Below, in pieces: positions 1-64,000 of a stretch of 64,000 bases of DNA. The stretch's first letter is position 1. The number at the start of each line of letters is the position of its first letter. The position numbers were made by a program, and so were the translations under genes. Below the pieces are notes generated by a model. It made no database searches, had not been told where the DNA came from, and was given only the letters and a program-made list of their open reading frames with translations. Origin of the DNA: Acidithiobacillus thiooxidans ATCC 19377 (GTDB lineage: Bacteria > Pseudomonadota > Gammaproteobacteria > Acidithiobacillales > Acidithiobacillaceae); assembly GCF_009662475.1 (NCBI RefSeq), contig NZ_CP045571.1, forward strand, positions 2,416,501 to 2,480,500. The letters are read 5' to 3'.

Positions 1-1055
1 GCCCCTGTTCGGGCATCAGGAAGGCGCGGAAGTGGGCTACAATCCGCACAAGCCCGGACGTCCCTCCCATGCCTATCACGCCTACTGGATAGGCAACCTG
101 CGTTTGCTGCTGGATGTAGAAGTGACGGCGGGGAATACCACCGCGTCCAATCATGCCCAGCCCGGCTTGAATCGCGTCCTGGATGCCCTGCGCGCTGAAC
201 AGCGTCCCTATCTGGTCCGTGGCGACTGCGGCTTTGGCAATGATGCCGTGATTCGGGAAATGGAGTCCCGGCAGCAACCGTACCTGTTCAAATTGCGCCA
301 GTCCTCGCGTGTGAAGCGCCTGCTACAGCGCGTTTTTACCCGCCGGGACTGGATAGATGCGGGACAAGGCTGGGAAGGCCGTGAGGATACGATCCAATTG
401 GCGGGTTGGGCGCAAAGTCGTCGGGTCGTCATCCTGCTGCGCTTGCTGAAGGAAAACCTGATCGCCACCCGGGAACAGCGCGGTCAACTGGCCTTTGCCT
501 TTGTGGACCGACGCCAGACCAAGGTCTATGAATATGCCGTCTTGGTGACCGATCTCTCCGAAGGCGTTTTGAGTGTCGCACAGCTGTATCGTGACCGGGC
601 AGATGCTGAGAACGGCTTTGACGAACTCAAGAATCAATGGGGATGGGGTGTGGCTACACCACCCGGGATCTGGCGCGTTGCCGACTTTCTGCGCGCGCCG
701 TGGGGCTGATCTACAACTGGTGGAGCGGGTATACCCGGCTGGCCTTCCCGGAAATGCGGGAGGAGGCTATCACCAGTCGCCCAATACTGTTGTCCGCCAT
801 CGGCCGGAGCACCAAACACGTGGGACAGACCCATCTGTATTTGATCCCGATGCACGCCGCACAAAAAAAGATCGAACGCGGAATCGAAAATATTTGCAAT
901 GGGTTAAAGACCATCCAGCAGACTGCGGAACGGTTGCTGGGAGCAAATCCTTGGGACCTTCTTGTCAGCTACATCGTCGCCCAAATTACCCAAAAACCAT
1001 GGGTGCCACCCGGGGCTTTCCCAGCCCTTGTCGGACCGTAACTGCTTTTTCTAGG
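1..1055 (+). mobile_element. IS1380-like insertion sequence, 3' part (left end outside window)
   Basis: This is the right-hand part of an insertion sequence whose transposase reads on the plus strand. Its right end is GTAACTGCTTTTTCTAGG (1038-1055). The matching left end lies inverted at 1868-1885 and reads CCTAAAAACAGCAGTTAC inward. The CCTA-type terminus and the transposase signature suit the IS1380 family. The five bases after the end, TTTAT (1056-1060), recur next to the other end, so they are the target duplication. The transposase gene is frameshifted, so the element should be inactive unless another copy acts on it. Confidence 0.8.
2..1041 (+). pseudogene. DDE transposase, IS4/IS1380 type, frameshifted
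   Basis: The frame is open from the window edge, so the N-terminus and the first catalytic Asp lie outside. A second Asp sits in the RGDCGFGND segment. The IS4-superfamily signature Y-2-R-3-E-6-K is perfect in the segment starting YRDRADAE, near 583-627. Just after it the frame breaks: one frame ends at 709, while the natural continuation (GYTTRDLARCRLSARAV) runs in another frame to 1041. Two extra bases or one missing base around 645-655 explains it. The continuation keeps family-like sequence to the stop, so the break is recent. Confidence 0.8.
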
Positions 1056-1707
1056 TTTATGGAACCATGGTGATATGCCCATCTACCTGCAAGATTATAT
1101 GGGCCATGAAGCGCAGACCGCAGGGCTGGTCATGGCCCCGCAAGGGATAGGCTCCTGGGTTTCCATGTGGATGGCAGGCAGACTGCTTAATCGCGGGGCC
1201 AACCCGCGCTGGATGATTCTGGCGGGAATCGGTCTGGGGGCCACGGGCACTTGGTTGAGTCTCTCCTACAACCTGCAGGTGAGCCCTTTCTGGATAATCT
1301 GGCCTGGGGTTATCCGTGGTCTCGGCCTGGGCCTGGTATCCATTCCTCTATTCACACTGGCTTTTGCAACCCTGAGCAAAGAACAGACACCCGAAGGATC
1401 GGGGATATTCAATCTGATGCGTAATCTGGGGGGCTCTATGGGTATTGCTATCATCTCCACCATCATGACGGAAGAAGCCCAGGAGGCCTGGAATCAGATG
1501 GGTGGACATATCAATCCGTTCAGCGCGGCACTACCCCGCTATATGCGTGATGCGGGATTACATCAGGGAACGCTGGCTTGGCAGGTACTGGGACAAACTC
1601 TGGCGCAACACGCAGCAATGCGAGGGATACTGGATGCATTCACGTTCCTCTTCTGGAGTTTCATAGCGATCATATTGATTGTGTTACTCATGAGAAACAA
1701 AGCATGA
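1056..1707 (+). pseudogene. DHA2-family multidrug efflux permease, C-terminal half (separated and inverted)
   Basis: The frame from 1075 to 1707 encodes about 210 residues of an EmrB/QacA-type 14-helix MFS permease, beginning PIYLQDYMGHEAQTAG and ending in a final membrane helix. It begins directly after the right end of the IS1380-like element. The missing N-terminal half is on the opposite strand at 1886-2770, and joining the halves at the shared TTTAT gives about 512 residues, the normal length for the family. One base also appears lost around 1071, between the junction and the start of the readable frame. It cannot make a working transporter. Confidence 0.85.
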
Positions 1708-1731
1708 TCGTCAATACATCCCTTCCGGGCG

Positions 1732-1885
1732 TCACGCGTCGACGATTATGGTCTGTACCGCCTCCGGAATGGCCTTTTGCGGGTGTTTTTCTTCTTCACC
1801 CATAGGGTGGCCTCCATGTGCAGGAAAAGCCTCATCTTATCAAATGGATAATCTTATTTCAGTAGGGGTAACTGCTGTTTTTAGG
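1732..1885 (-). mobile_element. IS1380-like insertion sequence, 5' end fragment
   Basis: This holds the left terminal repeat (1868-1885) and, reading on the minus strand, a GGAGG ribosome site followed by an ATG at 1803. A short frame of 23 codons begins MGEEEKHPQKAIPEAVQ and stops at 1732. I take this as the original 5' end of the transposase gene whose body lies at 1-1041, cut by the inversion breakpoint near 1708-1740. The terminal repeat assignment is seen directly; the identity of the short frame is inferred from its position. Confidence 0.6.
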
Positions 1886-2770
1886 ATAAAGCACCAAACC
1901 GAATAAACCGATTCCTGCACTGCCCAGAGTCAGGGAGCGATCTTTAAGGAGACGCAAATTCACCAGTGGATGGGAAACATTGAGCGAGCGCAGTACAAAC
2001 AGCAAAATCCCCATGCCCGCCAGTAACATCAAAATGATGATGAAACGAGAACTGAGCCAGCCGTCCTGATCTCCGAGGCTGAGCATCATCTGCAAGGCCC
2101 CCAGACCGATAGCCATCCACATGAAACCCAGCCAATCAATCGGCCGGGGATGCTCGCTTTTGCCGAAACTGGGAATGTATAGCAACAGCATGGTGAACGC
2201 GATGAGGCCAATAGGAATATTGACGTAAAAACACCAGCGCCAGGAAAGGTCCTGGGTGAGATAACCACCGAGCACGGGGCCAACAATCGGACCGAGCATG
2301 GTCCCCATGCCCAAAGTTGCCATGGCTACTCCTCGTTTTTCCCGGGGATAGGCTTCTACCAAAATCGCCTGTCCGACCGGTACGAGCGATGCCCCCAGAG
2401 CCCCTTGCATGAAGCGCCAAAAGACAATTTCCGTGAGGCTGTGGGATTGTCCGCTCATGACCGAGCAGACCAGGAAGCCAGCCACGCTCCACAGGATGAG
2501 CTGCCGTTGTCCGAAACGTTCGACCAGCAATCCGGTCAGCGGGGTCACGATAACCATGGCCAACATGTAGGTAGTCAGTGCCCAGGTAATCTGATTGCTG
2601 TTGGCGTGAAGCGATCCCTCCATATGCGGCAATGCCACGTTGACAATCGTGATGTCCAGGACATTCATGATAATGCAAGCCATTACGGCGATGGTAATGG
2701 CAAGAAGATGTGGGCTCCCCGTTTCGTTGGAGTAACGGCTTTCCGACTTTGGTGTATCCATGCCATTCAT
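1886..2770 (-). pseudogene. DHA2-family multidrug efflux permease, N-terminal half
   Basis: 295 codons from ATG 2770 up to the Tyr codon that contains the TTTAT target site. The protein shows the first eight or so helices of an EmrB-like permease, with the DHA2 segment LDITIVNVALPHME in helix 1, a motif A-like stretch (GLLVERFGQRQ) and an antiporter motif C-like stretch (GTMLGPIVGPVLGGYL). After 1886 the frame runs eight junk codons into the IS end and stops at 1859. It lies downstream of the hydrolase and permease on the same strand and may once have closed that transcription unit. Confidence 0.85.
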
Positions 2771-2840
2771 AGCTTATTTACGCATCTCGGCGATGCCCCT
2801 GCGGTCTCAGCCATAATATGTCGATTAAGCAGTCGTTGCG

Positions 2841-3479
2841 CTAAGCGTGACGCATTGGATTGTAGAGGCTGGCCAAAAAGTCCTGAATGACTGTCCTTAC
2901 TTCAGGCCCGGAATCGGGATCATTCAACAGTTGGTGTGCATGCAGGCTGCCGGGCCAGCTACGCGTAGAAATAGGAAAAGGGGGGTGACTCGCGATTTCT
3001 CGGGCAGGGGCCGCATAAGCCTCATTTTCACTGAAAAGCAACAGGCCATGAGCCGCCTTGTTGGCCAGAAGTGGCAAATATTCCTCCCCTCCCGCAGGGG
3101 ATAGCCATATGACGGCATCCACGGGTTTCTCCGTTTCTGCAAGCGCGGCGATAACGGCGATCCCGCCCATGGAAGCGCCCAAAAGAACGATTGGATTGGC
3201 GCGTTCTCTGCGTGCATAGGTTATGCTGGCCAAGATATCCTGATCATAACTGGCATTATCTCCCCGTTCCGACAGACCATATCCTCTGAAATTCGGGGCC
3301 AGCACGGTCCATCCCCACTGTTGCATATCCATAGCCAAGGGTTTCCAGGCATTTTTATCGTAGGCTTTACCATGGGCCAGCACACACCAGGGATTCTGCG
3401 CAGGATAAATATCTGCCTCCAGTTTTACGCTATCGGTCGTGCAGAAAGAAATGGTTTGTGAAGAAAGAGAGGATGGCAT
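2841..3479 (-). CDS. alpha/beta hydrolase
   Basis: A 212-residue single-domain alpha/beta hydrolase without a signal peptide, so cytoplasmic. The nucleophile elbow is GASMGG (Ser near residue 101). A likely oxyanion-hole segment is LAHGKAYDKN near residue 33. The catalytic His is probably in SLHAHQLL near residue 182, and Asp/Glu candidates lie between. The start at 3479 follows a good AAGGAG site eight bases upstream. The gene is 44 bp downstream of the amino-acid permease on the same strand and probably co-transcribed. The substrate is unknown; an esterase or dienelactone-hydrolase-like role is possible. Confidence 0.75.
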   Translation of the reverse strand: MPSSLSSQTISFCTTDSVKLEADIYPAQNPWCVLAHGKAYDKNAWKPLAMDMQQWGWTVLAPNFRGYGLSERGDNASYDQDILASITYARRERANPIVLLGASMGGIAVIAALAETEKPVDAVIWLSPAGGEEYLPLLANKAAHGLLLFSENEAYAAPAREIASHPPFPISTRSWPGSLHAHQLLNDPDSGPEVRTVIQDFLASLYNPMRHA

Positions 3480-3523
3480 GGGATAATCTCCTTATAGAGA
3501 GTTAAATATCGATCTACAACCCA

Positions 3524-4966
3524 TTAAGCTGGCACAATTTGCCTTCGATAGCGATACCAACCCAACGGGATAAGAATCATGAGAATTAAAGCACCTATCA
3601 TGGAGGGAGCATAAATGTTCTCTGCCATATGTCCCGGAGGGATCAGGCCGATAAACAGACAGGCGAGTGAAGTCATAAAGCCAATTCCGGCAACCAGCCA
3701 GAGCCCCCAGTTGCGGCCACCCGGAACGCGATAGGGTCGCGGCACATCTGGATGCGTGTAACGCAATCGGATAGCAGCCGTAAAAAGTAACAAATACATG
3801 AAGCAATAGAGTACAACGGCCAGAGAGGTCAGTAGCAGAAAGGCTGTATTGACCGGCATGACCAGAATGAGCAGGGCTACCACGCTCATGAAAATGGCTT
3901 GCAACAAAAGGAGATTACGCGGTACTCCATGCCGGTTGGCTTCCTGGAAAGAGGCAGGCAGAATGCCGCTTTGTGAGGCGGCCCACATCCCTTTAATCGG
4001 TCCTAAAATCCAGGTACTGACTTGGCCCGCAGCGCCAAAAGCTACAAGAAAGGCGGCCAGGGGCAGCAAAAAACTCAAATGCCAGGTGCTAAACAATGCC
4101 TGTAAAGCCTGGATAGTTCCAGAGACCATGTTTAAATGAGCTATTGGTACGACTACTGCGATAGCCAGGCCTCCCAACAATGTTACGACAAAGCCCAGAA
4201 TTGCGGCGGAAAAGACCGCAATGGGATAGTTGCGCCGTACATTTCTGACTTCCCGGGCATGCCCGGCAGATACCTCAATACCGGCTACTCCGAAAATAAA
4301 ACTGAGAAAAAGCAGCAGATGATGTTCAGGATTCACCAATGGCAACCAGTTATCTGCAGCGAGTGCAAGCTTAAGATAAATGGGGTTTCCTTGAATGATA
4401 TAGAATACAGCCATGATGATCAGTACTGCACTGGGTAAGAGGACGCCACTGCTGAGGCAGACTGTGGAAATCATTCCGGATGTTCGCGTCCCACGCATGT
4501 TAGCGGCCGTAGCTCCCCAGTAAACCACAAGAATGATCCCAAAAATAAACCAGCGATTGGTGGCCAGCTGCGGATCGAATGCATAGCATAAGTTGACAGC
4601 AACGTAGGCCAGAATGGAGGCAATGCCGAATATGCTTTGGGTCCATTGCAACCAGATCGCTGTAAATCCCCAGGAAGTGCCATAGGCCTCTTCAATCCAG
4701 TGGAATACGCCATTTTTGGGCCAGGCAGTAGCCAGTTCAGCTGCGACCAGGGCAATGGGAATCAGAAAGGCAAACACGGTCACGATATTGAAAAAAATCA
4801 TTTGCAGACCAGTGCCGGCCATCATTGGCATGTTCCGTAACGTAAAAAACAATGCGGCCGTCATCATCGTAAGCATAACCACTCCAATGGAACGCCCTTT
4901 GACGGGAATAGCGGGAGTACTGGTACGGGCGGTTACTAAATCAGGTTTCTGTGTGTCCAAAATCAC
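3524..4966 (-). CDS. APC-superfamily amino acid permease (GadC/YjeM-like)
   Basis: A 480-residue inner-membrane protein with about 12 hydrophobic helices. The first helix region (SIGVVMLTMMTAALFFTLRN) and the central segment with GIEVSAGHAREV are typical of the glutamate:GABA antiporter branch of the APC superfamily. It is expected to exchange or import amino acids, possibly for acid resistance, but the substrate cannot be read from sequence. The GTG start at 4966 overlaps the stop of the ISL3 transposase, and its only AGGAG is too close. The native start or promoter may therefore have been altered when that element inserted. Confidence 0.75.
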   Translation of the reverse strand: MILDTQKPDLVTARTSTPAIPVKGRSIGVVMLTMMTAALFFTLRNMPMMAGTGLQMIFFNIVTVFAFLIPIALVAAELATAWPKNGVFHWIEEAYGTSWGFTAIWLQWTQSIFGIASILAYVAVNLCYAFDPQLATNRWFIFGIILVVYWGATAANMRGTRTSGMISTVCLSSGVLLPSAVLIIMAVFYIIQGNPIYLKLALAADNWLPLVNPEHHLLLFLSFIFGVAGIEVSAGHAREVRNVRRNYPIAVFSAAILGFVVTLLGGLAIAVVVPIAHLNMVSGTIQALQALFSTWHLSFLLPLAAFLVAFGAAGQVSTWILGPIKGMWAASQSGILPASFQEANRHGVPRNLLLLQAIFMSVVALLILVMPVNTAFLLLTSLAVVLYCFMYLLLFTAAIRLRYTHPDVPRPYRVPGGRNWGLWLVAGIGFMTSLACLFIGLIPPGHMAENIYAPSMIGALILMILIPLGWYRYRRQIVPA

Positions 4967-5619
4967 TCCTTAATGGATGGAGAAAGCTGGTTTATCGACA
5001 TTTTAAGTGGGTAGCCTAGGATCCAGTTTACCCAGGATCGATAAGCCATGCTGATAAAGTTCTTGTGGGTACGGTAACCCCGCGCTTTCGCCTTGGCGGA
5101 TTGGATGAGACTGTTGAAACCTTCAAAAATTCCGTTATTGATCTGGCTCTCAGACCAGCGGAGTGCGCTATCCCAATGGTTCATGATGGTGTAGGCGACC
5201 TTGACGATAGGCGTCAAGCCGCTGGACTTGGCGCTTTCCAACCAGGCTTTCAAAAGTGGGGCACTCTGGTGGCGATTCTTGATCGTATAGATGTCCTGGA
5301 AGGCCAGGCGATACTGGTAGGCCTGCTCAGTCTTGAGGTTCTGGAGTGATTCCTGCAGTTTCGCTTTCAGGTTGCGGTCATTCTTGAGCCATACCCAGCG
5401 CGTCTTTTTGAGATCTGGCCGGGTGAGCGCTTCTGAGCGGTGGACATGGTCCACGGCTTCATTAACGCGTTTCATGAGGTGAAATCGATCGAAGGTCACC
5501 TGGGCTTTGGGGAGATACGCATCAGCCCCTTTCTGGAAGGCCGGAGACAAATCCATGCTGACGTCCGTGATCGCTTCCGCACTACCCCCGTGGGCTCCGA
5601 GGTCTGTGGCGAATCGCGC
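4963..5619 (-). pseudogene. ISL3-family transposase, C-terminal part
   Basis: This is the 3' part of an ISL3-type transposase (reading through SAEAITDVSMDLSPAFQKG and ending SPSIKE). Translation is continuous from the 9-bp target duplication at 5611-5619, although only the stretch from ATG 5556 looks like a free-standing gene. The family catalytic region FDRFHLMKRVNEAVD and the late FEGFNSLIQSAKAKARGYR are present. The 5' part is at 7035-7529. Removing the IS256-type element and one duplication restores about 380 codons, normal for ISL3. The stop touches the start of the amino-acid permease. Confidence 0.85.
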
Positions 5620-7034
5620 GAGCTATAGTCAAATCTGGTGTATGAGCATTTTCTGACATAGATCAGGCGGCGGTCTGTTGATCATCCGGCAGGGTGAGGT
5701 TAGCCGGTAAGCCATCGATAAATTTCACCCCTGCAAAAAGCTGCAGGACTTTCTCTGGAGCATAAATCCCAATCCAGCGTTTTTCAGCCTGCTGCAGCAT
5801 CTTGAAACCCAATCCCAGAAAGCTGCTGCGTGATACACAGTTCTTCGTCCGGGTAGTCCGGTGGCGTACCGTAGCGAAGGTGGACTCAATGGCATTGGTG
5901 GTCCGGATATGCCGCCAGTGTTCGGCCGGAAAATCATAGAAAGCGAGCAATTCAGCCCGATCTTTTTCCAGTTTAGCCACGGCCTTGGGATACTTTGCCT
6001 GGTAATTGCGCACAAACACGTCCAGTGCTTTTTCCGCAGCCTGGCGATTGGCGGCCATCCAGATTTCCTGCAACGCTGCCTTGGCTTTGCTCTGTTGGGC
6101 TTTGGGAAGTTCGTTGAGAATGTTGGCGGTCTTATGCACCCAGCAGCGTTGCTGACCAGTTTCGGGATAGGCTTCATCCAGTGCGGCCCAAAACCCCATG
6201 GCACCATCCCCAATGGCGAGCAAAGGGGCCGCCTCCAGACCGCGCGCCTGCAGGTCACGCAGAATCTCCAGCCAGGAAGCTTTGGATTCGCGCAGGCCGT
6301 CACTGACACTGACCAGCTCTTTCTTGCCCTCTGCCGTCACGCCGATAATCACCAGCAGGCAGATACGCGGATCCTCCTCCGCACGGAGGTTCGTATAAAT
6401 ACCGTCTACCCACCAGTAAGCATAGCGCTTTCCCTGTAGGGAGCGGTGTTGCCAATGGGCATACTCTTGCGCCCACTCCGCCTTGAGACGTCCCAACACC
6501 GCAGGTGAAAGTCCCTTGGCCTCATCACCCAGCAAAATGGAAAGGGCTTCCTGCATGTGGCCGGAAGACACCCCATGCAGATAGAGCCAAGGTACTGTAG
6601 CGGCTACTGTTCGTGATTTGCGTACATACGGAGGCGCCAGTACCGAATTGAATTTGATCCCCGATCCTGAGCGGTCCCGCACCTTGGGTACTTTGACGGG
6701 TACCGGACCCAGAGCGGTCATGATCTCGCGCTCCGGCAGATGCCCATTACGCACGACCGCCTGACGCCCATCAACCATCCGCACCGTCGCAAATTCTTCC
6801 AGCAATACCGCCACCTCTGCCTCTATGGCCTGCTCAATCAGAGAGCGTGCCGCGCGTCGAAGTATCCCTTCAATGCCCAGACCCAACTCTCCCATCCCAC
6901 CTGCTATTACGGTATTCTTTTCCACGGCGTACTCCTTATGTTGCTCTTTGAGTCGGAAACCCTTTGTAGCAACAGTACGCCACCTCATTCAAGCCAGTTG
7001 TAACGCGCCCGTACACCACTTTCGAGCATAGCTC
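5620..7034 (-). mobile_element. IS256-family insertion sequence, complete, 1415 bp
   Basis: The element is bounded by imperfect inverted repeats of about 26 bp: inward from 7034 it reads GAGCTATGCTCGAAAGTGG, and inward from 5620 GAGCTATAGTCAAATCTGG on the other strand. The flanks carry a 9-bp direct duplication, GAATCGCGC, at 5611-5619 and 7035-7043, which fits the 8-9 bp typical of IS256. It interrupts an ISL3-family transposase gene in the same orientation. Ends, duplication and transposase are all intact, so this copy may be active. Confidence 0.92.
5663..6925 (-). CDS. IS256-family transposase
   Basis: A mutator-type DDE transposase of about 420 residues from the GTG start at 6925, which is preceded by AAGGAG with a six-base spacer. 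The frame is open further upstream to 6988, without a better start. Counting from that upstream limit, the catalytic acids are D195 (YWWVDGIY), D261 (LAIGDGAMGFW) and E368 in the family hallmark TTNAIEST. The conserved CWVHK segment lies between. No frameshift or missing residue is visible, so the protein should be functional. Confidence 0.9.
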   Translation of the reverse strand: MEKNTVIAGGMGELGLGIEGILRRAARSLIEQAIEAEVAVLLEEFATVRMVDGRQAVVRNGHLPEREIMTALGPVPVKVPKVRDRSGSGIKFNSVLAPPYVRKSRTVAATVPWLYLHGVSSGHMQEALSILLGDEAKGLSPAVLGRLKAEWAQEYAHWQHRSLQGKRYAYWWVDGIYTNLRAEEDPRICLLVIIGVTAEGKKELVSVSDGLRESKASWLEILRDLQARGLEAAPLLAIGDGAMGFWAALDEAYPETGQQRCWVHKTANILNELPKAQQSKAKAALQEIWMAANRQAAEKALDVFVRNYQAKYPKAVAKLEKDRAELLAFYDFPAEHWRHIRTTNAIESTFATVRHRTTRTKNCVSRSSFLGLGFKMLQQAEKRWIGIYAPEKVLQLFAGVKFIDGLPANLTLPDDQQTAA

Positions 7035-7529
7035 GAATCGCGCAAAGCTGGAGGCGTCTTTGCCGGGCGTGGCAAACAATAACTGTCGCGCTTCCAGATC
7101 GACGAAGAGCGTGATGTAGTCGTGGCCGCGTCGGCCACTGGTCTCATCCACACCGACCGTATGAACGCCGGTCATATCTACGCGGGTCCGCGCGGTTTCG
7201 ACATAATGGTCAATGATCCGCCACAGACGCTTGTCGGTTTCCCGTACCAGGCGCGCCGCCGTCAACACGGGCATCGCCCGTACCAGGGTCATGATCAATG
7301 CCTCAAACAGCTGGGTGAAATTGGAACCCTCCCTTTCCCAGGAAACAGGCACCAGATGCACCCCATGCTCTGGACATTCCGCGCCGCAGACGAGGCAGGA
7401 GAAGCGGCTTCCCTTGGGAAAAGTGACCTGCAGATCCAATCGCTTCTCTTCGACTTTGAAGACCACGTTATCAACCATCCACGGCGGTACCAGACCCAAG
7501 ACCAAGGTGTATAACTGATTTTGATCCAT
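7035..7529 (-). pseudogene. ISL3-family transposase, N-terminal part
   Basis: 165 codons from ATG 7529 to the target duplication, where the IS256-type element inserted. The protein begins MDQNQLYTLVLGLVPPW and contains the N-terminal zinc-finger-like region (CLVCGAECPEHG). It then has the start of the DDE core, with VDETSGRRGHDY holding the first catalytic Asp. Beyond 7035 the frame runs into the inserted element and stops at 6936. The outer ends of the ISL3 element could not be located with confidence; the right end lies somewhere just beyond 7529. Confidence 0.85.
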
Positions 7530-7556
7530 CTCCTTCTTCCTTATATTCAGGGTCAC

Positions 7557-7882
7557 ATCCGCCTGATTCTAACGCTGAATCCACTCGACATGTCGTGGAG
7601 CCGGTTTAATTTATGAAGCATACCGGTAAACTCTAATAACAGATTCAGTGCGGCGTTCGTGGTCTCATGCAAGATTTTTCCAACACCTCGATTGGGTTGA
7701 GCAAGGTTTTAGAAGTATATCATTCTTGATGGACGTGCCTGAAAACCGAAAGCGACTATAATGAGTTCGATAGATGATAGATAAAGAATAATCAAAATAA
7801 GTATGGTGTGTATTCTACTGATTAAAAGCTTTTTATCTTTAGTTACTAGGTCACTGAACGCTGGCGGCAAAAGGGAGGCGGT
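7557..7882. other. intergenic stretch, no gene seen
   Basis: Between the ISL3 remnant and a small gene. It must contain the outer end of the ISL3 element and the promoter for the small gene, but neither could be placed convincingly. Open frames here are short, AT-rich and without a ribosome site. Confidence 0.4.
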
Positions 7883-8086
7883 ATGGAAGTTGGTTTCACC
7901 GTTTACGATAAAGAAGGTAAGACGCATCAAACAATCATTGAAATGCCCAATGATGCTACCATCCCCCAACTTGGCGATGATTTGATCTATGATGATTTAG
8001 TTTGTACCATCGAGAGAAGAGATTTTCAGGTTGTTTCAAAGAGAAAAGTCTATGCTTGGAGTTTTAGCGCGCGAGAGAAGCCCTAA
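7883..8086 (+). CDS. small hypothetical protein (67 aa)
   Basis: A 67-residue soluble protein with no signal peptide or membrane segment. The start at ATG 7883 follows a GGGAGG site at seven bases, a strong reason to believe it is translated. The sequence alternates charged and hydrophobic residues (GDDLIYDDLVCTIERRDFQVV), like a small beta-rich fold. I recognise no family. It stands alone between insertion sequences, just upstream of the interrupted adaptor gene. Confidence 0.5.
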   Translation: MEVGFTVYDKEGKTHQTIIEMPNDATIPQLGDDLIYDDLVCTIERRDFQVVSKRKVYAWSFSAREKP

Positions 8087-8397
8087 GCCTAAGTAGTAAA
8101 AGCTCAGCAATTACGTGAGAGTCATCTTTCTTCAAGCACTATTGAAGCCCGTATGTCGTGGGTAGAAAACTGCTTGGCAGTTGCTTTGAATATATTACAT
8201 AGGTCTAATAATACGATGAGAATATTCTAATGTCCCAACCTGAAGATGTACCCCTTCCTCTTGAGACCATCAGGCAACGTCGCATGAGGACTTGGCTGAT
8301 TGTTGTGTTGGTTATTGAGTTCGTACTGTTGGCAGCTTATTCGATAACGCTGTGGGATATCACCAGTGGACGGTCAGTTTCGGCCAAGAATCTCCAG

Positions 8398-9483
8398 CTA
8401 GTGTAGTGTTGCATTCTGTTTGCTGCTTAAATGGCTGTTGGCGCGAATGACTTTTTGCAGGATGTCGCGGGCGGTTTTGGTCCAGATGAAAGGTTTGGGA
8501 TGGGTGTTGTGGTGGTCGATGTACCCCTCAATGGCCTGGATGAGTTCAGGCACACTGGTGAACACCCCACGACGTAACCGCTGGGTCGTGATATCCCGAA
8601 AGAAACGCTCGACCATGTTGAGCCAGGATGCCGAAGTGGGCGTAAAGTGCATGTGAATACGCGGGTGCTTGTCGAGCCACGCCTGTACTACCGGGTGTTT
8701 ATGGGTCGCATAGTTGTCGGCGATCAAATGCAGAGCCTTGTCCTTGGGCGTCTGCCGATCAATTTTCTTCAGGAACTTCAGCCATTCCACATGGGTATGG
8801 CGCTGTTGACACTGTCCGATGACCTGACCATCCAGCACGTTGAGGGCGGCAAACAAGGTCGTGGTACCATTACGTTTGTAGTCGTGGGTCATCGTTTCTG
8901 CGCGGCCCTTTTTGAGGGGAAGTCCCGGTTGGGTCCGGTCCAGGGCCTGCACCTGACTTTTTTCATCCGCGCAGAGCACCAAGGCATGCTCCGGGGGAGA
9001 CATATACAACCCCACAATATCTTCCAGCTTTTCCACAAAATGCGGGTCACGTGACACCTTGAAACCACGCAGCAGATGAGGCTTGAGGCCATGCTTGCGC
9101 CAATGCCGTGACACACTGGCGGCACTGACACCCAGTTCTGCCGCCATCCTACGCGTACTCCAATGCGTCATCGCTTCCGGCTTACTCTGCGTGGTCAATT
9201 CTACCAGACGGGCCACATCCACTTTCACCGGAGGGGCGCCGCGCGGTAAATCGCGTTCAATGCCCGACAAGCGGTGTTCCAGATAACGCTTGCGCCAACG
9301 TGCGACTTGCAGGCGATCCACCCCCAGGCGCTCCGCAATTTCTTTGTTCTGCAAGCCCTCTGCCGCCAGCAATATCATCCGTGCCCGTAATGACAAGCGG
9401 ACACTGCTTAATCGGGAGGCGACTATACGGGACAACTCGGACCGCTCTTCGCTGGTTAAAGTGACTGTGGGCGCAACTCGCAA
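8398..9483 (-). CDS. IS630-family transposase
   Basis: A 361-residue Tc1/mariner-related DDE transposase. Residues 35-70 form a helix-turn-helix (NKEIAERLGVDRLQVARWRKR), and a second one lies near 107-131. The catalytic acids are D173 (CADEKSQ), D256 (IADNYATH) and E292 (WLNMVERFF). The start is the TTG at 9483, as no in-frame ATG or GTG lies between the upstream stop and it. The stop codon TAG is supplied partly by the TA target site. No lesion is seen. Confidence 0.9.
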   Translation of the reverse strand: MRVAPTVTLTSEERSELSRIVASRLSSVRLSLRARMILLAAEGLQNKEIAERLGVDRLQVARWRKRYLEHRLSGIERDLPRGAPPVKVDVARLVELTTQSKPEAMTHWSTRRMAAELGVSAASVSRHWRKHGLKPHLLRGFKVSRDPHFVEKLEDIVGLYMSPPEHALVLCADEKSQVQALDRTQPGLPLKKGRAETMTHDYKRNGTTTLFAALNVLDGQVIGQCQQRHTHVEWLKFLKKIDRQTPKDKALHLIADNYATHKHPVVQAWLDKHPRIHMHFTPTSASWLNMVERFFRDITTQRLRRGVFTSVPELIQAIEGYIDHHNTHPKPFIWTKTARDILQKVIRANSHLSSKQNATLH

Positions 9484-9565
9484 GGCTCGACTCCATTCAT
9501 ACCCTCAACATGGAGCTATTTTATCATCATTAACCTTAAGGTTCACCAAGAATGCAACACTACAC
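8401..9565 (-). mobile_element. IS630-family insertion sequence, complete, 1165 bp
   Basis: Terminal inverted repeats of 16 bp are perfect: GTGTAGTGTTGCATTC at 8401-8416 and its complement at 9550-9565. A TA dinucleotide flanks both sides (8399-8400 and 9566-9567), as expected for IS630/Tc1 target duplication. Insertion split the membrane-fusion-protein gene. A diverged, internally deleted relative lies at 15597-16266. Confidence 0.93.
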
Positions 9566-10670
9566 TAGGAACAGTCAGGCAGGGGACCTTTCCTATATTG
9601 ATCCGGTCCCCCGGCACACTTGAACCCCGGATTGAACGATGGGTTACCAGCAATGTTGGTGGAACAGTGCAGCGTTTGTTTGTCCATCCAGGCAGCAGAG
9701 TAAACGTAAATAGTCCATTATTGTCGCTCAGCAACCCTAAGGTCCTTGTACAAGCCCGAAAGGCACAATATGTCCTTACTCGAACAATAGCTCAGCAAAA
9801 AGTACAAAAAGCGACGATGGATGATCAGTTATATGCGTTGGAGGGACAGTTGGCCACTTATAAAACTCAAGCAGACAGCGCCGAGATGCGACTGAAAGCG
9901 GACTTGAGCCTGCTTCGTGAGTCTGTGATCTCCCGACTACAATATGAAACGGATCAACTCACAGCCCGTAACAGTGCAGAACTTGTGGCCTCCATGAAGC
10001 GGCGAATATTGGCTTTTCGCAGAAGCTATAGGGCTCAACTTCAAGGTGAGCAATCGATGATTGCGTCAGCTCGTACCGCTCTTTTGGCGGCTCGAGCCGA
10101 TGTGGCGGCCTTGCAGCCTAAGGCGGGAATGAGCGGCGAAGTACAAACAGTATCCGTACAAGCAGGTGCAAGGCTTAAATCCGGAGGCGCCATCGCCCGC
10201 ATCGCTAATATCCACACGTTGAATGTGATTCTTTCGGTATCGCCTGAAGATGCTGGAGAAATTGCACGCGGTCAGGAAGCAGAAGTACGACTATCGATTC
10301 CCGAAGTGCCGATACTCCACGGCGCCGTTCAAAGAGTATCCCCCAAAGTGGTTCATGGTGAAGTGCCTGTTACCATCCGGCTTCACGGAAAACTTCCCCA
10401 AATCGCCAGGCCGCAACTGCCAGTAACCGTAGTCATCCGAGCAGGTCAATTGGCACACGCTCTTTACGTGGCAACACCTGAAGGTGCTCGGGAAGATAGA
10501 GAAGGTAAGGTCTATGTATTATCTCAAGGGGGGCATAAAGCCACACGTCGGTTGGTGCATTTCGGGTTGGCATCCTCCGCAGGCATCCAAATTCTCTCAG
10601 GACTTAAAGCGGGAGAACGTATTGTCTTGTCAGGAACACCCCACTGGGATGAAACCATGAAAATTCGCCC

Positions 10671-12083
10671 ATGAAACAGATGCAATTGGCCTTGGTAGCA
10701 GGCGTGATTCTGATGCTTGCGAGTTTAAATGCACCGGCTTTAACTCTGGAGCATTTTTGGCAGGAAACGCTTGATCATGATCCACAAGTTCAACTATACC
10801 GTCAGCAATTAGAAGTCGCTTCTCAGTCACAACCCTTGGCTTTAGCCAAGCTGCTGCCTCAGATCAGTGTCCATGCCAGTGCACAATGGGACAACCATCG
10901 TATCCAGAAACCCTATGACAAGTATGACCCGAACAGTGTGCTTTTTTCGAGGGGCCGTCATAATATCATCCAGAGATGGTCTGCGCAGATAAGCCAGACG
11001 CTCTTCAATTGGTCCGCACTGCAAAATTATCGGGCCAGTGGTGATCAAGTCGCTGCAGCAGCGGCGCAGTATCAAGAATCGGTACAAAAACTTGAGCGTA
11101 GTGCCATTGTTGCCTATGGAAATTGGCTTCTAGCCTATGCGAACCTGCAAAACTTAAAAGCCTCTGAGAAGGGGGTCGCACGGCAAGCTTATGCAGCTGA
11201 AGCCCGCTACCGTTCCGGTACCACCGGCATTCTGGGTGCAGATGAAGCCAAAGTCGCTTTAGCCAGAATTCGGGCACAGCTTGCACAAGCTCTCGCCAAG
11301 TGGCATGGGGCGGGTGCTGTACTGGAGCAGTTTACCGGAAAAAAATCGCCCCCGGAGGCCCCTAAGCTGCCTCAAATTATCCATCTGCCGATTCACTTGG
11401 AAAAACAGTGGCAAGCTTTGGCGCTAATTCATAATCCAGCCCTTGCATCAGCTAGATATCAGTTGGATGCATCGCGCAAAGGCGTTGCAGCGGCCCAAGG
11501 GGGATTCTTACCTACTTTGACTCTTGTCCTGGCGCATCAATGGATGTCCGAAAATGGTACCTTATATTTTCAGGGGGCTCAGGAGGGGGCAGGGACTTCA
11601 GGTAGCGGCATTCCTGATCCACATCATTACATTGGGACTTCTGCTACGATACAAATGAATTGGGCAATCTTCTCAGGCGGATCCCAACAAGCAACCTTAG
11701 CGGAGGCCCAGTATCAGGAGGGGGAGAGTTTCTCTACCTTGTTGACCACTGAACGCAGCATCGAGCAAATTCTTCGCACCAGTTCTTCGGGGCTCAGTGG
11801 ATCGTTGCAGCAAGCAAAAATCTATCGTTATTCATTAGCCTTGGCGAAACGTGCGAGCAGAGCGGCCGAAGATGGAGTGCGAGTGGGGCTGGTGACGGAG
11901 AACAATGCGATCATTGATCGACAAAACGCACTTAAGGTGCGTAACGATTTGAATGATGTCAATGCATCCGCCTTAATCCAGTTTGCCAATCTGGCGACAG
12001 CAGCGGGGGTGTTAACTCCGGTACTCATGCACCAAATTTCGCTCTCCCTGTCTCTCGGAGGTAATTACGCAAAGATTCCTTGA
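10671..12083 (+). CDS. TolC-like outer membrane efflux protein
   Basis: 470 residues with an N-terminal signal peptide (cleavage probably after ALNAPA near residue 24), then two repeats of the outer-membrane-efflux helical domain. The protein would form a trimeric outer-membrane and periplasmic channel. The start overlaps the stop of the HlyD-type gene in an ATGA arrangement, so the two were translationally coupled parts of a tripartite pump. With the adaptor disrupted it may lack a partner. The DHA2 permease remnants at 1056-2770 could have been the third component, but this is inference. Confidence 0.85.
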   Translation: MKQMQLALVAGVILMLASLNAPALTLEHFWQETLDHDPQVQLYRQQLEVASQSQPLALAKLLPQISVHASAQWDNHRIQKPYDKYDPNSVLFSRGRHNIIQRWSAQISQTLFNWSALQNYRASGDQVAAAAAQYQESVQKLERSAIVAYGNWLLAYANLQNLKASEKGVARQAYAAEARYRSGTTGILGADEAKVALARIRAQLAQALAKWHGAGAVLEQFTGKKSPPEAPKLPQIIHLPIHLEKQWQALALIHNPALASARYQLDASRKGVAAAQGGFLPTLTLVLAHQWMSENGTLYFQGAQEGAGTSGSGIPDPHHYIGTSATIQMNWAIFSGGSQQATLAEAQYQEGESFSTLLTTERSIEQILRTSSSGLSGSLQQAKIYRYSLALAKRASRAAEDGVRVGLVTENNAIIDRQNALKVRNDLNDVNASALIQFANLATAAGVLTPVLMHQISLSLSLGGNYAKIP

Positions 12084-12409
12084 GCTCAATCACGAACACG
12101 AGCAGCATGTACTATAATAGAGCGTAAAGTTTTTGCAGGTGGTTAATGGTTTTACCAATCAAGACTAATTGGATTTGATATTATCTGAATGAGGACAGGG
12201 GGATCAGGTATAGCAGGAATTAAACTTGGGTGACTTCCGCCCTTTGACAAAACGACAAGGATTGAGTTCACAACATGGTCAACCACGGGATCCTTGAAGG
12301 AGGCCTGCTATGAGTGGCAAGTTGAGGCAGTTAGGAATGTGTTCAAGATAATTCCGTCGAGTTTCTCTTATTAAAATATCTACCTGAAGGACGGGTGCGT
12401 TTTTTCATT
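12084..12409. other. intergenic stretch, no gene seen
   Basis: 326 bases between the efflux gene and the cytochrome b operon promoter, with no credible open frame. An AT-rich stretch near 12110-12175 with short self-complementary pieces could end the efflux transcript, but no clear hairpin followed by a T tract is visible. Confidence 0.4.
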
Positions 12410-12438
12410 TTGAATCATATAGTTGCATGTTATTATAT
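12410..12438 (+). promoter_or_regulatory. predicted sigma70-type promoter for the cytochrome b operon
   Basis: TTGAAT (12410-12415), a 17-base spacer and TTATAT (12433-12438) lie about 45 bases upstream of the first gene of the cytochrome b operon. That gene has a strong AAGGAG ribosome site at 12469-12474. The match to consensus is moderate. Confidence 0.5.
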
Positions 12439-12481
12439 TTGATTCAAGAAGGGCTGAAGTGCAATAAAAAGGAGTTAGATA

Positions 12482-12724
12482 ATGAGTATGAGTTCTTTGC
12501 CTATCATGCACCAACCAGCGGTAGCGCATGTCGTATTTGGTATATTTAACTTGGCATGGCCCAATATTGCTTTTTGGGGAGTGGGCCTGATCATTTTTGC
12601 TGTTGGCATCTATGCACGCATGCCTGAATTCATGGAAATGGACGCTGAAACCAGGCGTCGCTATCAACAGCAAGGTCCATTTTTATATGGCAATGGAGAG
12701 GATGACGAGGAGGCTGGGGAATGA
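12482..12724 (+). CDS. small membrane protein of the cytochrome b operon
   Basis: 80 residues with one or two membrane helices (about 15-48: AHVVFGIFNLAWPNIAFWGVGLIIFAVGIYA) and a strongly acidic C-terminus (NGEDDEEAGE). Its stop overlaps the start of the next gene by four bases (ATGA), implying translational coupling and fixed stoichiometry. It resembles small accessory subunits of respiratory membrane complexes in size and layout only; I recognise no family. Confidence 0.65.
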   Translation: MSMSSLPIMHQPAVAHVVFGIFNLAWPNIAFWGVGLIIFAVGIYARMPEFMEMDAETRRRYQQQGPFLYGNGEDDEEAGE

Positions 12725-13365
12725 ATATCGATAAGGTGCTTCAGAAAGGTCTAAAATCTTTCCTGCCACTGAAAGATGATCTACCTACAGAGATGCCCGC
12801 CTACGTCAACTCGTTTGGTTACTTCTTTGGTACGATGACGCTCGCATCACTGGCAGTAGTATTCATGAGTGGTACGGTATTGGCTTTTTTTGGGCCGGAT
12901 TGGTGGCATTTCAATAGCGTTGGACAATTTTTCAACGCTATGCATTTTTGGAGTGTTGAGGTTTTCTATCTGGCCGTCATTATGCACCTCACGTTTAAGT
13001 TTTTTAAGGCGGCTTGGCGTGGGAACCGCTTTCGTACATGGGTGAATGGATGGATTATTTTCATCATCACCATCTTTTCTGGTATTAGTGGTACTCTCCT
13101 GCAGGCCAACTGGGATGCACAGTGGAATAGTCAGCAAGGAAAGGCTGCCTTCAATGCGTTAGGCCTTTCGTGGATGAACTGGATGAATTACACGACCGTA
13201 CTGACCTTGCATGTAGTCTTTTTCGCCGGTCTGATTCTCTTCTTCGTGGTGACTCACCTTGCTTTTGTGCGCAGCGAGAGTCCGGTGCATCCTATAGTCA
13301 ATGGTGGTAAAGGTGAAATCGACGATGGGAATGCAAGAGCCCTTGGTGAAGGAGATGAGAAATGA
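12721..13365 (+). CDS. cytochrome b, N-terminal (b6-type) subunit
   Basis: 214 residues with four membrane helices. The diheme ligands are visible: H75 and H89 in helix 2 (AMHFWSVEVFYLAVIMHL) and H164 and H179 in helix 4 (LHVVFFAGLILFFVVTHL). The H-x13-H and H-x14-H spacings match cytochrome b6 rather than mitochondrial cytochrome b. It should bind two b hemes and move electrons across the inner membrane from a quinol. It is coupled by four-base overlaps to both neighbours. No Rieske or cytochrome c gene lies nearby, which is unusual for a bc/b6f complex. Confidence 0.85.
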   Translation: MNIDKVLQKGLKSFLPLKDDLPTEMPAYVNSFGYFFGTMTLASLAVVFMSGTVLAFFGPDWWHFNSVGQFFNAMHFWSVEVFYLAVIMHLTFKFFKAAWRGNRFRTWVNGWIIFIITIFSGISGTLLQANWDAQWNSQQGKAAFNALGLSWMNWMNYTTVLTLHVVFFAGLILFFVVTHLAFVRSESPVHPIVNGGKGEIDDGNARALGEGDEK

Positions 13366-14351
13366 GCGTTCTTTCAGATAAAAATCTTCGGGGTTATCCA
13401 ATGAAGCCCTACGATATGGTGCGCGAAGGGCTGATAGTGTTTGGTGTTATGCTGACCATTATTTTGGTATTGGCTGCCGTTTGGGGGTTTCCGGGAAAGA
13501 ATTACGGTCCACTGACAATTAAGGAAGTGGCTACCAAGGCTCCAGTCGCATTCCTGAAGCGCACTGTTTCCTACTTTTCTGGAACCAGTCGCCTACAGAC
13601 CTATGGACCTCCTTACACCCATAATGACAACCATGCCCAACACATTGGGCCATTCTGTCCGAATTGTTGGGTAGGGGTTATATATCCACTGAATGCCAAA
13701 GTTGATTTCGTGATGCAGCCTTTGCAGCAAATTGCGGCTCTTGATCCGAATGTGGCAACCGCTCTAAACACATACCAAAATGCAAGCGCTAAGCAACAGA
13801 CAGAATGGAATAACGCATATACTTCGGCACTTAATAAAGCCCAGGTTACGCATGGACGTGTAGTGTTACCGGCGGGCGATTATGGGCCAGTCCCCGTTTT
13901 GATGAACGGTATGCTTACATTTGCTCGTACGGGCTTGTTGGAAGCCGCGCTTACTTTCAATACTAACCCCAACATGGCACCCTATGAGACCAATTATACA
14001 CGCCCACTTTTGTATTTGGGCGGCCCCATAATGAATACAGTAGCAGGTCATTTTGATGAAAAGGGTGGAGAGTGGGGTATGTCCCATATAGCCGGGCCTT
14101 ATCCTGGAGCGTGGTGGTTGTGGCCCTATACATTCTTGTATCAGATACCAGCGATCGGAAATTCACCAAATGGTGATCTTATTGCCTTTTTGATTTTCCT
14201 CGTAATGTTATTGATTGCGGTACTGGCGCCGGTGATTCCTGGGCTTAATCGGATTCCTTACGTTATTCCAGTTTACAAGATCATATGGCGCGATTGGTAT
14301 GCGAAGTATCCTTCTGGGATTCCGAGCAACGCATCAAGGAAGAGAGTATAA
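13362..14351 (+). CDS. cytochrome b C-terminal (subunit IV-like) protein with large insert
   Basis: 329 residues. A membrane helix at about 22-44 is followed by a soluble segment of some 210 residues, probably periplasmic. A membrane-proximal aromatic stretch (PGAWWLWPYTFLYQIP, 248-263) and helices near 272-305 follow. The aromatic stretch is where the Qo-site PEWY motif would be, but the Glu is absent. The insert carries a CPNC pair (C99, C102) after a His-rich run (THNDNHAQH). The start overlaps the b6-type gene by four bases. Assignment rests on operon context and helix layout more than on similarity. Confidence 0.6.
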   Translation: MSVLSDKNLRGYPMKPYDMVREGLIVFGVMLTIILVLAAVWGFPGKNYGPLTIKEVATKAPVAFLKRTVSYFSGTSRLQTYGPPYTHNDNHAQHIGPFCPNCWVGVIYPLNAKVDFVMQPLQQIAALDPNVATALNTYQNASAKQQTEWNNAYTSALNKAQVTHGRVVLPAGDYGPVPVLMNGMLTFARTGLLEAALTFNTNPNMAPYETNYTRPLLYLGGPIMNTVAGHFDEKGGEWGMSHIAGPYPGAWWLWPYTFLYQIPAIGNSPNGDLIAFLIFLVMLLIAVLAPVIPGLNRIPYVIPVYKIIWRDWYAKYPSGIPSNASRKRV

Positions 14352-14403
14352 CGCGCGGTTTTTTGTTACTGTATGACAATGTTCAAAAAAGAAGCTGGGA
14401 GTG

Positions 14404-14430
14404 TTAGCCTCGAAACTCTGTCGGGGCTAA
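14404..14430 (+). other. short hairpin between cytochrome b operon genes
   Basis: TTAGCC (14404-14409) and GGCTAA (14425-14430) can pair, in the 116-base gap before the last small gene. No T tract follows, so it is more likely an attenuating or stabilising structure than a terminator. Confidence 0.35.
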
Positions 14431-14467
14431 GGATGGCTTGTCTAGACACAATCAATCAGGAGGTATT

Positions 14468-14812
14468 ATGACTACGTTTGACCTGCAGGCTGCACTATCA
14501 CGTGCCATGACACTAGAAAATATAGATCCTCTGGACGCTGCTACAATCGCAGCGGCCGAGCAGTTGAGCGGCAAAGACGGACTAACCTTGGACACCGCAT
14601 TACCTATCCTGGGTAATGAACAGCTTATTGAACTCATTGGTTTTCTGAACGATAGCATAAACTGTCAACAGCTTTCAGAGCTTTGCGACAAAGAGTTCTA
14701 TAATGCTGAACAAGCCCGAGAATGGGAAGTCACAGAACAGCAGTACCGTTTAGCTCATGAAGTCGCTCTATTGAGCCACCTCATTGAACAAAAAAAGGAA
14801 GGTATCGGTTAG
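14468..14812 (+). CDS. hypothetical cytoplasmic protein downstream of cytochrome b genes
   Basis: 114 residues, helical and acidic, without signal or membrane segments. ATG 14468 is chosen because CAGGAGG ends seven bases upstream; an upstream in-frame start at 14438 lacks a site. Two cysteines (INCQQLSELCDKEF) sit six residues apart. No family is recognised. It follows the cytochrome b genes on the same strand after a 116-base gap and may be an assembly or maturation factor, but that is a guess from position. Confidence 0.6.
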   Translation: MTTFDLQAALSRAMTLENIDPLDAATIAAAEQLSGKDGLTLDTALPILGNEQLIELIGFLNDSINCQQLSELCDKEFYNAEQAREWEVTEQQYRLAHEVALLSHLIEQKKEGIG

Positions 14813-15062
14813 TAATTTACCAGGTAATATTAGAGGATGTTTATATGGGTAGTTGGATTTGTGCTGACTGCCAATTGATTTTTTTGGTTCTGTGTTGATC
14901 TTCTTTATAAATAAATAATGCTTAATTTACATTAGATTTTGTTTTCAACTACACACTGAACCACAGCGCGAAGCTATAATGAGCGTTACATCCAGGCGAC
15001 AACTATATCTCTAAGATTTATTTGCAATTTATTGGTTGGCAAGACCATAAAATATAGTAAAC

Positions 15063-15335
15063 CTATAATTCACCAGAAATTCTAGCCTCTTCCGCAAGCA
15101 ATAGAATATAGAAATACACACCGATAGATAATCCCATTATAAAAATAGACAGTACTTGCGCCACAGTGGTAAATCTTACTCCCAATGTAATGAATAGGGT
15201 AAGAGCTGGAATCAGTAGACATAACAGAGCCCATGCCAGCAAGATATGGTGATGCTTTATATCGTACTTCTTTGCCCATCGGTGAATAGGTCGAATGATA
15301 AATAACATAATTAAACCTGCTGAAAGCAACGACAA
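15063..15335 (-). CDS. small membrane protein, hypothetical
   Basis: 90 residues with three likely helices (about 3-14, 31-52 and 58-80) and a short charged loop (RPIHRWAKKYDIKHHH). No strong ribosome site is visible. The coherent helix pattern favours a real gene or a remnant of one. No family is recognised. Confidence 0.4.
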   Translation of the reverse strand: MSLLSAGLIMLFIIRPIHRWAKKYDIKHHHILLAWALLCLLIPALTLFITLGVRFTTVAQVLSIFIMGLSIGVYFYILLLAEEARISGEL

Positions 15336-15596
15336 AAATTGAAGATTATCAAAAAAAATGTAGCTTCAGTTTAGGCCGTTCTGAGCAAGTGGTCAAGAGC
15401 TCTAAAATCTCAACATTGAATCAGTCAGATTGATCACTGGTCCCATTTTTGCAAACAATTTCCAAAGGTTATCTGGCGACTCACATAAGGTGGTTTTGTT
15501 GTGTATTGGGCATCCAGTAAATAAATGAGCACGTTATCATCAGCGCTCGCCGGATTTTCGGGTTACTGTGAGTAAACCGTGGCCCAGGCCACACTA

Positions 15597-16266
15597 GTGT
15601 GGTGTTGCACTCTTGGTGAAACTTAAGGTTTATGATGATAAAACAGCTCCATGTGGATGTGGCCCGTCTGGTAGAATTGACCACGCAGAGTAAGCCGGAG
15701 ATGAAAAAAGTCAGGTACAGGCCCTGGACCGGACCCAACCGGGACTTCCCCTCAAAAAGGGCCGCGCAGAAACGATGACCCACGACTACAAACGTAATGG
15801 CACTACGACCTTGTTTGCCGCACTCAACGTGCTGGATGGCCAGGTCATCGGGCAGTGTCAACAGCGACATACCCATGTGGAATGGCTGAAGTTCCTGAAG
15901 AAAATTGATCGGCAGACGCCCAAGGACAAGGCTCTGCATCTGATCGCCGACAACTATGCGACCCATAAACACCCGGTAGTACAGGCGTGGCTCGACAAGC
16001 ACCCGCGTATTCACATGCACTTTACGCCCACTTCAGCATCCTGGCTCAACATGGTCGAGCGTTTCTTTCGGGATATCACGACCCAGCGATTACGTCGTGG
16101 GGTGTTCACCAGTGTGCCTGAACTCATCCAGGCCATTGAGGGGTACATCGACCACCACAACACCCATCCCAAATCCTTCATCTTGACCAAAACCGCCCGC
16201 GACATCCTGCAAAAGGTCATTCGCGCCAACAGCCACTTAAGCAGCAAACAGAATGCAACACTACAC
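15597..16266 (+). mobile_element. internally deleted IS630-family element (670 bp)
   Basis: Terminal repeats GTGTGGTGTTGCACTC (15597-15612) and the complement of GTGTAGTGTTGCATTC (16251-16266) are flanked by TA on both sides. Compared with the full copy at 8401-9565, two internal stretches are missing, one after the leader near 15655 and one near 15700. The transposase helix-turn-helix domains and first catalytic Asp are thus gone. The remaining frame from 15775 keeps the second Asp and the Glu. It could only move with a transposase supplied by another copy. Confidence 0.88.
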
Positions 16267-16269
16267 TAG
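15775..16269 (+). pseudogene. IS630 transposase, C-terminal remnant
   Basis: 164 codons nearly identical to the last part of the transposase at 8398-9483, with only a few substitutions ([14 protein letters not shown] in place of [14 protein letters not shown]). It retains IADNYATH and WLNMVERFF but lacks the DNA-binding region and first catalytic Asp. It cannot be catalytic, although a truncated product might interfere with the intact enzyme. Confidence 0.85.
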
Positions 16270-16819
16270 CAGCCCCTCGGCTTTAACTTCGGACTACCCC
16301 CCAATTCCCCCGTTTTTTGTGGTTTATCTGCATCTTTCTGCCATACAGACGCAAAATGACCATGCGTTTCATGTTCCAAGACATGGATATTAGATGTCAC
16401 TTCTCTTGAGCCTGTCGCAGCCCGCGCAAGGAGATCTGCCGGATCCCATCACCGATTCGATGATACAGTAAATCGAATGGTTGTGATTCTCGAAAACTGT
16501 TCTTAAAAGACTGCCACGGATTACGGCCATAGTGACGAGTTGCGAAAAGCATGATGGACTGTCCGCTGAACGACCGCTTCCGCTGCAATCTCGTCATTCG
16601 CCTTCGCAAGTCAGGAATGTTTCGCCACTAGGTAACAAATGTGATTACCCGTCATAAACCATGATGCGATCCGTTACTGCACAGAACGACACCTATTGTG
16701 AACGATTCCGTTTAGCCTTTTTTGCATAATGTCTTTTTTAACGCTGTCTGTCACCGTTTTGCAGAACGATGGCTGCATAACCTATAATGCAGTTCGTTCA
16801 AAAGCCCTGTCCTAGAGGA
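16270..16819. other. intergenic stretch, no gene seen
   Basis: 550 bases between the deleted IS630 copy and a helix-turn-helix protein gene. One minus-strand frame (16397-16609, 70 codons, rich in Arg) has no recognisable similarity or ribosome site and is not called. An AT-rich stretch around 16700-16790 probably holds the promoter of the next gene. Confidence 0.4.
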
Positions 16820-16823
16820 ATGC

Positions 16824-17942
16824 ATGCCTATCCGCCCCTACCCCATCCCCATGGATGATTTCCGTAACGTGCTGACGCTTTCCCCGCTCAGCCTGGTCGA
16901 AATAGCGCGCAGATTCGGGATCAGCCGCAGCAATCTGATGGGCCTGCTCGGAGGCAATCGCACGCTCAGCGATGACAGACTCCTGCAGTTCGTGAAATGG
17001 GTGGGGCTGGTAGGGGCGGATACCCTGCACCTGACTTCTGGCATCCATTTCTGGAAAATTGCTTCCGAAACGCAAATGGAAGCATTTCTGCACCTCCCCA
17101 CAGGGATATTGCCGGAATCCTTACGCTGGAGTCTGGTCCTGGAGTTTCCGCCACTGGATCGGGACTGGATACACCTCAAGGCCGATATCGGCGAGCAATG
17201 TTGGGTTTTGCTGTCCCTCCGACCGGTCTTTTTTGTTTTGCTACGGGACCGACTTCCGGGCATAGGTCGCCCAGTAGCGCTGATGTATTTACAAAAGCCG
17301 CTGAAACAAATCCTTGCCGATACCAGTAATCCGGGTTTGGCGGTTGCGTGGGCAAAGCAGCCGCAAACCCTGACTTTGGTAGATGCGCCCATGCGGGACA
17401 CTCATGCAGCGGATTTGTCGGTATGGATGGCTTGGGCACGGCAGAAGTTGGCCATCGACACTAGTGATATCAGTGACCAGATTTATCCACCCGTGACAGA
17501 ATCCTCCGAAGACAGACTGGACCCTGCGACTCCTTGTGCTCAGGCCTGGAACCTCTTGGCACACCGTCTGGACGTCGCCGGTGCCGCACATCCGGATATA
17601 GTCGATATCCCGATATTCCCTATGGAGCAATTCGGCCAATACCCTAGCGGCATGGTGCGGATGGATCGGAACTGGCTGGGGGATACTCTGCTGGAGCTTG
17701 GGAAAAAAGGACGGTTGCGCTGCTACGTCAGGGAAAACGGTGTGGAGAGCGTAATCGTGGCATTGTCTGCAACGACACGCTGTGGATTGCCGCCAGCCTG
17801 GGTTTCATCCCCATCATCAGATCGTTACCTGATATGGCGTGATCAACATCTGGAAATCGCTGTGCAGCTCGAGTCCAATGGCCATTGTATTGGGCCAGTG
17901 GTGGCGGCCTGGCATCGCGCTACAACCTGTATGGTTCAATAG
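16824..17942 (+). CDS. helix-turn-helix protein with unknown C-terminal region
   Basis: 372 residues. Residues 19-50 (LVEIARRFGISRSNLMGLLGGNRTLSDDRLLQF) form a Cro/CI-like helix-turn-helix. The remaining 300 residues show no membrane segment and no domain I recognise. The start at 16824 follows AGAGGA with a short spacer. It has no obvious partner gene and sits in the IS-rich region, so it could be a regulator carried by the island. The family is unknown. Confidence 0.6.
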   Translation: MPIRPYPIPMDDFRNVLTLSPLSLVEIARRFGISRSNLMGLLGGNRTLSDDRLLQFVKWVGLVGADTLHLTSGIHFWKIASETQMEAFLHLPTGILPESLRWSLVLEFPPLDRDWIHLKADIGEQCWVLLSLRPVFFVLLRDRLPGIGRPVALMYLQKPLKQILADTSNPGLAVAWAKQPQTLTLVDAPMRDTHAADLSVWMAWARQKLAIDTSDISDQIYPPVTESSEDRLDPATPCAQAWNLLAHRLDVAGAAHPDIVDIPIFPMEQFGQYPSGMVRMDRNWLGDTLLELGKKGRLRCYVRENGVESVIVALSATTRCGLPPAWVSSPSSDRYLIWRDQHLEIAVQLESNGHCIGPVVAAWHRATTCMVQ

Positions 17943-18809
17943 TATCCATCCAGCCTTCAGAATTGGCGGCAGTGAACCGCTGGTCTTGTTTCGGGCATAC
18001 TCTGGAAGTTGAACATGTTCCGAAAGGACTCTGGCTTTGGAGTCTAAATAGACTGGAAAACCAGAGTACAAAGGCCAATGGTGGTTGAGAATGGCGCGGG
18101 AACCAGACCTGCTCTCAGTGTATAGCATATCCGGCAATGGTTGGGTTTACCTGTGGGTGTCGGAATAGCTGCGACCGAACCATCATGCTGAATTAACCCA
18201 GTCAGGGGCCCGTATTTTTCTCCACGTGAAAAATAATAGCTTTAGCACCCATGAATGGCGAAAAACGGCTCATAGAGTAGACCGCTCACGTCGAGGAGCT
18301 GTTTTTTGCGTTCCGAAAATAATGGCGTAAATATATCATACATAAACATCTTATTTTGCTTTTCTTAAAATACTCCCCCCTCTAGGTTTATCGAATGCAA
18401 TTTTATTAGCACAGAAAAAACCACAAAAAAACTCTGTTAAAAGATAGTCGGTTAACGATGTTTTCGTGTTGCTGATGACTTTTCCTCCGGGCGTGTTGGA
18501 GAGCGTTCGGCTATGCCAATTATTGGAGATAAACATCCCTATTTCCATCTTACACAATCGCCACAGTAATCTGCATTTAGGCTCATTGGAAAAATATCTA
18601 AGAGATCCTTCAAATATCAGTTTCTACAGAATGCATGGCCAAATGGCTATCTTCCATAATTTCAATGAACATCCTCGTTGTGCTTCAGTCTTGTGCTGCA
18701 TCAAAAGGTACCTATTGGTATGGATTGTTGGACCTCTCGCTTTTGATTCCTGCGCAATTTTTTTTGCTAAGCAGTGCGGCATAGCAGTCAGGTTTGTGCT
18801 TGTTGCTAT
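17943..18809. other. AT-rich stretch, no convincing gene
   Basis: About 870 bases of low-GC DNA with several frames but no ribosome site or recognisable product. It includes a palindromic TATTTTTC / GAAAAATA pair near 18210-18232, and a frame at 17885-18088 overlapping the end of the previous gene. A plus-strand frame at 18466-19041 has 191 codons but an amino-acid composition typical of chance reading. Confidence 0.4.
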
Positions 18810-18909
18810 TTGTCACCATATTGTCACCATATTAGTGCCATTTGTCGTCATGCCAATGAATGTCACCATTTTGTCTATTTTTAAACACCAAATTGGTGAC
18901 ATTCATTGG
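18810..18909. repeat. cluster of TGTCACCA repeats with a long inverted repeat
   Basis: TTGTCACCATA occurs twice in tandem (18810-18820 and 18821-18831), followed by degenerate copies at the same 11-base step. A 21-base inverted repeat follows (18853-18873 against 18889-18909, 20 of 21 pairs, loop 15 bases); its arms begin CCAATGAATGTCACCA and hold the same TGTCACCA core. The 11-base phasing places repeats on one face of the helix, as in iteron or operator arrays. The binding protein is unknown. Confidence 0.7.
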
Positions 18910-19271
18910 ATATGCACGAACCACCACATGTGTTGGATGGATCTTGCGGATTATATTTACCATAAGAGTGATTTTCTTCGAGATTGCGCTCGAATGATTA
19001 CAACAATATGGGACGATGCGGAAACAAAAGATAGGCTATAAATTCATGGATTATAACGAGACAAAATGGAAAAAAGGTCTATCAATTATCGAGATTTAAA
19101 AAATACGATCATATATCCACCAAGAAGTAAGATGAAAACTTTTGGAAGGACTATGATCGCATGGAAGAGGCCTACGAATACGCCGTGCTGGCTTTTTACT
19201 CACGAATCAACAACAAATTACTCCACTCGCATAACTTTCTGATATTAGGAGTTACAGAGAATAGTAAATAT

Positions 19272-19319
19272 CTCCCTGCAAAGCCGGGAGCTTTAGTTCA
19301 TGAGCCGCTCAAAGCGGCT
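19272..19319. repeat. two adjacent hairpins, possible end of the IS200/IS605 element
   Basis: CTCCC/GGGAG (19272-19276 and 19286-19290) and AGCCGCT/AGCGGCT (19303-19309 and 19313-19319, loop CAA) lie about 60 bases beyond the 3' end of the transposase gene. IS200/IS605 elements carry subterminal hairpins recognised by TnpA, so this is the likely right end. No tnpB is present here. Confidence 0.45.
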
Positions 19320-19377
19320 TAAAACGGGGACGCTAACGCGGCCACTCAGTTTTGGCGCCACCACTGGGTGGCACGGA

Positions 19378-19797
19378 TCAGCTCCATATGTTCAACTGAT
19401 CTACTCGTTCATCCTCTTTCTCCTGATAGCGAATATAATACCGAATCATCGCTTCATCTCTGCCCACCGTCGATACAAAATATCCGCGCGCCCAAAAATG
19501 CTGACCCACGGACTTACGCTTCCGTTCACCGTAAGTCCGTGCTAAATGGATCGCGCTCTTGCCCTTGATGTAACCCACCACACTGGATACTGCGTACTTC
19601 GGCGGTATCGAAATCAGCATAGGCCCATGGTCAACCATCAGATGTCCTTCTTCTATCCGGCTTTCCTTATGCCGGGACAAAGCCCGAAATACCTCTCCAA
19701 GATCATTCCGTAACTGACCATACAACACCCTACGTCGGCACTTCGGAATAAATACTATGTGATATTTACACTCCCACCTGCTGTGCCTTAGGCCCAA
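19378..19797 (-). pseudogene. tnpA: IS200/IS605-family TnpA (Y1 transposase) with altered HUH motif
   Basis: 139 residues matching IS200 TnpA over its length (YHIVFIPKCRRRVLYG near the start, IPPKYAVSSVVGYIKGKSA in the middle, GYFVSTVGRDE late). The single catalytic Tyr of the last helix is present (IRYYIRYQE, near 120). The HUH metal site, normally D-H-V-H, here reads D-H-G-P at 56-59, so the second His is lost and the enzyme is predicted inactive. No frameshift is present, so the reading frame alone would not reveal the damage. Confidence 0.8.
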
Positions 19798-20236
19798 TAT
19801 CTCGTCGATCGGTTTCTACTTCGTCGTGTGCTTGGCGGCTCACAGCGTCGGTTCTCCGATGGACGCCACTATATGTCAAACATCTACTGTCACCCCGGCA
19901 GAGCCAGGGAATTTCCTGTTTTTCGTTAAAAGTAACTTATAGAAACGCATTTTTATTGAGATTTTATGATTACAGTTGTGATACTGAGGTGGCTTTTGAA
20001 TAGATTTCCATGAAAATTTTTAATGCTCTATAAAAAATTTAAAACAGACGGACGGATGGCAAGTGACAAAGCCGCCTACTCGGCATATCATTGATTAGCA
20101 AATAATAAACTTAAAATAAGAGCACGGTTTGGGTGCGTGCTGGTAGCATAATGTTTATTATAATCAATGTAGTTGGCTAGGTATCAACAGGGAAGAGTGT
20201 TGATGGGTAGCTTGGCGATAAGTATGGGGTAACAAA
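19798..20236. other. intergenic stretch, no gene seen
   Basis: 440 bases of mostly AT-rich sequence upstream of the IS200 transposase. The left end of that element should lie within the first 100 bases but was not located exactly. No gene is supported. Confidence 0.35.
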
Positions 20237-20527
20237 TTGCAGTTTTCCGGTGTGCGGGACTTTGATCTGGTCCAATCCAGCAGCGCCTTGCGGGATTCAT
20301 TGCTGCAGAACTGGGCGGCCGGCGGAGATGTAACACATTGTTATCTGGCAGTATTTACATTTTTCGGTAATACGGCTCCGGATGGCCCCGGCTTTGCCAT
20401 AGCGGTTCGCACTGGCCAGCCAAAGAGCTTTTATATGCCTCCCCAGGTCGAAAAAAATCCTGAAAACAGTATCCCGGATTCAGGGCAATGGTACGCCGTG
20501 TTTAACATGCCCGGCAATATGATTTGA
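20237..20527 (+). CDS. hypothetical protein, possibly a fragment
   Basis: 96 residues in a higher-GC patch than its surroundings, starting at a TTG. There is no signal or membrane segment. The sequence (GFAIAVRTGQPKSFYMPPQVEKNP) looks protein-like but matches no family I know. It may be the truncated end of a larger gene carried by the island. No clear ribosome site is visible. Confidence 0.35.
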   Translation: MQFSGVRDFDLVQSSSALRDSLLQNWAAGGDVTHCYLAVFTFFGNTAPDGPGFAIAVRTGQPKSFYMPPQVEKNPENSIPDSGQWYAVFNMPGNMI

Positions 20528-20836
20528 TTGGGCAATATGCCATCCATAATGGGAAAATGTATTGCATTCATATCTCTCCGCCCACAAACTCAAACTGACG
20601 GTGGCCTTTTTTGCGGGGGTTTGCTACACCCCGATCATAATCACGATATATCACCTTGGATGGCGTCCAATTTAGACTTGGCATTATTGCTGGAATGACT
20701 TCTATCCGGTCTATGAGGCATCCCAATGAGATACTTTATAGGCTTTTATAACAATTTTATTGTATTTATTTTTTGACTATATGTTTGATAGTCAAAAAAA
20801 TGCAACGGAAGGGACTTTTTTGGGTCATATGGGGTT
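20528..20836. other. intergenic stretch with a palindrome downstream of the integrase
   Basis: About 310 bases without a gene. It contains a perfect 12-base inverted repeat, TTTTTTGACTAT (20769-20780) and ATAGTCAAAAAA (20788-20799), with a seven-base loop. The T run is on the 5' arm in both directions, so this is not a normal terminator. It could be a recombination or regulatory site of the island. Confidence 0.5.
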
Positions 20837-21901
20837 TCAGTCCAATCTTTTGGCCAGATCTTCAGCTTTTAAGTGAGTGTACCGCTTCAACATCTGCAAG
20901 GTCTTGTGGCCGGTAATTGCAGACGCTTCCATTGGGTTGAAGCCTTTTTCAAAAAAACGGCTAGTGGCTTCGTGTCGCAGGTCGTGAAAATGCAAGTCCT
21001 CGATGCCAGCACGGGCGCAGTTACGGGCAAAGGCTTGTTTTATCGCCTCGTATGTTGTTCCAAATACGCGGCCATCGTCATGTGACCGGGGCAATTCCTG
21101 CAGCAACTGAATGGCCCGACTGGATAAAGGAACTGTTCGTGCGTCGCCATTTTTCGTCTTGGTCAGGTGTGCCGTGCGTTTTTTTAAATCAATGTCTGAC
21201 CATTGCAAGCCATCGCTGACTTTCGTTTTAACCTTGTTCCCTTCGGCATCTTTCAGATACCTCCATGTTTCCAGTATTTCACCGGCCCGCATGGCGGTTT
21301 CAATCGCAAATAGAATTGCGGGACGCAACCATGCGGTCAACCCTTCGTCGCACGCAGCCAGCAGACGTGTTTCTTCGTCATCAATTAATCGCCTATCTCT
21401 GCCTTGGGGCAACTTGGGTTTGCGGACCAATTCAACTGGGTTGTCTAAAGAGGACATCCGCCACTCTTTCTTTGCGACATTGTATAAATTGGAAAGCAGG
21501 GCAAGATGAAGCCTGATCGTGTTTGGCCCCTTCCCTTCGGCTTCCATCTCTTTTATTGACATTGCCACATCCTGCCCCTCAATGGATGCCATAAAGCGCT
21601 TTGCAATGGGGCGTTTTTGCCATTGCCTCAGATAGCCTATTTCTCGATCTCCGCTTTTCTTAGTTGGGATGATTTCTTGAGCGTAACGATTAAGCGCATC
21701 CTTGAGCGTGGTATGTTCTGCTTCACTCCGGTCCCGCCAGATGCCCTTGTCCATTTCGTTTTCAATGGACCGTGCCCATTGCTCTGCATCTTTTTTCTGT
21801 CGGAAGGTTTTGGAACTTGTGGGGTATCCCTTTCGGATTACCCGCGCTTGCCAGCCAATTAGGTTCTTGTCCCGGTCATAACGAGGGCCAATGGATGCCA
21901 T
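20837..21901 (-). CDS. int: tyrosine recombinase / phage-type integrase
   Basis: 354 residues with a full catalytic set: R205 (AMRAGEIL), H306 and R309 (HDLRH), H332 (GHKT) and Y341 (RYTHL). The N-terminal region (residues 1-60) resembles the AP2-like arm-binding domain, and 65-150 the SAM-like core-binding domain. The gene ends the accessory region and starts 113 bases from the 3' end of tRNA-Thr, the usual position for an island integrase that uses the tRNA 3' end as attachment site. All key residues are present, so it may be active. Confidence 0.92.
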   Translation of the reverse strand: MASIGPRYDRDKNLIGWQARVIRKGYPTSSKTFRQKKDAEQWARSIENEMDKGIWRDRSEAEHTTLKDALNRYAQEIIPTKKSGDREIGYLRQWQKRPIAKRFMASIEGQDVAMSIKEMEAEGKGPNTIRLHLALLSNLYNVAKKEWRMSSLDNPVELVRKPKLPQGRDRRLIDDEETRLLAACDEGLTAWLRPAILFAIETAMRAGEILETWRYLKDAEGNKVKTKVSDGLQWSDIDLKKRTAHLTKTKNGDARTVPLSSRAIQLLQELPRSHDDGRVFGTTYEAIKQAFARNCARAGIEDLHFHDLRHEATSRFFEKGFNPMEASAITGHKTLQMLKRYTHLKAEDLAKRLD

Positions 21902-22014
21902 TTTTCGTTCTCCTGCTCAATCATACTTGTGATGCATTTGAGCATTTATTGAGCGAAAATTCAATTTGGCAAAGAAAAAGGACTTATCCATAAGCATAAG
22001 TCATTGTTTTAATT

Positions 22015-22090
22015 TGGTGCTGGCGAGAGGAATCGAACCCCTGACCCACTGATTACAAATCAGTAGCTCTACCGACTGAGCTACGCCAGC
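22015..22090 (-). tRNA. tRNA-Thr(UGU), CCA encoded
   Basis: Reading the minus strand, acceptor GCTGGCG pairs with CGCCAGC, discriminator A and encoded CCA. The anticodon stem-loop ACTGA-TTTGTAA-TCAGT gives anticodon TGT (UGU). The D arm (AGCTCAGTCGGTAGAGCT) and the T arm with GGTTCGATTCC are normal. It is the probable attachment site of the neighbouring integrase; no second copy of the 3' end was found elsewhere in the window. Confidence 0.96.
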
Positions 22091-22234
22091 ATCTCGGATA
22101 CTGAATTATATCTTGATGCCACGCCCTGTGGCAACGCATCATACCGCCATGAGCACAGTAATCCGTTACACTCGAAGCCAGACCATGCTTTCTCGGGCCA
22201 TTTGACGCATTTAATCATAGTGAGGCGGTTCTAC

Positions 22235-24208
22235 ATGCATAATCGTCGTACCTTCCTGAAATTTGCCGGACTGAGTGGAGTGGCGCTGCCGGTTGCGGGT
22301 ATTGCTTTTTACTCTCACAACCTGATCTCTCGGGCTTTTGCAGGTTCAGAGCTGTCACTGCTGCATGGACAATATTCCACCTCGTGGATTGGCAACAGCT
22401 TTGCCGGAAAGGGTCAAAACGGTTCCGGTCGCTGGGTTCAGGATGAAATTGTGGCCATGACTGTCACGGATGATGGTACCGTGCTGACCGCATCCTTGTG
22501 GGATGAGGCTGGGCGTTGTACCGGCCTATATCGGGACAATGATACCAATGTCCAATGTCTCATGGCCGATGGGGAAGTCCGTTCAAGGGCCTGGGGTTGG
22601 GGCACCGCAGGAACCAGTGTAGCCGTAATCGGCCATCTGCTTTTTATCACCAATACTGCAGGGGACTTATTACAATTTTATTGGAGCGATCCACACAATA
22701 TTCAATCGGCCATTAAATACCAGGCGCACAGCAAATCCGGATTGGCACTCGCCATGGCAGGACGCGCAGAAACCCTGGCCTTGGCCCTCAAAGGAGGCGG
22801 CATTCAGATCCGCAATCCGCAGGATATGAGCGTCCGCAACACCCTTCCATTATCGGATATCACCGGCCTCGCCATCGACTCGAAAAACTCCTTGTGGGTG
22901 ATACAAAAAGGGCAAATCCTGCATTATGGTTTGGATGGTCAGATATTGCCCAGTCGGATTGGCAATGTGGCCAAAGCTACGGCTATTTCCATCGATAAAA
23001 ATGATGTTCTGCTGATTTGCGATAATGGTCCGGATCAACAGGTACTGAGTTATACCCTCTCTTCTAAACCACAACTCAATCAGCGTTATGGGGTTCAGGG
23101 TGGGCTGCGGGCGGGCACACCGGGAAAAATGGCTGCCAACAAGTTTTTTGCCCTGCGCGGGGCCGGCCTGGATGCTGCTGGTAATCTTTATGTCGGCATG
23201 TGTTTTGGACCCAATTCCAATTCTCCGGTGCTTATTCGTTCTTTAAACCCCCAGCAGCAATTGCGTTGGGAGTTATCAAAATATGCCTGGGTGACCGCTT
23301 TCTGTTTTGACCCCCGCAGTGATGGCACAGTGGTTTATGGTCCTGAATCCATTTTTTCCTATGAGCCTGACCAGGAGCCCGGCAAAGGCTGGCAGGCAGA
23401 GGCCATTACTCTGGACGCTGTGCGCTACCCTGATGATCCACGCATTATGGGCAAAGATGCCTGCTCCACCGAACTACGCCATCTGCAGGGGAAAAGACTG
23501 CTGTACACCATGGGACAAACCGGAGGCGGATACGACTTATACGCCTTTGAACCGGCCCCAAGCCAAATTGCCCATCATGTGGCCAGCCTCAAGGGCGATG
23601 GATTTGCCTGGAACGTGGACGCGGAAGGGGGTATCTGGCGTGGGCAAACACCCGATCAAAACATCTGGCATTATGCCTTTGCTGCTTGGTCTGATGCGGG
23701 CATTCCCCGTTTTAAATCTCCGGTAAAATATCCGGTGCCCGAATTATTTACCCGGGTGACTCGTGCACATTATGACAGCAGCAGCGATAGTCTCTATATC
23801 GGTGGCTACACCGCCAATAAAGGCAAAAAAAGCTGGGGGCTGATAGGCGCAGTCGTCGCGCGCTATGATCACTGGAAAAGCGGAAAAGCGCAATTTCGCT
23901 GGGCGGCCAATATGCCCGAAGACGGACATGGCTTACCACCAAAAGCATTTGATATTGCCGGTGATTATCTGTTTACCATCGCCGTATTTCCCACCGCAGG
24001 CAAGGATGCGGTAGTAACTATTTTCCGCCTCGACAATGGGGCAAAGGTAGGGAACATTTCACCGGGAGCGGCGGTGGGCAATCAAAGCGGTTGGGTGGAC
24101 ATGATTCACGCTGTTCATGCCCTGCGCCGGAAAAACGGGCAGTACCTGATCATGGTCGAAGAAGATGCTCGCGGTAAAAATATTGTTTATCAGTGGACAC
24201 CGGCCTAA
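22235..24208 (+). CDS. Tat-exported beta-propeller protein of unknown function
   Basis: 657 residues from ATG 22235, chosen because GAGG lies nine bases upstream and the twin-arginine signal then starts at the N-terminus (NRRTFLKFAGLSG, hydrophobic core, cleavage probably after ISRAFA). The mature part consists of repeated short beta units (AIDSKNSLWVIQKG, GLDAAGNLYVGM), like NHL or YVTN propellers. Tat export suggests folding, perhaps with a cofactor, in the cytoplasm. No cofactor-binding motif is evident. The stop overlaps the convergent neighbour by four bases. Function unknown. Confidence 0.7.
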   Translation: MHNRRTFLKFAGLSGVALPVAGIAFYSHNLISRAFAGSELSLLHGQYSTSWIGNSFAGKGQNGSGRWVQDEIVAMTVTDDGTVLTASLWDEAGRCTGLYRDNDTNVQCLMADGEVRSRAWGWGTAGTSVAVIGHLLFITNTAGDLLQFYWSDPHNIQSAIKYQAHSKSGLALAMAGRAETLALALKGGGIQIRNPQDMSVRNTLPLSDITGLAIDSKNSLWVIQKGQILHYGLDGQILPSRIGNVAKATAISIDKNDVLLICDNGPDQQVLSYTLSSKPQLNQRYGVQGGLRAGTPGKMAANKFFALRGAGLDAAGNLYVGMCFGPNSNSPVLIRSLNPQQQLRWELSKYAWVTAFCFDPRSDGTVVYGPESIFSYEPDQEPGKGWQAEAITLDAVRYPDDPRIMGKDACSTELRHLQGKRLLYTMGQTGGGYDLYAFEPAPSQIAHHVASLKGDGFAWNVDAEGGIWRGQTPDQNIWHYAFAAWSDAGIPRFKSPVKYPVPELFTRVTRAHYDSSSDSLYIGGYTANKGKKSWGLIGAVVARYDHWKSGKAQFRWAANMPEDGHGLPPKAFDIAGDYLFTIAVFPTAGKDAVVTIFRLDNGAKVGNISPGAAVGNQSGWVDMIHAVHALRRKNGQYLIMVEEDARGKNIVYQWTPA

Positions 24209-25170
24209 TGCTGCAGATCAGGCGGTGCTTCATGATGACGGTGTAATCCTATCCACAACAAGGCACCCGGCAGACTGGTCAGGACCATGGTGAAGCCGAG
24301 CAACAGGGAAAGCGCCAAAGCCTGATCATGCCCCATGTGCAAATAGCCCAGATAGAAAACCATCAGGCCTTCTCGCAGCCCCCAACCGGCAAAGGATATG
24401 GGCAGGGCCAGAAACAGACTGATTACCGGCCACACTACCCAGAGTGCTACGGCGTCCGGGGCCTCGCCAAGAGCATGGGCGAGTAGCCAGAAGGTCAGAA
24501 CTGATATGCACTGAATCGTAAAAGACAGAACAATGGTCGCGCTCAATGCCAGACGATGGCGCAGCAGTGCGCTCATCCCCAACCGAATATCATGAAGCTT
24601 GTCGCCGAGTTTTCCGGAAATTTTTTCGAGAAAATTCAGTAGCGGGCTTAAAATGAGAAGAACAATCAGTGCATAGGCATATAGCAGAATCCCGATGGTC
24701 CAGCCCATTTGCGGGAGCAGCCCCACCCTTGCTCCACCCAGAGCAAAGGCGACCGCTGCAATGACAATCAAAGCGCCCATCCCCATAAAGCGGTCACCAA
24801 AAACCGCTGCAAGCGCCAGCGGCATGGAACCGGTTTGCTGACGGGTGTACCAGGCACGAATCACATCACCGGAAACCGCCCCGGGCAATACCTGATTAAA
24901 ATAGGCCCCAACCCAATTCAGCCGCAACAACCAGAGGATGGGAGCCGTGCGCTCCATAGCCAAGAGAATAATGCGCCAGCGAATAACCGATACCGATAAA
25001 TTCAGAGCATAGGAGGCCATGGCCGCGACAAACCACCAGGGCCGCATTTCTGCAAAACGTTGACTGAGCGACGGCCAGTTGGTGTTATGCAAAAGCCAGA
25101 ACAGAACGCCAATGGTAAAAACAATTTGTAACAGCAGTTGCCATCGGGTGTGGAGTTTTTTTCGGGACAT
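24205..25170 (-). CDS. flippase-like integral membrane protein (UPF0104 / LPG synthase membrane-domain family)
   Basis: 321 residues with about eight helices. The segment VGAYFNQVLPGAVSGDVIRAWY near residue 90 and the late FAGWGLREGLMVFYLGYL are typical of the lysylphosphatidylglycerol-synthase transmembrane family. Without the soluble synthase domain, such proteins are thought to move lipids or lipid-linked intermediates across the inner membrane. It lies 34 bases downstream of pabB on the same strand and may share its transcript. Confidence 0.8.
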   Translation of the reverse strand: MSRKKLHTRWQLLLQIVFTIGVLFWLLHNTNWPSLSQRFAEMRPWWFVAAMASYALNLSVSVIRWRIILLAMERTAPILWLLRLNWVGAYFNQVLPGAVSGDVIRAWYTRQQTGSMPLALAAVFGDRFMGMGALIVIAAVAFALGGARVGLLPQMGWTIGILLYAYALIVLLILSPLLNFLEKISGKLGDKLHDIRLGMSALLRHRLALSATIVLSFTIQCISVLTFWLLAHALGEAPDAVALWVVWPVISLFLALPISFAGWGLREGLMVFYLGYLHMGHDQALALSLLLGFTMVLTSLPGALLWIGLHRHHEAPPDLQH

Positions 25171-25204
25171 GCCTGACTTTCAAAAGTGAATCAAGGGTCG
25201 GACT

Positions 25205-26596
25205 CTATGCGAGACCGCGCAGTGCTGCAAGTTCCCGATGGAACAAAGCCACCTTGTCCAGGCTTTCCTGATACTCCGCAGTAGCCACAGAGTCCGAGAC
25301 AATGCCTCCACCTCCCCAGAACTGCAGTTCTCCCTGGCTGGCCGTGATGGTACGGATAGCAATATTCATATCCATTCTTCCACTGCGGTCGATATAACCG
25401 ATGCTGCCACAATAAAGGCCGCGCGATGCGGCTTCGAGTTCATGGATGATTTCCATGGCACGACGCTTGGGCGCACCCGTGATGGACCCTCCCGGAAAGC
25501 AGGCAGCCAATGCGTGAAGGGGGTCTAATCCATCCTGTAATTGGGCTTCCACCACACTGACCAGATGATGGACCTGGGCGTTGGATTCCAGACCACAAAG
25601 CTGGGTCACCTGCATGGAACCTGTTTTCGCTACCTTACCCAGATCATTGCGCAGCAAATCCACAATCATCACATTTTCCGCACGATCCTTGGGGCTATGC
25701 AGCAGGTCTTCGGCCAGGCGGATATCCTGCACAGCATCTGCAGAGCGGGGCCGTGTCCCTTTGATGGGCCGAACCTGCATTTGTCCCTGGCGGACCTGCA
25801 GCAATCTCTCTGGGGAAAAGCTCAATGCACTCCCCCAGGGAAAGCACAGATAAGCCGAAAAAGCTGCCGGATTCATTGATCGCATCTGCTGATATAAATA
25901 CCAGGGTGAGCCACTAAAGGCGGCAGAAAACTTTTGTGCCAAATTGATCTGATAACAATCACCGGCGTGAATATAAGCCTCCACCTGACGAAAAGCCTGG
26001 TGATATTGGGCGGGAGACCATTGTGCTTGCACCGCTCCGTGCGTCTGGAACACCGGCCATAGGGCAGGCTCCCGGACAGCTGCCAATCGGGCTTCCCATT
26101 GTAAACGTACACTGGCCATCTGATCTTCCGGGGCAAGCAGCCAGGAACAAGACTCCAGATGGTCAACCATGAAGGCCGTATCGTAAACGCCAAAGGCTGC
26201 TTCGGGCCAGGTCGCAGTCGCGGACATTGCAAGCCCCTGCTCCGCCAAAGCAAAATCATAAGCCAGGTAACCCAGAACCCCGCCGGTAAAGGGCAGATCT
26301 TCGCCCTGAGGCAACTGCGTTGCAGGCAGATTGGCAAGACTTTCCCGCAAGACCTGCCACAATGAAGATGTCGAAAGCTGTGCGGGCTGATTGCCATCGG
26401 CCACCCACAATTGTCCTTGATGCTGCCAGATACGGCGACGCGGTTGCGTCACCATAATGCTGTATCTCCCCTGCCCTGGCGTCCGGGCACTACTATCCAG
26501 CCACTGCGACCAATCTGTTTCGGCAAGACTTGCAAATACCTTCTCAAGACGATCGGGATAGGCCAAAGCACAGCAAACCAAGGGAGACAACGTCAT
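25205..26596 (-). CDS. pabB: aminodeoxychorismate synthase component I
   Basis: 463 residues, the normal length for PabB, which makes 4-amino-4-deoxychorismate from chorismate for folate synthesis. Chorismate-binding motifs are clear in the C-terminal half: PIKGTRPRSADAVQD, a DLLRNDLGKVAKTGSMQV stretch, FPGGSITGAPKRRAMEII and GLYCGSIGYID. PIKGT (rather than PIAGT) and the sequence as a whole favour PabB over anthranilate synthase TrpE. The glutaminase partner PabA is not in the window. Confidence 0.9.
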   Translation of the reverse strand: MTLSPLVCCALAYPDRLEKVFASLAETDWSQWLDSSARTPGQGRYSIMVTQPRRRIWQHQGQLWVADGNQPAQLSTSSLWQVLRESLANLPATQLPQGEDLPFTGGVLGYLAYDFALAEQGLAMSATATWPEAAFGVYDTAFMVDHLESCSWLLAPEDQMASVRLQWEARLAAVREPALWPVFQTHGAVQAQWSPAQYHQAFRQVEAYIHAGDCYQINLAQKFSAAFSGSPWYLYQQMRSMNPAAFSAYLCFPWGSALSFSPERLLQVRQGQMQVRPIKGTRPRSADAVQDIRLAEDLLHSPKDRAENVMIVDLLRNDLGKVAKTGSMQVTQLCGLESNAQVHHLVSVVEAQLQDGLDPLHALAACFPGGSITGAPKRRAMEIIHELEAASRGLYCGSIGYIDRSGRMDMNIAIRTITASQGELQFWGGGGIVSDSVATAEYQESLDKVALFHRELAALRGLA

Positions 26597-26672
26597 GATC
26601 CTGCCAAAAATATCGCCAAATAGAGCTTCGTAGCATAAGCGATGAAAAGCCCTTTGCCCACGAGCTCTTGAC

Positions 26673-26692
26673 TACCGACCGATCGGTCGGTA
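26673..26692. promoter_or_regulatory. 20-bp perfect palindrome, TetR-type operator
   Basis: TACCGACCGATCGGTCGGTA is a perfect palindrome of the ACCGACCG-CGGTCGGT class bound by many TetR/AcrR repressors. It lies 30 bases upstream of the outer-membrane channel gene start and 77 bases from the pabB start. It could control either gene, more likely the channel gene. No TetR gene lies within the window, so the repressor must act from elsewhere. Confidence 0.75.
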
Positions 26693-26721
26693 TTGTCTGG
26701 AATCTCCTTCAGGCTCAGGAA

Positions 26722-28056
26722 ATGCCCATGCACGCCCATCGTTCTGCTTTGTCGTTGCTTGCCGCTGCGTTGCTGTTGAGCAGCAGTTCTGCCTGGGCAG
26801 AAAACCTGATTGACGCCTATCAGCAGGCCTACCATACCGATCCGGTACTGGCCCAGGCCCGCGCCGAACTGGCCGCGCAAATGCAGGACAAGCCCCTGGC
26901 GCGTTCAGCCTTGCTGCCCCATGTGGGGGTTGGTGCAGCGGTGGGCTTCAATACCGCCGACATTACCGGCTTTGGCAATATCGATATTAATCGCGCCTAT
27001 TTGTCCGACAGCTACAGCGTCAATATCACCCAATCCGTATTCAACGGCCAGGCCTGGACGGCGCTGAAACAGGCAGACTCGCGCATACAGGCCAGTGCTG
27101 CCGGCCTGACCTACACCGAACAGCAGCTCGCCCTGCAGGTCGCCAAGGCCTATTTCGGGGTGCTGGAAGCCCAGGCCCAGGAACGGGTGGCGCAAAAGCA
27201 GAAATCGCTGCTGGAAAGCATTTATCAGCAAACCGAAGCCACCCTGAAAATAGGCACGGGAGACATTATCGCCGTGCGTGAAGCCCAAGCCCGGGTTGAT
27301 GCCGCCGAAGCCGATCTCATCAAAGCCAGCAACGGGGTGGCGATCGCCGAGAAACAGTTACAGCGCCTGACCCATCATCCCATCGGCGTGCTGGAACCTT
27401 TAGGCCATTATCGGGCCCTGGGTCCGCAGCCTGATGATATGCAGAGCTGGGTGCACAGTGCTGTTCAGGATCAGCCGCTGATGCACCAGGCCCAGGCCCA
27501 GCTCCACACCGCCCAGCAGGAAGTCCAATACCATCAGCGCGCGCGCTGGCCGGTGGTCAACCTGCAGGGTGTAGCCCAGCATGCCCTCGGGAATCCCTTT
27601 CCGGGGCTGGTCATGAATCAGGCCGGCGTCAGCCTGAACTTGTCGGTCCCCCTGTATGAAGGCGGTAACATTTCCGCCTCCGTGCAAAAAGCCCAGGCGC
27701 AAACCGTAGCCAGTGTGGATCATGTTGCCAATGTGCGCGATGACGTCACCCTGAACACCCAAACTGCTTTTCTCAATCTGAAAAACAGTGTGGCGCAGCT
27801 CAAGGCCGCCAAAGAAACCGTGGACTCTGCCAAACTATCCCTGGAAGGAACGCGCAAGGGCTATGAAGTGGGCACCCGCTCCATCATCGACCTGCTGCAC
27901 ACCGCCACCGACTACGTGCGGGCCGAGCAGGACTACAACGTCGCTTTCTACAATCAGGTAATTGCCCGGGTGCAGCTCAAGGCCGCCTCCGGACAAATCA
28001 ATATGGCGGACCTGCAGGCTATCAATGCGCTGTTGATAAAAAGTGCCTCGTCCTGA
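26722..28056 (+). CDS. tolC: TolC-family outer membrane channel
   Basis: 444 residues from ATG 26722, chosen because the signal peptide then starts properly (HRSALSLLAAALLLSSSSAWA, cleavage before ENL). An upstream in-frame start at 26668 would overlap the palindromic operator. The mature protein begins NLIDAYQQAYHTDPVL like type I secretion TolC proteins and shows two outer-membrane-efflux repeats. It stands alone without a pump or adaptor gene, so it probably serves several exporters. Higher GC and codon use separate it from the efflux protein at 10671. Confidence 0.9.
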   Translation: MPMHAHRSALSLLAAALLLSSSSAWAENLIDAYQQAYHTDPVLAQARAELAAQMQDKPLARSALLPHVGVGAAVGFNTADITGFGNIDINRAYLSDSYSVNITQSVFNGQAWTALKQADSRIQASAAGLTYTEQQLALQVAKAYFGVLEAQAQERVAQKQKSLLESIYQQTEATLKIGTGDIIAVREAQARVDAAEADLIKASNGVAIAEKQLQRLTHHPIGVLEPLGHYRALGPQPDDMQSWVHSAVQDQPLMHQAQAQLHTAQQEVQYHQRARWPVVNLQGVAQHALGNPFPGLVMNQAGVSLNLSVPLYEGGNISASVQKAQAQTVASVDHVANVRDDVTLNTQTAFLNLKNSVAQLKAAKETVDSAKLSLEGTRKGYEVGTRSIIDLLHTATDYVRAEQDYNVAFYNQVIARVQLKAASGQINMADLQAINALLIKSASS

Positions 28057-28154
28057 AAACAGCTAAAACAATTTCATAAGCCCAAAAGGAATGTTAGAGC
28101 AAAAACCTCCCCGCCAAGGGCCGTTTCTGACTATAAAAAACTGTCGGATCCGGC

Positions 28155-29543
28155 TCAGGTATCCGCCAGCACGCCCATCACTGCCTGCTCGTCATACACT
28201 TTGCTGTCCACCTTGCAGTAGACCGCGCCTTCATCCTTGAATACCGCTACCTCAGCAATACCCGGAAGCGCCAGCAAACGGGTCTCCAGATTACTCTGAC
28301 GCTCGGCAGATTCCGTCAAGGTAAACACCCGCGTCGCCAGGTAACGGGGCCTTTGCATGGTCAGGGCAACCACCAGCCAGATGGCATAAATAATGGCTAC
28401 CGCCCAGAAAATATGGCTGTAATTACGCGCCCCCGGAATATACAGCAAACCACCCAGCAAGCCTCCACAAAAAGCACCCAGAAATTCGGACGTGGTGTAG
28501 ACACCGGTTGCCGTACCTTTGGCACCGGGATGACAGAATTTGGCGACCAACGAAGGCAGGCTGGCTTCAAGCACATTGAAGCCCATGAAAAACAGGAAAA
28601 GCGCTACGGCAATCAGCCAGATATTATGAGCTGACAGCGCCATCAAAATGACCGAAACCAGTAAGATCGCAATGGCGATGATGAATACTTCCTTGAGCTT
28701 CCGCTTGGCTTCACCCACGATAATCATCGGCAGCATGGCTACAAAAGAGAGCAGCATGACCGGCAAATATAGCATCCATTGATCATTCAGGCTGAGCAGG
28801 GGATGCCGGGGATCAATCAGCACCAGCGGCAGCACCACGAATATGGCCGTGAGTCCGGTATGCAGGGAAAAAATGCCAAAATCCAGACGCAACAAACTGG
28901 GATCGCGCAACACCTCGCCCAACATGGCCGGGCTCATTTCCGCATCGCGATGAAAGCGGGTGGGAACCGCCGGAATCACCAGGTAAAGAACGCCAATGGC
29001 GGCAAGGGACAAGACCGCAGTGAACCAGAATATGCCACTCACCCCAATCCAGCCTGCAAGCGGTGCAGAAAGAATCAGGGAAATACTGAAACTGATGCCA
29101 ATGGTAATGCCGATAATCGCCATAGCCTTGGTCCAGCGTTCTTCCCGGACCAGGTCGGCGGTCAGGGCAATAATGGCAGCCGCCACTGCGCCAGCCCCTT
29201 GCACAATACGGCCAATCAACAACCATTCAATACTGGTCGCCGTAGCAGCGATGGCGCTGCCAATGGCAAAAATCAGCAGCCCTATGGCAATGACCGGCTT
29301 GCGTCCCCATTTGTCAGAAAGTTTGCCGAAGGGAATCTGAAAAAAGGCCTGGGTCAGTCCATAGGCTCCCAGAGCAATACCTATTAACACCGGATGGTTC
29401 ATGGCACCTCGTAAACCATGGGCATAAACAGAAAACACCGGGAGAACCAGAAAGAGTCCCAACAATCGCAGGCCAAATATTCCGGCCAGGGAAAATACGG
29501 CGCGGCGTTCCTTTTGATTGAGTGCGGCTTCAGGGTTTTTCAT
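28155..29543 (-). CDS. YajR-like MFS transporter with C-terminal soluble domain
   Basis: 462 residues: 12 membrane helices with MFS motif A (GKLSDKWGRKP, near residue 73), then a cytoplasmic C-terminal domain of about 70 residues (SNLETRLLALPGIAEVAVFKDEGAVYCKVD) resembling the ferredoxin-like YAM domain of E. coli YajR. The substrate is unknown for this family; proton-coupled export is usual. It runs in the same direction as the ClC genes just upstream. Confidence 0.8.
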   Translation of the reverse strand: MKNPEAALNQKERRAVFSLAGIFGLRLLGLFLVLPVFSVYAHGLRGAMNHPVLIGIALGAYGLTQAFFQIPFGKLSDKWGRKPVIAIGLLIFAIGSAIAATATSIEWLLIGRIVQGAGAVAAAIIALTADLVREERWTKAMAIIGITIGISFSISLILSAPLAGWIGVSGIFWFTAVLSLAAIGVLYLVIPAVPTRFHRDAEMSPAMLGEVLRDPSLLRLDFGIFSLHTGLTAIFVVLPLVLIDPRHPLLSLNDQWMLYLPVMLLSFVAMLPMIIVGEAKRKLKEVFIIAIAILLVSVILMALSAHNIWLIAVALFLFFMGFNVLEASLPSLVAKFCHPGAKGTATGVYTTSEFLGAFCGGLLGGLLYIPGARNYSHIFWAVAIIYAIWLVVALTMQRPRYLATRVFTLTESAERQSNLETRLLALPGIAEVAVFKDEGAVYCKVDSKVYDEQAVMGVLADT

Positions 29544-29560
29544 GTACGGCTCCTTGCTGG

Positions 29561-30976
29561 CTATTTATCGGACGATTTATCCGGGTGGATTTTTTCCTGG
29601 ACAACATAATGATTTTCCAGAATATCCAGACCCTTTTTGAAGAGCGGGTAGGTATAAATACTTTGCTCCAGAAACACCCGGCGCAATGCAAAAGCCGTCA
29701 GTGAGGTGACCATGGCCGGGAGCAGAATATGATAATTATTCGTCAATTCCACCACCATGACCGGCGCACTGATCAGGGCTCCGGTACTTGCCCCAACCAT
29801 CCCCGCCATTCCGCACATGGCAAATAGTGGAATACTGCCATGCCAACCCAGCAAGCCCTCTGCCAGATAACCAACGCCTGCACCCATGGCCGCCCCCATA
29901 AACAGGGAAGGCGAAAAAATCCCGCCAGAACCGCCCGTACCAATGGTCAGGCTGGTGGCAACGCCCTTCAGAATCAACAGTAAAATCAGAAAGCCGAGCA
30001 GGTGTAAGTGACCGGTCAAAATTTCCGAAATAGCAAAATAACTGCCACCAATCAGGTAATAATGGCCGGTAAACCAGAACATTCCATACAGGAGCAACCC
30101 CACCAGTAACATGGCGCTCATGTGTCGCAAATAAGGATTGGGCAAGTAGTGTTTGCTGGTCTGCCCTGTCCAGGTCAGCAACTGTATGAACAAAAAGCTC
30201 ATCAAACCTGCCACAATGCCCAGCAGCGCAAAAGCCGGAAGCATCAGGCTCCCGGAAAGTGTCGGTGTGGGCACATAGGCGAGAATATGAAAATTGCCCA
30301 GACCGGTTTCCGTGATCCAGGTCGCGGAAACCGTTGCTACCAGCGTGGATAACACCGTCCAGGGGCGCCAGTCGGGCACAATGACTTCCATGGCAAAAAA
30401 CCAGCCACCCAGAGGGGCATTAAAAACCGCTGCGATGCCCGCACCGACTCCGCAACCCACCAGATGAATACGGCGACTGTCGGACATGGGCAGCACATGG
30501 CCCATTAATGCGCCCATTGCCGCACCAAACTGCATGGCGGGTCCCTCGCGCCCCGCAGAACCTCCCGAACCCAGAGTCAGCGCCGTCGCCAGTGGCCGTA
30601 AAACGGCAATAATGGGGCGTATGCGTCCGCCATCCGTGTGCACCGACTCCATCACCTGACTGACGCCTGCACCTTCAACTTCCGTGGTGACCCGTTGCAC
30701 CAGAATGGTGACCAGAAAGGCACCCAATACCGGCACCAGAATCACCCACGGTCCCCAACGTGCTGGTGTGGATGGCAAATGCTCGTTGTAATAAAAACTC
30801 CAGCTTCCCTGAAAAAACAGGTTGTGGAGCAGCGCTACCAGATAATGGAAAAGCAAAGCACCACCACCGGCTAACAAGCCCACAAGGGCACCAAGAAGGA
30901 TCAAGCCGGGCCCTTCACCCACCGGGGAAAGCCGATCATGGAGAGTGCGGCACAGGCTTGTCCATGCCTGTTTCAT
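29561..30976 (-). CDS. ClC-family chloride channel protein (no CBS domains)
   Basis: About 471 residues from ATG 30976, which avoids overlap with the upstream gene; the frame is open to 31042. Anion-path motifs are GREGP (gating Glu kept) and GGSGGIFSPSLFMGA. The external selectivity segment reads GAGVS in place of GSGIP. The position of the internal proton-transfer Glu (E203 of E. coli ClC) is Val (FFAMEV). That favours passive channel behaviour over H+/Cl- exchange. It lies 16 bases below a second ClC gene. Confidence 0.85.
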   Translation of the reverse strand: MKQAWTSLCRTLHDRLSPVGEGPGLILLGALVGLLAGGGALLFHYLVALLHNLFFQGSWSFYYNEHLPSTPARWGPWVILVPVLGAFLVTILVQRVTTEVEGAGVSQVMESVHTDGGRIRPIIAVLRPLATALTLGSGGSAGREGPAMQFGAAMGALMGHVLPMSDSRRIHLVGCGVGAGIAAVFNAPLGGWFFAMEVIVPDWRPWTVLSTLVATVSATWITETGLGNFHILAYVPTPTLSGSLMLPAFALLGIVAGLMSFLFIQLLTWTGQTSKHYLPNPYLRHMSAMLLVGLLLYGMFWFTGHYYLIGGSYFAISEILTGHLHLLGFLILLLILKGVATSLTIGTGGSGGIFSPSLFMGAAMGAGVGYLAEGLLGWHGSIPLFAMCGMAGMVGASTGALISAPVMVVELTNNYHILLPAMVTSLTAFALRRVFLEQSIYTYPLFKKGLDILENHYVVQEKIHPDKSSDK

Positions 30977-30992
30977 CGTACGGTATCCCGAC

Positions 30993-32849
30993 TCATTGCG
31001 GACCGCGCTCCGGTCGCAGCAGGACCTGAGGCAGAGAGGCATAACTGAGAATATCTTCCACGGTCACCACAGCCACCACATCCTCATGATGTTCGGGGGG
31101 ATCCTTTTTGCAGAGCAGCGCCGTCTCGCAGGCACAGGCGCGCAGACGGGCAACCAGATCATAAAGCTGACTGTCATCACGCACCGCTACCCAGTCGGTA
31201 CTGGCCAGATCACTCAAGGGCACATGGCGGATTTCCCGACGCAGAATTTCTGCCACCCGATGCGCAGGAATGACCGCCAAAGGCATGGTCCCTTCAATAA
31301 TCAGCACATGAGGTAGCTCACGACGATGCAGGAGTATTTTTTGCAAATCCTCCAATGTCCGGTCTCCGCGCAGGCGCACCATGGGCGTTTCGATGAGTTG
31401 CGCCGCAGGACGCATCAGGTAAAGATTGCTGTGCCGGGCTTCAGGAATAAAATGTCCCCGCCGGATCAGCTTGCGCGTGTAGATGCTCTCGCGGGTAAAC
31501 AGTCTGCGCACACCAAAAGCCAAGCCCGATACCACGATCAACGGGATAATGATGTGGTAGTCATTGGTCATCTCAAAAATCATGACGGCGCCAGTGACGG
31601 CGGCCCCGGTAGATGCCCCGACCATCCCTGCCATACCCAGTGCTGCTCCCACCGCCATACCCATCTGATAGTCCGGAATCCAGTGACTTACCAGGGCAGC
31701 GAAAGCGCCCCCCAGCACGGCTCCCAAGAACAGGGAAGGAGAAAAAACCCCGCCGGATCCTCCCGAACCCAAGGTGACCGCAAAGGAAAACACCTTCAAT
31801 ACCAACAACAGCAGCAGAAAGCCGGGATTCAGCAGGGTACTTTCCAGAACATTCTGGACCGTGGCATAACCCACGCCCTCCACATAATAATGTCCGGTGC
31901 AGCGTTGGACCAAATACATGGTCAGACCCACCGCAGCCATTCCCAAAATTGTGCGCAGATAGGCATTTTTTAACCATTTTTCCAGAAAGTCTTCAGTCCA
32001 GTAAAGGGTATTGGTGAACAGCAAACCTACGCCCCCTACCAGCAATCCAAAAACCACATACGCTACATAATCGGCAACCGTTTCATGGGCTGTACTGGCA
32101 ATAATGCTGGCAGGAATCACAAAAGAAGGATGATTTCCCAGAAACAGGCGGGACACAAAGGTGGCCGTTCCAGTGGCAATCATGACCGGCACCAGAGTGC
32201 GGGCACTGACTTCCACCAGCATCAATTCCACCGCAAACAGAATGCCGCCAACCGGCGTATTGAAAGTGGCCGCAATTCCGGCACCGGCACCGGCAGCAAT
32301 CAAGCCCAGACGCTGCCACTCATGCAAGCGCAACCATTGCGACAGACTGGACCCAAAGGCTGCGCCCATCTGGATAATGGGCCCTTCCCGGCCCACTGAG
32401 CCACCACTCCCAATGGTAATGGCCGAAGCCAGCGCCTTGATCAATACCACGGCAGGGCGAATCACCCCGCGCTTGTAGTAAATGGCATCCATCACCTCGG
32501 GCACGCCATGACCTTTGGCCTCGGGCGCAAAGTTGCGCACCAGCCAGACCACAATCAGACCACCGATAACGGGGGCCAAAATGATTCCGGCACCCCAGAT
32601 ACTGGCATCCGAATGTTTCAGCGCATTAAAAGAAAAGGACCACTGACCAAAGAAAAACAGGTTATGCATCAGGCCGATGAGACGCCGAAACGCCACCGCT
32701 CCCAACCCGGCGATGATGCCAACAAAAAAGGCCAACAACAGGTGAAATAAAGGGTTATGGCGCAGCTTGCCCTGCCATCCGCCTACTTCTCTTTCGATTA
32801 CATGGGTCAATACTTCAGGTGCAATTGGGATATTTTCCGGCATTACCAA
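30993..32849 (-). CDS. ClC-family chloride channel with C-terminal CBS pair
   Basis: 618 residues: a ClC core (GREGPIIQ with the gating Glu, GGSGGVFSPSLFLGA) followed by about 150 residues of two CBS domains (from about 465), which in this family sense nucleotides. The selectivity segment is GHGVP and the proton-Glu position is Leu (LFAVEL), again channel-like. Tandem ClC genes next to a divergent LysR regulator suggest a role in charge balance or acid tolerance, which is inference from context. Confidence 0.87.
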   Translation of the reverse strand: MVMPENIPIAPEVLTHVIEREVGGWQGKLRHNPLFHLLLAFFVGIIAGLGAVAFRRLIGLMHNLFFFGQWSFSFNALKHSDASIWGAGIILAPVIGGLIVVWLVRNFAPEAKGHGVPEVMDAIYYKRGVIRPAVVLIKALASAITIGSGGSVGREGPIIQMGAAFGSSLSQWLRLHEWQRLGLIAAGAGAGIAATFNTPVGGILFAVELMLVEVSARTLVPVMIATGTATFVSRLFLGNHPSFVIPASIIASTAHETVADYVAYVVFGLLVGGVGLLFTNTLYWTEDFLEKWLKNAYLRTILGMAAVGLTMYLVQRCTGHYYVEGVGYATVQNVLESTLLNPGFLLLLLVLKVFSFAVTLGSGGSGGVFSPSLFLGAVLGGAFAALVSHWIPDYQMGMAVGAALGMAGMVGASTGAAVTGAVMIFEMTNDYHIIIPLIVVSGLAFGVRRLFTRESIYTRKLIRRGHFIPEARHSNLYLMRPAAQLIETPMVRLRGDRTLEDLQKILLHRRELPHVLIIEGTMPLAVIPAHRVAEILRREIRHVPLSDLASTDWVAVRDDSQLYDLVARLRACACETALLCKKDPPEHHEDVVAVVTVEDILSYASLPQVLLRPERGPQ

Positions 32850-32935
32850 CTCTTGGAAATGATTTTATTTTGACGGTACGCTATCCTTGAAATTCAAACA
32901 AATCGATTTAGTTGAATATTGATTCGGATTAATTG

Positions 32936-33853
32936 ATGAATATTAGCGCAGAACAATGGCTGACCCTCTTACTGCTCGCCGAAACCGGCAGCGTCAGTGA
33001 AGTCGCCTCCCGCCTGCATCGCGGACAACCCGCGATCTCTGAACGCCTGCATAAAATCTCGGAAGAAGTCGGCGAGCCCCTCTATATCCGGGAGGGAGGC
33101 AGCATTCGCCTGACAGATGCAGGTCAAGCTCTGTTGCCCGACATCCGCCAGCTCCGTGACAAAATCAGCGACATAGAACGTCAGGTCATCCGCCGCCAAT
33201 CCCTGCAAAGTGGCGATTTGCGCATTGCCTCGACCAGCCTGATCGCCAACCACATCCTCCCGGCCTACCTGCAAAAATTTCAGAGCAATCATCCAGATAT
33301 CAATCTGCATATCAAAAGTGGCGTGACCTACTGGCAGGATATTCAGCTTTCCGAAATTGACATTCTTTTTTTTGAGGGGGATATGGATATTCCCAACCTC
33401 CCCGCCTACTACGAAAAACTGCCCTGGTGTGCGGATGAAATCATCGCCATCGTGCCCCATGACCATCCCCTCGCCATTCACGCGGAAGTTCCCATTCAGG
33501 ATTTTCAGGTTTATCCGATCATCTGGCGGGAACCTTCCTCGGGTGTGCGCAAAATCATGGAAGGCGTTTTTAACGCCAGAGATATTCAGCCACAACGCTT
33601 CGTGGAAGTAGCTGATGTGGAATCGGTGGGCGCCATGGTTCAAGCCGGACTCGGAGTAGGCTTCATCACCCGAACGGTTTTTGAAAAACGCCTGGATTGG
33701 GGACTTCATGGTATCCGCATAGCCGCCCCCAGCCCGGTCTGGAGAAGCTATATTGCCGTCCCCAAAAGTCTGCAAAGATCCCGCGTACTTTCCACCTTCA
33801 TGGATATTCTCGGCATCGACAAGAACGCCCATAGCCGAACCCTACACGACTGA
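32936..33853 (+). CDS. LysR-family transcriptional regulator
   Basis: 305 residues from ATG 32936. The N-terminal helix-turn-helix (SVSEVASRLHRGQPAISERLHKISEEVG, residues 18-45) is followed by the usual two-lobe effector-binding domain (LRIASTSLIANHILPAYLQKF, then AMVQAGLGVGFIT). It is divergent from the ClC genes, with 86 bp between the starts, the classical LysR arrangement for controlling the neighbouring operon. The effector is unknown. It is not obviously CbbR. Confidence 0.87.
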   Translation: MNISAEQWLTLLLLAETGSVSEVASRLHRGQPAISERLHKISEEVGEPLYIREGGSIRLTDAGQALLPDIRQLRDKISDIERQVIRRQSLQSGDLRIASTSLIANHILPAYLQKFQSNHPDINLHIKSGVTYWQDIQLSEIDILFFEGDMDIPNLPAYYEKLPWCADEIIAIVPHDHPLAIHAEVPIQDFQVYPIIWREPSSGVRKIMEGVFNARDIQPQRFVEVADVESVGAMVQAGLGVGFITRTVFEKRLDWGLHGIRIAAPSPVWRSYIAVPKSLQRSRVLSTFMDILGIDKNAHSRTLHD

Positions 33854-33902
33854 TATACTCTGCTTATTCGCGGCTTGATCCACACGGAGCATACGTCAAT
33901 TC

Positions 33903-34943
33903 ATGCAACGCTTTTTTTTCCTGGCCATTTTGATTTTGCTGGGGTGGTTGACGATTCGTCTGTCTCCCGTTCTTACCCCCTTTTTACTGGCAGCCATTTT
34001 GGCCTATCTGGGTAACCCTCTGGTGACTTATCTCCAGCGTCATCGCATTGGCCGCAGTTGGGGCACCACGTTGGTGTTTGTGATTGTCCTGCTGATTTTT
34101 GCGGGTAGCATCATGGCCCTGTTACCGGTCATCAAGCATCAATCCCTGCTTTTTGTGGAGTATCTGCAAAAATATGGAGGATTACTGCAAAGCCGTTTGA
34201 TCCCGCAAATTGCCGCAGCAACGGGTATTCAACTGGATAGCGGCGCTGTTTCCCACTATGCCACCAGTAATGCCCAGAAACTGGCCACATGGCTGGGACA
34301 TGGCGTACAAGTTGCGTTGAGCTCCGGGTCAGGGCTATTGACCAGCGCATTAAGCATCATTCTGGTGCCGGTTCTGGGTTTTTATTTATTACGGGACTGG
34401 CCGCGTTTGCTGGTCCGGATTGATCAGTGGATTCCGCAAAAGCATGCACCCTTAATACGTCTTTTGAGCCGGGATGCCGACACCATGCTGATGGCCTTTC
34501 TGCGTGGCCAACTGCTGGTCATGCTCGCCCTGGGTTGCAGCTACGCCATTGGTCTCAGCATCATCGGCCTTAAAACCGCCATTCTCATTGGTCTGATAGC
34601 CGGCATCCTGAGTTTTGTCCCTTATCTGGGTGTCATCAGCGGCGTCCTCATGGCCAGTCTCGCCATGTATGTGCAAACCGGTTCGCTGCTTTCGGTTGCC
34701 TGGGTATTATTGGTATTTTTCATCGGACAGATTCTGGAAAGCATGGTATTTACCCCATATCTGGTAGGAGACCGCATCGGCCTGCATCCTGTGGCCGTGA
34801 TATTTGCCGTGATGGCCGGGGGAGAGTTGTTCGGTTTTATCGGCCTCTTGCTCGCCCTCCCCGTCACTGCCGTATTAGTGGCATTATTACGGCATTTTCA
34901 AAGCTGGTATTTGCAAAGCCCTTACTATCTGGGCAAGGAATAA
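33903..34943 (+). CDS. AI-2E family (PerM-like) transporter
   Basis: 346 residues with about seven helices and the family pattern: an N-terminal helix pair (LILLGWLTIRLSPVLTPFLLAAILAYL), a soluble loop, and the late segment GILSFVPYLGVISGVLMA followed by GQILESMVFTPYLVGDRIGLHP. Family members export small molecules or ions; the substrate here is unknown. The gene is followed after five bases by the protoporphyrinogen oxidase gene and is likely co-transcribed. Confidence 0.87.
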   Translation: MQRFFFLAILILLGWLTIRLSPVLTPFLLAAILAYLGNPLVTYLQRHRIGRSWGTTLVFVIVLLIFAGSIMALLPVIKHQSLLFVEYLQKYGGLLQSRLIPQIAAATGIQLDSGAVSHYATSNAQKLATWLGHGVQVALSSGSGLLTSALSIILVPVLGFYLLRDWPRLLVRIDQWIPQKHAPLIRLLSRDADTMLMAFLRGQLLVMLALGCSYAIGLSIIGLKTAILIGLIAGILSFVPYLGVISGVLMASLAMYVQTGSLLSVAWVLLVFFIGQILESMVFTPYLVGDRIGLHPVAVIFAVMAGGELFGFIGLLLALPVTAVLVALLRHFQSWYLQSPYYLGKE

Positions 34944-34948
34944 ATCTC

Positions 34949-36271
34949 TTGGATAAAATCATCATTATTGGTGGCGGCCTTTCCGGTCTCGCCAGTGCCT
35001 ATTTTTTGCAGCAACAGGGCGTGCAGTCCCGCCTGCTGGAAGCAGCCCCCCAAGTCGGGGGGAATCTTCTGAGCATCAAAGAAAATGGTTTTCTGCGGGA
35101 TGCCGGACCCAATTCGCTGATGCTCAAAGGTCAGGTGGTTCCGGCACTGATGGATTCACTCCAACTGCAACAGGAAATCGTCGAAGCCAACCCTCTGGCC
35201 AAAAGGCGCTACATACTCAATCGCAAACGCCAACTGGTCCCACTCGGACCGGGAGTACTATCCAGCGGAAAGTTACTCTCTCTGCAGGGTCGCCTGCGCC
35301 TCCTCAGCGAAGCTTTTCGCGGGCGCGGCAAGTCCTCAGCGGAAGAAAGCATCGCCGGATTTGTACGCCGCCGCCTGGGTCCTGAAGTACTTACCTGGCT
35401 GGTTGATCCTTTTGTTTCGGGAGTATTTGCCGGGGATCCGGAACGACTGGCAGTTGCCGCCACTTTTCCGCGCCTGGTCAAAATGGAACAGGAACATGGT
35501 TCGCTATTCAGGGCCGCACTTGCTGGCCGTAAGAACCCCACCAAGCCACGTCTGGTTTCTTTCCACAATGGCCTGCAGGCCTTGCCCCTGCGCATGGCGG
35601 AACGGCTGGAGGGACTCCTGCAGTGCAACACGCCGGTAGATCTACTGCAACAACACGAGGACGGAACCTGGGAAGTATTCAGTCAACAGCAAAGCTGGCG
35701 GAGTGAAAAAATCATTCTGTCCCTGCCTGCCCATAAAGCAGCGGCCCTGCTGGCAACGCTGCAGCCAACCCTGGCGGCAGAACTGAAAGCCATCAGCTAT
35801 CCAGCAGTCACTACGCTTTCTCTGGGATTCCCGCGCAGCAGCGTTGCGCATCCCCTGGATGGTTTCGGCATGCTGATTCCCCGTACAATGGGTCTGGAAA
35901 CCCTGGGCGTCCTGTTCTCCTCCACGCTGTTTCCAGATCGCGCAGCTCCAGAGCAGGTTCTGATGACGGCATTCATTGGCGGCAGCCAGAATCCTTTGCG
36001 GGGTCGCAGTGACAGCGACCTTCTCCAGACCGTTTTACACGAAATCCGACCCATTTTGGGCATAGCAGGAGAACCCAGCTTCAGTCGCTGTCAAAACTGG
36101 CCGGAAGCCATCCCCCAATATGAACTGGGCCACCTGGCTCGCCTGGAACGCATCGCCAAAATAACCCGGCAGATTCCTGGATTGTATTTCCGCGCCAACT
36201 GGAGTGACGGTGTCGCCCTGGGTGATTGTATGGAAGCCGCCCAACAACTCAGCCAGAAGCTCGCACACTAG
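34949..36271 (+). CDS. hemG: protoporphyrinogen oxidase (FAD-dependent)
   Basis: 440 residues. The N-terminal FAD dinucleotide-binding motif is GGGLSGLASAYFLQ, followed by LEAAPQVGGNL. The late GDCMEAAQQLSQ closes the FAD site. It oxidises protoporphyrinogen IX to protoporphyrin IX in heme synthesis, probably at the inner membrane face. The TTG start at 34949 is chosen because AAGGA lies about ten bases upstream and the Rossmann motif begins at once; no ATG is available earlier in frame. Also called hemY or pgoX type. Confidence 0.88.
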   Translation: MDKIIIIGGGLSGLASAYFLQQQGVQSRLLEAAPQVGGNLLSIKENGFLRDAGPNSLMLKGQVVPALMDSLQLQQEIVEANPLAKRRYILNRKRQLVPLGPGVLSSGKLLSLQGRLRLLSEAFRGRGKSSAEESIAGFVRRRLGPEVLTWLVDPFVSGVFAGDPERLAVAATFPRLVKMEQEHGSLFRAALAGRKNPTKPRLVSFHNGLQALPLRMAERLEGLLQCNTPVDLLQQHEDGTWEVFSQQQSWRSEKIILSLPAHKAAALLATLQPTLAAELKAISYPAVTTLSLGFPRSSVAHPLDGFGMLIPRTMGLETLGVLFSSTLFPDRAAPEQVLMTAFIGGSQNPLRGRSDSDLLQTVLHEIRPILGIAGEPSFSRCQNWPEAIPQYELGHLARLERIAKITRQIPGLYFRANWSDGVALGDCMEAAQQLSQKLAH

Positions 36272-36292
36272 AGTTCCTTAGGCTACCGTGCG

Positions 36293-37192
36293 TTACTGAT
36301 TTTTTCCCAGCCTGGCCAGAAGCACGTCCATATCTGTTTCAGGGGAAGAAGCGGAAGACTTTTTTGCACCCGGATTCCGGGCGTATTTGACGGAGCTTAA
36401 GTGCTTGGCCGTGCTGTGGGATTTATCAACACTGCCCATCTTGCGGTGCTGATACTGTGACCATGCCAATTCTGCTTTCGGGTCATAATTACGTCGATAA
36501 CCCTTCACCTCACCCACAATTTCCACCGGGGTGCCGACCTGTACCAGCGCCGCAATTTGTTGCGCATTCCAGTTGGACAAGGCTACGCAGCCCGCCGTCC
36601 AGCGACCTGGAAACACCTTGCTTTCCGGATCATCAGAAAACTGCGGACCCATCCCATGAATGCCTATTTCGCCGCCCAACGGAGTATTTTGAGGTGGAGT
36701 CTGACCGGCATCAATGGCGTCCACAATCGCGCGATACTGGCTATGGGTAATAATACCCTCCTGCAATCCCCACTCGGCATTTTCTTTGTTGGGATAGGTG
36801 AGTCCCATGAAAGGGCCATACTGGGTGCCATGGAGAATCCAGCCAATATGATAATGACCAACCGGCGTGACATCATCACCACGGGTACGACACGGTGCCG
36901 AACCGTTAAAGCCAATGGCCACAGGGTAAGTAGCCAGGAGCGTATCTCCCCGATAAATCCGCAGCAGATGCGCAGTGGTTGAGACGACTATCCGCACGGG
37001 TTGCTGCTGCGCAAACGCAGAAACTGTCGGCGATACCACCGGAGCCACTGGAGTAATGACTGGCGCCTTGATTTGCGCCGCATAATAGGCCACAGAATGC
37101 ACGGGCGGCGCAGAAATATGGGGGGCACACCCATCCAGACCCCACAGAACCATTAACCCCAGCAGCCACCACCATTTTCTTAAATTACCCAT
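36293..37192 (-). CDS. L,D-transpeptidase lipoprotein (YkuD domain)
   Basis: 299 residues beginning with a lipoprotein signal (WWWLLGLMVLWGLDGCAPH; lipobox LDGC, Cys 22). The YkuD catalytic region lies near 168-215, with IGIHGMGPQFSDD and the nucleophile in TAGCVALSN. Such enzymes form 3-3 cross-links in peptidoglycan or attach lipoproteins. The C-terminal 60 residues are basic and disordered-looking. It should be anchored in the outer membrane or inner-membrane outer face. Confidence 0.87.
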   Translation of the reverse strand: MGNLRKWWWLLGLMVLWGLDGCAPHISAPPVHSVAYYAAQIKAPVITPVAPVVSPTVSAFAQQQPVRIVVSTTAHLLRIYRGDTLLATYPVAIGFNGSAPCRTRGDDVTPVGHYHIGWILHGTQYGPFMGLTYPNKENAEWGLQEGIITHSQYRAIVDAIDAGQTPPQNTPLGGEIGIHGMGPQFSDDPESKVFPGRWTAGCVALSNWNAQQIAALVQVGTPVEIVGEVKGYRRNYDPKAELAWSQYQHRKMGSVDKSHSTAKHLSSVKYARNPGAKKSSASSPETDMDVLLARLGKNQ

Positions 37193-37281
37193 GCACCTGC
37201 TTCCTTGGTTTTTTCATTTTAATGCTTTCATAATATACCCGAGATAGATCATCAAAGTCCATGATAATCGGCATGTTTTAC

Positions 37282-39336
37282 TCAACCCACCTGGCTGTAA
37301 TCCAGACGATTACCCAACCAGCGCTGAATCAGCGCCTGCACGGCTTCTGGATTTTCGTGCAGCAATTGTGTGGCGAGACGTGGCAACTCGGCCAGCAGCG
37401 CTTCATCACGCATCATGTCTGCCACCCGCATCTGCAGCAATCCGGTTTGCCGCGTGCCCAGATACTCGCCAGGGCCGCGCAATTCCAGATCCTTGCGGGC
37501 AATCACAAAGCCATCGCGACTGTCACGCATGACCTGCAGGCGCGCCCGGGCTTTTCCCCCCAAAGGCGGATGATAAAGGAGTATGCAACTACTTTGCCGT
37601 TGACCACGCCCTACCCTGCCGCGCAACTGATGGAGTTGCGCGAGGCCCATCCGTTCCGCATGCTCAATCACCATCAGACTGGCATTGGGCACGTCCACAC
37701 CGACCTCAATGACCGTGGTCGCCACCAGAATCCGGGTTTTCCCCGCCTTGAAGTCTGCCATGACCCGCGCTTTTTCGGCGGCAGGCAGACGCCCATGTAC
37801 CAGCGCGATTGGAACTTCCGGCAAGGCTGCCTGCAAATCGGCATAACTGGTTTCTGCTGCCTGCAGCGCCAGGATCTCGGATTCTTCAATCAGTGGACAA
37901 ACCCAGTAAATCTGATCTCCTTCAGCCAATCGGTGCTGCATGCGGGTCATCAACTCTGCCCGCCGGGTATCGGCAACAACCAGGGTTTCTACGGGACTGC
38001 GTCCCGGCGGCAGTGCGTCAATAATCGACAAATCCAGGTCCGCATGGACCGTCATCGCCAGAGTCCGGGGGATAGGCGTCGCCGTCATCACCAGAAGATG
38101 AGGAATGGTTCCCTTTTCCAGCAACTGCCGGCGCTGATCCACGCCAAAGCGATGTTGTTCATCAATAATCACCAGACCCAGTCCGGCAAATTTTACTTCA
38201 TCCTGAAAAAGTGCCTGGGTTCCCACGACAATCTGGATGCGTTGATTGTGTAAATTTTCCAGGACTTCGCGGCGGGCTTTCTGACCAAGCCCGCCCACCA
38301 GAAAACCCACCTGAATACCAAGGGGTGTCAACCATTCCACAAAACGGTCATACAATTGTTCGGCAAGGATTTCCGTCGGTGCCATCAGCGCTACCTGATA
38401 ATTTTGCTCCACGGCCGTCAATGCTGCCGCTGCGGCTACCAGCGTTTTGCCGGAGCCCACATCGCCTTGCAGCAAACGCCGCATGGGCCGGGCCTGAGCC
38501 ATATTCTGGTTAATTTCCGCAATGACCCGCTGCTGTGCGGCAGTCAGTGCAAAAGGCAGTTGTTTCAGAAACGCCGTCCAGAGACTCCCACTGGCTTTAA
38601 TTACCGGAGCACCCGTTTCATCACCGGCCGTACGGGCAGAGCGAATAGCCAGATGATTGGCGAGCAGTTCTTCCAAGGCCAGACGCTGCCAGGCGGGATG
38701 CGCAGGCGTCGGCACTTCTTCTGCACTTTCGTGCAAAAGCCGCAGGCCCTCACCCAGGGGTGGCCACGCCGGACCTAAATATTTCGCCAGATAATCGGGG
38801 AGCTGATCCACCAGGGTCAGTGCCTGGGCAACCCAGCGCCGCCATTGTGCCTGGGTAATGCCCTGGGTACTGGGATAAAAAGGGGTCAGGTGGGTCGGCG
38901 CCTCAAATTGCGGCTGGTCGGCCATCTGCCACTCAGGATGCACCATTTCCAGACCCTGGTAACCCGCACGGGTTTCCCCGAAACACCATAAGCGCCTGCC
39001 TTCCTGCCATTGGGCACGCATCGGCGCGAGCATGTGAAAAAGGCGGATATACAGTTGTCCGGTACCGTCACTGAGGGTGACCAGCCACTGATCGCGACGC
39101 CCACGCAAGTGTTCCACCTGGGTAATCTCGCCAAGCACCGCAGCTTCCTGTTCAGGCAGCAGTGTCCCGATGGGCAAAAGATGGCGCCGGTCCTGGTAGC
39201 GGCTGGGCAGATGGAAAAGCACATCCTGGACCCGCCAGATATCCATGCGCTGCAGGCGCTGAACCAGGGCCGGACCAACGCCCCGCAGCGCCGAAACCGA
39301 ACTTTGCAGGTAGAGAGGAGCGGAGGAGGCAGGCAC
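37282..39336 (-). CDS. recG: ATP-dependent DNA helicase RecG
   Basis: 684 residues, close to the usual length. An N-terminal wedge/OB domain (about 60-170) is followed by superfamily-2 helicase motifs: Walker A GDVGSGKT, DEQH box IIDEQHRFGV, MTATPIPRTLA, and the motif VI region QLRGRVGRG. It remodels stalled replication forks and branched DNA. A long antisense frame across it is a by-product of codon use. It lies next to a small DUF1858 gene on the same strand. Confidence 0.95.
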   Translation of the reverse strand: MPASSAPLYLQSSVSALRGVGPALVQRLQRMDIWRVQDVLFHLPSRYQDRRHLLPIGTLLPEQEAAVLGEITQVEHLRGRRDQWLVTLSDGTGQLYIRLFHMLAPMRAQWQEGRRLWCFGETRAGYQGLEMVHPEWQMADQPQFEAPTHLTPFYPSTQGITQAQWRRWVAQALTLVDQLPDYLAKYLGPAWPPLGEGLRLLHESAEEVPTPAHPAWQRLALEELLANHLAIRSARTAGDETGAPVIKASGSLWTAFLKQLPFALTAAQQRVIAEINQNMAQARPMRRLLQGDVGSGKTLVAAAAALTAVEQNYQVALMAPTEILAEQLYDRFVEWLTPLGIQVGFLVGGLGQKARREVLENLHNQRIQIVVGTQALFQDEVKFAGLGLVIIDEQHRFGVDQRRQLLEKGTIPHLLVMTATPIPRTLAMTVHADLDLSIIDALPPGRSPVETLVVADTRRAELMTRMQHRLAEGDQIYWVCPLIEESEILALQAAETSYADLQAALPEVPIALVHGRLPAAEKARVMADFKAGKTRILVATTVIEVGVDVPNASLMVIEHAERMGLAQLHQLRGRVGRGQRQSSCILLYHPPLGGKARARLQVMRDSRDGFVIARKDLELRGPGEYLGTRQTGLLQMRVADMMRDEALLAELPRLATQLLHENPEAVQALIQRWLGNRLDYSQVG

Positions 39337-39340
39337 CTGC

Positions 39341-39556
39341 TCAGTCGCTGTGCGGCAGAGCCTCGCGATGGGCCCACTCGTTCAGGATTTCGTTAAGATC
39401 TACCCCATGCATCCGCGCCACCCCGGCCAGAGTTTCGCGATCAGCAATAAAGCATTCACCGCAATGAATTCCCCGCTCTTCCAGCAATGATACCAGCACC
39501 GGATGTTCCTGCAGCAAAACCCGCATCGGCTGGGCCAGAAGTTCGGCGCGCTCCAT
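39341..39556 (-). CDS. DUF1858-like small CxxC protein
   Basis: 71 residues from ATG 39556, directly after the ridA stop. The sequence VLLQEHPVLVSLLEERGIHC, then GECFIADRETLAGVARMHGVDLNEIL, matches the DUF1858 pattern of a helical domain with a C-G-E-C pair that may be redox-active or bind metal. The function is not known. It sits in an operon-like run with ridA and recG. Confidence 0.75.
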   Translation of the reverse strand: MERAELLAQPMRVLLQEHPVLVSLLEERGIHCGECFIADRETLAGVARMHGVDLNEILNEWAHREALPHSD

Positions 39557-39557
39557 A

Positions 39558-39947
39558 TCAGTCCGATTTCCCCAAGGCGACAATACCGTCAATTTCCACC
39601 TGGGCACCCCGGGGCAGTGCCGTAACCTGCACCACCGCCCGGGCTGGGTAGGGCAGCGCAAACTCCGCCTCCAAAGCCTGGTTCACTGCTGCAAAATTGC
39701 TGAGATCCGTAAGAAAAACCTGCAATTTGATGGCCTGTTGCAAATCTGTGCCAGCAGCCGCACAAACCGCCTTGAGGTTGTCCAGCACCCGCCGTATCTG
39801 CAATGAAAAATCCCCTTCCACCATCTGTCCGGTGCCGGGATCCAGGGGTATTTGTCCCGACAGGTAGAGCAGACCGTTATGGGTCATCGCCTGACTGTAG
39901 GCGCCAATAGCCTGGGGTGCTGCATCACTGTGTACTGGTGTCGGCAT
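39558..39947 (-). CDS. ridA: RidA family reactive intermediate deaminase
   Basis: 129 residues, standard for RidA, a trimeric cytoplasmic enzyme that hydrolyses reactive enamines/imines produced by PLP enzymes. The conserved GAYSQA near residue 15, GQIPLDP near 31 and the active-site Arg in PARAVVQV near 103 are present, followed by VEIDGIVAL. It lies 14 bases downstream of the (p)ppGpp synthetase gene on the same strand, an order common in proteobacteria. Confidence 0.92.
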   Translation of the reverse strand: MPTPVHSDAAPQAIGAYSQAMTHNGLLYLSGQIPLDPGTGQMVEGDFSLQIRRVLDNLKAVCAAAGTDLQQAIKLQVFLTDLSNFAAVNQALEAEFALPYPARAVVQVTALPRGAQVEIDGIVALGKSD

Positions 39948-39961
39948 GTTTTCTCCTTGGA

Positions 39962-42241
39962 TTAGTTCTTGACCCGCTGTACCCGTGAAACCATGGGCAA
40001 ACTCCGCAAACTGCGCATGATTTTCGCCAGATGATCCCGGTCATGGGCCAATATGGTAAAGGTGATTCCGGTATAGAGTCCATCCTGAGGCTCAATATCC
40101 ACATGGTCGATGTTGGAATCTTCATCGGAGATGAGGGTGGCAATACGGGCCAGAACGCCCCGGGCACTTTCTGCCACCACCCGGATAGTCACCGGGAAAT
40201 CGCCATGAGCATCGGGGTCCCACTGCACATCCACCCAACGATCACGACGCTTGCGCCATTCGCGAATGTTATGACAATCGTGGGTATGCACAACCACCCC
40301 TTTGCCTGCGCTGATAAAGCCCAAAATGGGATCGCCCGGGATTGGCCGACAGCAACGCGCCAGGGTCACCGGCAAACCTTCAGTGCCGCGAATCAGCAAC
40401 GGTTTTTTCACCGCCACCTCGCGATTCAGACGGCTGGGCAGCAGTTGGCTTACCGCCTGCCCCAGACGCCGCGCGGTTTGCGCCAAACGTCCCCGGTCAT
40501 CTTCTTCCGGCAACAATTTATGGGCTACGACCAGCGGAAATAATTCACCCATTCCGACAGCCGCCAGCAACTGGCCTTCCTCCTGAACATTGAAAGTGCC
40601 CAGAACGCGCTGCCAATCCGCCGCAGCCAACTGCTGATAATTTCCACCCAGACTCTGCAGTGCCTTCTCCAGCAGATTACGACCGAGGGTTTCTGCGTCT
40701 TCGCGTTGAATGGTTTTGAGATAGGCCCTGACACTGCTGCGGGCCTTGGCAGTAACGACCACGTCCAGCCAGCCAGGCTGCGGATGCGCCGAAGTGGCAG
40801 TGACAATATCCACCTTGTCACCATTATTCAGAGGACTGCGCAGGGGCACATACATATCATTGACGCGGGCGGCCACCGCCTGATTCCCGATATCCGTATG
40901 AACGGCATAGGCAAAATCAACGGCCGTGGCACCACGCGGCAGGCTGAGAATTTTTCCTTTGGGCGTAAACACATATACTTCATCAGGGAAAAGATCGAGC
41001 TTGACACTTTCGAGGAATTCCTGCGAATCGCCGCCCTGGGTCTGCAACTCCAGCAAACGCTGCAGCCAGGCCCGGGCCTGGGTTTCGGCATGGGCATGAT
41101 TCATCCCGGTTTTGTAAAGCCAGTGGGCAGCCACACCGGCTTCCGCCACCCGGTGCATATCTTCCGTACGAATCTGGACTTCTACAGGGTGCCCAAAAGG
41201 TCCCAGCAACACCGTGTGCAGAGACTGATAGCCGTTGGACTTGGGAATCGCAATATAGTCTTTGAAACGCCCGGGAATCGGCCGATATAAGCTGTGAATG
41301 ATGCCCAATACACGATAGCAGGTATCCACATCCGCCACGATCACCCGAAAGGCGTGCAAATCCAGAATGGAACTGAAGGCCATCCCTTTTTTTTGCATCT
41401 TGCTATAAATGCTGTAAACATGCTTCTCGCGGCCGCTGACCTGTGCTTCAAAACCCTCTTGATGCAGACGGTCCAGCAAAGCTTGCTCGATTTTCTGGAC
41501 GGCCTCTTTGCGATGACCGCGAGCCGCCTTGACGGCTTCGTTGAGGGTATGCCAGCGCTTGGGGTAAAGATGGGAAAAAGCCAGCTCTTCGAGCTCGATA
41601 CGAATGGCATGAATCCCCAGACGCTGGGCAATAGGCGCATAAATATCGAGGGTTTCACGGGAAATGCGCCGTCTTTTTTCCGGAGTCATGACCCCCATCG
41701 TCCGCATGTTGTGCAGACGATCGGCCAGCTTGATCAGCACTACCCGAATATCCCGGGACATGGCCAGAAACATTTTGCGGAAATTTTCGGCCTGGGCTTC
41801 TTCCCGGGTTTCGAAACGGACCTGACCGAGCTTGCTGACCCCATCGACCATTTCCGCGACTTCCGGGCCAAAACGCTCGCCGAGTGCTTCCTTGCTAATG
41901 CCACAATCTTCAATGACATCATGCAGCAAAGCCGCCTGCACGGTAAATATATCCAGTTGTAGTTCTGCCAGAATACAGGCCACCGCTACCGGATGATGAA
42001 TATAGGGCTCGCCACTGCGACGGGTTTGCTCGCCATGCGCTGCCAGTGCCAGTTCATAGGCTTCCCGGACCCGAGCCACTTCTTCTGGAGTCATGTACTG
42101 CTGTAATAACGCCCGCAAAGGCGCACAGGGATCGTCCAGTGCCGGCTTTACCGGTGGTAACCGCAATACTTCACCAACCCCGGATGCCAAAGGCAATACG
42201 GGGACGGAAACCGCCTCTACCGATTCAGACGCCGGAGGCAT
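39962..42241 (-). CDS. spoT: bifunctional (p)ppGpp synthetase/hydrolase
   Basis: 759 residues with the full RelA/SpoT layout. The HD hydrolase domain ([10 protein letters not shown] and LLHDVIED, H107-D108) looks intact. It is followed by the synthetase domain ([20 protein letters not shown]), a TGS domain ([27 protein letters not shown]) and a C-terminal ACT domain. Intact hydrolase residues and being next to rpoZ and gmk point to SpoT rather than monofunctional RelA. It overlaps rpoZ by 17 bases. Confidence 0.93.
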
Positions 42242-42500
42242 CCTCTGCTCCCGCTAAATCGCGACCCGCTGCGCCCGGAAAATTGGGCATTGGGGGTGGC
42301 ATCTGCTCGTCCAGAATGGACCGGGTTACCAGGCCTGCCGCCACTTCGCGAAGGGCCACCACGGTGTTTTTGTCCCGTCCTACTTCCACTCCGGCTATAG
42401 CTCCAGAAGCCAGCTGGCGGGCACGACGCGCCGCCACCAGGGTCAGTTCAAAACGATTGGTGACATTTTCCAGACAATCCTCAACAGTTACTCTCGCCAT
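42225..42500 (-). CDS. rpoZ: RNA polymerase omega subunit
   Basis: 91 residues. The start [20 protein letters not shown] and the helix VAARRARQL are diagnostic of omega, which helps assemble RNA polymerase. The C-terminal 25 residues are Pro/Ala-rich and less conserved. The order gmk-rpoZ-spoT on one strand is the classical gammaproteobacterial arrangement. Confidence 0.94.
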
Positions 42501-42522
42501 TTTTACTTACCTTATTCAATAG

Positions 42523-43161
42523 TTAATAAATCATACCCAAAAGATCTTTTAGACGCTGATGCTGGGCATGCTGTTGGCTGCCCAAACGCAGATGTTCCGC
42601 ATGGACAATGCTGCGCAAATCGGCCAGTGCTGTTTCAAACTGGTCATTCACGACCAGATAATCAAATTCGTCATAATGCAGCAACTCTTCACGGGCTGCC
42701 GCCACGCGCCGCGCAATGACTTCATCGGAATCCTGGGCGCGCGCCCGCAAACGGGTTTCCAGGGTATCCAGTGAAGGCGGCAGAATAAAAATACTGACCG
42801 CCTGTCCGGGTAAACGTTCACGGACCTGACGCGCGCCCTGCCAGTCTATCTCCAGCAACACATCCATACCTGCAAACAGCTGACTTTTGACCCAGGGCTC
42901 ACCGGTGCCATAACCATTACCATGCACCCGGGCATATTCCAGAAACTCGCCCCGCTCCGCCATTTCGCTGAATTGCGCCATTTCCACGAAATGATAGTCT
43001 GTTCCATCCACCTCTCCGGGCCGCGCCGGCCTTGTGGTGTAGGAAACCGAAGTGCGTAACTGCGGAACAGCCTCTACCAGCGCTCGCGACAAGCTGGTTT
43101 TCCCCGCCCCGCTCGGTGCCGAAATAATCCACAGGATACCGCGTTCTGCGCTGCTCGTCAT
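42523..43161 (-). CDS. gmk: guanylate kinase
   Basis: 212 residues. Walker A is SAPSGAGKTSL (residues 14-24). The GMP-binding region (SYTTRPARPGEVDGTDYHFV) and the lid follow. It phosphorylates GMP to GDP. It is transcribed with yicC upstream (6 bases away) and rpoZ-spoT downstream. Confidence 0.95.
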   Translation of the reverse strand: MTSSAERGILWIISAPSGAGKTSLSRALVEAVPQLRTSVSYTTRPARPGEVDGTDYHFVEMAQFSEMAERGEFLEYARVHGNGYGTGEPWVKSQLFAGMDVLLEIDWQGARQVRERLPGQAVSIFILPPSLDTLETRLRARAQDSDEVIARRVAAAREELLHYDEFDYLVVNDQFETALADLRSIVHAEHLRLGSQQHAQHQRLKDLLGMIY

Positions 43162-43167
43162 GATTTT

Positions 43168-44031
43168 CTACTCCACATTCTGCACCTGCTCGCGCATCTG
43201 TTCGATCAACACCTTCAGTTCCACAGAAGCAAAAGTCACCTGACTGTCTGCGGCCTTGGAGGCCAGGGTGTTGGCTTCCCGGTTCAACTCCTGCATTAAA
43301 AAATCCAGACGCCGTCCAACCGCTTCGCGGCGGGTCAGTATCCGTCTTAATTCCTGCAGATGCGTATCCAGCCGATCCAGCTCTTCTGCCGTATCCTGAC
43401 GCTGAAGATAAAACAGAATCTCCTGCTCCCAACGCTGCGGATCCACCTGAATGGCCAGGTCAGCAAGGCGGGCCTGCAAGCGATTACGCACCGCCTCTTC
43501 CAGTTCCGGAAGATGCGCCCGCAAAGCGCGGGTCTGTTCGCCAATAGCGTCCACCCGACTCAATAGCATCTGCGCCAGAGCTGCTCCCTCACGCTCCCGG
43601 GTGGCCTGCAATTCTGCAATGGTACTGTCCAGCAATGACAACACTTCTTCTTCCAGAACAGCGCTGTCCGTGCCGGTGCTTTGCACCAGCCCAGGCCAAC
43701 GCAAGGCGTCCAGCGGATTCAAAGCCATCTCGCGCAGATTCCAGCACTGCAGCAATTCACTGTAAATGGTCTGTAATTCTTCCGCCAGATCACGATTGAG
43801 GCGCAATCCCCCACCCTCAACAGCCTGAAAGCGCAGCCAGACATCAACTCTTCCGCGCTGCAGGGATTTTTGCAAGCGTGCCCGGATCGCCGTTTCATAC
43901 ACGGAAAAACCTTCCGGCAACCGTAAACTGATATCCAGGTAACGGTGGTTAACCGTACGCAACTCCCAGACCAGCGTGCCCCAGTCTCCATGCCTTTCAC
44001 TGCGGGCAAACCCCGTCATACTACGAATCAT
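43168..44031 (-). CDS. yicC: YicC family endoribonuclease-like protein
   Basis: 287 residues from ATG 44031, the start that gives the family N-terminus MIRSMTGFARSE. A frame extends upstream to 44058 without support. The C-terminal block EVLIEQMREQVQN closes the DUF1732 region with LDFLMQELNREANTLASKA. YicC proteins are cytoplasmic and reported to act on RNA. It heads the yicC-gmk-rpoZ-spoT run. Confidence 0.9.
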   Translation of the reverse strand: MIRSMTGFARSERHGDWGTLVWELRTVNHRYLDISLRLPEGFSVYETAIRARLQKSLQRGRVDVWLRFQAVEGGGLRLNRDLAEELQTIYSELLQCWNLREMALNPLDALRWPGLVQSTGTDSAVLEEEVLSLLDSTIAELQATREREGAALAQMLLSRVDAIGEQTRALRAHLPELEEAVRNRLQARLADLAIQVDPQRWEQEILFYLQRQDTAEELDRLDTHLQELRRILTRREAVGRRLDFLMQELNREANTLASKAADSQVTFASVELKVLIEQMREQVQNVE

Positions 44032-44073
44032 GTGTACCACTCCGTTGCCAGATGCCACTGTAACCCCAAAGAC

Positions 44074-44253
44074 GGCAGCGGGCCTGCAGGCTTTGCAGCG
44101 ACTTTGGCCCGCGCCGTTGTTGTTCTTGGCGAAATCCTGCGCCCGTCAGGAGAGCTGTTTGAGCCCAAAGGGCGAGTTCTCTCCTGACAGCAGGATGAGC
44201 CTTAGAACAACAGACAAGGGACGTTGGAGCAAAAAGCCTGCAGGCCCGCTGCC
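44074..44253 (+). ncRNA. ssrS: candidate 6S RNA (long imperfect hairpin)
   Basis: About 180 nt folding on itself: outer arms of 21 perfect pairs (44074-44094 with 44233-44253), then GTTGTTCT with AGAACAAC, ATCCTGC with GCAGGAT, GTCAGGAGAG with CTCTCCTGAC, and a tip GCCCAAAGGGC. Asymmetric bubbles separate the helices. On the plus strand, GAGCCTTAGAAC, CAAGGG and AGCCTGCAGGC occur in the order of E. coli 6S RNA elements. Size and shape fit 6S RNA, which sequesters housekeeping RNA polymerase. The ends are approximate, and a non-6S structured repeat is the alternative. Confidence 0.55.
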
Positions 44254-44343
44254 ATCTTCAGGATAATACCCGCTTAACCTAGCACAAGGACAGAAAAGCA
44301 GCGAGAAGCGTAACTTCAGCATATAAGCATATGAATATAATTA

Positions 44344-44372
44344 TTGACAGCACTCCCAAGCTGAACTATACC
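44344..44372 (+). promoter_or_regulatory. predicted sigma70 promoter with leader hairpin
   Basis: TTGACA (44344-44349), 17-base spacer, TATACC (44367-44372): a perfect -35 with a fair -10, about 75 bases upstream of the next gene. The leader contains a GCACCC/GGGTGC hairpin (44393-44414) before the ribosome site GGGAGAG. Confidence 0.65.
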
Positions 44373-44446
44373 CAAAGGGTCGTAGCCCAAAAGCACCCCA
44401 TCCAATAAGGGTGCATTCATGAAATTGCACAACGGGAGAGTGTTCT

Positions 44447-44821
44447 ATGGTTGCCACACAGGAAATGTTATTTGAATGGGACGAATGGAAAGAGCGGGCG
44501 CTGGCCCGGGGCGTTGCTGAGGATTTGGCAGAATTAGGTAAAAATCTGATGCGCGACGCCTACATGCAACGCTGGCCGGAAGCCGTGCTGGGTGATTGTG
44601 GCTGGGATGATGATGGTTTTGGGATGCTGGCGCTGGCCTGCGCCAAACCTGCTGAAACACGTCGGGATTGGGAGCGTTTGTATGCCCAATATCACCGGCG
44701 GCCGGCTTGCCCGCTGGAGCAGCCATTAGCAGCAGAGGCGAAAGCTCTGGCACCTCTCTATCCGGCAACGCGCCCACAGGGAAAGAGCCATACATCGCTA
44801 ATGATGGGACATCCAAAGTAA
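44447..44821 (+). CDS. hypothetical acidic protein
   Basis: 124 residues, cytoplasmic, Trp-rich (LFEWDEWKERALARG and GDCGWDDDGFGMLALACAK). It has a good promoter and ribosome site. I recognise no family. The last 24 bases overlap the end of the convergent TlpA-like gene. Confidence 0.65.
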   Translation: MVATQEMLFEWDEWKERALARGVAEDLAELGKNLMRDAYMQRWPEAVLGDCGWDDDGFGMLALACAKPAETRRDWERLYAQYHRRPACPLEQPLAAEAKALAPLYPATRPQGKSHTSLMMGHPK

Positions 44822-45343
44822 TCGCCAGACGACAACGGGCAGGGAAATAGCCCCTACATAACGGCCTACGATCTGCCCCTTGGGGTTGATCAGCAAGGAG
44901 GTAGGGGTCAGAGTGACGCCACCCAGAATTTGTGCGGCCACTCCATTTTTATCCGCATAGAGAGGATAATCCATAGCAAAGCTGGCGCGTGCCGCTGCGA
45001 TGGCCTGTGGCGTGTTTCCGGCAACAGCCACACCCAGCACCGTGAATCCAGCACCCCCAAACCATTGCTGGAGCCAGTTGAGAGCGGGGATTTCGGCAAT
45101 GCAGGGAGGGCAACCCGTAGACCAGAAATTGATCAGGGTCACCTGATTTGCTCCGGGATGATACTGTACCCACTGCCCATCCAGCTTTTGCAGGGTCAAA
45201 ACCGGTAATGTGGCAGGGGTAGCAACATCACTTGCACCGCGCCATTGTGTCCATACATATACTCCGGCCACGACCAACACCATCAGCACAATATCCAGAG
45301 CCCAGCGCCGCAGACGATGCTTTCCCAATACTATCAACCTCAT
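44798..45343 (-). CDS. TlpA-like membrane-anchored thioredoxin
   Basis: 181 residues. A single N-terminal helix (ALDIVLMVLVVAGVYVW) anchors the protein; the thioredoxin fold then faces the periplasm. The active site is STGCPPC (near residue 76), followed by the cis-Pro segment TLTPTSLLINP. TlpA/ResA proteins reduce disulfides, often for cytochrome c maturation. The overlapping convergent neighbour and the separate strand give no further clue. Confidence 0.83.
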   Translation of the reverse strand: MRLIVLGKHRLRRWALDIVLMVLVVAGVYVWTQWRGASDVATPATLPVLTLQKLDGQWVQYHPGANQVTLINFWSTGCPPCIAEIPALNWLQQWFGGAGFTVLGVAVAGNTPQAIAAARASFAMDYPLYADKNGVAAQILGGVTLTPTSLLINPKGQIVGRYVGAISLPVVVWRLLWMSHH

Positions 45344-45419
45344 CTGATCAACATGAAATGGACTGGAGCGTAGCGGTAAATCCCGCTATAATCGTCCGAC
45401 TATATTCGAACCATGGCTC

Positions 45420-46034
45420 ATGATTCAACTTCGCACTTACGTCTACATAGACTCCCTACAACCGCAACTCGCTGCATATATGGCCTCGGTCTCCCAGGGC
45501 TTTCTTCCTGTGCCCGGCGATGCGGCCTTGTGGATTGAAGTTTCCCCTGCCATGGCGATTCACCGTCTCACGGACATTGCCCTGAAAGCTACTCGCGTGC
45601 ATCTTTCCCAGCAGGTCATTGAACGCGAATTTGGAGCGATGGTCGTTCATCATCGTGACCAGAGTGATGTACGGGAGGCTGGTCGAGTGGTTTTGCAGCG
45701 CATGGGTGCCAGTCAGCAGGATCGTACCGCCTGCAAAATCACCTGGAAAGAAATCATCCGTGGAATGATGCCGGATCACACCGTACTCATAAACCGCCAG
45801 GGGCGGCGCGGCTCCATGATTCTTCCGGAGCAAAGCATGTTCATTCTGGAAACTGATCCGGCCGGTTACGTCATATATGCCGCCAATCAGGCGGAAAAAG
45901 CTGCCAATATCACGCTGGTCGATGTGCGTGCCGTGGGTGCCTACGGACGCCTGACCATTGCCGGAAAGGAAGCGGACGTGGATGAAGCCGCAGCCGCCGC
46001 CATCCACGCTGTGGAAAACCCTTCCTGGACTTGA
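45420..46034 (+). CDS. csoS1D: tandem-BMC carboxysome shell protein CsoS1D
   Basis: 204 residues made of two BMC domains. The second is easy to see ([21 protein letters not shown], then [29 protein letters not shown]); the first covers residues 1-95, with FIDSLQPQ-like [16 protein letters not shown]. CsoS1D forms pseudohexameric trimers with a large gated pore, thought to pass RuBP and PGA. It is on the strand opposite the main cso cluster and convergent with cbbQ, and its stop overlaps the Nudix gene. Confidence 0.85.
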
Positions 46035-46609
46035 TGCAGATGAATCGGCAAACCCTGCAAACCCAGCTCTGCCAGTATCGTAGTCACTATATGGAAGAGC
46101 TGGCTTATGCCCGTCGGGGTTGCGTTCTTTTGCAAAGCGATCCGGATTGCTTTTTTCGGGAAGGCAGCGGCCTGCACATTACCGCTTCCACCTGGATTCT
46201 CAACCCTGCCCGTACCGCCACGCTGTTTATGCTCCACCGGAAACTGGAGCAATGGTTTCAGCCGGGAGGACATGCGGATGGTGATGAAAATGTCCTCGCC
46301 GTGGCGCTCAAGGAGTGCAGCGAAGAAACCGGGGTTGCAGAGACAGATATCCGCTTGCTGCAATCAAGCATCTTTGATGTGGATATTCACCGGACTCGCC
46401 GGCATGGCAGCGAGCCAGCCCATCAGCATCTGGATATTCGATTTCTGGTAGAAATAGATGATCGTATCCCCCTGGATGGAAACAGTGAGTCCCATGCCTT
46501 GCGTTGGATACCCCTGCATGAGGTACACGCCTACAATAAGGGACTTTCCATCCATCGAATGCTGATCAAAAGTACGGAGTGGTTGCGTCAGGACAGAAAC
46601 CAGGGCTAG
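46034..46609 (+). CDS. Nudix hydrolase coupled to csoS1D
   Basis: 191 residues. The Nudix box fits G-x5-E-x7-(R/K)-E-U-x-E-E-x-G-U in GHADGDENVLAVALKECSEE followed by TGV. The substrate is a nucleoside diphosphate derivative or related pyrophosphate, not identifiable here. The ATG at 46034 overlaps the csoS1D stop (TGATG), so the two are co-translated. The gene may be carboxysome-linked housekeeping for a phosphorylated metabolite, which is inference. Confidence 0.85.
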   Translation: MQMNRQTLQTQLCQYRSHYMEELAYARRGCVLLQSDPDCFFREGSGLHITASTWILNPARTATLFMLHRKLEQWFQPGGHADGDENVLAVALKECSEETGVAETDIRLLQSSIFDVDIHRTRRHGSEPAHQHLDIRFLVEIDDRIPLDGNSESHALRWIPLHEVHAYNKGLSIHRMLIKSTEWLRQDRNQG

Positions 46610-46629
46610 ATTCGGCCGGGTTCAAAGCT

Positions 46630-46675
46630 AAAAAGCCGTGGCGAATGGGAGAAGCCCAATTCACCACAGCTTTTT
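46630..46675. terminator. bidirectional rho-independent terminator
   Basis: A long stem (AAAAAGCCGTGG and GAATGGG against CCCAATTC and CCACAGCTTTTT, one-base mismatches, loop AGAAG) flanked by A and T runs on both sides. It lies between the convergent Nudix gene and the end of the cbb cluster and should stop transcripts from both. Confidence 0.8.
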
Positions 46676-46702
46676 ATGAAGCTTTCAGTCCTCAAAATGG
46701 TC

Positions 46703-46743
46703 GCGGGCCTGGAGGCTTTGCAGCAACTCTGGCCCGCGCCGTT
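46703..46743. repeat. 41-bp copy of the 5' part of the candidate 6S segment
   Basis: 38 of 41 positions match 44078-44118, including the outer pairing GCGGGCC/GGCCCGC. It starts six bases after the cbbQ stop. It may be a dispersed palindromic repeat, or a scar from the insertion of the neighbouring genes beside the RNA gene. Confidence 0.75.
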
Positions 46744-46748
46744 TCAGG

Positions 46749-47555
46749 TTAGAAAAAAGTACCGACGGCCGCATCCAGGGCGTCACGCATATCCGGATCA
46801 TCCGTAATCGGGCGTACCAGGGCCATGCTGCAGGCCGCAATGGGTGCCACACCTTTCTGTATCAACGCACCGGCATAAATGAGCATACGTGTGGACAAGC
46901 CTTCATCCAGACCGTGACCCTTGAGGTTGCGCGAACGCTCGGCAATGGAAACCAGCTTTTCCGCCATATCTTCCGAAACACCCGACTCATGAGCCACAAT
47001 TTCCACTTCAATCGTCCGTTCCGGATAGGAAAAATCCAAAGCCCCAAAACGCTGCTTGGTGGATTGTTTCAGATCTTTCATGGAAGACTGGTAGCCGGGG
47101 TTAAAGGAAATCACCAGCTGAAAATCAGGATGGGCCTGAATCAGCTCACCCTTCTTATCCAGGGGAAGTGTGCGCCGATGATCCGTAAGAGGATGAATCA
47201 CCACCGTCGTATCCTGACGAGCCTCGACAATTTCATCCAGATAACAGATGGCCCCTATACGCGCAGCGGTGGTCAGAGGACCGTCCTGCCATTTGGTACC
47301 ATCCTTGTCCAGCAGAAACCGCCCTACCAGGTCTGAAGCCGTCATGTCCTCGTTGCAAGCCACAGTAATCAGAGGCCGCTTCAGACGCCACGCCATATAT
47401 TCAACAAAACGGGACTTTCCGCAGCCGGTCGGGCCCTTGACCATCATCGGCAGACGGGCTGCGTAAGCCGCTTCATACAAGGAAATTTCATCGTGGACTT
47501 CCTTGTAATACGGCTCTTTCTCAATCAGGTACTGTTCTTTTGAATCACTGTTCAC
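46749..47555 (-). CDS. cbbQ: RuBisCO activase AAA+ subunit CbbQ
   Basis: 268 residues, MoxR-type AAA+ ATPase. Walker A GPTGCGKS (41-48), Walker B AICYLDEI (102-109), and a conserved SFNPGYQ segment with the sensor region. CbbQ hexamers work with CbbO to remove inhibitors from RuBisCO. Its partner gene cbbO is in the same cluster, though separated by the dab genes. It is the last gene of the cluster. Confidence 0.93.
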   Translation of the reverse strand: MNSDSKEQYLIEKEPYYKEVHDEISLYEAAYAARLPMMVKGPTGCGKSRFVEYMAWRLKRPLITVACNEDMTASDLVGRFLLDKDGTKWQDGPLTTAARIGAICYLDEIVEARQDTTVVIHPLTDHRRTLPLDKKGELIQAHPDFQLVISFNPGYQSSMKDLKQSTKQRFGALDFSYPERTIEVEIVAHESGVSEDMAEKLVSIAERSRNLKGHGLDEGLSTRMLIYAGALIQKGVAPIAACSMALVRPITDDPDMRDALDAAVGTFF

Positions 47556-47572
47556 CGTATCACCTCTTGATA

Positions 47573-47899
47573 TTAATTCTTGAATTTCACCAGCCGACTG
47601 ACCTGGATATCCGTAACAAACACAACCCCGGTATGTTTCTCAAAAAATGGCGCGAAGCCTTCCAGAATAGGAGACACCAACTCTTCGGGAACAGCCACTA
47701 TAATCATGATCAGCACGTCATCTTCATTGAACATGACGTGTCCTTCATAAATGCCGTGACTGCCTTTCCCAGACAAATTACCGACAATGGTATAACCTTT
47801 CACCCCGGCCCTGTCGAGAAGATCCGTGGCAAAATCCTTGTGCGCGCCCTCCATGATGATTTCCAGCTTTTTCAAAGGGCTCAAATTCAGTGTGTTCAT
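47573..47899 (-). CDS. carboxysome-associated PII-like protein
   Basis: 108 residues with a PII-like ferredoxin fold (KKLEIIMEGAHKDFATDLLDRAG, then KGYTIVGNLSGKG). The T loop lacks the uridylylated Tyr of GlnB. CPII proteins in cbb operons bind adenylates and bicarbonate and are thought to tune inorganic carbon transport. It overlaps dabA by four bases, so coupling to the transporter is direct. Confidence 0.83.
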   Translation of the reverse strand: MNTLNLSPLKKLEIIMEGAHKDFATDLLDRAGVKGYTIVGNLSGKGSHGIYEGHVMFNEDDVLIMIIVAVPEELVSPILEGFAPFFEKHTGVVFVTDIQVSRLVKFKN

Positions 47900-50800
47900 G
47901 CGATTTCCTCCAGGAGGGTCTGTCTGTCAGGGGTTTCAGTTCGTTCTTGCAAGTGAAAGGCACCATCTTCGAGGACATAGGCGCGATAATCATCTTCCGG
48001 ATCCATGATGATGACCCGGACCCAACCCCCACCCAGCAGCGCCTTGATCTTAACCAGGTTACCCACGGATCTCTGGGCAAAAGCGACCGGCGCTTCAACC
48101 AGCACAATCAAGCGCACCGGCTCATGGTAAGGCTTACCATCCTTGAGGACGGTCTGGGTAGGCAGCCCTGTACGCAAATCACTCTGGTTGCCGGTCATCA
48201 CTGCAAAGCGCCCCGCCACGTTGTGATATACCTTACTGCCACTACCATAGTGCTCCGTGTCCACAACGGAAAAATAATGTTCCAGATTAATCCATTCACC
48301 CACCACCATGGGACTGGAAAGAATGGTTTCCAGAAGACGGCCCTTGGGATCCAGGCGGTAATCGTAGGAATGGAGAAAAGCCCGGCTTTCCAGATTCAGG
48401 CCCTCGGTTAATTCCCGCCGACCGACAATAGCATAGGCATTGCGGGTCAAGCCCCACTCCGGACGGACCTGCGACCAGTCGTGGGTTTGGCGCTGAGCCA
48501 TGGCCGCCGCTGCGTAGGGGTCCTGGGCCAACCTGGCATTTCCTCCGAGCAGTGGCATGCGTTCGGCAGCAGAACGACGGGTAGCTGCTGACAAGCCATT
48601 CTGCAAACGCTCCAGATAGAGCAGATGTCTTGCTGGCAACAAGTCCACATCATGCAGTTCCACCACGTCTGAAGTGGTGTTATGCACGGCCGGCATAAAC
48701 CAGGTATCGTCAGGGATGATGATTCCCTTGTCGCGCAAACGCCGACGTACCTCGGGTTTGTTGGCCATAGCCGCAAATACCCGGGCATTGGGTAGCCCCT
48801 TGCCACCTCCACAGGCCCCACAATCCAGAGCCGATTCATAGGGATTGTTTTCGGTTTCGCTTTGATGCCCAACCAACAGCACAAAGCGCGAAAAATTACG
48901 ATTCATACCAATCAGCAGCAGAGCCTGAGAAATGTAGCGGACCTGCTCATCCAGACTGAAACCAATGCGGCCCAGTCGCTCCATCTGCAAACTGGTTTCA
49001 TGCCGTTCGACCCGATATATGTCACGCAATTTCTGAATGAATTCAGACTCCTGCTGAGCAGACAAATTGCGGCGTTGGGCCAGTGCACTGGGTCCAGAGA
49101 TATGTTCCAAAGCAATTTCGCGCAACTCTTTGACATCGTCGTCCGTCACCTGATCGCGCGGAACATTCCATTCCTTGATCAACGCCCGGACAATCATCGC
49201 CCGCTGCACAGCCCGCAAAATGGAATCCGCCTGATCCGGACTGAGCTTGTCCAGGAGCAGTCGCGTTACCGGCTTTTCAGCATGCAGCTTGTGATGGAGA
49301 TGATGATAAGTCAGCGGCGCGACGGTCTTGCCAATCAAGCCCAGACTGAAAATGAGACCCACGGCTTCTACTGCCACAAATGGGGACAACACCGAACTCT
49401 TCAGTTCATGAAGCACATGCTCCAGAGCACCATAAAGCGGTTCTTCTTCCAGTTCCAGTTCGGCGGGGATTTCCAGCACCAGATTTTTGGGGGTCTGAAT
49501 CGCCGGACAAAGGTGCACTTCAGTGCCGCGACCATACTCCAGGAAGCTGATCGGCACCCCAAAAAACCCACCAATTCCAAAAGTCTGATAATCACCAATC
49601 GCTTCCAGATGCCGGCGCATGGGTTCCGAACGCACATCAATACAAAGCAATGCCTGGGCAAAAGGCCGTTTCTCCTCGGCTGCTGCAGGCGCCTGCGGAA
49701 TATGGATCCGGTTGACCAGATCCTTGATATAGTGAGACTCCATGGACCGCAACCAGGTAAAGCCTTCCTGCTTTTCCCAGGCCCGCATAATCTCCAAAAA
49801 CCTGTCGAGCTGATCAGGCGTCATCGCCAACAGCTCCGCTTCCGCTGCTGCACCCATGGCTTTAGCCAGTCGCTGCAGATTTTTAACCTGACGTTCCGCT
49901 TCCCAACGGGACTTGGCAGTAATGTACTGCTGCGCCATCTTGTCAAAACCAGAGCGTTTGCGCCGTGCCAATACATCTTCTACCTGTTGTGCCCAGGCGG
50001 GTAAAATGGACCCCGTGTACAACTCCAGACGCAAATAGGCAGAAAAAGGATCCGCATGGACAAAATCCTGAATTTCTTCGGCATTGGCCGGACAAGCATG
50101 GTGCCTGACCGCCTCCTGAAGCAACGCCATACCCAGAACCATGCGTACGGCCAGAAAGTCCGTCAGATCCGCCGGATACTGCTCTGCCCAGTAATAGTGT
50201 TTGGCTGTACTCCGGTAGCGGATGAAACCCGCCCAACCATGCAAACGCGTCAATTGCCGGGTAATATATTTTTGCCAGGATGCTTCGGGAACTTTCAGAT
50301 CCCGGAGAATATGCGCCACTACGCCTTCAGGCGTCGCTTCTGAGTCCAGAAGATTGCGCAAATGCAATCCACGCAGGAAAAAGCGCACATTATGCTGAGC
50401 CACTTCTTTCCATGCAGCAAAAAATCCCTGCTTGCGTCCCGGCGACTGCCAGGCTGACTGACCTTCATCAAAAAAGTCCAGGCAGCTTTTTACCAGCAGA
50501 TCATCCAGGGTACTGCCAATGTCTGTCCCGAACAGACGATCGACATTGGCATAAACTGGCCCGTCCAGGGCTATTTTATGGCTGAGGATGTCTTGCAGGC
50601 GGTATTTTTGGGTTTCGTCGTCTTGATCTGGCGCTTGTCCATGGAGAACTGCATGCAGAATTCGTCCATCGAGCCAATCCGTCCTCGGGACCATCTGCTC
50701 GTTCTGGCAACGCGTCAGCAAGGACCAGAGCCAATGCTCCATGGAAATTCCGGGCAGAGTCTCGGCGTGTTTTTCGAGAAAAACATGGAGATATTTGCGC

Positions 50801-51048
50801 AGTGCATTTTCATCGACTTTCCCGGCCTGCCAATATTCCTGATATTCACTGCGGGAAAGATATCCGCGTCCGTGAAATAATCGGCCCGCTTCTTCCACCG
50901 CCTCTTCAAAAGGAAGGTGTTCCAGCCCAAACAGCGGGTTATGGTGAATGAAGGTGCGCATTGGCCAAAACCGTGGAATGGGCTCGCTGGCCACATAAAT
51001 CATCGTCCGTACTTTCAGACGATCACCTAAAGTCAGTTGATGATCCAT
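47896..51048 (-). CDS. dabA: inorganic carbon transporter subunit DabA (DUF2309)
   Basis: 1050 residues, large but usual for the cso-linked type. The beta-carbonic-anhydrase-like zinc site is visible: C469, D471 and R473 in LCIDVRSEP, H728 in VGHQSE and C743 in LDCGACGGGKG, with the H-to-C spacing of 15 seen in characterised DabA. DabA converts CO2 to bicarbonate, driven by coupling to the membrane subunit DabB. It overlaps the PII-like gene by 4 bases and the membrane protein gene by 16. Confidence 0.93.
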   Translation of the reverse strand: MDHQLTLGDRLKVRTMIYVASEPIPRFWPMRTFIHHNPLFGLEHLPFEEAVEEAGRLFHGRGYLSRSEYQEYWQAGKVDENALRKYLHVFLEKHAETLPGISMEHWLWSLLTRCQNEQMVPRTDWLDGRILHAVLHGQAPDQDDETQKYRLQDILSHKIALDGPVYANVDRLFGTDIGSTLDDLLVKSCLDFFDEGQSAWQSPGRKQGFFAAWKEVAQHNVRFFLRGLHLRNLLDSEATPEGVVAHILRDLKVPEASWQKYITRQLTRLHGWAGFIRYRSTAKHYYWAEQYPADLTDFLAVRMVLGMALLQEAVRHHACPANAEEIQDFVHADPFSAYLRLELYTGSILPAWAQQVEDVLARRKRSGFDKMAQQYITAKSRWEAERQVKNLQRLAKAMGAAAEAELLAMTPDQLDRFLEIMRAWEKQEGFTWLRSMESHYIKDLVNRIHIPQAPAAAEEKRPFAQALLCIDVRSEPMRRHLEAIGDYQTFGIGGFFGVPISFLEYGRGTEVHLCPAIQTPKNLVLEIPAELELEEEPLYGALEHVLHELKSSVLSPFVAVEAVGLIFSLGLIGKTVAPLTYHHLHHKLHAEKPVTRLLLDKLSPDQADSILRAVQRAMIVRALIKEWNVPRDQVTDDDVKELREIALEHISGPSALAQRRNLSAQQESEFIQKLRDIYRVERHETSLQMERLGRIGFSLDEQVRYISQALLLIGMNRNFSRFVLLVGHQSETENNPYESALDCGACGGGKGLPNARVFAAMANKPEVRRRLRDKGIIIPDDTWFMPAVHNTTSDVVELHDVDLLPARHLLYLERLQNGLSAATRRSAAERMPLLGGNARLAQDPYAAAAMAQRQTHDWSQVRPEWGLTRNAYAIVGRRELTEGLNLESRAFLHSYDYRLDPKGRLLETILSSPMVVGEWINLEHYFSVVDTEHYGSGSKVYHNVAGRFAVMTGNQSDLRTGLPTQTVLKDGKPYHEPVRLIVLVEAPVAFAQRSVGNLVKIKALLGGGWVRVIIMDPEDDYRAYVLEDGAFHLQERTETPDRQTLLEEIA

Positions 51049-51806
51049 ATGCCCCCCCAGAAAATTCCGACCAAAGCAAATACCCCCAAAGTCAGCCCAC
51101 CCAACCAGGTGCCAGCCACACTCAAGTCATGCACCGCATCGCCATGGTATATACCGAAAAGTAAATCCTGCAAAAGCCGCCCTACGGTCCACCCCCAAAG
51201 GAGCAGGACCAGCAATAACAAAGGCATCCAGATGATTGGCAAACTTTCCATAGCCTGTAATAAGGCGAAAAAATTGGGAAAGATGGGTGTGGCGGTAGCG
51301 GCAAGTGCGGTCAGAGAGATCAGCACGGAAAGACGGGGCAAAACCCGGGCAAAACCGCCGCTCAGGCCCAGATAAGAAGCTCCGGTTTTTTTCGTCAAAA
51401 CGCCCGCCCATATCAGCATCAGGGCAGCAGGGATAGACCAGGCGAGCACAAAAAGTTGCATATCCCAGTGTTGCGGCAGCAATCCGACCAGGAGCCAGGT
51501 CAGGGTCAAGCCGGAAGTGGCCATAAAACGCGCCCAAATCTGCACATCACGGGTTCCTGCAGCGCGATAGGCGTAAAAAATCGCCGTAAATAATGCCAAC
51601 GCCCGCAAGGCTGTGGGCATTTCCTGGCCGAGCACATACCAGGCCCCTGATTTCAGAAGCAACAGCAGACCCAGTTGTGGCAGGACAATAACCGTCAGAG
51701 CGCGCGCCCAGGCACCCGGTGCACTGACCAGTAAACGGTTAAAAATCCAGCTGAACGGGAACCAGGGAAGCAAAGCACCTGCGATAATCCAGATGATGAT
51801 ATCCAT
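51033..51806 (-). CDS. membrane protein of the dab cluster
   Basis: 257 residues from ATG 51806 (MDIIIWIIAGALLPWFPFSW); the frame extends upstream but would overlap dabB further. About seven helices. It lies between dabB and dabA, with overlap on one side and one base on the other, so it is part of the same complex or its assembly. It could supply helices missing from DabB relative to NuoL-like proteins, which is inference. Confidence 0.75.
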   Translation of the reverse strand: MDIIIWIIAGALLPWFPFSWIFNRLLVSAPGAWARALTVIVLPQLGLLLLLKSGAWYVLGQEMPTALRALALFTAIFYAYRAAGTRDVQIWARFMATSGLTLTWLLVGLLPQHWDMQLFVLAWSIPAALMLIWAGVLTKKTGASYLGLSGGFARVLPRLSVLISLTALAATATPIFPNFFALLQAMESLPIIWMPLLLLVLLLWGWTVGRLLQDLLFGIYHGDAVHDLSVAGTWLGGLTLGVFALVGIFWGGIWIIN

Positions 51807-51807
51807 C

Positions 51808-53496
51808 TCAGCACCACCGTAACATAACGTTGAGACGCCGCGCCCCACTCAACAAAATCTGAGTCATGCGGGCATACAGGTCATTGACATACAGCTCTCT
51901 GGACAACAAGGCATACAGGGCCAGATAAACACCACGCCAGCGGCCCTGGTCTGCGCGATCCCACCAACCGCTGGAATCCGCAAAAAAAGTCAAAGCCCAG
52001 GCACCGACAAAGAGCAGCGCAAGGATGATCACCAACACGTCAAAGTAGACGCTGTTGATACTGGCGGCACCATATATCTGATATTCCTCGTCGTGCGGAT
52101 ATAAAAAGTGTCCGAAGTAATGGCTGATCAGGGTATAACCAATGACCACCAGAACAAATGATCCGAGAATACCACCCATCAAACGCCAGGGGTTGGTATG
52201 GGTCATTTTATGGGTGGCAAACAAGGCCTGGGCTCCGGTCACCCAGCCGAAAAAGAGCAGGATAATGACCCCTTGTTCGTGCAGAAGTCGCGATGAAACA
52301 AATAAGTGGGACACACTGAGCACGACTACTGGTACGATAATGGTCAAGGCTGCCGCCGCCAGCCAGGGCAGCCGTGAAGGCTTGGCCGGACGCCGCTCGA
52401 CAATCGAGGTGTACACCGGGTCCGCAGGAACGCCATCATGTTCCCGGGCCTCGCCAATGATATTTCCTGCTCCCAAAAACAGGGATGCCTTGAAAAATCC
52501 GTGGGCGATCAGATGGAAAATGGCCAGAGCAAAAGCCCCGACCCCGCATTCCATGACCATAAAACCCATCTGCCCCATGGTCGAATAGCCCAGTGAGCGT
52601 TTCACATCATTTTGAATCAACATCATGGCTGATCCCACTACAGCGGTAATCAGGCCTACGATAAAAACAAAATGCAAAACAATACTGGCGTGTTCGAATA
52701 CCGGAAAAAACCGGTTAAACAAAAATCCGCCCGCGTTGACTATGCCTGCATGCATAAGTGCAGACACCGGGGTCGGACCATCCATGGTGTAGGGTAACCA
52801 GCCATGAAGCAAAAACTGGGCAGAGCGCGCAAAAGCGGCAAAAGCCAGGAGAAAACCTACCAGCTCCGGAACCGATAAACCCCAGAAAGCGTCCAGATGC
52901 GGATACATTTGCAGCCGGGAAAAAATCACTGGAAGGGAAATAGAGTGGTAACTTCTGATCAGTACAAAAGCGGCCAACCAGAGTGGCACATCTCCGGCCC
53001 GGTAAGTAATTTGCGTCCAGAACGCATAACGTCCTGCTGCAGGACGGTTGGTATCGTGGCCCAACAAAAAATAAAGTACCACCCCCACCAGAAACCAGGC
53101 GACCAGCAAGGTAATCAGATCAGCCGCAGAAACCATGAATAAAATAGTCGCTGTCATCAAGTCAAGAAGCGCAAAAAAGCGGGTGTAATTAGCCTCTTCC
53201 ACCATGTAGCGCACAGAATACATATGGACCAGCAGGCTGATTCCACTCACAAAACTCCACATGATGAGGGTTAGAGGATCAAGCCATACACTCCCCCAGA
53301 GGGTGCCGATAACCTCCACGCGCGAAAAGCCGCCCAGGGCATAACTGGTCAGCTCAATGAGCGCCAATATAAAAGTCAGCAAGGTAATGATTACGCTGAT
53401 TCGCGCCGCCACCTTGCGGGCAGAATGCGCAAAGACAAAAATAATGACTGCCGATAAAATTGGCAGGAATGGAATTGCAATTGCCCAATTACCCAT
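51808..53496 (-). CDS. dabB: inorganic carbon transporter membrane subunit DabB (NuoL-like)
   Basis: 562 residues with about 14 helices of the proton-conducting NuoL/MrpA family. The discontinuous-helix region around LLVHMYSVRYMVEEANYTRFFALLD and the Lys/His-bearing HGWLPYTMDGPTPVSALMHAG are typical. It passes ions to energise DabA. The stop is one base from the next gene's start. Confidence 0.9.
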   Translation of the reverse strand: MGNWAIAIPFLPILSAVIIFVFAHSARKVAARISVIITLLTFILALIELTSYALGGFSRVEVIGTLWGSVWLDPLTLIMWSFVSGISLLVHMYSVRYMVEEANYTRFFALLDLMTATILFMVSAADLITLLVAWFLVGVVLYFLLGHDTNRPAAGRYAFWTQITYRAGDVPLWLAAFVLIRSYHSISLPVIFSRLQMYPHLDAFWGLSVPELVGFLLAFAAFARSAQFLLHGWLPYTMDGPTPVSALMHAGIVNAGGFLFNRFFPVFEHASIVLHFVFIVGLITAVVGSAMMLIQNDVKRSLGYSTMGQMGFMVMECGVGAFALAIFHLIAHGFFKASLFLGAGNIIGEAREHDGVPADPVYTSIVERRPAKPSRLPWLAAAALTIIVPVVVLSVSHLFVSSRLLHEQGVIILLFFGWVTGAQALFATHKMTHTNPWRLMGGILGSFVLVVIGYTLISHYFGHFLYPHDEEYQIYGAASINSVYFDVLVIILALLFVGAWALTFFADSSGWWDRADQGRWRGVYLALYALLSRELYVNDLYARMTQILLSGARRLNVMLRWC

Positions 53497-53529
53497 TCGA
53501 CACTCCCTGTATTATGTTCCAATTTAAAA

Positions 53530-55884
53530 TCATTTGGTCATGGATATATAAAGCTGCGGTAATTTTTCTGGAAGCTTGTCCACATGATCCAGCACCAGAT
53601 AATTACGTTGCCCGAAAATTCTGGAAACATATTCATCGGCATAAGGGTCCAGAGACAGGCAAAATGTCCGGATACCCTTGCGGTTCAGTTCTTCTACGGC
53701 TTTTTTGGTATCAAAACGCAAATATTGTGGATCGCGCACATCATTATCTGCGGGTTCACCATCGGTGAGGAGCAGAATCAATTTTTTCTGGCTGGCACGC
53801 TGATCCAGCAGATGTCCGGCATGGCGCAGTGCCGCACCCATGCGGGTCGAAAGCTGTCCGGTCATTCCTGCCAGACGACCTTTCACTTTGTCATCATACG
53901 GCGCATCAAAGTCCTTGAACTTGTAAAACTCTACGTCGTGGCGCCCATTGGAATCAAAACCACAGAGCATATAGGGGTCGCCAATGCGCTCCAGGGCCTC
54001 AGCCAGCAAAGCCGTGGCTTCCCTGGCCAAATGCAGCACACTGACATCTCCTTCCGAACGCGTACGCAGCAGGTCATTGGTCGATTCGGAAAGATCAACC
54101 AGCAACATGACGGAAAGATCTCGAATATTCAGACGGGTGCGAATACCTATACGCGGATCCGGCTGTTGCCCCATGCGGATATCCGTCATCGCCAGAATGG
54201 CCGCATTAATATCAATTTCATCCCCATCTTCGACTTTGCGCGTCCGCACCACGCCCTGGGGCTGCACCGCTTCAATCAGCTTTCGCAGCCTTTGCACCAA
54301 AGGCTTTTGTTGTTCGAGCATGGTATTAATTTCTGAGGGATCTCCCATTTTGGGATGTTTTTCATACACGGTCACCCACAAGGGACGTTCCAGCTGGGTC
54401 TGATAATCCCACTCGGAATAATTTACCGGTTGCGACACCGGCGTCTTGCCCTCTTTTTCGTTAAACGTCAGGCCATCGTCGTCATAGAACTCTGTGGCGA
54501 GCACCCAGACTTCCTGGGCATCATCTCCCGCTGTTTCCACATCGACGGCGTTGATCATTTCCATGATGCTTACATATTTGCGTACCTGAGCCTGACCGCC
54601 GGAGAGAGGATCGCCACTCCAGTCTGTGGCAGGCGCCGTCCATAGATAGCGATTATCATCGCGATAGGGGCTTTCAGACTGATCTTTCTGCACAGAGTAA
54701 TTCCAGGAAGATTTTTCACATTCTTCCGCCAGTTTTTCAGCAGCCGCCATCAGCACATCATAAACGTCTTCTTCGGCTGCCAACACCCGGATAAACGCTT
54801 CTCGGGCGTTGGCCACAAAGGGATGTGGATCAGCATAGTCAGCATCGAGCAGTGCGAGGCTGATACGATCCATGATGGCTACGGTTTCAGGTTCTGCTGC
54901 CTGTTCCACACAGGCCGGCAAACGGCCTAAATGTTGCCATAGAGGGAAAAGACCCGGGAATTTCTGGATGGCCAGATGCTCTACACGGGCGTCTTCCAGA
55001 ATTCCAATCCACAGCCGTTGCAAAGGTTTGGCAAGCTCAAAACGGGGATCGTATCTGGAAAAAACCACATGCGCTGCGGCGTGTGCCGCTGCAGCACGAT
55101 ACAACTCCAAGGCGGCTGTTTTTCCCCCTTGGGCGTTTTCCACATCGTCGTAGGCGTCGGGAACATGAATGAAGTAATTTTCTATGTAGGGCTGGTAACC
55201 TTCTCTGGTTTCATAATCTCCGGAAGTGGGACGCAGAAAAAAATCACGACCCCACAAAGCGCGCAGGTACATGATCAAACGGCGTTGTACGTCAATGAAA
55301 AGAACACCGCGTCGTTCCTGCTGGAGTACGGCCAGCGATTGTGGCGTATTCAGACCGAAAAACTCTACCTGTGCGGCAAAATCACTGCGATAGGCGGAAA
55401 TACCCCAGCTGGCCCAACGCCGCAAACCACCCAGGGTCATTTTTTCGAGGAGCACTTCAATTTTGCCCAACATCGGACGAACACCACGCGGTGCCTGGGC
55501 GAGTAACTGATCTAGTAGCAGCAGATAGCCGCGAAATAATTCCAGTTCACCCAAACGACGGGCAACAATCGGAGCACTGGTGAAAAATAAAGCCAGCACT
55601 TCGGCGCTGGTTTTGGAAAACATACGAATGGCCATGGAAAGCATTTCGAAAACAGCCTGCTCGCCAATTTCACGGGCAACCTGTGGGGCACTTTCTATAA
55701 AAGCAAGAACCAGATCAGTCCCACGTCCCAGCGCCTTAAGGCTGCTGGCACCCTGCAGATAGGATTCGAGACCACGTCGACCAAAAACCCGGGCGGCTTC
55801 ATACCAATTGGCCTCCAGGACTTCGGCGGCGTGTGGCCCCAGATCTTCCAATATTTCCGGATAATCCGCCAACTGAATGGACAT
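53530..55884 (-). CDS. cbbO: RuBisCO activase adaptor CbbO
   Basis: 784 residues. The C-terminal 190 residues form a von Willebrand factor A domain with an intact metal-ion-dependent adhesion site (D597-L-S-E-S, then TDGEPADND). The N-terminal 400 residues are helical and acidic-binding in the family. CbbO bridges CbbQ and RuBisCO. The gene is in the cluster with cbbQ but separated from it by the dab genes. Confidence 0.92.
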   Translation of the reverse strand: MSIQLADYPEILEDLGPHAAEVLEANWYEAARVFGRRGLESYLQGASSLKALGRGTDLVLAFIESAPQVAREIGEQAVFEMLSMAIRMFSKTSAEVLALFFTSAPIVARRLGELELFRGYLLLLDQLLAQAPRGVRPMLGKIEVLLEKMTLGGLRRWASWGISAYRSDFAAQVEFFGLNTPQSLAVLQQERRGVLFIDVQRRLIMYLRALWGRDFFLRPTSGDYETREGYQPYIENYFIHVPDAYDDVENAQGGKTAALELYRAAAAHAAAHVVFSRYDPRFELAKPLQRLWIGILEDARVEHLAIQKFPGLFPLWQHLGRLPACVEQAAEPETVAIMDRISLALLDADYADPHPFVANAREAFIRVLAAEEDVYDVLMAAAEKLAEECEKSSWNYSVQKDQSESPYRDDNRYLWTAPATDWSGDPLSGGQAQVRKYVSIMEMINAVDVETAGDDAQEVWVLATEFYDDDGLTFNEKEGKTPVSQPVNYSEWDYQTQLERPLWVTVYEKHPKMGDPSEINTMLEQQKPLVQRLRKLIEAVQPQGVVRTRKVEDGDEIDINAAILAMTDIRMGQQPDPRIGIRTRLNIRDLSVMLLVDLSESTNDLLRTRSEGDVSVLHLAREATALLAEALERIGDPYMLCGFDSNGRHDVEFYKFKDFDAPYDDKVKGRLAGMTGQLSTRMGAALRHAGHLLDQRASQKKLILLLTDGEPADNDVRDPQYLRFDTKKAVEELNRKGIRTFCLSLDPYADEYVSRIFGQRNYLVLDHVDKLPEKLPQLYISMTK

Positions 55885-55972
55885 ACCTAGCTCACCCCAT
55901 TTTTATCGCAAAGCACCCTCTACCCATGTACTACACACAGGCCGGTCAAAATTCATCAGGAAGAATACGGTG

Positions 55973-56209
55973 CTAGTCTGGCCAAATACGCTGGGGATTG
56001 ATTTCGCGCCCACCACCTGCATTCAGATCGCTCACGGCGGGCGTTGCTTTGGGCGTGCTTTTCTGAACAGGTTTACTGCTCGTCGCCAGTTTATTGCCCG
56101 TAGTTGTTTTTTCAGTGCCTGCCGCAGGTGTGCTGGCTGTAGCTGCAGCCGGAGTACGCCGTCTGGGACTCTGGATACTCGCGTTGAGTTTGTTCTCCAA
56201 ATTGCTCAT
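55973..56209 (-). CDS. mcdB: carboxysome positioning factor McdB-like
   Basis: 78 residues, disordered, rich in Thr/Pro/Ala/Lys with a conserved-looking end REINPQRIWPD. It overlaps the ParA-like gene by four bases. McdB proteins of alpha-carboxysomes are small, disordered and end with an invariant Trp, which fits. It would link carboxysomes to the McdA gradient on the nucleoid. Confidence 0.78.
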   Translation of the reverse strand: MSNLENKLNASIQSPRRRTPAAATASTPAAGTEKTTTGNKLATSSKPVQKSTPKATPAVSDLNAGGGREINPQRIWPD

Positions 56210-56838
56210 TTCAAGATCTCCTCAATAATTCCTTCGAATTCCTGTACGGCAGCCGTGGCTCGCTTACCCATCTGATACACACTTTTCCCTTCAATGGCTG
56301 CATTCCGGTATATGGCCCGGCGGGCGACCTGCACAGGTAACACTTTCAGGCCCATTGCCTGAACTGCAGATTCTGCAGCACGAGACAAAGCACTGTGGCT
56401 TTCCACCTGATTCAGCACAAATGCTGCATTTCGGGCTGCTTTTCCCGCATGCAGGGCCGAAATCACTTCTATACTGCGTTGGCTCGCCCATAAATCCAGT
56501 GGCGAGGGCAGCACTGGTAATAATATCCAGTCCGCCATCGCCAGTACCTCCCGGGTTTCAGCACTCTCCAGAGAAGGCGGACAATCAATCACCCAGTAGG
56601 CAAAATCAGCGGATTGCCCCGCGCTTTGTTCTGACCAGCTTTGTACAGACAAAGCATGACCATCAGCTTCAGCAGCCCAATCCGCCCAATAGCCCAGGCT
56701 TCCCTGAGGGTCGGCATCCAGCAGTAAGGTGGCACCGCGTTTGGACAAGCCCATCGCCAGGTTCCAGGCCAGAGTGGTTTTACCACAACCACCTTTGGCA
56801 TTAAAAAGGGCAATCCGCTTGGCGGTGGTCATGATCAA
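56206..56838 (-). CDS. mcdA: ParA-type ATPase McdA
   Basis: 210 residues. Deviant Walker A KGGCGKTT (15-22) with the signature Lys, switch I LDADPQGSLGYWADWA and Walker B WVIDCPPS. McdA binds the nucleoid and, with McdB, spaces carboxysomes along it. It is placed between the assembly factor and mcdB. A second start at 56832 is possible. Confidence 0.88.
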   Translation of the reverse strand: MIMTTAKRIALFNAKGGCGKTTLAWNLAMGLSKRGATLLLDADPQGSLGYWADWAAEADGHALSVQSWSEQSAGQSADFAYWVIDCPPSLESAETREVLAMADWILLPVLPSPLDLWASQRSIEVISALHAGKAARNAAFVLNQVESHSALSRAAESAVQAMGLKVLPVQVARRAIYRNAAIEGKSVYQMGKRATAAVQEFEGIIEEILK

Positions 56839-56840
56839 TG

Positions 56841-57128
56841 TTACTCCCGTGCCTGCACTGCGCAGTGCTCAGCCGCTGCAGCAAATTCTGCCCGCTCAGG
56901 CTCCACGGCATCTTCTTCAAATTGAATTGCGACGACCACGTAGGTTTTCGCAAAATTCAGGTTTGGATAATAGCCGAGTTTCTCAGAAAGTCCCGTCAGC
57001 AAATCCAGAAAATGACGAGTTCGTGCATAGTCGGAAAACTCAAATCGTTTGCTCCACCCCAAAGGACGACGCTGAATTTCCCATCCCTCGGGAGCCTGCA
57101 TATCCTGGAGATCCTGGTTCACAAACAT
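56841..57128 (-). CDS. RuBisCO assembly factor acRAF (PCD-like)
   Basis: 95 residues with the pterin-4a-carbinolamine dehydratase fold. The catalytic HHP of the true dehydratase is replaced by YYP (EKLGYYPNLNF), so it should not have that activity. Family members in cso operons act as RuBisCO large-subunit chaperones. The start is 57128, after a ribosome site in the gap to the ferritin-like gene. Confidence 0.85.
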   Translation of the reverse strand: MFVNQDLQDMQAPEGWEIQRRPLGWSKRFEFSDYARTRHFLDLLTGLSEKLGYYPNLNFAKTYVVVAIQFEEDAVEPERAEFAAAAEHCAVQARE

Positions 57129-57137
57129 CCTCCAAAC

Positions 57138-57578
57138 TTAGTGAAAACGCTCCAACATTTCGGCAAGCGACCGCATATGGCCTTCTTCATCGGCGCGCAG
57201 ACGGGCAAACACCTCGGCAGAAGGAATATCCCGCATACGCTCGGAAAAATTCTGGGCTTCGCTATACAATTGCACTGCCGAAAACTCCAGGTCCTGATCG
57301 TGCGTCAACATTTCGCGCAAATCCCTACCCGGGCGCGGTGGCCGTAATTGCGCACCCGTCGGGGCTATTCCCATCAGCAAAAGCTGCTGACTGAGAATAC
57401 CGGCATGATCCAGTTCTTCCCGCGATTCATGACGAAAATATTCAGCCCAATCTGCCATGCCCCAGAGCGTACAAAGACTTGACTGGGTACGGTACTGCTG
57501 CACCGCCGTGTACTCATGAGTCAGCGCACGCGTGAAAAAACCAATGATGCGGGGATGATGAATACGCACCCCATTCAT
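57138..57578 (-). CDS. ferritin-like (bacterioferritin) protein of cso operon
   Basis: 146 residues, four-helix ferritin-like fold. Likely di-iron ligands are in FTRALTHEYTAVQQY, HESREELDHAG and DEEGHM. Bacterioferritin-like genes recur in alpha-carboxysome operons, but their role is unsettled. It sits five bases before the csoS1B stop on the same strand. Confidence 0.82.
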   Translation of the reverse strand: MNGVRIHHPRIIGFFTRALTHEYTAVQQYRTQSSLCTLWGMADWAEYFRHESREELDHAGILSQQLLLMGIAPTGAQLRPPRPGRDLREMLTHDQDLEFSAVQLYSEAQNFSERMRDIPSAEVFARLRADEEGHMRSLAEMLERFH

Positions 57579-57583
57579 GGGTT

Positions 57584-57922
57584 TCAGCTCAGATTGCCGG
57601 TAACATCACCATCCCGGCCACTACCATCGGCACTTGGAGACTGAGGTAAAATATGTTCCACCTCGGTGTGTACCCGGGCAATAATGTGGGCGGCTACCAG
57701 ACCATCACCGACCCGTTCGCAGGCATCAGCACCCGCACGGACAGCCGCATTCACCGCACCCGTTTCGCCACGCACCAACACAGTGACATAACCGCCACCC
57801 ACAAACTGACGGCCAACCAAACGGACTTCTGCCGCTTTGGTCATCGCATCCGCTGCTTCAATAGCTGGCACCAGACCGCGTGTTTCAATCATACCCAGAG
57901 CAATACCCGTAAGTGCTGCCAT
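57584..57922 (-). CDS. csoS1B: carboxysome shell hexamer protein CsoS1B-like
   Basis: 112 residues: one BMC domain nearly identical to the two other copies, plus a C-terminal extension (SPSADGSGRDGDVTGNLS) as in CsoS1B. Residues around FVGGGYVTVLVRGE form the hexamer pore (GGG). It should be a minor shell component with a distinct surface tail. Confidence 0.9.
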   Translation of the reverse strand: MAALTGIALGMIETRGLVPAIEAADAMTKAAEVRLVGRQFVGGGYVTVLVRGETGAVNAAVRAGADACERVGDGLVAAHIIARVHTEVEHILPQSPSADGSGRDGDVTGNLS

Positions 57923-58014
57923 CTGTGTCTCCTTTATATTGATTACCTCTGCCAGGAAGGGCGTAGGAACTACGCCCGCTCACTCGCGTTCATTCAAGCG
58001 ACAATCAAACCGGT

Positions 58015-58311
58015 TCAGGCTGATGGTGCTTTCGGCAGAATGTGTTCTACCTCAGAATGGACACGGGCAATAATGTGGGCGGCTACCAGACCATCACCGA
58101 CCCGTTCGCAAGCATCAGCACCCGCACGGACAGCCGCATTCACCGCACCTGTTTCGCCACGCACCAATACGGTGACATAACCACCACCGACAAACTGGCG
58201 ACCAATCAAACGCACTTCAGCAGCCTTGGTCATCGCATCAGCTGCTTCAATAGCTGGCACCAAACCACGGGTTTCAATCATACCCAACGCAATACCTGTC
58301 ACTTCTGCCAT
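58015..58311 (-). CDS. csoS1A: carboxysome shell hexamer protein CsoS1A/C
   Basis: 98 residues, single BMC domain, starting MAEVTGIALGMIETRG. The main shell tile of the carboxysome, forming flat hexamers with a small central pore. It differs from the next copy by only a few residues. Assignment to A or C is arbitrary. Confidence 0.92.
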   Translation of the reverse strand: MAEVTGIALGMIETRGLVPAIEAADAMTKAAEVRLIGRQFVGGGYVTVLVRGETGAVNAAVRAGADACERVGDGLVAAHIIARVHSEVEHILPKAPSA

Positions 58312-58365
58312 TTCATCAACTCCTCAATAGACAATCTAAAAATCAGAACCGCTGGCTGCCGCTGA

Positions 58366-58662
58366 TTAAGCAGTGGCAGCCTTCGGCAGGATGTGCTCGA
58401 CCTCAGAGTGCACACGCGCAATGATGTGTGCAGCCACCAGGCCGTCACCCACCCGTTCGCAGGCATCAGCACCAGCACGAACTGCAGCATTCACTGCACC
58501 TGTTTCGCCACGCACCAACACGGTGACATAACCACCACCGACAAACTGGCGACCAATCAAACGCACTTCAGCGGCCTTGGTCATCGCATCAGCCGCTTCA
58601 ATAGCCGGCACCAAACCACGGGTTTCAATCATACCCAACGCAACACCTGATACATCTGCCAT
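58366..58662 (-). CDS. csoS1C: carboxysome shell hexamer protein CsoS1A/C
   Basis: 98 residues from ATG 58662, preceded by AGGAGG at eight bases; a GTG six bases upstream is less likely. BMC domain starting MADVSGVALGMIETRG. First of three csoS1 genes in the operon. The nucleotide sequence is nearly the same as the next copy over most of its length, suggesting gene conversion. Confidence 0.92.
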   Translation of the reverse strand: MADVSGVALGMIETRGLVPAIEAADAMTKAAEVRLIGRQFVGGGYVTVLVRGETGAVNAAVRAGADACERVGDGLVAAHIIARVHSEVEHILPKAATA

Positions 58663-58706
58663 TTGCACCCCTCCTTACGAGAACAAAACCCAATATCGAG
58701 AACGTT

Positions 58707-58952
58707 TCAAGGTTCCCAAAAGTCAATGATTCCACCAATGGTCAAATCAGTATGAATCTCAAAATCGCCCGCCGCATAACGCGCCGCCGAACCTGCTACC
58801 GTAAACACCCATTTACCCGGCGGAACCCCTACGGGATCCATCGCTACATTCAGTTTCCCTGTTGCATCAGACAACACCCGTAGCGAACTTTGCTTCAGTC
58901 CAGGAACCCGACGGGTGACCACCAGCTCGGAAACCACCTGCATAATCTCCAC
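58707..58952 (-). CDS. csoS4B: carboxysome vertex pentamer protein CsoS4B
   Basis: 81 residues from GTG 58952, two bases after the csoS4A stop, giving the family N-terminus VEIMQVVSELVVTRRVPG. It is an EutN/CcmL-type BMV protein forming pentamers that cap the icosahedral vertices. The end LTIGGIIDFWEP is typical. A weak ribosome site suggests coupling to csoS4A. Confidence 0.88.
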   Translation of the reverse strand: MEIMQVVSELVVTRRVPGLKQSSLRVLSDATGKLNVAMDPVGVPPGKWVFTVAGSAARYAAGDFEIHTDLTIGGIIDFWEP

Positions 58953-58954
58953 GA

Positions 58955-59206
58955 CTACAGAGGGTCCCAATTATCAATGATGCCAATAATCGTCAGATCT
59001 GATGGATAATCCTTACTGCCAGCAGCTTCGCGCGCTGCCGAAGATCCCACACAAATCACCCAATCACCGGGAATACAACCCACAGCGTCCACCGCCAGTG
59101 AGCGCGGTCCACCTTCCTTTTCCTGAACCACCAGTAGAGGACGATGACCCATTTCTGCAATACGGTTGGTCGATACCAGAGTTTTTTCCACACGCATGAT
59201 CTTCAT
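58955..59206 (-). CDS. csoS4A: carboxysome vertex pentamer protein CsoS4A
   Basis: 83 residues of the EutN/CcmL family: MKIMRVEKTLVSTNRIAEMG at the start, VGCIPGDWVICVGSSAAREA in the middle and LTIIGIIDNWDPL at the end. It forms pentamers at carboxysome vertices. It overlaps the csoSCA stop by four bases. Confidence 0.93.
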   Translation of the reverse strand: MKIMRVEKTLVSTNRIAEMGHRPLLVVQEKEGGPRSLAVDAVGCIPGDWVICVGSSAAREAAGSKDYPSDLTIIGIIDNWDPL

Positions 59207-60762
59207 GTGAGTGGCACCTCCTCCAATGGACTGCCCAGTTTCTGATTCTGGACGCTGCCATGTAAATAAAGCATACCTTCGGACAGTAAATCACTGTACC
59301 GTGCTTGAATAGCTGCTGCCACGCGCTGTAATTTGATAATGATGCGTTCTCTGTGGCCAGGGACATTGGCGTCATATCTGTAATTAATCGCCATGGGTAT
59401 GGGTAAACCCTGTTCGACATTCAGATGTCGAAAAATCTTGACCCCCACATCCAGATCCGCAGCTCCCTCCTCCACAGTATCCAGGTGCGCGTAATAAGAC
59501 AGATTACGCACCTGCAACTCCTGAAAACCGTCACCAATACTCATAAAGCGTTCGCCATGGCCTCTGTCGGGATACCAGCCCCCGAAGTTTTCAATGACAT
59601 ATTCTATCTGGCTCAGATTATTGATAAGCAGGTTGGCAATCAGGCGCCGCATCCCGTCATGGGGTTTGCCGTCACCCTGCCCCCATCCGCCGACATCACT
59701 GACATTGGCGATGGCTTCATAAATTGCAAGGCGTGCCTGATCGGCATTCATACCCAGAGTCTTTTTATAGAGTTCGGCATTGTCCACAGAGCGGAATAGA
59801 CTCAAATCTCCATGACTGTCCGGCACATGAATGCGAATCGCATCAGTATCCGTATCGAGGCCAATCAGCAAAATATCGGTACTGGCACCACAACAAAAAG
59901 CATTTTCAATACCATGGCGAAACTGTTGCAAGCGTTCCAGAGCAGCTTCCATAGCTAATTTTTCATTGCTCTGATGCGCTGCACAACCCTGATGCATAGG
60001 ATCCAGTGAACTGCGGTGATATACGGCCACCTTTAGATATCGGGTACCACTATCAGAAGTACTGGGATACCCCTCACGGAAGCGACGCAATTCCGCAGCC
60101 TGCCAGTCAAGAATATCGTCTTCTACATCAAACAAAGTTCCAGCAAAAGTAGAGTATCGTAATAAATCCGAAGCAGGCAGTCTTAAAATATAGGTAAACA
60201 GGCCTTTCAAACGACCATCAGCACAGGCTGAAACATTAATTGCGTGAAACCCGCAGTCGACCAGCAAGGCATCCAGACTTTGAGCATCGGCTACTTCCTG
60301 ATGGATGCGCTGCGAGAATTGCTCAACGCCTGCCGCCAATGCTGAAAAGATGCTGGAACTATACAAGGTCGGTACATCCACACCATGAATCCACGACCTC
60401 TCCAAAACACCTTCAGGAAAGGGATGACCTAAATGCTGTTCTGCCAGACGGTTAGCCTGCTCGGTAAAGTCACGCGATGCGCCCAAAGCAGCCACTTCTT
60501 TCAGAACCGGCACAATTTCATCAAAGCGCCGCTTGATACTTGATTCGAAACGGGCAAGACGATCATTTTCCGTTTTATTCACCAAAGCATGGTGGCATTG
60601 GTGGGCGGGCAGGCTGGCGCAGGCTGGATGCACAGCTGGCTTACCGTCAGCCTGCTGGGGAACCTGAACGTGCACAGCCTGAGAGAACTGCCTGGCCATA
60701 GGCATGGGCATGGAATCTGGCATACCTATACCACGCATGCGTCTGATTTTACGTGTATCCAA
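59203..60762 (-). CDS. csoSCA: carboxysomal carbonic anhydrase CsoSCA
   Basis: 519 residues. The zinc and catalytic residues of the divergent beta class are present: C180, D182 and R184 in ACADGR, H249 in VAVYHRSS and C260 in HQGC, with the spacing of 11 between H and C seen in the characterised enzyme. It dehydrates bicarbonate to CO2 inside the carboxysome. The N-terminal 60 residues are variable, with a short basic start that probably binds RuBisCO. Also known as CsoS3. Confidence 0.95.
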   Translation of the reverse strand: MDTRKIRRMRGIGMPDSMPMPMARQFSQAVHVQVPQQADGKPAVHPACASLPAHQCHHALVNKTENDRLARFESSIKRRFDEIVPVLKEVAALGASRDFTEQANRLAEQHLGHPFPEGVLERSWIHGVDVPTLYSSSIFSALAAGVEQFSQRIHQEVADAQSLDALLVDCGFHAINVSACADGRLKGLFTYILRLPASDLLRYSTFAGTLFDVEDDILDWQAAELRRFREGYPSTSDSGTRYLKVAVYHRSSLDPMHQGCAAHQSNEKLAMEAALERLQQFRHGIENAFCCGASTDILLIGLDTDTDAIRIHVPDSHGDLSLFRSVDNAELYKKTLGMNADQARLAIYEAIANVSDVGGWGQGDGKPHDGMRRLIANLLINNLSQIEYVIENFGGWYPDRGHGERFMSIGDGFQELQVRNLSYYAHLDTVEEGAADLDVGVKIFRHLNVEQGLPIPMAINYRYDANVPGHRERIIIKLQRVAAAIQARYSDLLSEGMLYLHGSVQNQKLGSPLEEVPLT

Positions 60763-60818
60763 GCTTCAGCCCTCAACCTGCAAAGCTGAGTCATCCCGGT
60801 ACAGATGCCGAAAATCCA

Positions 60819-63347
60819 TCATCCTCGCGCGCCTCCGGAATAAGTAACCAATGACCCCCGGGAAGAACTCCCGCTGCTGCCGGTCAACTTGGATTCACTC
60901 AACGCTGCCGACAAAGCCTGCCCTTTGTTTACGCCCGCAGACATAACACAAATTTTCGCATCACCGCGTTGCGTAGGATTACGCTTTTGGGCCCAGTGTC
61001 CTTCTGTGCCGGTGACGCGCTTACTCCGACTCCAGTCGTCACCAGTAATCTGCCAGGCACCACGTTCGGGCACAGCCATTACCGAAGAAGCAGCTTCCGG
61101 GCTGGCAGACATGCCTGGCTGCACGGAAAGCGGAATACCTTGCGGCATTTCCCGAGTCCGGAACTCCGGCGTACCGGTCACCAGCCCTCTTGCCAGATTG
61201 ACCGGGCCAGTGACACGATCATTCTGATCCGCACTATTGCCGGTAATGCGACCGGGCATCTGCCGGGACGGAGGAACAATACTGAAGTCCTGCGGCGCAC
61301 TCACTACGGCCTGTGGAGATTGCGGTGCAACCGGCGCGTCCACAAAACGGGTGCTGGCCGGCACCATCTGTGCCATTGCCTGTTTTTTGAGCGCACAGTT
61401 ACTGCAACATGCCGGTTCCTCTTGAGGCGCACTTGAAGCTATGGCTGACTGCATCACGGCCTCCTGAGGAGCTGATTCAGGCAGGTTGCTGAGGGCATCG
61501 CCCGCGTAAGGCGTTCCAGAAACGGCTGAAAACGCCCCAGCCTCATTACCTGTTACATTTTCTGAAGGTGTTAGCAACGGTCCACTGACCAACTGTCCAG
61601 TAGCGGTCCGAGTTACACCCACTTTGGGAGCTTCAGCATGCGGAGTGCTCGCGCATGCAGCATAATGCTCTGCCCCATAATATTCCGTACCGGTGACGGG
61701 CAAGCACTCTCCACGCTCGTCACCAGACATTTTTGGGTGTGAACTCACTCCTGTCCCTGTCAGGGCGGTACCCGACAGACTGGACATCATCCCCACCTTA
61801 TCGATACCACCGCCACACAAGTTCGCCACAGCGTAGCCTGTACCGGTTACCCGTTGACAACTACCAGGCTCATTTCCGGTGACTTTTTCAGAACGATCTA
61901 CCAGATTGCCGGTAATCCGCAGCCCTTTATCGGTATTACTGATTCCGACCTTGGCTGGTACCGGCTCCGGTGCCGCCGTACGGCATAAAGACTGAAAGGT
62001 TTCCTGACTCAGATACTCCGTTCCGGTAACTGGCCGACATTCACCCGAGTCCAGTCCCGTAATTTTGCTGGAACTGTCTACCGCTGTTCCGGAAATCTGT
62101 TCACCTGCCAGGGTGTGCGTTTGCGAAACCTTGGGTGGTGCGCCGTTAATGGTCATCCGGGCCACTCCAGCATCAGAATACTGGGAACCCGTAATCCGCT
62201 GCTGAACGCCCGTCTCGGAACCCGTCACAGCGACGGCTCTTGCCTCATCTGAGCCACTGATCGGCAGGCGTTGTTTCGCCGAAATACCCATCGCCACTTT
62301 CTGAGGTCGGGCTGGCAGATCTGACTGGCAAAATGCACCAAAGTTTTCCATGCTCAGGTATTCGGTACCGGTGACTGCCGTACACGTACCGGCTTCATCG
62401 CCTGTCACATCAGCAGACCGGCCCAGTTGCGTACCAGATACAGACTGCCGCGCAGTGGTACTGGACTGCCCTACCTTGGCAGGATTTGGCGCCGGACGAC
62501 TGTTGCAAAAACTGGTGAACTGATCAGTGCCAACATATTCTGTACCGGTAATTCCCCGACAGGATCCGGCCTCATTACCGGTAACCGCAGCCTGACGAGT
62601 CACTTGCGTTCCGGTCACTTCCGAACCTGCCAAAGTGGTATCCACTTCAACTTTCTGTGGGGCCCGATACTTTCTGGAACGTAACTGACCGGCAGCCCGG
62701 GCAGGTTGCGTGCGACCCCGACCATGTTCGGCCTGTTCCTGACGATGCAAACGGGCGAATTCGCGGCCATTACCATTTTGCAGATAACGCAAGCGCGCGG
62801 CGGCAGAACTCAGACCACGCATCACCGTAAGCGCCACCTTGCCCTTTTGGGAGAGCGTCTGCCGCCGTGCCTTGCAGAGCTGGCGCACTGAATTTTCGCG
62901 CCAGGCAAAATCGGAAGGGCTTGATTCAACCATTTCACATACGGAATCCAGAAATGATTCTTCCACACCGGGAATCAGCGGCTGCTCAACCTTTTCAGCA
63001 ACCATTACTGCCTGGCTGCTTTCTGCCGGGGCAACCCGACGACGGCTGCGCAAACGCCGCTGCTCCGGATCAGACCAGCACTGCGCACCCGTACATCTTT
63101 GGGCGCGATGCGCTAATGCGGCTTCTCTTCCGGAGTTTTTCTGAGACATGTTATCAATGTGTACGGATGGCGACATAACCACTGCTGCTGTGGATTCTGT
63201 CTTCATCGAATTCGGTACAGACTTTGGCTCAGCAGCTGCTGGCACTGACCGTGTTCTTTCGGTTTGCTTGCGCACGGCCTGCTGGCGCCGCATCTTCTGC
63301 GCCAAAGCCCGACCACGCAAGTGACCGGAAGCGGATAATTCAGACAT
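60819..63347 (-). CDS. csoS2: carboxysome scaffold protein CsoS2
   Basis: 842 residues, disordered. N-terminal region (1-230) with basic RuBisCO-binding repeats such as RALAQKMRRQQAV and ARRQTLSQKGKVAL. Middle region (232-about 620) with seven repeats starting KV and containing (V/I)(T/S)G triplets; repeats 3 and 7 lack the paired Cys. The C-terminal region (from about 680) ends in a peptide RGSLVTYSGGARG that anchors in the shell. Start 63347 follows AGGGAGG at four bases. A slippery site at 61731-61737 predicts a short form. Confidence 0.95.
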   Translation of the reverse strand: MSELSASGHLRGRALAQKMRRQQAVRKQTERTRSVPAAAEPKSVPNSMKTESTAAVVMSPSVHIDNMSQKNSGREAALAHRAQRCTGAQCWSDPEQRRLRSRRRVAPAESSQAVMVAEKVEQPLIPGVEESFLDSVCEMVESSPSDFAWRENSVRQLCKARRQTLSQKGKVALTVMRGLSSAAARLRYLQNGNGREFARLHRQEQAEHGRGRTQPARAAGQLRSRKYRAPQKVEVDTTLAGSEVTGTQVTRQAAVTGNEAGSCRGITGTEYVGTDQFTSFCNSRPAPNPAKVGQSSTTARQSVSGTQLGRSADVTGDEAGTCTAVTGTEYLSMENFGAFCQSDLPARPQKVAMGISAKQRLPISGSDEARAVAVTGSETGVQQRITGSQYSDAGVARMTINGAPPKVSQTHTLAGEQISGTAVDSSSKITGLDSGECRPVTGTEYLSQETFQSLCRTAAPEPVPAKVGISNTDKGLRITGNLVDRSEKVTGNEPGSCQRVTGTGYAVANLCGGGIDKVGMMSSLSGTALTGTGVSSHPKMSGDERGECLPVTGTEYYGAEHYAACASTPHAEAPKVGVTRTATGQLVSGPLLTPSENVTGNEAGAFSAVSGTPYAGDALSNLPESAPQEAVMQSAIASSAPQEEPACCSNCALKKQAMAQMVPASTRFVDAPVAPQSPQAVVSAPQDFSIVPPSRQMPGRITGNSADQNDRVTGPVNLARGLVTGTPEFRTREMPQGIPLSVQPGMSASPEAASSVMAVPERGAWQITGDDWSRSKRVTGTEGHWAQKRNPTQRGDAKICVMSAGVNKGQALSAALSESKLTGSSGSSSRGSLVTYSGGARG
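61692..61737 (-). promoter_or_regulatory. predicted -1 ribosomal frameshift element in csoS2
   Basis: Slippery heptamer C-CCA-AAA (61737-61731) lies in the zero frame at codons Pro538-Lys539. After a -1 slip the next codons are AAT GTC TGG and TGA (61722-61720), so the product ends after 542 residues, in the sixth middle repeat. A hairpin GGTGACG/CGTCACC (61724-61718 with 61698-61692) starts six bases after the heptamer, a typical spacer. Frameshifting to make CsoS2A is known in Halothiobacillus; here it is predicted. Confidence 0.7.
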
Positions 63348-63408
63348 ATTGCCTCCCTTGATGTAGCCGCCGTAAAAAACACGGCGGCTTCGTCACTGCT
63401 GCCCCTGT

Positions 63409-63741
63409 TCAGGAGCCCCGGTAAACCACAAACGCCAGACCTTGACTCTGGGTGTAGTTGTCGTAACCGATCAACTTCACCAGATGACCCGGGTATTCGC
63501 GGTGGCAGGCTTCCAACTCGGCCAGAATGGCGTCAACACTTCTTTCGCCAAACATCGGAAGCTTCCACATGTACCAGTAATGCGTGAACGAGCGACTGGG
63601 CTCGACATGCTCTACTGCAGGGTTCCAACCCTGAGCGACAATGTACTGAATCTGAGCCCGAATCTGTTCAGCAGACATGGGTGGCAGGTATGAAAACGTC
63701 TCATACCGGCGGACTTGCTTATAATCTTGCACATCGGCCAT
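63409..63741 (-). CDS. cbbS: RuBisCO small subunit, form IA
   Basis: 110 residues with the form IA pattern: a start [20 protein letters not shown], then [19 protein letters not shown] and an end [15 protein letters not shown] ribosome site precedes ATG 63741. The subunit completes the L8S8 enzyme and shares in CsoS2 binding. It is 40 bases downstream of cbbL. Confidence 0.97.
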
Positions 63742-63781
63742 GATGACCTCCTTCCTGAATAAGCTGATGAATTACCAGAAA

Positions 63782-64000
63782 TTAGCGGTTCTGTACGTCG
63801 AGCTTGTCGACCGTATCGAACTCAAACTTGATTTCTTTCCAGGTTTCCAGAGCGATCTTGAGTTCTGGCGAATGGCGAGCTGCATTCATCAACACTTCCT
63901 TGCCTTCCTTCTCGATCTCGACGCCACGGTTACGGGCTTCGACGCATGCTTCCAGAGCCACGCGGTTAGCCGCCGCACCTGCCGCATTACCCCATGGGTG
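63782..64000 (-). CDS. cbbL: RuBisCO large subunit, form IA, C-terminal end (continues beyond window)
   Basis: The window holds the last 72 codons and stop (63782-63784): [20 protein letters not shown], then [16 protein letters not shown], and the end [16 protein letters not shown]. This is typical of form IA (carboxysomal) RuBisCO large subunits. The active site lies outside the window. As first structural gene in view, it likely follows a cluster promoter further right. Confidence 0.96.

Follow-up and report, generated by a model that had tools for sequence, protein, structure and literature searches.

A three-gene cytochrome b6/subunit-IV-like cassette in Acidithiobacillus thiooxidans that may form a Rieske-free complex

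The stretch analysed here, from the genome of the sulfur-oxidising acidophile Acidithiobacillus thiooxidans ATCC 19377 (64,000 nucleotides of contig NZ_CP045571.1, hereafter the window) contains, according to ORF translation, a cassette of three overlapping plus-strand genes at 12482-14351, designated p1, p2 and p3 (Table 1). Each ORF overlaps its successor by ATGA and a Shine-Dalgarno-like stretch lies 5′ of p1, as expected from the preliminary description of three coupled genes with a small membrane protein at their head. That description extended the unit to position 14812, but the ORF at 14438-14812 (124 aa) lies outside the conserved cassette and recurs, among the loci compared, only in a near-identical island of A. 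sulfurivorans. A promoter scan returned three sites against a shuffle mean of 6.1, that is, no excess over shuffled sequences.

Table 1. Genes and sequence features of the cassette (positions within the window).
Feature	Position	Strand	Remarks
p1	12482..12724	+	80 aa, single hydrophobic stretch (hydropathy); small cassette subunit
p2	12721..13365	+	214 aa, cytochrome b6-type, two heme b sites; PF13631, profile versus PDB b6, fold search
H75 codon, heme ligand	12943..12945	+	helix B, 14 before H89; invariant 38/38
H89 codon, heme ligand	12985..12987	+	invariant 38/38
H164 codon, heme ligand	13210..13212	+	invariant 38/38
H179 codon, heme ligand	13255..13257	+	15 after H164; invariant 38/38
p3	13362..14351	+	329 aa, subunit-IV-like, two membrane helices; weak profile match, fused homologue
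KPYDMVRE, helix E start	13404..13427	+	resembles bc1 cytochrome b HPYYSVKD
Outside insert, ~200 residues	13494..14102	+	mainly helical in model; no conserved Cys/His metal site
CPNC (C99-C102)	13656..13667	+	Cys pair only in five proteobacterial members of 39-sequence alignment
PGAWW in Qo PEWY place	14103..14117	+	family alignment, profile match

The order of the three genes is the same in all 13 loci found through p3, which belong to Pseudomonadota, Spirochaetota and Bacillota, and p2 is present in every one of them. A small hydrophobic ORF lies directly upstream of p2 in 13/13 loci; seven of these ORFs match p1 by tblastn at ≤ 3e-5, three only at about 0.01, and the remaining three are assigned only by position and hydropathy. 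A further set of 28 loci, of which 25 were new, was picked by matches to p3 or b6; in all of these the two genes occur together, and their neighbours vary. In genome G1027 the two are joined in a single 507-aa b6/IV-like protein (single-sequence E-values of 2.1e-49 for A4 and 3.2e-22 for A3), which, with the constant gene order, supports the view that the b6 and IV-like genes constitute one unit. The p3 gene was found in 29 of the 59 genomes of the order containing Alicyclobacillus ALC3, and the hosts of the family include A. ferrooxydans. No relatives of the cassette were found in plasmids or viral contigs. A search of the open-access literature found no description of the family, which may be in print elsewhere; we regard it as a branch, without a name of its own, of the cytochrome b6/bc family.

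Closer to the window, p3 matched among 144 relatives only in the window genome (G000) and in G010, whereas p2 matched among 188 relatives in G000, G010 and the Acidihalobacter genome G568 (two copies), with three further weak matches (2.6e-6 to 4.9e-4) that proved by eye to be canonical cytochromes b (L011, L013) and an unrelated transporter-like ORF (L012). A 398-genome phylum sample gave the window genome itself and five weak matches (9.8e-4 to 0.01) attributed to chance, and a 392-genome sample of the phylum of G579 gave G579, the fused homologue and one weak match in G849, in a region that by eye carries cell-division genes. Within the genus, the cassette is carried by 2 of 17 genomes; in the window it lies on an island (12339-15597) that is 99.1% identical to A. 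sulfurivorans and flanked by inverted IS630-type copies, and its G+C content is 46.8% against 52.6%. These features could indicate a recently captured or decaying gene set with no role in this host, but none of the three reading frames is interrupted and the family is under constraint across phyla, which makes this explanation quite improbable. Between the window and Acidihalobacter, dN is 0.21 for p2 and 0.19 for p3; the method returned no dS, which we read as saturation, and p2 and p3 are therefore taken to be constrained.

Assignment of p2 to the cytochromes b6 is based on several comparisons. The protein matches PF13631 (E = 2.8e-7), the profile of its family matches PDB cytochrome b6 at 1e-17, and a fold search with its model returned nine PDB matches with E ≤ 0.001, namely eight b6-sized b6f chains and one chain of a mycobacterial bc-oxidase supercomplex. 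The two structure models, one of p3 and one of p2, are both of low confidence (mean pLDDT values of 64.7 and 67.4). The cytochrome b core by which Rieske/cytochrome b complexes are recognized, four helices bearing two His pairs, is present in p2. The spacing of the pairs H75/H89 and H164/H179 is 14/15 in 38/38 family members. Fold, His pairs and spacing were therefore correctly described beforehand, but the spacing is not diagnostic of b6f, because it is shared by three of the four canonical cytochromes b checked, including Acidithiobacillus bc1 (G006) and Alicyclobacillus QcrB. In a phylogenetic tree, the b6 halves of the family cluster together, to the exclusion of seven canonical cytochromes b, with a bootstrap of 99. 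The Tyr-Cys of b6 helix A, in which Cys is presumably the site of covalent heme c_n attachment, aligns with Tyr-Leu in the family consensus and with Tyr-Phe in p2 of the window.

The third protein is more divergent. Searches of Pfam, NCBIfam and PDB sequences with the 329-residue p3, singly or as a family, gave no significant match, and no PF00032 match to it was found. The p3 profile nevertheless aligns with canonical C-terminal cytochrome b over 40 columns, in the ef-loop/helix F region (score 33.0; E = 1.2e-4 for the single pair; probability 55%), whereas the best score in 100 column shuffles was 20.5. Together with the fused homologue, this weak match makes a subunit-IV-like protein plausible, as first proposed. 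Hydrophobic segments at residues 17-47 and 265-302 flank about 200 residues. The AlphaFold model of p3, which is of low confidence, has no PDB match with E ≤ 0.001, and VIA-align gave Z values up to 3.4, mostly for single helices, and is uninformative on the insert. At the start of helix E, D18 and E22 are conserved in 36/39 members and R/K21 in 39/39; a third branch of the family is devoid of the motif, with Tyr in place of E22 (3/39). The corresponding HPYYSVKD region of bc1 cytochrome b is, we assume, part of the N-side quinone site.

The outside insert is present in all full-length family members. Its approximate size, the C99-P-N-C102 pair and several His residues are as originally reported, but neither the pair nor the His run is a family feature: the Cys pair occurs in 5/39 sequences, and within residues 45-247 no single His, Cys, Asp or Glu is conserved to 80% among 39 members. 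An electron route through these residues is therefore not supported, a redox function of CPNC was rejected, and the insert is unlikely, judging from the alignment, to be a redox relay. The absence of PEWY, with PGAWW in its place, was confirmed: in no member is the Qo motif P-x-W-Y/F found, the sequence being PG[AP][VW]W in 35/39, VGPWY in 3/39 and PAAWW in 1/39. The argument that loss of the Qo Glu precludes bifurcation is weak, because the Qo motif of Acidithiobacillus bc1, PPWY, itself contains no Glu and because Glu or Asp is found five residues before the PG[AP] motif in 34/39 members; owing to this acid, some outer quinol chemistry possibly remains. The missing Rieske protein is the better argument.

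Neither a bc-type Rieske motif nor CxxCH was found in 121 neighbouring ORFs of the window and the 13 loci or in 248 neighbouring ORFs of the 28 loci, in agreement with the claim that the cassette adjoins no Rieske or cytochrome c gene, and no conserved redox gene lies beside it among the loci compared. A Rieske oxygenase-like gene precedes the cassette in L021 and L027 but was not taken as a partner, because the two loci are near-identical and the protein is not of the bc type. A CysB-like LysR regulator adjoins one Acidihalobacter cassette and recurs in a sister genome (L016, L141); as it was seen in no other locus, a sulfur function deduced from it was dropped.

A normal Rieske/cytochrome b complex that bifurcates quinol electrons could still be formed if the Rieske protein were encoded elsewhere. 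PF00032 has no match in the complete window genome, in G010 or in 11 of 20 other cassette genomes; in the other 9 of the 20 tested a canonical cytochrome b domain is present, and a Rieske protein may be available for sharing (the one Rieske hit typed in such a genome, in G581, is bc-type). When all PF00355 hits were typed in eight cassette genomes without PF00032, no bc-type Rieske was found in seven (G000, G010, G578, G579, G584, G586 and G596, of which G586, Alicyclobacillus ALC3, is titled complete). The exception is G568, which has no PF00032 match, two cassettes, and two TAT-type bc Rieske genes (L104:3126-3707 and L105:4545-5165) without an adjacent cytochrome b, so that a Rieske protein acting in trans is possible there. 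Co-occurrence of a Rieske gene in relatives, which the preliminary description named as evidence against its proposal, is thus seen in this one genome, in unlinked form. Both the lack of a bc-type Rieske in G000, G010 and ALC3 and the insert, which in every full-length member would cover the presumed Rieske docking face, make a bifurcating complex improbable.

We instead estimate, at a probability of about 0.55, that the cassette encodes a non-bifurcating, quinone-linked transmembrane diheme cytochrome b with an outside domain in the place of Rieske; the balance likewise tips slightly towards a complex with the cytochrome b6/subunit-IV fold that is self-contained and works without Rieske. A link to quinone is suggested by the surroundings of the fused homologue, which sits, in the one genome where this was seen, between a polyprenyl synthase and a UbiA/MenA-like gene, and near MenA, MenG and an NADH-dehydrogenase-like gene, a menaquinone-biosynthesis neighbourhood. 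As a working model, p1, p2 and p3 would form one membrane complex in which the two b hemes carry electrons between a cytoplasmic-side quinone site, placed at the KPYD-x-x-[RK]-E motif of helix E, and a remodelled outer site covered by the helical domain of about 200 residues, where the Rieske head would dock. Such a complex would act as a plain quinone oxidoreductase and would not bifurcate, because there is no one-electron high-potential acceptor. Flow may be in either direction, and the cassette probably moves electrons across the membrane more simply than the textbook complexes do.

For the outer partner of this non-bifurcating cytochrome, the most likely candidates are a diffusible small molecule (for example oxygen, superoxide, a sulfur compound or ferric iron), a second pool of quinone and a shared carrier; quinol of the same pool on both sides would presumably only short-circuit the proton gradient. 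If the partner is oxygen, the complex could pass electrons from superoxide or other reactive oxygen species through the outer heme to quinone, as E. coli CybB does from superoxide, or reduce oxygen outside with quinol electrons. The variable neighbourhoods are compatible with such an enzyme, since it would require no partner protein; W149 and W238 in the outer part are invariant (39/39), and the named cassette isolates are aerobes. The recurring neighbour clusters listed, however, include by eye no oxidative-stress gene, and we hold this role to be unlikely. Alternatively, quinol could be oxidized and its electrons conducted outward to ferric iron or another outside acceptor. The gene set near the fused homologue (an NADH-dehydrogenase-like gene and two UbiA/MenA-like genes) resembles loci for flavin-based electron export, but the neighbouring ORFs supply no CxxCH protein and no conserved neighbour as onward carrier, the insert has no conserved Cys/His metal site, and Oricola is a marine species, not an acidophile. 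Acidic, iron-rich habitats are indicated for some hosts: the source of A. sulfurivorans RW2 is an acidic ferruginous stream (PMC8528912), and A. ferrooxydans points to such a setting by its name; ferric reduction is listed for A. thiooxidans and A. tolerans in PMC8790237. On balance, an outward conduit appears quite improbable.

Cytochrome b of bc and b6f complexes is taught as a quinol oxidase working with the Rieske protein. A conserved branch in which both hemes are retained but Rieske and cytochrome c are gone would reveal how the core functions by itself, would bear on the origin or loss of electron bifurcation, and would name a missing electron-transport step in acidophiles without bc1. 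Direct testing is feasible because the cassette comprises only three small genes. The wider proposal, of a separate Rieske-free b6/IV class in Pseudomonadota, Spirochaetota and Bacillota, also occurring as a single fused chain, in which a helical domain on the outside occupies the place where Rieske docks and the diheme core alone serves as a quinone-linked transmembrane oxidoreductase, even in organisms without any bc complex, is tentative, at somewhat less than even odds.

Among known systems, b6f (PetB/PetD) and Bacillus-type QcrB/QcrC resemble the cassette in the b6 fold and the split into b6 and subunit IV, and QcrB also in the His spacing, but the cassette adjoins no Rieske or cytochrome f/c gene, has PG[AP]xW instead of PEWY, carries the outside insert, is devoid of the third IV helix, and in the window has Phe at the covalent-heme Cys position. 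The bc1 complexes of iron-oxidising Acidithiobacillus (petI/petII) belong to the same superfamily, with HPYYSVKD where the cassette has KPYDMVRE, but have a one-piece cytochrome b with Rieske and c1, for which the window genome gives no PF00032 match; PMC8528912 reports bc1 from the iron-oxidising clade only. ExtP of Geobacter (NF040969) is, like p2, a small b6-type cytochrome, and gives the fused homologue its best NCBIfam match (4.2e-16), but its cut-off of 290 bits is not reached (28.2 for p2, 59.4 for the fused homologue), and the ExtP locus, as described in PMC5877670, contains the Rieske protein ExtO, ExtQ and multiheme c cytochromes, whereas the cassette neighbours include neither a bc-type Rieske nor CxxCH. 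In the Foldseek search with p2, the hydrogenase cytochrome b 4gd3 appeared at E = 0.83 only. Diheme b cytochromes that operate singly or serve as anchors (CybB, FdnI/HyaC and STEAP) have a helix bundle and heme-ligand pattern different from those of p2; in them the pair of b hemes conducts electrons between the outer face and a quinone site, and by analogy the cassette may work in the same mode.

The three genes p1, p2 and p3 constitute a real and conserved branch of the Rieske/cytochrome b superfamily that has yet to be named; no description of it was found in the open-access text searched. In the window they form a tight operon in which neighbouring genes are joined by ATGA overlaps. p2 belongs to the cytochrome b6 type, with matches to PF13631 at 2.8e-7 and to the cytochrome b6 of the PDB at 3.4e-6 as a single sequence and 1e-17 as a family profile; in a fold search with its predicted structure, a model of low confidence (mean pLDDT 67.4), b6f chains rank first (2e74_A, E 8e-5; TM-score 0.49). 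The pairs H75/H89 and H164/H179 are kept in all 38 family members with a spacing of 14/15, which is also found in three of four canonical cytochromes b examined and therefore cannot separate b6f from bc1.

Features of the cassette, its surroundings and its relatives (bare numbers are window positions)
Feature	Position	Strand	Remarks
p1	12482-12724	+	one hydrophobic stretch
p2	12721-13365	+	b6-protein pattern
p3	13362-14351	+	two strongly hydrophobic segments, residues 17-47 and 265-302
124-aa ORF	14438-14812		no family match (Pfam, NCBIfam); within the region of the preliminary description
IS630-type copies	8397-8967; 15700-16270		inverted, 97% identical, 571 nt
RND-type adaptor (TIGR01730) and TolC family genes	9598-12083		right beside the IS
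Fused b6 and IV-like protein, 507 aa	L142:7182-8705	-	genome G1027, from the phylum that also includes the Spirochaetota MAG G579
bc-type Rieske gene	L104:3126-3707	-	Acidihalobacter MAG G568
bc-type Rieske gene	L105:4545-5165	+	Acidihalobacter MAG G568
Third, divergent cassette branch	L052:1870-8923		Alicyclobacillus ALC3; helix-E motif absent; adjoins several thioredoxin-like genes and a CcdA-like gene (by eye)
CsoR-like regulator	L052:9938-10234		downstream of the L052 cassette (by eye)
LarC-like protein	L053:4311-5705	-	Alicyclobacillus ferrooxydans; very long His-His-Asp repeat (by eye)

p3, alone or as a 13-member family, has no significant sequence match in Pfam, NCBIfam or the PDB. A 39-member profile lacking the insert, compared with a profile of eight canonical C-terminal cytochrome b domains, scored 33.0 (single-pair E 1.2e-4; probability 55%), against a best score of 20.5 in 100 column shuffles of the trimmed profile; with the insert retained, the same match scored 35.8 (E 2.2e-4; probability 45%). 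The match spans the ef loop and helix F, with helix E outside it. Near the start of helix E, D18 and E22 are conserved in 36/39 members and R/K21 in 39/39, at positions that we take to line the inner quinone site. In one genome, G1027, a single ORF combines a b6 part (2.1e-49) and a p3 part (3.2e-22; both single-sequence E-values) and retains PGAWW; this fusion is strong evidence that the b6 and IV-like proteins belong together. It lies between a polyprenyl synthase gene and a UbiA-family gene. Beyond these come MenA (which scores above the TIGR00751 cut-off), a gene for MenG and one resembling NADH dehydrogenase; about 10 kb past this menaquinone-gene neighbourhood there are heme-copper oxidase genes (by eye). 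In this one genome, the surroundings of the fused ORF point to a quinone.

A single scan of GTDB genome contigs with p3-derived patterns gave 13 loci, in Acidihalobacter (2), Oricola nitratireducens, a Pseudomonadota MAG, Spirochaetota MAGs (2), Alicyclobacillus ferrooxydans, Alicyclobacillus ALC3, Bacillota MAGs (4) and Acidithiobacillus sulfurivorans. p3 is present in these by construction (in one, L019, it runs past the contig end); p2 was found in all 13, as was a small hydrophobic ORF directly upstream of it, with a clear p1 sequence match in only 7. In the order of ALC3, Alicyclobacillales, p3 matches occur in 29/59 genomes, several of which have two to five. Maximum-likelihood analysis of 46 b6 sequences places the fused relative together with the 38 members in one clade (ultrafast bootstrap 99), outside which lie the seven canonical cytochromes b of the comparison set. 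The window groups beside Acidihalobacter copy 1 within a group of three (support 96); dN to this copy is 0.21 for p2 and 0.19 for p3, and no dS value was returned, which is read as saturation. G646, a one-contig sister genome of the Acidihalobacter MAG G568, carries two cassettes.

Within its own genus the cassette occurs in 2/17 genomes, and its region is probably a mobile island present in two species. Window positions 12339-15597 are 99.1% identical to A. sulfurivorans, relative to which 15598-16262 looks like an insertion; the cassette has 46.8% G+C, against 52.6% for the window. The IS630-type copies flank the cassette; between them, over 6.7 kb, lie genes for an efflux adaptor and a TolC-like protein as well as the cassette itself. 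No inner-membrane pump gene adjoins the adaptor and TolC genes in the ORF list. Among the compared loci, only the A. sulfurivorans island has a counterpart of the 124-aa ORF.

The operon had been described as an orphan without Rieske or cytochrome c, and this holds across the family, beyond the window alone. Neither CxxCH nor a bc-type Rieske motif was found in 121 neighbouring ORFs from the window and the initial 13 loci, or in 248 ORFs near a second set of 28 loci, although short genes were possibly overlooked because the ORF picker retains the longest of overlapping ORFs. This second set, picked by p3 or b6 matches, comprised 25 new loci (Alicyclobacillales and one Bacillota MAG) and the loci L021, L022 and L027. 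p3 and b6 are co-located in all 28, as the ORF picker showed for 27 and tblastn for L070. Besides these, a further small hydrophobic ORF was the commonest neighbour, in 6 loci, followed by a response regulator in 5, with the rest in at most 4.

Nor does the cassette seem to require a bc complex or a bc-type Rieske protein encoded elsewhere. PF00032 is absent from the window's complete genome (the same search was positive in 7/14 control genomes) and is missing from 11/20 other cassette genomes, including ALC3, whose record is titled complete. Because five cassette-free genomes of the same comparison also lack the domain, the absence of bc is not linked to the cassette. Eight of 17 genus genomes, the window's among them, lack it, in agreement with the restriction of bc1 operons to the iron-oxidising clade reported in PMC8528912. 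Some Rieske domain occurs in 21/21 genomes searched, 17 of which have the cassette. Every hit was typed in eight cassette genomes without PF00032, six of which are drafts or MAGs and possibly gene-incomplete; no bc-type Rieske was among the hits in the window's genome (G000), G010, G578, the Spirochaetota MAG G579, G584, ALC3 (G586) or G596. The sole PF00355 hit of the window's genome (L093) is a 305-aa NifU-like/Rieske ferredoxin fusion (by eye); G010 has a NirD-like protein and G584 a partial ORF. A Rieske protein acting in trans is favoured by one result only, the two bc-type Rieske genes of G568, both away from any cytochrome b. Their neighbours (by eye) are a two-component system for one and an NHL-repeat-like protein for the other.

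The two hydrophobic segments of p3 are separated by about 200 residues in the hydropathy profile, and charged residues flank both helices on the expected cytoplasmic sides, so that by the positive-inside rule the insert should face outside. An electron route through its CPNC pair and His-rich run was not borne out, because the pair occurs in 5/39 members, all proteobacterial, and the His run of the window is not conserved. No individual His, Cys, Asp or Glu reaches at least 80% in residues 45-247 of the 39-member alignment. The conserved residues are chiefly Pro, Gly, Trp, Tyr and Leu, among them P61, Y85, P120, W149, G175, P176, L185, G191, W238 and G239, a pattern as in a structural domain, to judge from the alignment. 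Only one acidic position is conserved: residue 243, which precedes PG[AP] by five residues and is Glu/Asp in 34/39 and hydrophobic in exactly the five proteobacterial members with the Cys pair (residues 99 and 102). For most of the family, though not for the window, this acid may act at the outer site.

On the simplest reading, the two hemes would be a wire between the inner quinone site and an outer substrate, without bifurcation. If quinol were oxidised outside and quinone reduced inside from the same pool, protons would merely flow back in; this favours either an outer partner other than a quinone, for which oxygen species, ferric iron and sulfur compounds would be candidates, or a second pool. 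Compared with the known members of the superfamily, the family lacks the Qo motif and has no Rieske or cytochrome c gene among the neighbouring ORFs examined. The outside domain of p3 may occupy the Rieske docking place, with the outer quinone motif rebuilt and the inner one probably retained: where bc1 has HPYYSVKD at the start of helix E, p3 has the similar KPYDMVRE in the same place.
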